From Candidatus Desantisbacteria bacterium CG1_02_38_46 (GTDB lineage Bacteria > Desantisbacteria > UBA1551 > UBA1559), in the NCBI GenBank assembly GCA_001871015.1, contig MNUO01000111.1, forward strand, positions 1 through 11,335: a DNA stretch of 11,335 bases, in the 5' to 3' direction. A program made the translations under genes and the position numbers. The notes below the pieces were generated by a model. It did not search any database, had not been told where the DNA came from, and was given only the letters and a program-made list of their open reading frames with translations. Of the stretch, positions 1-11,335 are shown piece after piece. How positions within the stretch are numbered: the first letter of the stretch is position 1; each line of letters opens with the position of its first letter.

Positions 1-621
1 ATCATCTAAAACCGCGGTAAGTTCCAGATAGACATTGGGAAAATCTTTTACCAGTTTGATTGCTCCATCCCAATCTCCATGACAGGAATGGCCTAAAAGA
101 ACTTTTACATTCTTGTATTTCTCTACTGCTTTCCTTACAATTTCTGCGCCATCAAACGAACTTCCGCCCCAGGTATGAAGTAACATTAAAAGATTTCTAT
201 CGTCGGCAAATTTCCATGCGGGTTCATATCGGACATCATTAACAGGAACGCAGTGGTAATCAGCCAGAAACTTGAAGCCGACATAAACATCACGGTGTTC
301 ATCAAAACTTTCAAGGTCTTCGCTCAACATTTCCGGGAAATTGGGATTAACTGCGCAGTAAGCACGTAATCTGTCTGGAAATTTCCTGACTGCTTCTATA
401 TTGGGTTTATTACCTGCAGTGGTCATTAAAGTAGCGTGGTGGCAGAAAACTAACATCCTGACTCCTGCCCTGTCCATCATTTTAACCATTTCTTCTGGTT
501 CAGGATATGGCATATATGCACCATAAAAAGGACCCATATGTCCATGAAGATCGTACACCGGACAGTCACCTGATTTGCCCTTTTCAAAAAATTCTTTGAT
601 TAAGTTTGATTTTTCAATCAT
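1..621 (-). CDS. Amidohydrolase_2-family metal-dependent hydrolase (3' end outside window)
   Basis: An open frame of 207 codons runs from ATG at 621-619 off the window edge; the C-terminus is missing. It reads as an amidohydrolase_2 (TIM-barrel, ACMSD-like) protein. The N-terminal strand carries D-L-H-G-H (D24, H26, H28), the usual HxH metal pair. H149 in LLHTWGG and H178 in VLLGHSCHGDWD fit the later histidine ligands, and the segment NVYLELTAV matches the family's NVYLDxS strand. The expected final Asp (LFGSDxP) would lie beyond position 1. A GAGG ribosome-binding site sits about 8 nt before the start, inside the end of the upstream gene, and the start overlaps that gene's stop as ATGA, so translation is probably coupled. 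The substrate cannot be told; hydrolases and decarboxylases both occur in this family. Family assignment is fairly sure, reaction is not. Confidence 0.85.
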   Translation of the reverse strand, partial: MIEKSNLIKEFFEKGKSGDCPVYDLHGHMGPFYGAYMPYPEPEEMVKMMDRAGVRMLVFCHHATLMTTAGNKPNIEAVRKFPDRLRAYCAVNPNFPEMLSEDLESFDEHRDVYVGFKFLADYHCVPVNDVRYEPAWKFADDRNLLMLLHTWGGSSFDGAEIVRKAVEKYKNVKVLLGHSCHGDWDGAIKLVKDFPNVYLELTAVLDD

Positions 622-1382
622 AGTTTTACCTCTGAAATTATTCTGGATAAATTACTGCCTGCAATCGCAATTTTATCTTCATTAGAAATGTCAGCATGAA
701 GCAAATATAACATTGGTCCACCGAAATCCCTGTATGGAAACCCGCTCCCGAATAAAAGTTTTCCTGCTCCATAATCTCTGACAAATGATTCCAGTACCCC
801 TGATTGCAACAGAAAACTTGTTTCCAGATAAAAGTTGGGGTATTTTTCTATGAGGGGCCGAAAATACCTGTCGCTTCCCCATACAGGCAAATCACAAAGG
901 ATTAATACGAGACGTGGGAATTCCTCCAGAATATCATAAACTGTCTGCCAGGAAATGCCAGCACCCATTATATCCATAGAAAGTAAAAGTGGAATACGGC
1001 GCTCTTCTATCTCTTCTAAAAATTTCCCAAAGGTAACTCTGTTTAAAAGAAAGCGATGGAAGTCTGGAAAGGCACGCAAAGCAAAAATCCTGTCTTTTTT
1101 CATCCTGGAAAAGAATTCTTTCTGTACGGGAAGTTCTTTTGTTTGAGGAGGTAAAATTACCCACGTTCCAAGAAGTCCGGGATAAGGAGAAATCATCTGG
1201 GACAATACTGCGTTTTCTTTAACCGGAGAATTTTCATATTGGCTAATATGCCAGACCAGGGCTTTTTCTATTCCTGCAGAATTAAGTTTTGACAAAAGTT
1301 CAGAAACAGAGTCAGCAGGTTTATATATTCCTTTCCTTGATTTTCCAAAACAAATATTTACGTCAAAAAAATTAACTTTCAT
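618..1382 (-). CDS. Amidohydrolase_2-like protein lacking metal ligands (probable pseudoenzyme)
   Basis: This 254-residue protein has the amidohydrolase_2 layout: an N-terminal strand FFDVNICFG, a mid-barrel strand RIPLLLSMD, LVLILCDLP, the strand NFYLETS, and GKLLFGSGFPY near the end. Each expected metal ligand is replaced: HxH becomes N9 and C11, the mid-barrel His becomes S135, the next His (usually AH) falls in C163-D164, and the Asp of LFGSD is G214. The fold is probably kept without classical metal catalysis. I start it at ATG 1382-1380, preceded by GGAG at 7 nt spacing; the frame extends upstream to a TTG near 1400, but that would absorb the ribosome-binding site. The stop overlaps the next amidohydrolase start (ATGA), suggesting the two are made together. 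Possible roles are a non-catalytic partner subunit or a changed active site. A promoter candidate lies 43-68 nt upstream. Confidence 0.8.
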   Translation of the reverse strand: MKVNFFDVNICFGKSRKGIYKPADSVSELLSKLNSAGIEKALVWHISQYENSPVKENAVLSQMISPYPGLLGTWVILPPQTKELPVQKEFFSRMKKDRIFALRAFPDFHRFLLNRVTFGKFLEEIEERRIPLLLSMDIMGAGISWQTVYDILEEFPRLVLILCDLPVWGSDRYFRPLIEKYPNFYLETSFLLQSGVLESFVRDYGAGKLLFGSGFPYRDFGGPMLYLLHADISNEDKIAIAGSNLSRIISEVKL

Positions 1383-1424
1383 ACTCTTTCTCCACCTCAA
1401 TCCAAAATCTAATACCCTGTTTCT

Positions 1425-1450
1425 ATTATACTGTATTTTTAAAAAGTCAA
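1425..1450 (-). promoter_or_regulatory. Sigma-70-like promoter candidate for the amidohydrolase pair
   Basis: On the minus strand a perfect TATAAT (1430-1425) lies downstream of TTGACT (1450-1445). The spacer is only 14 nt, shorter than the usual 16-18, so the -35 match may be partly fortuitous. It sits in the 91-nt gap after the xerC stop and would give a leader of roughly 35 nt with the GGAG ribosome-binding site well placed. It would let the amidohydrolase pair be transcribed separately from the dprA-topA-xerC block. Confidence 0.5.
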
Positions 1451-1473
1451 TGGACGCTTCTTTTTTGCAATTT

Positions 1474-2343
1474 TTACGCTCTTGGATGGGCGCGGATGTA
1501 AACTTCCTTCAGACGCTGTGGAGTGATATGAGTGTAAATCTGGGTCGTGGATAAACTTATATGTCCGAGTAATTCCTGCACCATCCTCAAATCTGCACCC
1601 CGACTCAATAAATGCGTAGCAAAAGAATGTCTGAGAGTGTGGGGCGTGACATTCTTCAATCCCGCAATCCTTGCATATTTATTAATTATAGTTTGGACAC
1701 TGCGGGATGTAAGTCGCCCACCTTTGGCGTTCAAAAACAATGGGGACAGTCCCCGATGGACCTTCAAGTATTCCCCAATTGCAAAAATTGCTGGTCGTCC
1801 AATAGGAACAATCCTCTCTTTTCTTCCTTTGCCGAAAACTCTCACAGTTCCACCCAGAATGTCAACATTTGAAAGGTTCAAACCCACAAGTTCACTCACT
1901 CTAATACCGGTGGCATAAAGAACTTCCATAATTGCCCTGTCTCTGAGCCCATTATGTGTAGAAGGCGGAGATTCTAATAATTTTATAACTTCCTCTTCGC
2001 TTAAAAAAGAAGGTAATCTTAATCCGCGTTTTGGCAGGTGTCTAAAACGAGCAGGGTTTACCGGTATTAGTCCTTCACGGGCTAAAAATTTGAAAAAAGT
2101 ACGTAGGCAGGAAACTTTACGGGAGATGGATGACTTGGAATATGCATGCTCCATTTCTCCAGGGAATTTTCTGATTGTGGCATATGTAACATTTTCAAGT
2201 TTAATTTCGCCCTGGTCACGCTTCAAAAATCTAAGAAATTGTCCCAAATCAACCTGGTAATTTTTTATGGTTAAATCAGAAGCGTTCTTTTCAACTTTGA
2301 GATATTTCTTAAAAAATTTTGTTAATACATCTCTAAGATCCAT
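1474..2343 (-). CDS. xerC: Tyrosine recombinase, XerC/XerD type
   Basis: A 289-residue tyrosine recombinase close to the usual Xer length (about 295-300). An N-terminal SAM-like core-binding domain (about 1-105) precedes the catalytic domain. All catalytic residues are visible: R148 in ATGIRVSEL, K172 in GKGRKERIVP, H235-x-x-R238 in HTLRHSFATHLL, H261 in LLGHISLSTTQIYTH and nucleophile Y270. The family resolves chromosome dimers at dif sites; a XerC and XerD pair is common but single-Xer systems exist, and I cannot separate XerC from XerD here. Its place directly after dprA and topA matches the common dprA-topA-xerC order and argues for a housekeeping Xer rather than a phage integrase. Oddities: no clear Shine-Dalgarno precedes ATG 2343-2341, where a repeat-like sequence ends about 10 nt away, and a 13-nt palindrome lies inside the gene at 1742-1754. 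Confidence 0.93.
   Translation of the reverse strand: MDLRDVLTKFFKKYLKVEKNASDLTIKNYQVDLGQFLRFLKRDQGEIKLENVTYATIRKFPGEMEHAYSKSSISRKVSCLRTFFKFLAREGLIPVNPARFRHLPKRGLRLPSFLSEEEVIKLLESPPSTHNGLRDRAIMEVLYATGIRVSELVGLNLSNVDILGGTVRVFGKGRKERIVPIGRPAIFAIGEYLKVHRGLSPLFLNAKGGRLTSRSVQTIINKYARIAGLKNVTPHTLRHSFATHLLSRGADLRMVQELLGHISLSTTQIYTHITPQRLKEVYIRAHPRA
1742..1754. repeat. Perfect 13-nt GGGGAC/GTCCCC palindrome inside xerC
   Basis: GGGGAC-A-GTCCCC reads as two 6-nt arms around a single base. It lies in codons for about residues 196-201 (HRGLSP), in the variable loop before the PLFLN strand of the Xer catalytic domain. It shares the octamer GGGGACAG with the repeat-like sequence at 2353-2400. It could be coincidence or a remnant of the same repeat. 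Confidence 0.45.
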
Positions 2344-2352
2344 TTTATATAA

Positions 2353-2400
2353 GGGGACAGCCAGAGCCAGACCCCATTTTCTGTGTCAGTCCCTATTTTC
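2353..2400. repeat. Repeat-like imperfect palindrome spanning the topA end and xerC upstream region
   Basis: The 42-nt gap between topA and xerC, plus the last topA codons, consists of GGGGACAG (2353-2360), the tandem-like CCAGAGCCAGA, then two near copies of CCC[C/T]ATTTTCTG (2372-2383 and 2391-2402, 11 of 12 matching). The outer arms GGGAC and GTCCC can pair around the rest. The element supplies the topA stop codon (TGA at 2388-2386) and its last residues E-N-R-D. It also occupies the position where a xerC ribosome-binding site would be expected. That it is a dispersed genomic repeat is inferred from its structure and from the shared octamer in xerC. Confidence 0.55.
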
Positions 2401-4452
2401 TGGTTTCTGCCAGGACATAAATTTGCACTCTGGATAATTGCTGCAGCCGTAAAAAGTTCTTCCTTTCTTTGTCCTTCGTATGATAACTTCACTGCCGCAC
2501 TGCGGACATTTAATACCCAGTGAAATTGATTTTGTGTATTTACACTTCGGGAAACCAGAGCAAGCAAAGAATTTACCAAATCGTCCCTCTCTTTCCACCA
2601 TCGGGCTTCCACACTTCGGGCACATTTCACCTGATAGTTTCTCCTCCCTCTTAACTTTCTTAATCTTCATCTGTGCCTCCTGCAATGTTTCTGAGAATGG
2701 TTGATAGAAATCCCCGACTACCTTTATCCATGAAAGTTTACCTTCTTCAACCTCGTCAAGTTCTTCTTCCATATCTGCTGTGAACTTAACATCTATGATA
2801 AGCGGGAAATTATTCACAAGTAATTCATTTACAATCTTACCCAATTCTGTGGGATAGAATTTCCCTTTTTCCTTTGCGACATATCTCCTGCCTTGAATTG
2901 TTTGAATAGTTGGAGCATAAGTACTTGGTCTTCCTATTCCTTTTTCCTCCATTATCCTCACCAGACTCGCTTCAGTATACCTGGGAGGTGGCATGGTGAA
3001 ATTTTGTTTTGGTATCAATTCCAACAATTTCAAAACTTCACCCTTTTTGACTGCAGGCAGTTGTTGCTCTTCCTTTGTTTCTTCTTCCTCAGCCTCTGCA
3101 GAGTAAACTCTGCCACTACTATTGGTATCAGAGCAATCTCTGCCACTACCAACCCCGACGTTACATCGGGGCACTACACTATCGTAAGCAGCCATAAATC
3201 CTTTATCTTTCACCACTGTACCTGTTGCTCTGAATAAATATTGCCTGGCCTCTATTTCAATTGTCCTAACCTCTAATGTTGCAGGTTTCATCTGACTTGC
3301 AAGAAATCTCTCCCAGATTAATTTATAAAGCCTGTATTGTTCTGGATTTAAATATTGTTTGATTTTTTCTGGCTCTCTGTAGATGCTGGTTGGACGAATT
3401 GCTTCGTGTGCCTCCTGTGCACTTTTCTTGCTTTTATATTGAGGGGGTCCGGGTGGCAGAAAATTCTCTCCATAGTTCTGGCGAATATATTTCCTTGCCA
3501 TATTCTGCGCTTCCTGTGCAACTCTGACTGAATCTGTGCGCATATAGGTAATTAATCCAACCGGACCTTCTTCCCCGACTGAAATTCCTTCATATAATGC
3601 CTGGGCGATATTCATTGTCCTGGTTGTGGTAAATCGGAAACGCCTGGATGCCTCCTGCTGCATTGTGCTTGTAATAAATGGAGGAGATGGAAATTTTTTC
3701 TTATCTTCTTTCTTCAGATTAACAACAGTATAAGTTGCTCCCTGCAGTTCGCCAAGAATTTTCTTTGATTCGGTTTCATTCTCAATTTTTATTTTTTTAC
3801 CGGCAGGACTTTTTTCCAACTTTGCCAGAAATGGTGGTGGATTTATCCCTTCTAATCTCGCTGTTATTGTCCAGTATTCTTCTGGTTTGAATTTTTCAAT
3901 TTCCTCTTCTCGCTCACATATTATCCGTACTGCTACGGATTGCACTCTTCCAGCGCTTAAACCCCGCTTTACTTTTCTCCATAGCAAAGGACTCAATTTG
4001 TATCCAACAAGCCTGTCAAGAATTCTTCGCGCCTGCTGTGCTTCAATTTTATTGATGTCCAATTGACCGGGATTGGCAAATGCTGCACTGACCACTTCCT
4101 TTGTAATTTCATTAAAGGTCACACGCTTAACTCTAGAAGAGTCAACTTTCTTAGAGTTTATCTCAGTAGCCAGATGAAAAGCAATTGCTTCTCCTTCGCG
4201 GTCAGGGTCAGTTGCAAGATATATATACTTTGCTGTCTTTGCTGCCTGCACAATTTCCTTGACTGTTTTCTTCCTCTGTTTTATAACAACAAATTTCGGT
4301 TTGAACCCGTTGTCAACATCTATTCCAAGTTCTGTTCTGGGAAGGTCCTTTATGTGTCCCATACTCGCCTTGATTAAATAGTCAGGACCAAGAAATTTGT
4401 TGATTGTTTTTACTTTTGCTGGTGATTCAACGATAACCAACGACTTTGGCAT
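2386..4452 (-). CDS. topA: DNA topoisomerase I (type IA)
   Basis: A 688-residue bacterial topoisomerase I that relaxes negatively supercoiled DNA through a 5'-phosphotyrosine link. The TOPRIM domain begins SLVIVESPAKVKTI (E9) and has the metal-binding DPDREGE (D82, D84, E86). The catalytic tyrosine is Y303 in GLITYMRTDSVRV, with R305 beside it. EKGIGRPSTYA (about 503-513) is the standard domain motif. Two C-terminal four-cysteine zinc domains follow: C611/C614/C631/C637 and C649/C652/C670/C676. ATG 4452-4450 has AGGAG 5 nt upstream. Residues about 425-452 are encoded by three tandem GTAG-headed palindromes inserted in frame, in the acidic variable loop before LLELIPKQNFTMPPPRYTE; the reading frame and catalytic residues are intact. 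The final residues come from another repeat-like sequence. It follows dprA and precedes xerC, as in many bacteria. Confidence 0.98.
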   Translation of the reverse strand: MPKSLVIVESPAKVKTINKFLGPDYLIKASMGHIKDLPRTELGIDVDNGFKPKFVVIKQRKKTVKEIVQAAKTAKYIYLATDPDREGEAIAFHLATEINSKKVDSSRVKRVTFNEITKEVVSAAFANPGQLDINKIEAQQARRILDRLVGYKLSPLLWRKVKRGLSAGRVQSVAVRIICEREEEIEKFKPEEYWTITARLEGINPPPFLAKLEKSPAGKKIKIENETESKKILGELQGATYTVVNLKKEDKKKFPSPPFITSTMQQEASRRFRFTTTRTMNIAQALYEGISVGEEGPVGLITYMRTDSVRVAQEAQNMARKYIRQNYGENFLPPGPPQYKSKKSAQEAHEAIRPTSIYREPEKIKQYLNPEQYRLYKLIWERFLASQMKPATLEVRTIEIEARQYLFRATGTVVKDKGFMAAYDSVVPRCNVGVGSGRDCSDTNSSGRVYSAEAEEEETKEEQQLPAVKKGEVLKLLELIPKQNFTMPPPRYTEASLVRIMEEKGIGRPSTYAPTIQTIQGRRYVAKEKGKFYPTELGKIVNELLVNNFPLIIDVKFTADMEEELDEVEEGKLSWIKVVGDFYQPFSETLQEAQMKIKKVKREEKLSGEMCPKCGSPMVEREGRFGKFFACSGFPKCKYTKSISLGIKCPQCGSEVIIRRTKKGRTFYGCSNYPECKFMSWQKPENRD
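3098..3119 (-). repeat. GTAG-headed palindrome (GCAGAG type) inside topA, copy a
   Basis: Minus strand: head GTAGTG, stem GCAGAG, loop TTTA, stem CTCTGC. This is identical to copy R3 of the array at 4471-4570. It is read in frame as S-G-R-V-Y-S-A (residues 446-452), the phase that avoids the TAG stop in the head. It is followed directly by the acidic run EAEEEE of the normal TopA loop. Confidence 0.9.
3124..3150 (-). repeat. GTAG-headed palindrome (CAGAG variant) inside topA, copy b
   Basis: Minus strand: GGTAGTGG, stem CAGAG, loop ATTG, stem CTCTG, A, then TACC. The outer GGTA/TACC can extend the hairpin. It is read as G-S-G-R-D-C-S-D-T. It is a diverged relative of the GCAGAG copies, in the same reading phase as copy a and separated from it by 4 nt. 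Confidence 0.85.
3153..3177 (-). repeat. GTAG-headed palindrome (CCCCGA type) inside topA, copy c
   Basis: Minus strand: head GTAGTG followed by CCCCGATGT-A-ACGTCGGGG, in which CCCCGA pairs with TCGGGG and a G-T wobble can lengthen the stem. The head is shared with the GCAGAG elements but the stem is unrelated. It is read as V-V-P-R-C-N-V-G, a different phase of the head (GTA GTG) from copies a and b, and is also free of stops. Confidence 0.75.
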
Positions 4453-4470
4453 AGAAACTCCTTTTACAAA

Positions 4471-4570
4471 GCAGAGCGAGCTCTGCCACTACCAGCAGAG
4501 TAAACTCTGCCACTACATTCTGCAGGATAAACTCTGCCACTACATTCTGCAGGATAAACCCTGCCACTAC
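4471..4570 (-). repeat. Tandem array of four GTAG-headed hairpins between dprA and topA
   Basis: On the minus strand four 22-nt units run R1 (4570-4549), R2 (4543-4522), R3 (4516-4495), R4 (4492-4471). Each has head GTAGTG then a hairpin: R1 GCAGGG-TTTA-TCCTGC, R2 GCAGAG-TTTA-TCCTGC, R3 GCAGAG-TTTA-CTCTGC, R4 GCAGAGC-TC-GCTCTGC. R1-R2 and R2-R3 are joined by AGAAT, R3-R4 by TG. Arms vary together in part (R4 C/G against R3 T/A at the stem top; R1 G-T wobble), which favours a conserved hairpin over mere sequence conservation. The array fills almost the whole dprA-topA gap, ending just before the topA AGGAG site, and R1 supplies the dprA TAG stop. GTAG at the hairpin foot matches the REP hallmark recognised by RAYT transposases (established knowledge). 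No RAYT gene is in the window. Confidence 0.93.
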
Positions 4571-5706
4571 TTTCGAACAAATAATTTGCCCGGCAACTGT
4601 CTGATTAATCCTCTAATTTCCATCTTGATCAATATTGGACCAACCTTGTGGGATTCCATCCCGGAAATATCAGTTAATTCGTCAATGTGCACAGGTTCTC
4701 TGCCCATCAATTTATAAACTTTTGCCTCTTCTTCACTCAAGGGCATATTTTTTTCTTCGGGACCGCTACTTGCAGAGTGAACTCTGCCACTACAGTCCGA
4801 TTGAAACATCGAACCGCTACATTCTGTAGTTAGTTCTTCTAATATATCCTCCACTCCCTGCACTAATTTTGCTCCGTCTTTAATCAACTGGTGGCATCCC
4901 CTCGTTGTTGGAAGGTTAACATTTCCAGGAACTGCGAAGACCTCCCGCCCCTGTTCAAGAGCAAAACTTGCTGTAATCAGCGCCCCACTCTTTTCCGCGG
5001 CCTCCACTACAACTATTCCCAGACTTAAACCAGAGATAACCCGGTTCCTGCGCGGGAAGTTTTCCCGATCTGGAAGAGTGCCCAGTGGAAATTCACTTAT
5101 CACCATTCCATCCCTTTCAATATCAAGCATCAATCCCTTATTCTCCGGAGGATAAACTACATTAAGTCCACTTCCAAGCACTGCAATTGTCCTGCCCTTT
5201 GCCTTAAGTACTCCTCTGTGTGCAGCCGTATCAACACCTCTTGCCATTCCACTAACAACTGTCCATCCACGACTTGCAAGTTCCAGAGCTAATTTTTCAG
5301 CATTTAACCTGCCCTGAATACTGGGGCGTCTCGAACCCACAATTCCAATTGAATTTTTGTCAGAAACAAGAAATTTGCCTTTTGCATACAGGACAATGGG
5401 CGGGTCATAAATTTGCTTAAGCAAAAAAGGGTAATCCTCATCATCCAGAGTGAACACCTGTATATTAGAGTTCTTTGCTCTTTCCAGTTCTCGCCTGGCG
5501 GCTTTTCCATCAGCAAGACTTAGAATTTTTCTGGCAATTTCGTCCCCGATACCTTCAACTTTCTTAAGTTCGCCTGCACTTTTTCCAAAAATATTATCTG
5601 GTGAGCCAAAAAACTGCAGTAATCCTTTCAGGCGGCTGGACCCTATGCCAGCCATATTTAAAGAAATCCACGCCATGCACTGCTCGGAGTATTTTTCCTC
5701 ACTCAT
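4567..5706 (-). CDS. dprA: DNA-processing protein DprA/Smf
   Basis: A 379-residue DprA. The family binds single-stranded DNA and loads RecA during natural transformation, though it is also widespread in species not known to be transformable. An N-terminal helical/HhH region (KKVEGIGDEIARKI, about 48-62) is followed by the extended Rossmann fold. Its motifs are GIVGSRRPS (121-129), SGMARGVDTAAH (152-163), AVLGSGLNVVYPPEN (175-189), ISEFPLGT and FPRRNRVISGLS (217-228), and SGALITASFALEQGREVFAVPGN (240-262). A C-terminal winged-helix domain spans about 322-379. The linker between them (about residues 294-315) is encoded by GTAG-headed palindromes in frame. The stop codon TAG is the TAG of array copy R1. 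The start has GGAG about 9 nt upstream in a 35-nt gap. The dprA-topA-xerC order is conserved in many phyla. Confidence 0.97.
   Translation of the reverse strand: MSEEKYSEQCMAWISLNMAGIGSSRLKGLLQFFGSPDNIFGKSAGELKKVEGIGDEIARKILSLADGKAARRELERAKNSNIQVFTLDDEDYPFLLKQIYDPPIVLYAKGKFLVSDKNSIGIVGSRRPSIQGRLNAEKLALELASRGWTVVSGMARGVDTAAHRGVLKAKGRTIAVLGSGLNVVYPPENKGLMLDIERDGMVISEFPLGTLPDRENFPRRNRVISGLSLGIVVVEAAEKSGALITASFALEQGREVFAVPGNVNLPTTRGCHQLIKDGAKLVQGVEDILEELTTECSGSMFQSDCSGRVHSASSGPEEKNMPLSEEEAKVYKLMGREPVHIDELTDISGMESHKVGPILIKMEIRGLIRQLPGKLFVRK
4772..4793 (-). repeat. GTAG-headed palindrome (GCAGAG type) inside dprA
   Basis: Minus strand: head GTAGTG, stem GCAGAG, loop TTCA, stem CTCTGC (or a 7-bp stem around TC). 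It is translated C-S-G-R-V-H-S-A (about residues 305-312), the same phase as the copies in topA. It lies in the linker between the Rossmann fold and the winged-helix domain. An orphan head GTAGCGGT (4769-4762) follows it without an evident stem. Confidence 0.9.
4796..4820 (-). repeat. GTAGCGG-headed palindrome (TTCGAT type) inside dprA
   Basis: Minus strand: GTAGCGG then TTCGAT-GTTTCA-ATCGGA (five pairs plus one G-T wobble). It is read as C-S-G-S-M-F-Q-S-D. It is preceded by ACAGAAT, resembling the GCAGAAT linker of the array at 4471-4570, which suggests the insertion was a tandem pair taken from such an array. Confidence 0.7.
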
Positions 5707-5741
5707 TTATTTCATCTCCAGCTATAACTTGATTTTGACAA

Positions 5742-6734
5742 CTAAAAAACTGAAAAACCACTGAAATACAATCTTGCACCTGTAGCCAGTGAATAGAAAA
5801 AGTAACCAGTTCCACTGGCGGTGGTATTATCGTAACCATACATATATCCGGTTGTACCTTCAATAAATATTCCAAATTTCCCAAGAAAAGCTTCCACTCC
5901 TCCCTTGGCGTGTAAACCAATACCTAATGAATTCCCGGAAAGCGATAAATTATATGCAGAAGCACTATTCGGACCGAACGTATAAAGGAAATTTCCGCCG
6001 TATCCGTAGTAAAAACTGAATCTTCCCGGTCTATGAAAAGCAACATCAAAATCAGCCAGCACTATGTTCCCGGGCATAAATACAAGACCGATTTCCAGTC
6101 CCTTGCGTGCATCAATGAATGTTTTTAAAGTAACGCCTGGTATCATGCCGAAACTACCATCACCCCACTCGCCTGTAAATTTTACGCCAAAAGCACTGCC
6201 TTTGGTTCTTAAATCAAAAGCGGACGGCACAGAAGCTTCAATTTCTGAAAGGGGCTTTGTCGGTAAACCTGCTATTTTATTAGCGAGATTGAAAGTAGCA
6301 GCAGAAAGCAGGTTTTCCGAAGGACATTCTTCTCTTTCCGCCTGTTCAATCCTACCTGATTTTACATCCACACTTTTTAAATTCAGTAAATAATTGAAAC
6401 CTACTTTTCCAACAGAGCCGACAAAAACTTTTTGTGCGCCAAGTAATTGGCCTGCTTCAGCAATCGCTTTTTCTGTTGCCCCTGACAATTGAAATTTCTG
6501 CTCTTCTAGCACGCTCTCCACATTTTCGCGACTCACAATAATAAATTTCTTCGTATTTACCAGCTGTGTTCTTAAGGAATCTGAGAGAATCTTTGCTGTC
6601 TTCTCACTGATTCCTTCACCAACCTCCAAATCCAGCACTGCCACTACGACCTTTTCTTCTGCTCTTGCCAGTGAAAAATAACCGCTGACAATCACCAATA
6701 ACACTAATAAAAAAACAATTCTTCGATTTACCAT
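5742..6734 (-). CDS. Secreted CsgG-like domain protein with C-terminal outer-membrane beta-barrel region
   Basis: A 330-residue envelope protein. Residues 1-25 are a signal peptide (RR, a long hydrophobic run, then LARA|EE). Residues about 28-155 resemble the CsgG/LpoB-type periplasmic domain: KVVVAVLDLEVGEG, SDSLRTQLVNTKKFIIVSRENVESVLEEQ, then AGQLLGAQKVFVGSVGK and LKSVDVKSGRI. Residues about 165-330 are Gly- and aromatic-rich alternating strands (FYYGYGGNFLYTFG, GTTGYMYGY) ending in RLYFSGFSVF. A C-terminal Phe with alternating hydrophobics is the usual outer-membrane barrel insertion signal. It therefore probably sits in the outer membrane with a periplasmic N-domain; its role is unknown. 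ATG 6734-6732 has GGAG at 7 nt. Its upstream 119-nt spacer is full of palindromes. It lies 35 nt before dprA and may share its transcript. There is no sign of curli genes, so it is probably not true CsgG. Confidence 0.8.
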   Translation of the reverse strand: MVNRRIVFLLVLLVIVSGYFSLARAEEKVVVAVLDLEVGEGISEKTAKILSDSLRTQLVNTKKFIIVSRENVESVLEEQKFQLSGATEKAIAEAGQLLGAQKVFVGSVGKVGFNYLLNLKSVDVKSGRIEQAEREECPSENLLSAATFNLANKIAGLPTKPLSEIEASVPSAFDLRTKGSAFGVKFTGEWGDGSFGMIPGVTLKTFIDARKGLEIGLVFMPGNIVLADFDVAFHRPGRFSFYYGYGGNFLYTFGPNSASAYNLSLSGNSLGIGLHAKGGVEAFLGKFGIFIEGTTGYMYGYDNTTASGTGYFFYSLATGARLYFSGFSVF

Positions 6735-6768
6735 TTCTTTACTCCTCGTATAATATATTTTGACCTGC

Positions 6769-6826
6769 CCACGACTTCACCAGACCTATCTCGTGGTACC
6801 AACGCAAAACGTTGGTCGGGTACCAC
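6769..6826. promoter_or_regulatory. Nested and competing hairpins in the leader of the CsgG-like gene
   Basis: In the 119-nt spacer, the plus strand reads GTGGTA-CCAACG (6793-6804), loop CAAAA, CGTTGG (6810-6815), a 5-nt bulge TCGGG, then TACCAC (6821-6826): a 12-bp interrupted hairpin. The TCGTGG at 6791-6796 can instead pair with CCACGA at 6769-6774, so the two structures exclude one another. No T-run follows on the transcribed strand, so it is not a standard terminator. It could be a regulatory leader or another inserted palindrome. The loop of the second pairing contains CAGACCTA, as in the array at 7162-7298. Confidence 0.5.
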
Positions 6827-6836
6827 AAACAAGGTT

Positions 6837-6849
6837 CTGACGAAGTCAG
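6837..6849. repeat. Small palindrome CTGAC-GAA-GTCAG
   Basis: A 5-bp hairpin with a 3-nt loop, 4 nt after the stop codon of the zinc-ribbon gene in the transcribed direction. No T-run follows, so a terminator role is unlikely. It adds to the run of palindromes in this spacer. Confidence 0.45.
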
Positions 6850-6853
6850 GTTC

Positions 6854-7081
6854 TTATTTTGCAAAAGGCCCTTTAATAAACCCCGCGACATTTCCCTCCT
6901 TTCGTCCAAAAAAAGAATTGCCGCACTTTGGACATTTTTTTAATTTTTCATTAAAGATTTGGCCGCACTTTTTACATACAGTAAACTTTATCTTACAGAC
7001 CTGGCAGAAAGGCGGCTCCAAACAACTAAACTCCAGCTCCGCTTCGCAGAAAGGACACTTGCATTTCTTTGACTTCTTCAT
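6854..7081 (-). CDS. Small protein with four CxxC pairs (double zinc ribbon)
   Basis: A 75-residue protein whose cysteines form four CxxC knuckles: C9/C12, C26/C29, C36/C39 and C50/C53, with extra C7 and C20. The last pair (KKCPKCGNSFFG) is a typical zinc-ribbon knuckle. It most likely binds two zinc ions. I recognise no named family; such miniproteins can bind nucleic acid or partner proteins. ATG 7081-7079 has GAGG 5 nt upstream, which supports real translation. It stands alone between two repeat-rich spacers, 119 nt before the CsgG-like gene. The basic N-terminus (MKKSKKCK) would suit nucleic-acid contact, but that is inference. Confidence 0.75.
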   Translation of the reverse strand: MKKSKKCKCPFCEAELEFSCLEPPFCQVCKIKFTVCKKCGQIFNEKLKKCPKCGNSFFGRKEGNVAGFIKGPFAK

Positions 7082-7161
7082 AAATACCTCAGGCTATCAA
7101 ATTCGTGCATCGTGCTTCGTACATAGTGCATTCTAATCGCCCACAATCCCCATGCTTTCTT

Positions 7162-7298
7162 GTCATCAGACCTACTTGGTCATCAGACCTACTTGGTCGT
7201 TAGACCTACTTGGTCGTTAGACCTACTTGGTCGTTAGACCTACTTGGTCGTTAGACCTACTTGGTCATCAGACCTACTTGGTCGTTAGACCTACTTGG
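7162..7298. repeat. 17-bp tandem array, eight copies, two spacer variants
   Basis: The core GACCTACTTGG begins at 7169, 7186, 7203, 7220, 7237, 7254, 7271 and 7288, an exact 17-nt period. Cores are separated by TCATCA or TCGTTA; including the one before the first core the order is A, A, B, B, B, B, A, B. GGTC and GACC flank each spacer, so every unit can form a 4-bp hairpin with a tetraloop. On the minus strand each unit reads GTAGGTC-TAAC-GACC or its TGAT variant, that is, a hairpin preceded by GTAG, as in the elements at 4471-4570. The last core runs into GGCGCC. Confidence 0.95.
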
Positions 7299-7301
7299 CG
7301 C

Positions 7302-7317
7302 CATAGGGCGACCTATG
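7302..7317. repeat. Hairpin CATAGG-GCGA-CCTATG
   Basis: A perfect 6-bp stem with a 4-nt loop adjoining the last unit of the 17-bp array. No T-run follows on the minus strand, so it is not an intrinsic terminator for the IscU-like gene. It may mark the array boundary. Confidence 0.5.
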
Positions 7318-7361
7318 TCGAAAGCAAGAAGGGAGGGAATAGGAGGATTTCTTTTATGTTT

Positions 7362-7379
7362 GTCATTTGTCATTTGTCA
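7362..7379. repeat. GTCATTT heptamer repeat at the end of the IscU-like gene
   Basis: GTCATTT occurs at 7362-7368 and 7369-7375 and continues as GTCA at 7376-7379. On the minus strand this gives TTGACA-AATGACA-AATGACA. It overlaps the IscU-like stop codon (TGA at 7372-7370), so the repeat provides the last residues and the stop. Confidence 0.6.
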
Positions 7380-7765
7380 AGACCTGACACCTTTTTTCTT
7401 AAATAATCCTCAATTGCCTTGTGAAGTGCATCTGCACCTAAATTTGAACAGTGCATCTTATTCGGAGGAAGTCCGCCGAGTTCCTGCGCTACAAGTGCAT
7501 TTGTTATTTTTATTGCTTCTTCTATAGTTTTTCCTTTAGCCATTTCACTAACTATTGAAGAAACAGCTATTGCTGCCCCGCAGCCCATAGTTTTAAACTT
7601 TATATCTTGTATAGTTTTCCCGTCTGGCGCAATTTTTATGTAAAATGACATTATGTCGCCGCAGACAGGATTTCCAACTTCTCCGACTCCATCAGCATTC
7701 TCTATTTCGCCGACATTCCTCGGATTCTTGAAATGGTTTAATACTTTTTCTGAGTAAAACGGCAT
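7370..7765 (-). CDS. IscU/NifU-type iron-sulfur cluster scaffold protein
   Basis: A 131-residue scaffold on which Fe-S clusters are built from cysteine-desulfurase sulfur and iron, then passed to apoproteins. The fold's three cysteines are all present: C35 in GNPVCGD (with D37), C62 in TMGCGAAIA and C106 in NKMHCSNLGADAL. The N-terminus (YSEKVLNHFKNPRNVG) is classic for the family. There are no C-terminal Nfu or ferredoxin extensions, so it is the short IscU or NifU-N form. ATG 7765-7763 follows a strong GGGGGAG site. It lies 21 nt after the MBL-fold gene and is probably co-transcribed; no cysteine desulfurase is in the window. The last residues, VSGLDK, appear to come from repeat sequence rather than the conserved fold. 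Confidence 0.95.
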   Translation of the reverse strand: MPFYSEKVLNHFKNPRNVGEIENADGVGEVGNPVCGDIMSFYIKIAPDGKTIQDIKFKTMGCGAAIAVSSIVSEMAKGKTIEEAIKITNALVAQELGGLPPNKMHCSNLGADALHKAIEDYLRKKVSGLDK

Positions 7766-7786
7766 ATTCTCCCCCTTGTAATATTT

Positions 7787-8620
7787 TCAAATTACGATAC
7801 TCTTGAGTTCCCTCACCGCAAAAAGATTAAACCTGTATCTTTTAGACTCGCATAATTTTTTATACTTTGCTTCAATTTCTTCAAGTTCATCATCCTTTCT
7901 GTCTGGATCATGATGGAAAAACCCAAGGTTTTTTATATCTGAATCGTCGGCAAGCATAATTGCCTGCATGAAAGTGGAATGACCCCATCCCTGCCTTGTT
8001 TTGTATTCCTCCTCTGTAAATTGCGCATCATGAATGAGATATGTTGCATTTTTGCAGAATGCTATAAATTCGCCTCTTGAAGTCCTGGGGTTTTCTAAAC
8101 CAAGTTCGTTGTCAGTGATAAAAACAAATGATTTATCTCCTTTTTCTATCCTGATACCCATGGCAAAAATCGGGTGATTGGTCTGTATAATTTTTATAAT
8201 ATGCCCGTCAAAATCATATTGCTGGCGGGACAGCTCTGTAAAATTTATTTTTGATTTCAATTCTGAAAAACTTACTGGAAAATATTCGTAAGACATCTGG
8301 CTGGTAAAAATATCTTTGAGTCGTTTATAGGAACTTGTTCGCCCAAAAATATTTATGAGCGTGTTCCCTGAATAAATCGGCTTGAAAAAAGGGAATCCGA
8401 GTATGTGGTCCCAGTGAGAATGCGTTATGAACATATCTATGTTGGAAACTTTTCTTTTTATCAGGCTATCGCCCAGCTTCCTTATTCCTGTGCCTGCATC
8501 AATTATAAAAATCCTGTTTTCAAAAATTACTTCAACACAGGTTGTATTGCCACCGTATTTCATCATCCTGCTGTCTGGAACAGGAATAGAGCCCCGGCAG
8601 CCCCAAAATTTTATTTTCAT
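7787..8620 (-). CDS. MBL-fold metallo-hydrolase (phosphodiesterase-like)
   Basis: A 277-residue metallo-beta-lactamase-fold protein. It opens MKIKFWGCRGSIPVPDS with YGGNTTCVEV (22-31), the form seen in a broad group of MBL-fold phosphodiesterase-like hydrolases. The HxHxDH metal motif is H67-S-H69-W-D71-H72, followed by H149 (QTNHP), FITDNE (168-172), the bridging Asp in LIHDAQF (D198), GWGHST (211-216) and FFHHDP (235-239). A complete set of dinuclear metal ligands is therefore likely. The substrate is unknown; related proteins act on cyclic nucleotides, RNA or other phosphodiesters. ATG 8620-8618 has AGGAG 6 nt upstream, lying just past the aspartate dehydrogenase stop (11-nt gap), which indicates an operon with its neighbours on both sides. 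Confidence 0.88.
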   Translation of the reverse strand: MKIKFWGCRGSIPVPDSRMMKYGGNTTCVEVIFENRIFIIDAGTGIRKLGDSLIKRKVSNIDMFITHSHWDHILGFPFFKPIYSGNTLINIFGRTSSYKRLKDIFTSQMSYEYFPVSFSELKSKINFTELSRQQYDFDGHIIKIIQTNHPIFAMGIRIEKGDKSFVFITDNELGLENPRTSRGEFIAFCKNATYLIHDAQFTEEEYKTRQGWGHSTFMQAIMLADDSDIKNLGFFHHDPDRKDDELEEIEAKYKKLCESKRYRFNLFAVRELKSIVI

Positions 8621-8631
8621 AAAGTTCTCCT

Positions 8632-9441
8632 TTAAGTTCCTATTTTCACAGTATCGGCAATTTGCTTAAGAGTTGCCATTGCTGAGAGCACTGCAAGATA
8701 ACTCGTCTTTGGATTTTCTAAAGACGGTAGATTTTCTGCAGATGTAGTGAACCTGCCATGTTCCCCTTTTACTTCAATCTCGTGGACATTGGTAGATAAT
8801 TGAGGGGAGGTGAGTATACGCACATTCGTCTTCTTAGCACCCACACCTGCAAGACTTAAAGTAGCTGCAACATTTATGTTTGCCGGAAAGCCTGCTACTG
8901 CTTCAAGTGCAGTTCCCTCAAACAGAAGGGTTTCCTCTTTAATCTCATTTAGTTTTATGTGGTTCTTGTCAATAAATGGTGCGCCTTCAAAACCCTTAGG
9001 TGGTTTACGTGTAGTAAGCGTAATGGATTCAATCTCGCCAATCGCTGCAGCTTTGATACCATCCAGCCCCACAATCGCACCGGATGGAAGGTAGAGATGG
9101 ACACCACGCCTTCTCACGAGATCGAGCAGGCTCTGATTTTCCAGGATGCAGCCCGTGCTCATAACCATTGTGTCTTTACCTTTTTCGCAACACTTTCTAA
9201 CAATTTCTTTACACACATCCTTGGACGCGGATTCTACAACAAGGTCCGATTCATCTATCAACCTCTCCATTTCGAGAATTCTGGGTCTATTTATGAGGTT
9301 ATCTGCTAATTGCTTTGTCTTCTTGGGCAAAATATCACAGATTGCCACAAGTGCCATATGTGGCAACTGCGCATCAATAAACTTGCACAACTGGCTGCCG
9401 ATTGTGCCGCAACCTATCACACCTACTTTAATCTTCTCCAT
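8632..9441 (-). CDS. nadX: L-aspartate dehydrogenase
   Basis: A 269-residue NAD(P)-dependent aspartate dehydrogenase, which turns L-aspartate to iminoaspartate for NadA in de novo NAD synthesis and stands in for oxygen-dependent NadB in many anaerobes. The N-terminal Rossmann fold has KVGVIGCGTIGSQLC (5-19) with D36 after the second strand. The catalytic half shows LPSGAIVGLDGIKAA (118-132), AGFPANINVAATLSLAG (183-199) and NVHEIEVKGEHGRF (218-231), where H220 matches the family's catalytic His. I chose ATG 9441-9439, with GGAGG 9 nt upstream. The frame is open further upstream, but that part only overlaps the ATPase gene in another frame. The start overlaps the ATPase subunit I stop by 14 nt, implying coupling. 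No nadA or nadC is visible. Confidence 0.92.
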   Translation of the reverse strand: MEKIKVGVIGCGTIGSQLCKFIDAQLPHMALVAICDILPKKTKQLADNLINRPRILEMERLIDESDLVVESASKDVCKEIVRKCCEKGKDTMVMSTGCILENQSLLDLVRRRGVHLYLPSGAIVGLDGIKAAAIGEIESITLTTRKPPKGFEGAPFIDKNHIKLNEIKEETLLFEGTALEAVAGFPANINVAATLSLAGVGAKKTNVRILTSPQLSTNVHEIEVKGEHGRFTTSAENLPSLENPKTSYLAVLSAMATLKQIADTVKIGT

Positions 9442-11335
9442 TATTCTTAACCTCCATATATTTATACTCTTTACCGAATGGTCTGAATTCTTTACCACCA
9501 CCTTCATAGAACTTGGTGAAAAATTCCACATATTGAAGACGCAGGGAATGGACAAAACCGCCAAAAGCATTTATTACAATATTCAGAAAATGTCCAACAA
9601 CAGTTATTAAAATTGCCACAATAACCCCAATAATTGGAATATCCATAGCAGATTGTGCCATAACATTCACAGCCATTGCAATTCCAGCAGTAGCCATACC
9701 CAGAGCAAGAAGCCTTGAAAAAGAAAGGACATCGCCTACCAGACACCCTGTAATTGTTGAATAAATTGCATACACACCCATAAATAAACGGATGAGCAAT
9801 CCGCCTGTGATATTTATAAAATTATAGAAAAAGATATTTCCGATACCAAAAATTACCATTCCAAGAGAGATTGGAAAAAGAATTCCTGGCAGTAATTTCA
9901 TAAGCGCAAGGGCTAATAATGGCAACCCGCATACCACCATCAACTGGCTGAATGGGTCACAGAAGGCATCCAGAGGTGCTCCCTGCCTCATCAACTTATA
10001 TACCTTCAAACCGAGTCCATAACATACCTGTATAAATCCTAAGGCAAGAGCTATCGCAAGAAATATAATTGGATTTTTCATAGGGTCAAAAATCATCAAT
10101 TTCTTAAGCCCGCTCAAAAATGAGAAAACCGCAAATCTATCAATAGCATCTCCGAACCATCCCCCTGTAATTGCCCCAGCAAAAATTGTAAAAAGTCCTC
10201 CCCAGAATAGAATATACACTAACCGATTTGGTTTCAATTTTGAACGACGGATGAATATATACATAAGAAGCATTAAAACAATACCATAACCGGCATCTGT
10301 GAGACAGAGTCCAAAATAGATTATGAAAAATGGAGCAAGCAGCGGTGTTGGGTCTAACTCTTTATAATTTGGTGTTCCATATAGACATGTCAACATTTCA
10401 AATGGCTTAACTGTCCTTGTGTTTTCAAGTGCCACCGGTGGTTCCTCACCCTCCTCTGGTTTAACAGTGAGGAGCTCTATTTCTTTAAACTTTTCTTTCA
10501 AATCCTCTGTTAATTTTTTTAAATCCTTTTTCCTTGTCCAGCCATCGAGAATAAAAGTATGAGGAAAGTAAAAAAATTGTTCTTTAGATTCCTCCTTGTT
10601 CTTAACATTGAGTAGATAATCATAAAAAACCATCAGCTTAATCTTTTCTGCTTTTAGTTTCTGTGCCCTCTTTTGAATTTCAGAGATTCGTGCATAAATT
10701 TCGCTCAATTCCTTTTCAATTTCCTCTATTCGTTCTTTTGCAGTTTTCTGAATTGATGGTAATTCTATCCTCGTGAAATTATAATCTTCTGGCTTAAACT
10801 TTTCTATATCTTCCTTTAAAAAAGCAAGTAATAGATGCACTTTTTCTTCATCCTGACTTACTACCTCTAAAGAAAACCTGCCTTCAAATTCTTTCTTGAT
10901 ATTATCCTGAAATAATGGAAAGAGTTTTAATGGCAGCGTCCCAGGAATTAATTCAGTAAATTCTAGCCCTTTGATTTCACACAGGACAACCGAAAGGTTT
11001 AACCAGGGAAGGAAAGTTTCAAGTTCTTTTTTAAAATGTTCTTCGCGAGTTAAAAGTTTATTAAATTCCTCCTGGATTGATTGGACTTCTTGCTGGATTT
11101 TGTCCTGGTCGAGGTTTATCATGCTCGCAAAGTCCTTTTCACTTAGAATAATTTTCTCTGGAATAATTCCAGAAAGCAATCCTTTTTTTTCCTCGAGGCT
11201 CTCAAGATATTTTATTGCCTGCTCTAATCCCGCAATCTTCTCAATAACCTCCTCTCTGGAACTAATCTGCGACACAAACTTGTCTGCAGATGGCATCGTT
11301 GCAACATCCTCACTTCCACTTCCAGAGTGCCTACT
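9428..11335 (-). CDS. ntpI: V-type ATP synthase/ATPase subunit I (5' end outside window)
   Basis: Subunit I (a-subunit homologue) of a V/A-type ATPase, forming the peripheral stalk and the stator half-channel for H+ or Na+. The frame stays open to the window edge (13 further codons before the first in-window ATG at 11296), so the true start lies outside and only a short N-terminal part is missing. Counting from that ATG, residues about 1-300 are hydrophilic with coiled-coil stretches (about 14-95 and 185-220). About eight membrane segments follow (near 322-349, 357-382, 407-430, 452-470, 472-490, 496-520, 529-549, 553-575). FGLCLTDAGYG (328-338) and SFSRLLALGMATAGIA (525-540) are family motifs; R528 fits the essential channel arginine. 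The C-terminus FVHSLRLQYVEFFTKFYEGGG is diagnostic. The next gene downstream is aspartate dehydrogenase, not the proteolipid K subunit. Confidence 0.96.
   Translation of the reverse strand, partial: SRHSGSGSEDVATMPSADKFVSQISSREEVIEKIAGLEQAIKYLESLEEKKGLLSGIIPEKIILSEKDFASMINLDQDKIQQEVQSIQEEFNKLLTREEHFKKELETFLPWLNLSVVLCEIKGLEFTELIPGTLPLKLFPLFQDNIKKEFEGRFSLEVVSQDEEKVHLLLAFLKEDIEKFKPEDYNFTRIELPSIQKTAKERIEEIEKELSEIYARISEIQKRAQKLKAEKIKLMVFYDYLLNVKNKEESKEQFFYFPHTFILDGWTRKKDLKKLTEDLKEKFKEIELLTVKPEEGEEPPVALENTRTVKPFEMLTCLYGTPNYKELDPTPLLAPFFIIYFGLCLTDAGYGIVLMLLMYIFIRRSKLKPNRLVYILFWGGLFTIFAGAITGGWFGDAIDRFAVFSFLSGLKKLMIFDPMKNPIIFLAIALALGFIQVCYGLGLKVYKLMRQGAPLDAFCDPFSQLMVVCGLPLLALALMKLLPGILFPISLGMVIFGIGNIFFYNFINITGGLLIRLFMGVYAIYSTITGCLVGDVLSFSRLLALGMATAGIAMAVNVMAQSAMDIPIIGVIVAILITVVGHFLNIVINAFGGFVHSLRLQYVEFFTKFYEGGGKEFRPFGKEYKYMEVKNNGED

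Follow-up and report, generated by a model that had tools for sequence, protein, structure and literature searches.

Palindromic elements of Rickettsia (RPEs), described by Ogata, Claverie and colleagues, reportedly lie in frame within genes for conserved proteins, where they are translated and apparently tolerated. RPE-1 is longer than the elements treated here, RPEs have no GTAG head, and we know of no dedicated transposase for them. The GTAG superfamily of REPs was surveyed by Di Nocera, De Gregorio and Rocco (2013; PMC3733652), who noted an intergenic preference, intragenic members and TAG stop codons furnished by the heads, described REP-tagged genes for DNA replication and repair (with Opitutus terrae the richest), likened the intragenic GTAG REPs to Rickettsia RPEs, and assigned RPE-4 and RPE-6 to the CGTC type. 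REP/RAYT systems (Nunvar et al., 2010; PMC2817692) combine GTAG-headed REPs with a REP-associated tyrosine transposase (RAYT) in the same genome, as does the genome examined here, a 1.73-Mb draft in 133 contigs that is 87.8% complete. Our search of the literature on repeats in Desantisbacteria found nothing.

The window analyzed here is a stretch of 11,335 nt from Candidatus Desantisbacteria bacterium CG1_02_38_46, and its minus strand encodes TopA, a type I DNA topoisomerase of 688 aa (topA, 2386..4452; TIGR01051, E = 1.5e-239; Pfam Topoisom_bac, Toprim and zinc ribbons). On this same strand, topA contains three GTAG-headed palindromes, at 3098-3119, 3128-3149 and 3153-3177, through which the frame of 688 codons runs unbroken. 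Copy 1 (3098..3119; GTAGTGGCAGAGTTTACTCTGC) is letter-identical to the commonest REP variant of the genome and encodes S-S-G-R-V-Y-S-A (residues 445-452); copy 2 (3128..3149; GTAGTGGCAGAGATTGCTCTGA) has lost one stem pair and encodes G-S-G-R-D-C-S-D; and copy 3 (3153..3177; GTAGTGCCCCGATGTAACGTCGGGG), whose stem differs from those of the other two, encodes V-V-P-R-C-N-V-G-V (residues 426-434), such that the protein reads ...YDS-VVPRCNVGV-GSGRDCSD-TNS-SGRVYSA-EAEEEE... across the elements. A 96-nt strand holding all three copies folds at -18.6 kcal/mol, compared with -8.9 +/- 2.3 kcal/mol for shuffled versions (z = -4.2; 0 of 200 as good). The original prediction, made from the letters of this DNA, was of three GTAG palindromes translated in frame within topoisomerase I, two giving S-G-R-x-x-S and the third using another stop-free phase: positions, fold and a genome-wide family agree with the first part, and the same phases were read in the topA ORF, with S-G-R-V-Y-S and S-G-R-D-C-S in copies 1 and 2 and the V-V-P-R-C-N-V-G phase in copy 3. 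Because the remaining phase puts the TAG of the head in frame, this pattern is partly forced.

The palindromes of topA belong to a GTAG-type REP family that is spread through the genome. The pattern GTAGYGGCAGR..YCTGC has 129 matches in the 1.73 Mb, on both strands and many contigs (its reversed control has 0), and 16 matches in the nearest relative (genome G001); a narrower pattern, GTAGTGGCAGAGNNNNCTCTGC, has 12 copies in this relative and is absent from 39 genomes that are more distant. Within 0.97 Mb of the window's genome, a perfect 6-bp stem follows 180 of 642 GTAG[TC]G sites (28%) at a single fixed spacing; the same test gives 0-6 at shifted spacings and 0-3 with other head words, and 17 stem sequences each occur with the matching partner arm at the fixed spacing. 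Such a combination of a fixed head with compensating stem changes is a hallmark of GTAG REPs, and the tested features of the superfamily are all present: an unpaired GTAG head, a high and dispersed copy number, a mostly intergenic location, stem sub-families and a RAYT in the genome. Chance hairpins were rejected as a source of these elements, given that almost none are obtained with other head words, at altered spacings or with the pattern reversed.

The family resembles the published GTAG REPs (PMC3733652) in its unpaired GTAG at one end, its short stem and loop, its compensating stem variants and its grouped copies and also in being mostly intergenic with some members inside ORFs for known proteins, DNA repair genes included, and with head-derived TAG stops. 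It differs from them in its host lineage, Desantisbacteria being new, and in its head-to-tail tandems, which are common here but rare in most of the families described there. The likeness to Rickettsia RPEs that was originally proposed holds in part: these elements, too, are in-frame palindromes in genes for conserved proteins, with translation predicted in the present case, and they work like RPEs, but their heads are GTAG rather than CGTC, and this head word sets them apart as REPs of a superfamily other than the CGTC type to which RPE-4 and RPE-6 belong.

Compared with other TopA proteins, the segment encoded by the palindromes is supported by alignment as an insertion. The REP-encoded residues are missing, with flanks aligned, from two sets of TopA homologues, one of 20 proteins encoded in other genomes and the other of 22; the blocks on either side are separated by 4 residues in Staphylococcus aureus TopA (6ozw), against 37 here, and by 9 in Escherichia coli TopA, against 39 here. 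Between GFMAVY and LPAVKKGE there are 41 residues in the window's protein and 28 in that of the nearest relative (13 fewer), and since the two proteins are just ~67% identical, the exact empty site is not readable. The claims that the insert lies in an acidic variable loop, keeps the frame and spares the catalytic and zinc-binding residues are all borne out; in the homologue alignments, the Toprim domain, the active-site Tyr and the zinc cysteines are intact. In an AlphaFold model of the protein (mean pLDDT 86.1, pTM 0.81; alignment of 23 sequences), the sole stretch with pLDDT below 50 is formed by residues 426-461, that is, the insert and its acidic tail, between the strands at 405-416 and 473-485.

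TopA proteins do carry a variable acidic loop at this site, which leaves room for the view that the loop is normal, conserved TopA sequence in which codon choice happens to have produced palindromes. We assign this view a negligible probability: at the DNA level the palindromes match a repeat family found throughout the genome, one of them being letter-identical to elements elsewhere in it, the segment is lacking in relatives, and the inserted peptide is common to no TopA homologue. None of the homologues aligned shares the loop sequence while lacking the DNA repeats, and ordinary protein conservation is rejected by these alignments.

The gene adjoining topA, dprA (4567..5706, minus strand; 379 aa), contains a pair of in-frame REPs in the linker that joins its Rossmann domain (78-283) to its winged-helix domain (317-374). 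Both lie on the minus strand: one, at 4772..4793, encodes C-S-G-R-V-H-S-A (residues 305-312), and the other, at 4795..4820 (GTAGCGGTTCGATGTTTCAATCGGAC), has another stem and encodes C-S-G-S-M-F-Q-S-D (residues 296-304). Beside them, at 4756-4769, an extra GTAGCGGTCCCGAAG word, also in frame, is possibly what remains of a third copy whose second arm is missing. At the end of dprA, the GTAG head of a further minus-strand REP (4549..4570) provides the TAG stop codon of the gene (4567-4569), and beyond this element the dprA-topA gap is occupied by three more REPs on the same strand: two pattern matches at 4522..4543 and 4495..4516, and GTAGTGGCAGAGCTCGCTCTGC at 4471..4492, immediately upstream of the topA start codon. 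Elsewhere in the window (7162-7298), about eight copies of a 17-bp unit (GTCGTTAGACCTACTTG / GTCATCAGACCTACTTG), unrelated to the REPs, lie near a nifU-like gene.

The gene context of the family was determined across 0.97 Mb (56% of the genome), with genes called by a simple coding model. Of the 206 core REPs placed, 121 are intergenic, 17 lie over gene edges, 12 have heads that form stop codons, and 56 are inside ORFs, the last group occupying 32 ORFs of good coding score; about 1 in 30 of the ORFs called in the part read are affected. REPs occur at 0.064 per kb of coding and 1.46 per kb of noncoding DNA, and this 23-fold lower density in coding DNA suggests that most intragenic insertions are probably purged. 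With at least 32 ORFs affected in 56% of the genome, an event specific to topA is rejected; nor is a special targeting of DNA genes supported, the targets including gltX-, trpE-, thiL-, tsaB-, hypF- and nuo-type genes. When counted by gene, the S-G-R phase (phase 1) outnumbers the V-V phase (phase 0) by 19 to 7 (p = 0.03), and same-strand orientation outnumbers opposite by 26 to 13 (p = 0.05), both weak biases. The original prediction had regarded a GTAG head in an essential DNA enzyme as a novelty: such heads are indeed present in topA, but topA is not special, and GTAG heads within coding sequences and within replication and repair genes had already been published (PMC3733652), although the main text of that paper names neither topA nor dprA. 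Intragenic GTAG REPs are therefore known already, and what is new is the phylum and the large scale.

Several of the other REP-bearing proteins can be compared with their counterparts in the part of the nearest relative's genome that was read, where homologues of the DprA-, NuoN/M-, ThiL-, TsaB-, radical-SAM-, HypF- and DUF2344-type proteins have gaps at the REPs and aligned flanks. Pfam domains lie either side of, or across, the REPs. There are two exceptions: an element in L161 (1211-1233), perhaps a coincidental one, at which a weak match to the relative shows no gap, and a GltX-like protein whose loop is equally long in the relative. A few of the 56 internal REPs may accordingly be cases of chance or replacement, or lie in miscalled genes.

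Units containing REPs have also expanded in tandem and in frame, with periods of 51 bp in a TsaB-like protein (L184:7310-8257), 57 bp in a NuoN/M-like protein (L211:6152-7555) and 30 bp in an unknown protein (L157:6219-8411), all of them multiples of three. A translated tandem of another, non-REP type, of ~22 residues (CDTPPTFNSRETRFLSEAKGSY, repeated), is found in frame in a large beta-propeller-peptidase-like protein (L201:7856-10858). In the nearest relative, an 8-bp unit, TGTCAACG, forms arrays, 12 of them in ~0.5 Mb (at L227, L235, L239, L246, L251, L255, L265, L267, e.g., L267:16553-16584, and L268); the 0.97 Mb covered of the window's genome contains no such array. These arrays translate to CQRVNVST, and peptides of this kind occupy the DprA, radical-SAM and HypF linkers at which REPs stand in the window's genome: it seems that each lineage has lengthened the same permissive linkers with a repeat of its own.

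A draft assembly as fragmented as this one, in which repeats can misassemble, invites the suspicion that the REP-bearing ORFs, topA among them, are assembly artefacts or pseudogenes in decay. We hold this to be very unlikely: topA is matched only once in the genome and its catalytic and zinc residues are intact, 32 ORFs stay in frame through their REPs, the ORFs align on either side of the elements wherever the relative has a homologue, and adjacent REPs differ in their stems, unlike collapsed repeats. The REP-bearing TopA protein is probably made, retention of the inserted peptide being the default expectation.

It is a separate matter whether the inserted peptide has been co-opted, for instance for regulation or for contact with DNA by the TopA and DprA linkers. 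Two adjacent genes of DNA metabolism carry REPs, the S-G-R phase is the more frequent among genes, and Di Nocera et al. (2013; PMC3733652) offered the speculation that the activity of replication and repair genes is changed by the REPs they carry. But REP-bearing genes here are of all kinds, the peptide is predicted to be disordered in the AlphaFold model, and a tolerance of hydrophilic residues explains the phase bias equally well, and so we give recruitment little credence; the inserted peptide would instead be close to neutral.

As for mobilization, the genome encodes a full-length RAYT-like protein (C109 (L201):6886-7869) that scores marginally below the cut-off of its family model (NF047646, E = 1.7e-22; 79.9 bits against 80) and above that of Pfam Y1_Tnp, and that bears a DnaA-C-like tail. 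Two more RAYT-like genes are broken, one by a stop and the other by a contig end, the latter with REPs some 300 bp away. Within 3.3-kb loci of two of these genes, the intact one included, no GTAG hairpin of the family (that is, no REPtron) was found in this 88% complete genome, and hence the RAYT is linked to the REPs by its presence in the genome alone. Unlike in the REP/RAYT systems described previously (PMC2817692), no member of the present REP family flanks the RAYT in the stretch read, and the protein has the DnaA-C-like tail. A truncated IS200-type Y1 transposase lies at a contig end (L168:1-470), with two GTAG REPs ~300 bp off. From this gene content, we infer that a RAYT moves the REPs, or did so in the past, as single-stranded hairpins.

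The account that we consider highly probable is that GTAG REPs were inserted and then tolerated in a disordered loop of TopA, and that frame-keeping copies persist in linkers and loops. As the family spread through the genome, a tandem group of three REPs would have entered a surface loop between the strand that ends at residue 416 and the one that starts at residue 473; with the frame kept, this would have added ~28 residues of disordered, Ser/Gly-rich linker and left the enzyme undisturbed. Selection would remove most intragenic copies, with those in frame in linkers or loops surviving. A bolder proposal, to which we accord a low probability, is that REPs act as linker modules fit for translation: in most frames, their most frequent sequences read without stops as hydrophilic peptides, many linkers of core enzymes would have been extended repeatedly, the elements or their transposase would be adapted to survive in genes, and some linkers would have been put to use.

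Insertion and tolerance of REPs would account for the odd S-G-R-V-Y-S, S-S-K-L-D-H-Y and R-V-N-S-A-T peptides in annotations of the Desantisbacteria group, and offers a natural experiment on the sites at which proteins tolerate insertions. With it, a candidate phylum is added to the small number of lineages whose conserved proteins are lengthened by palindromic repeats, in this case at large scale.
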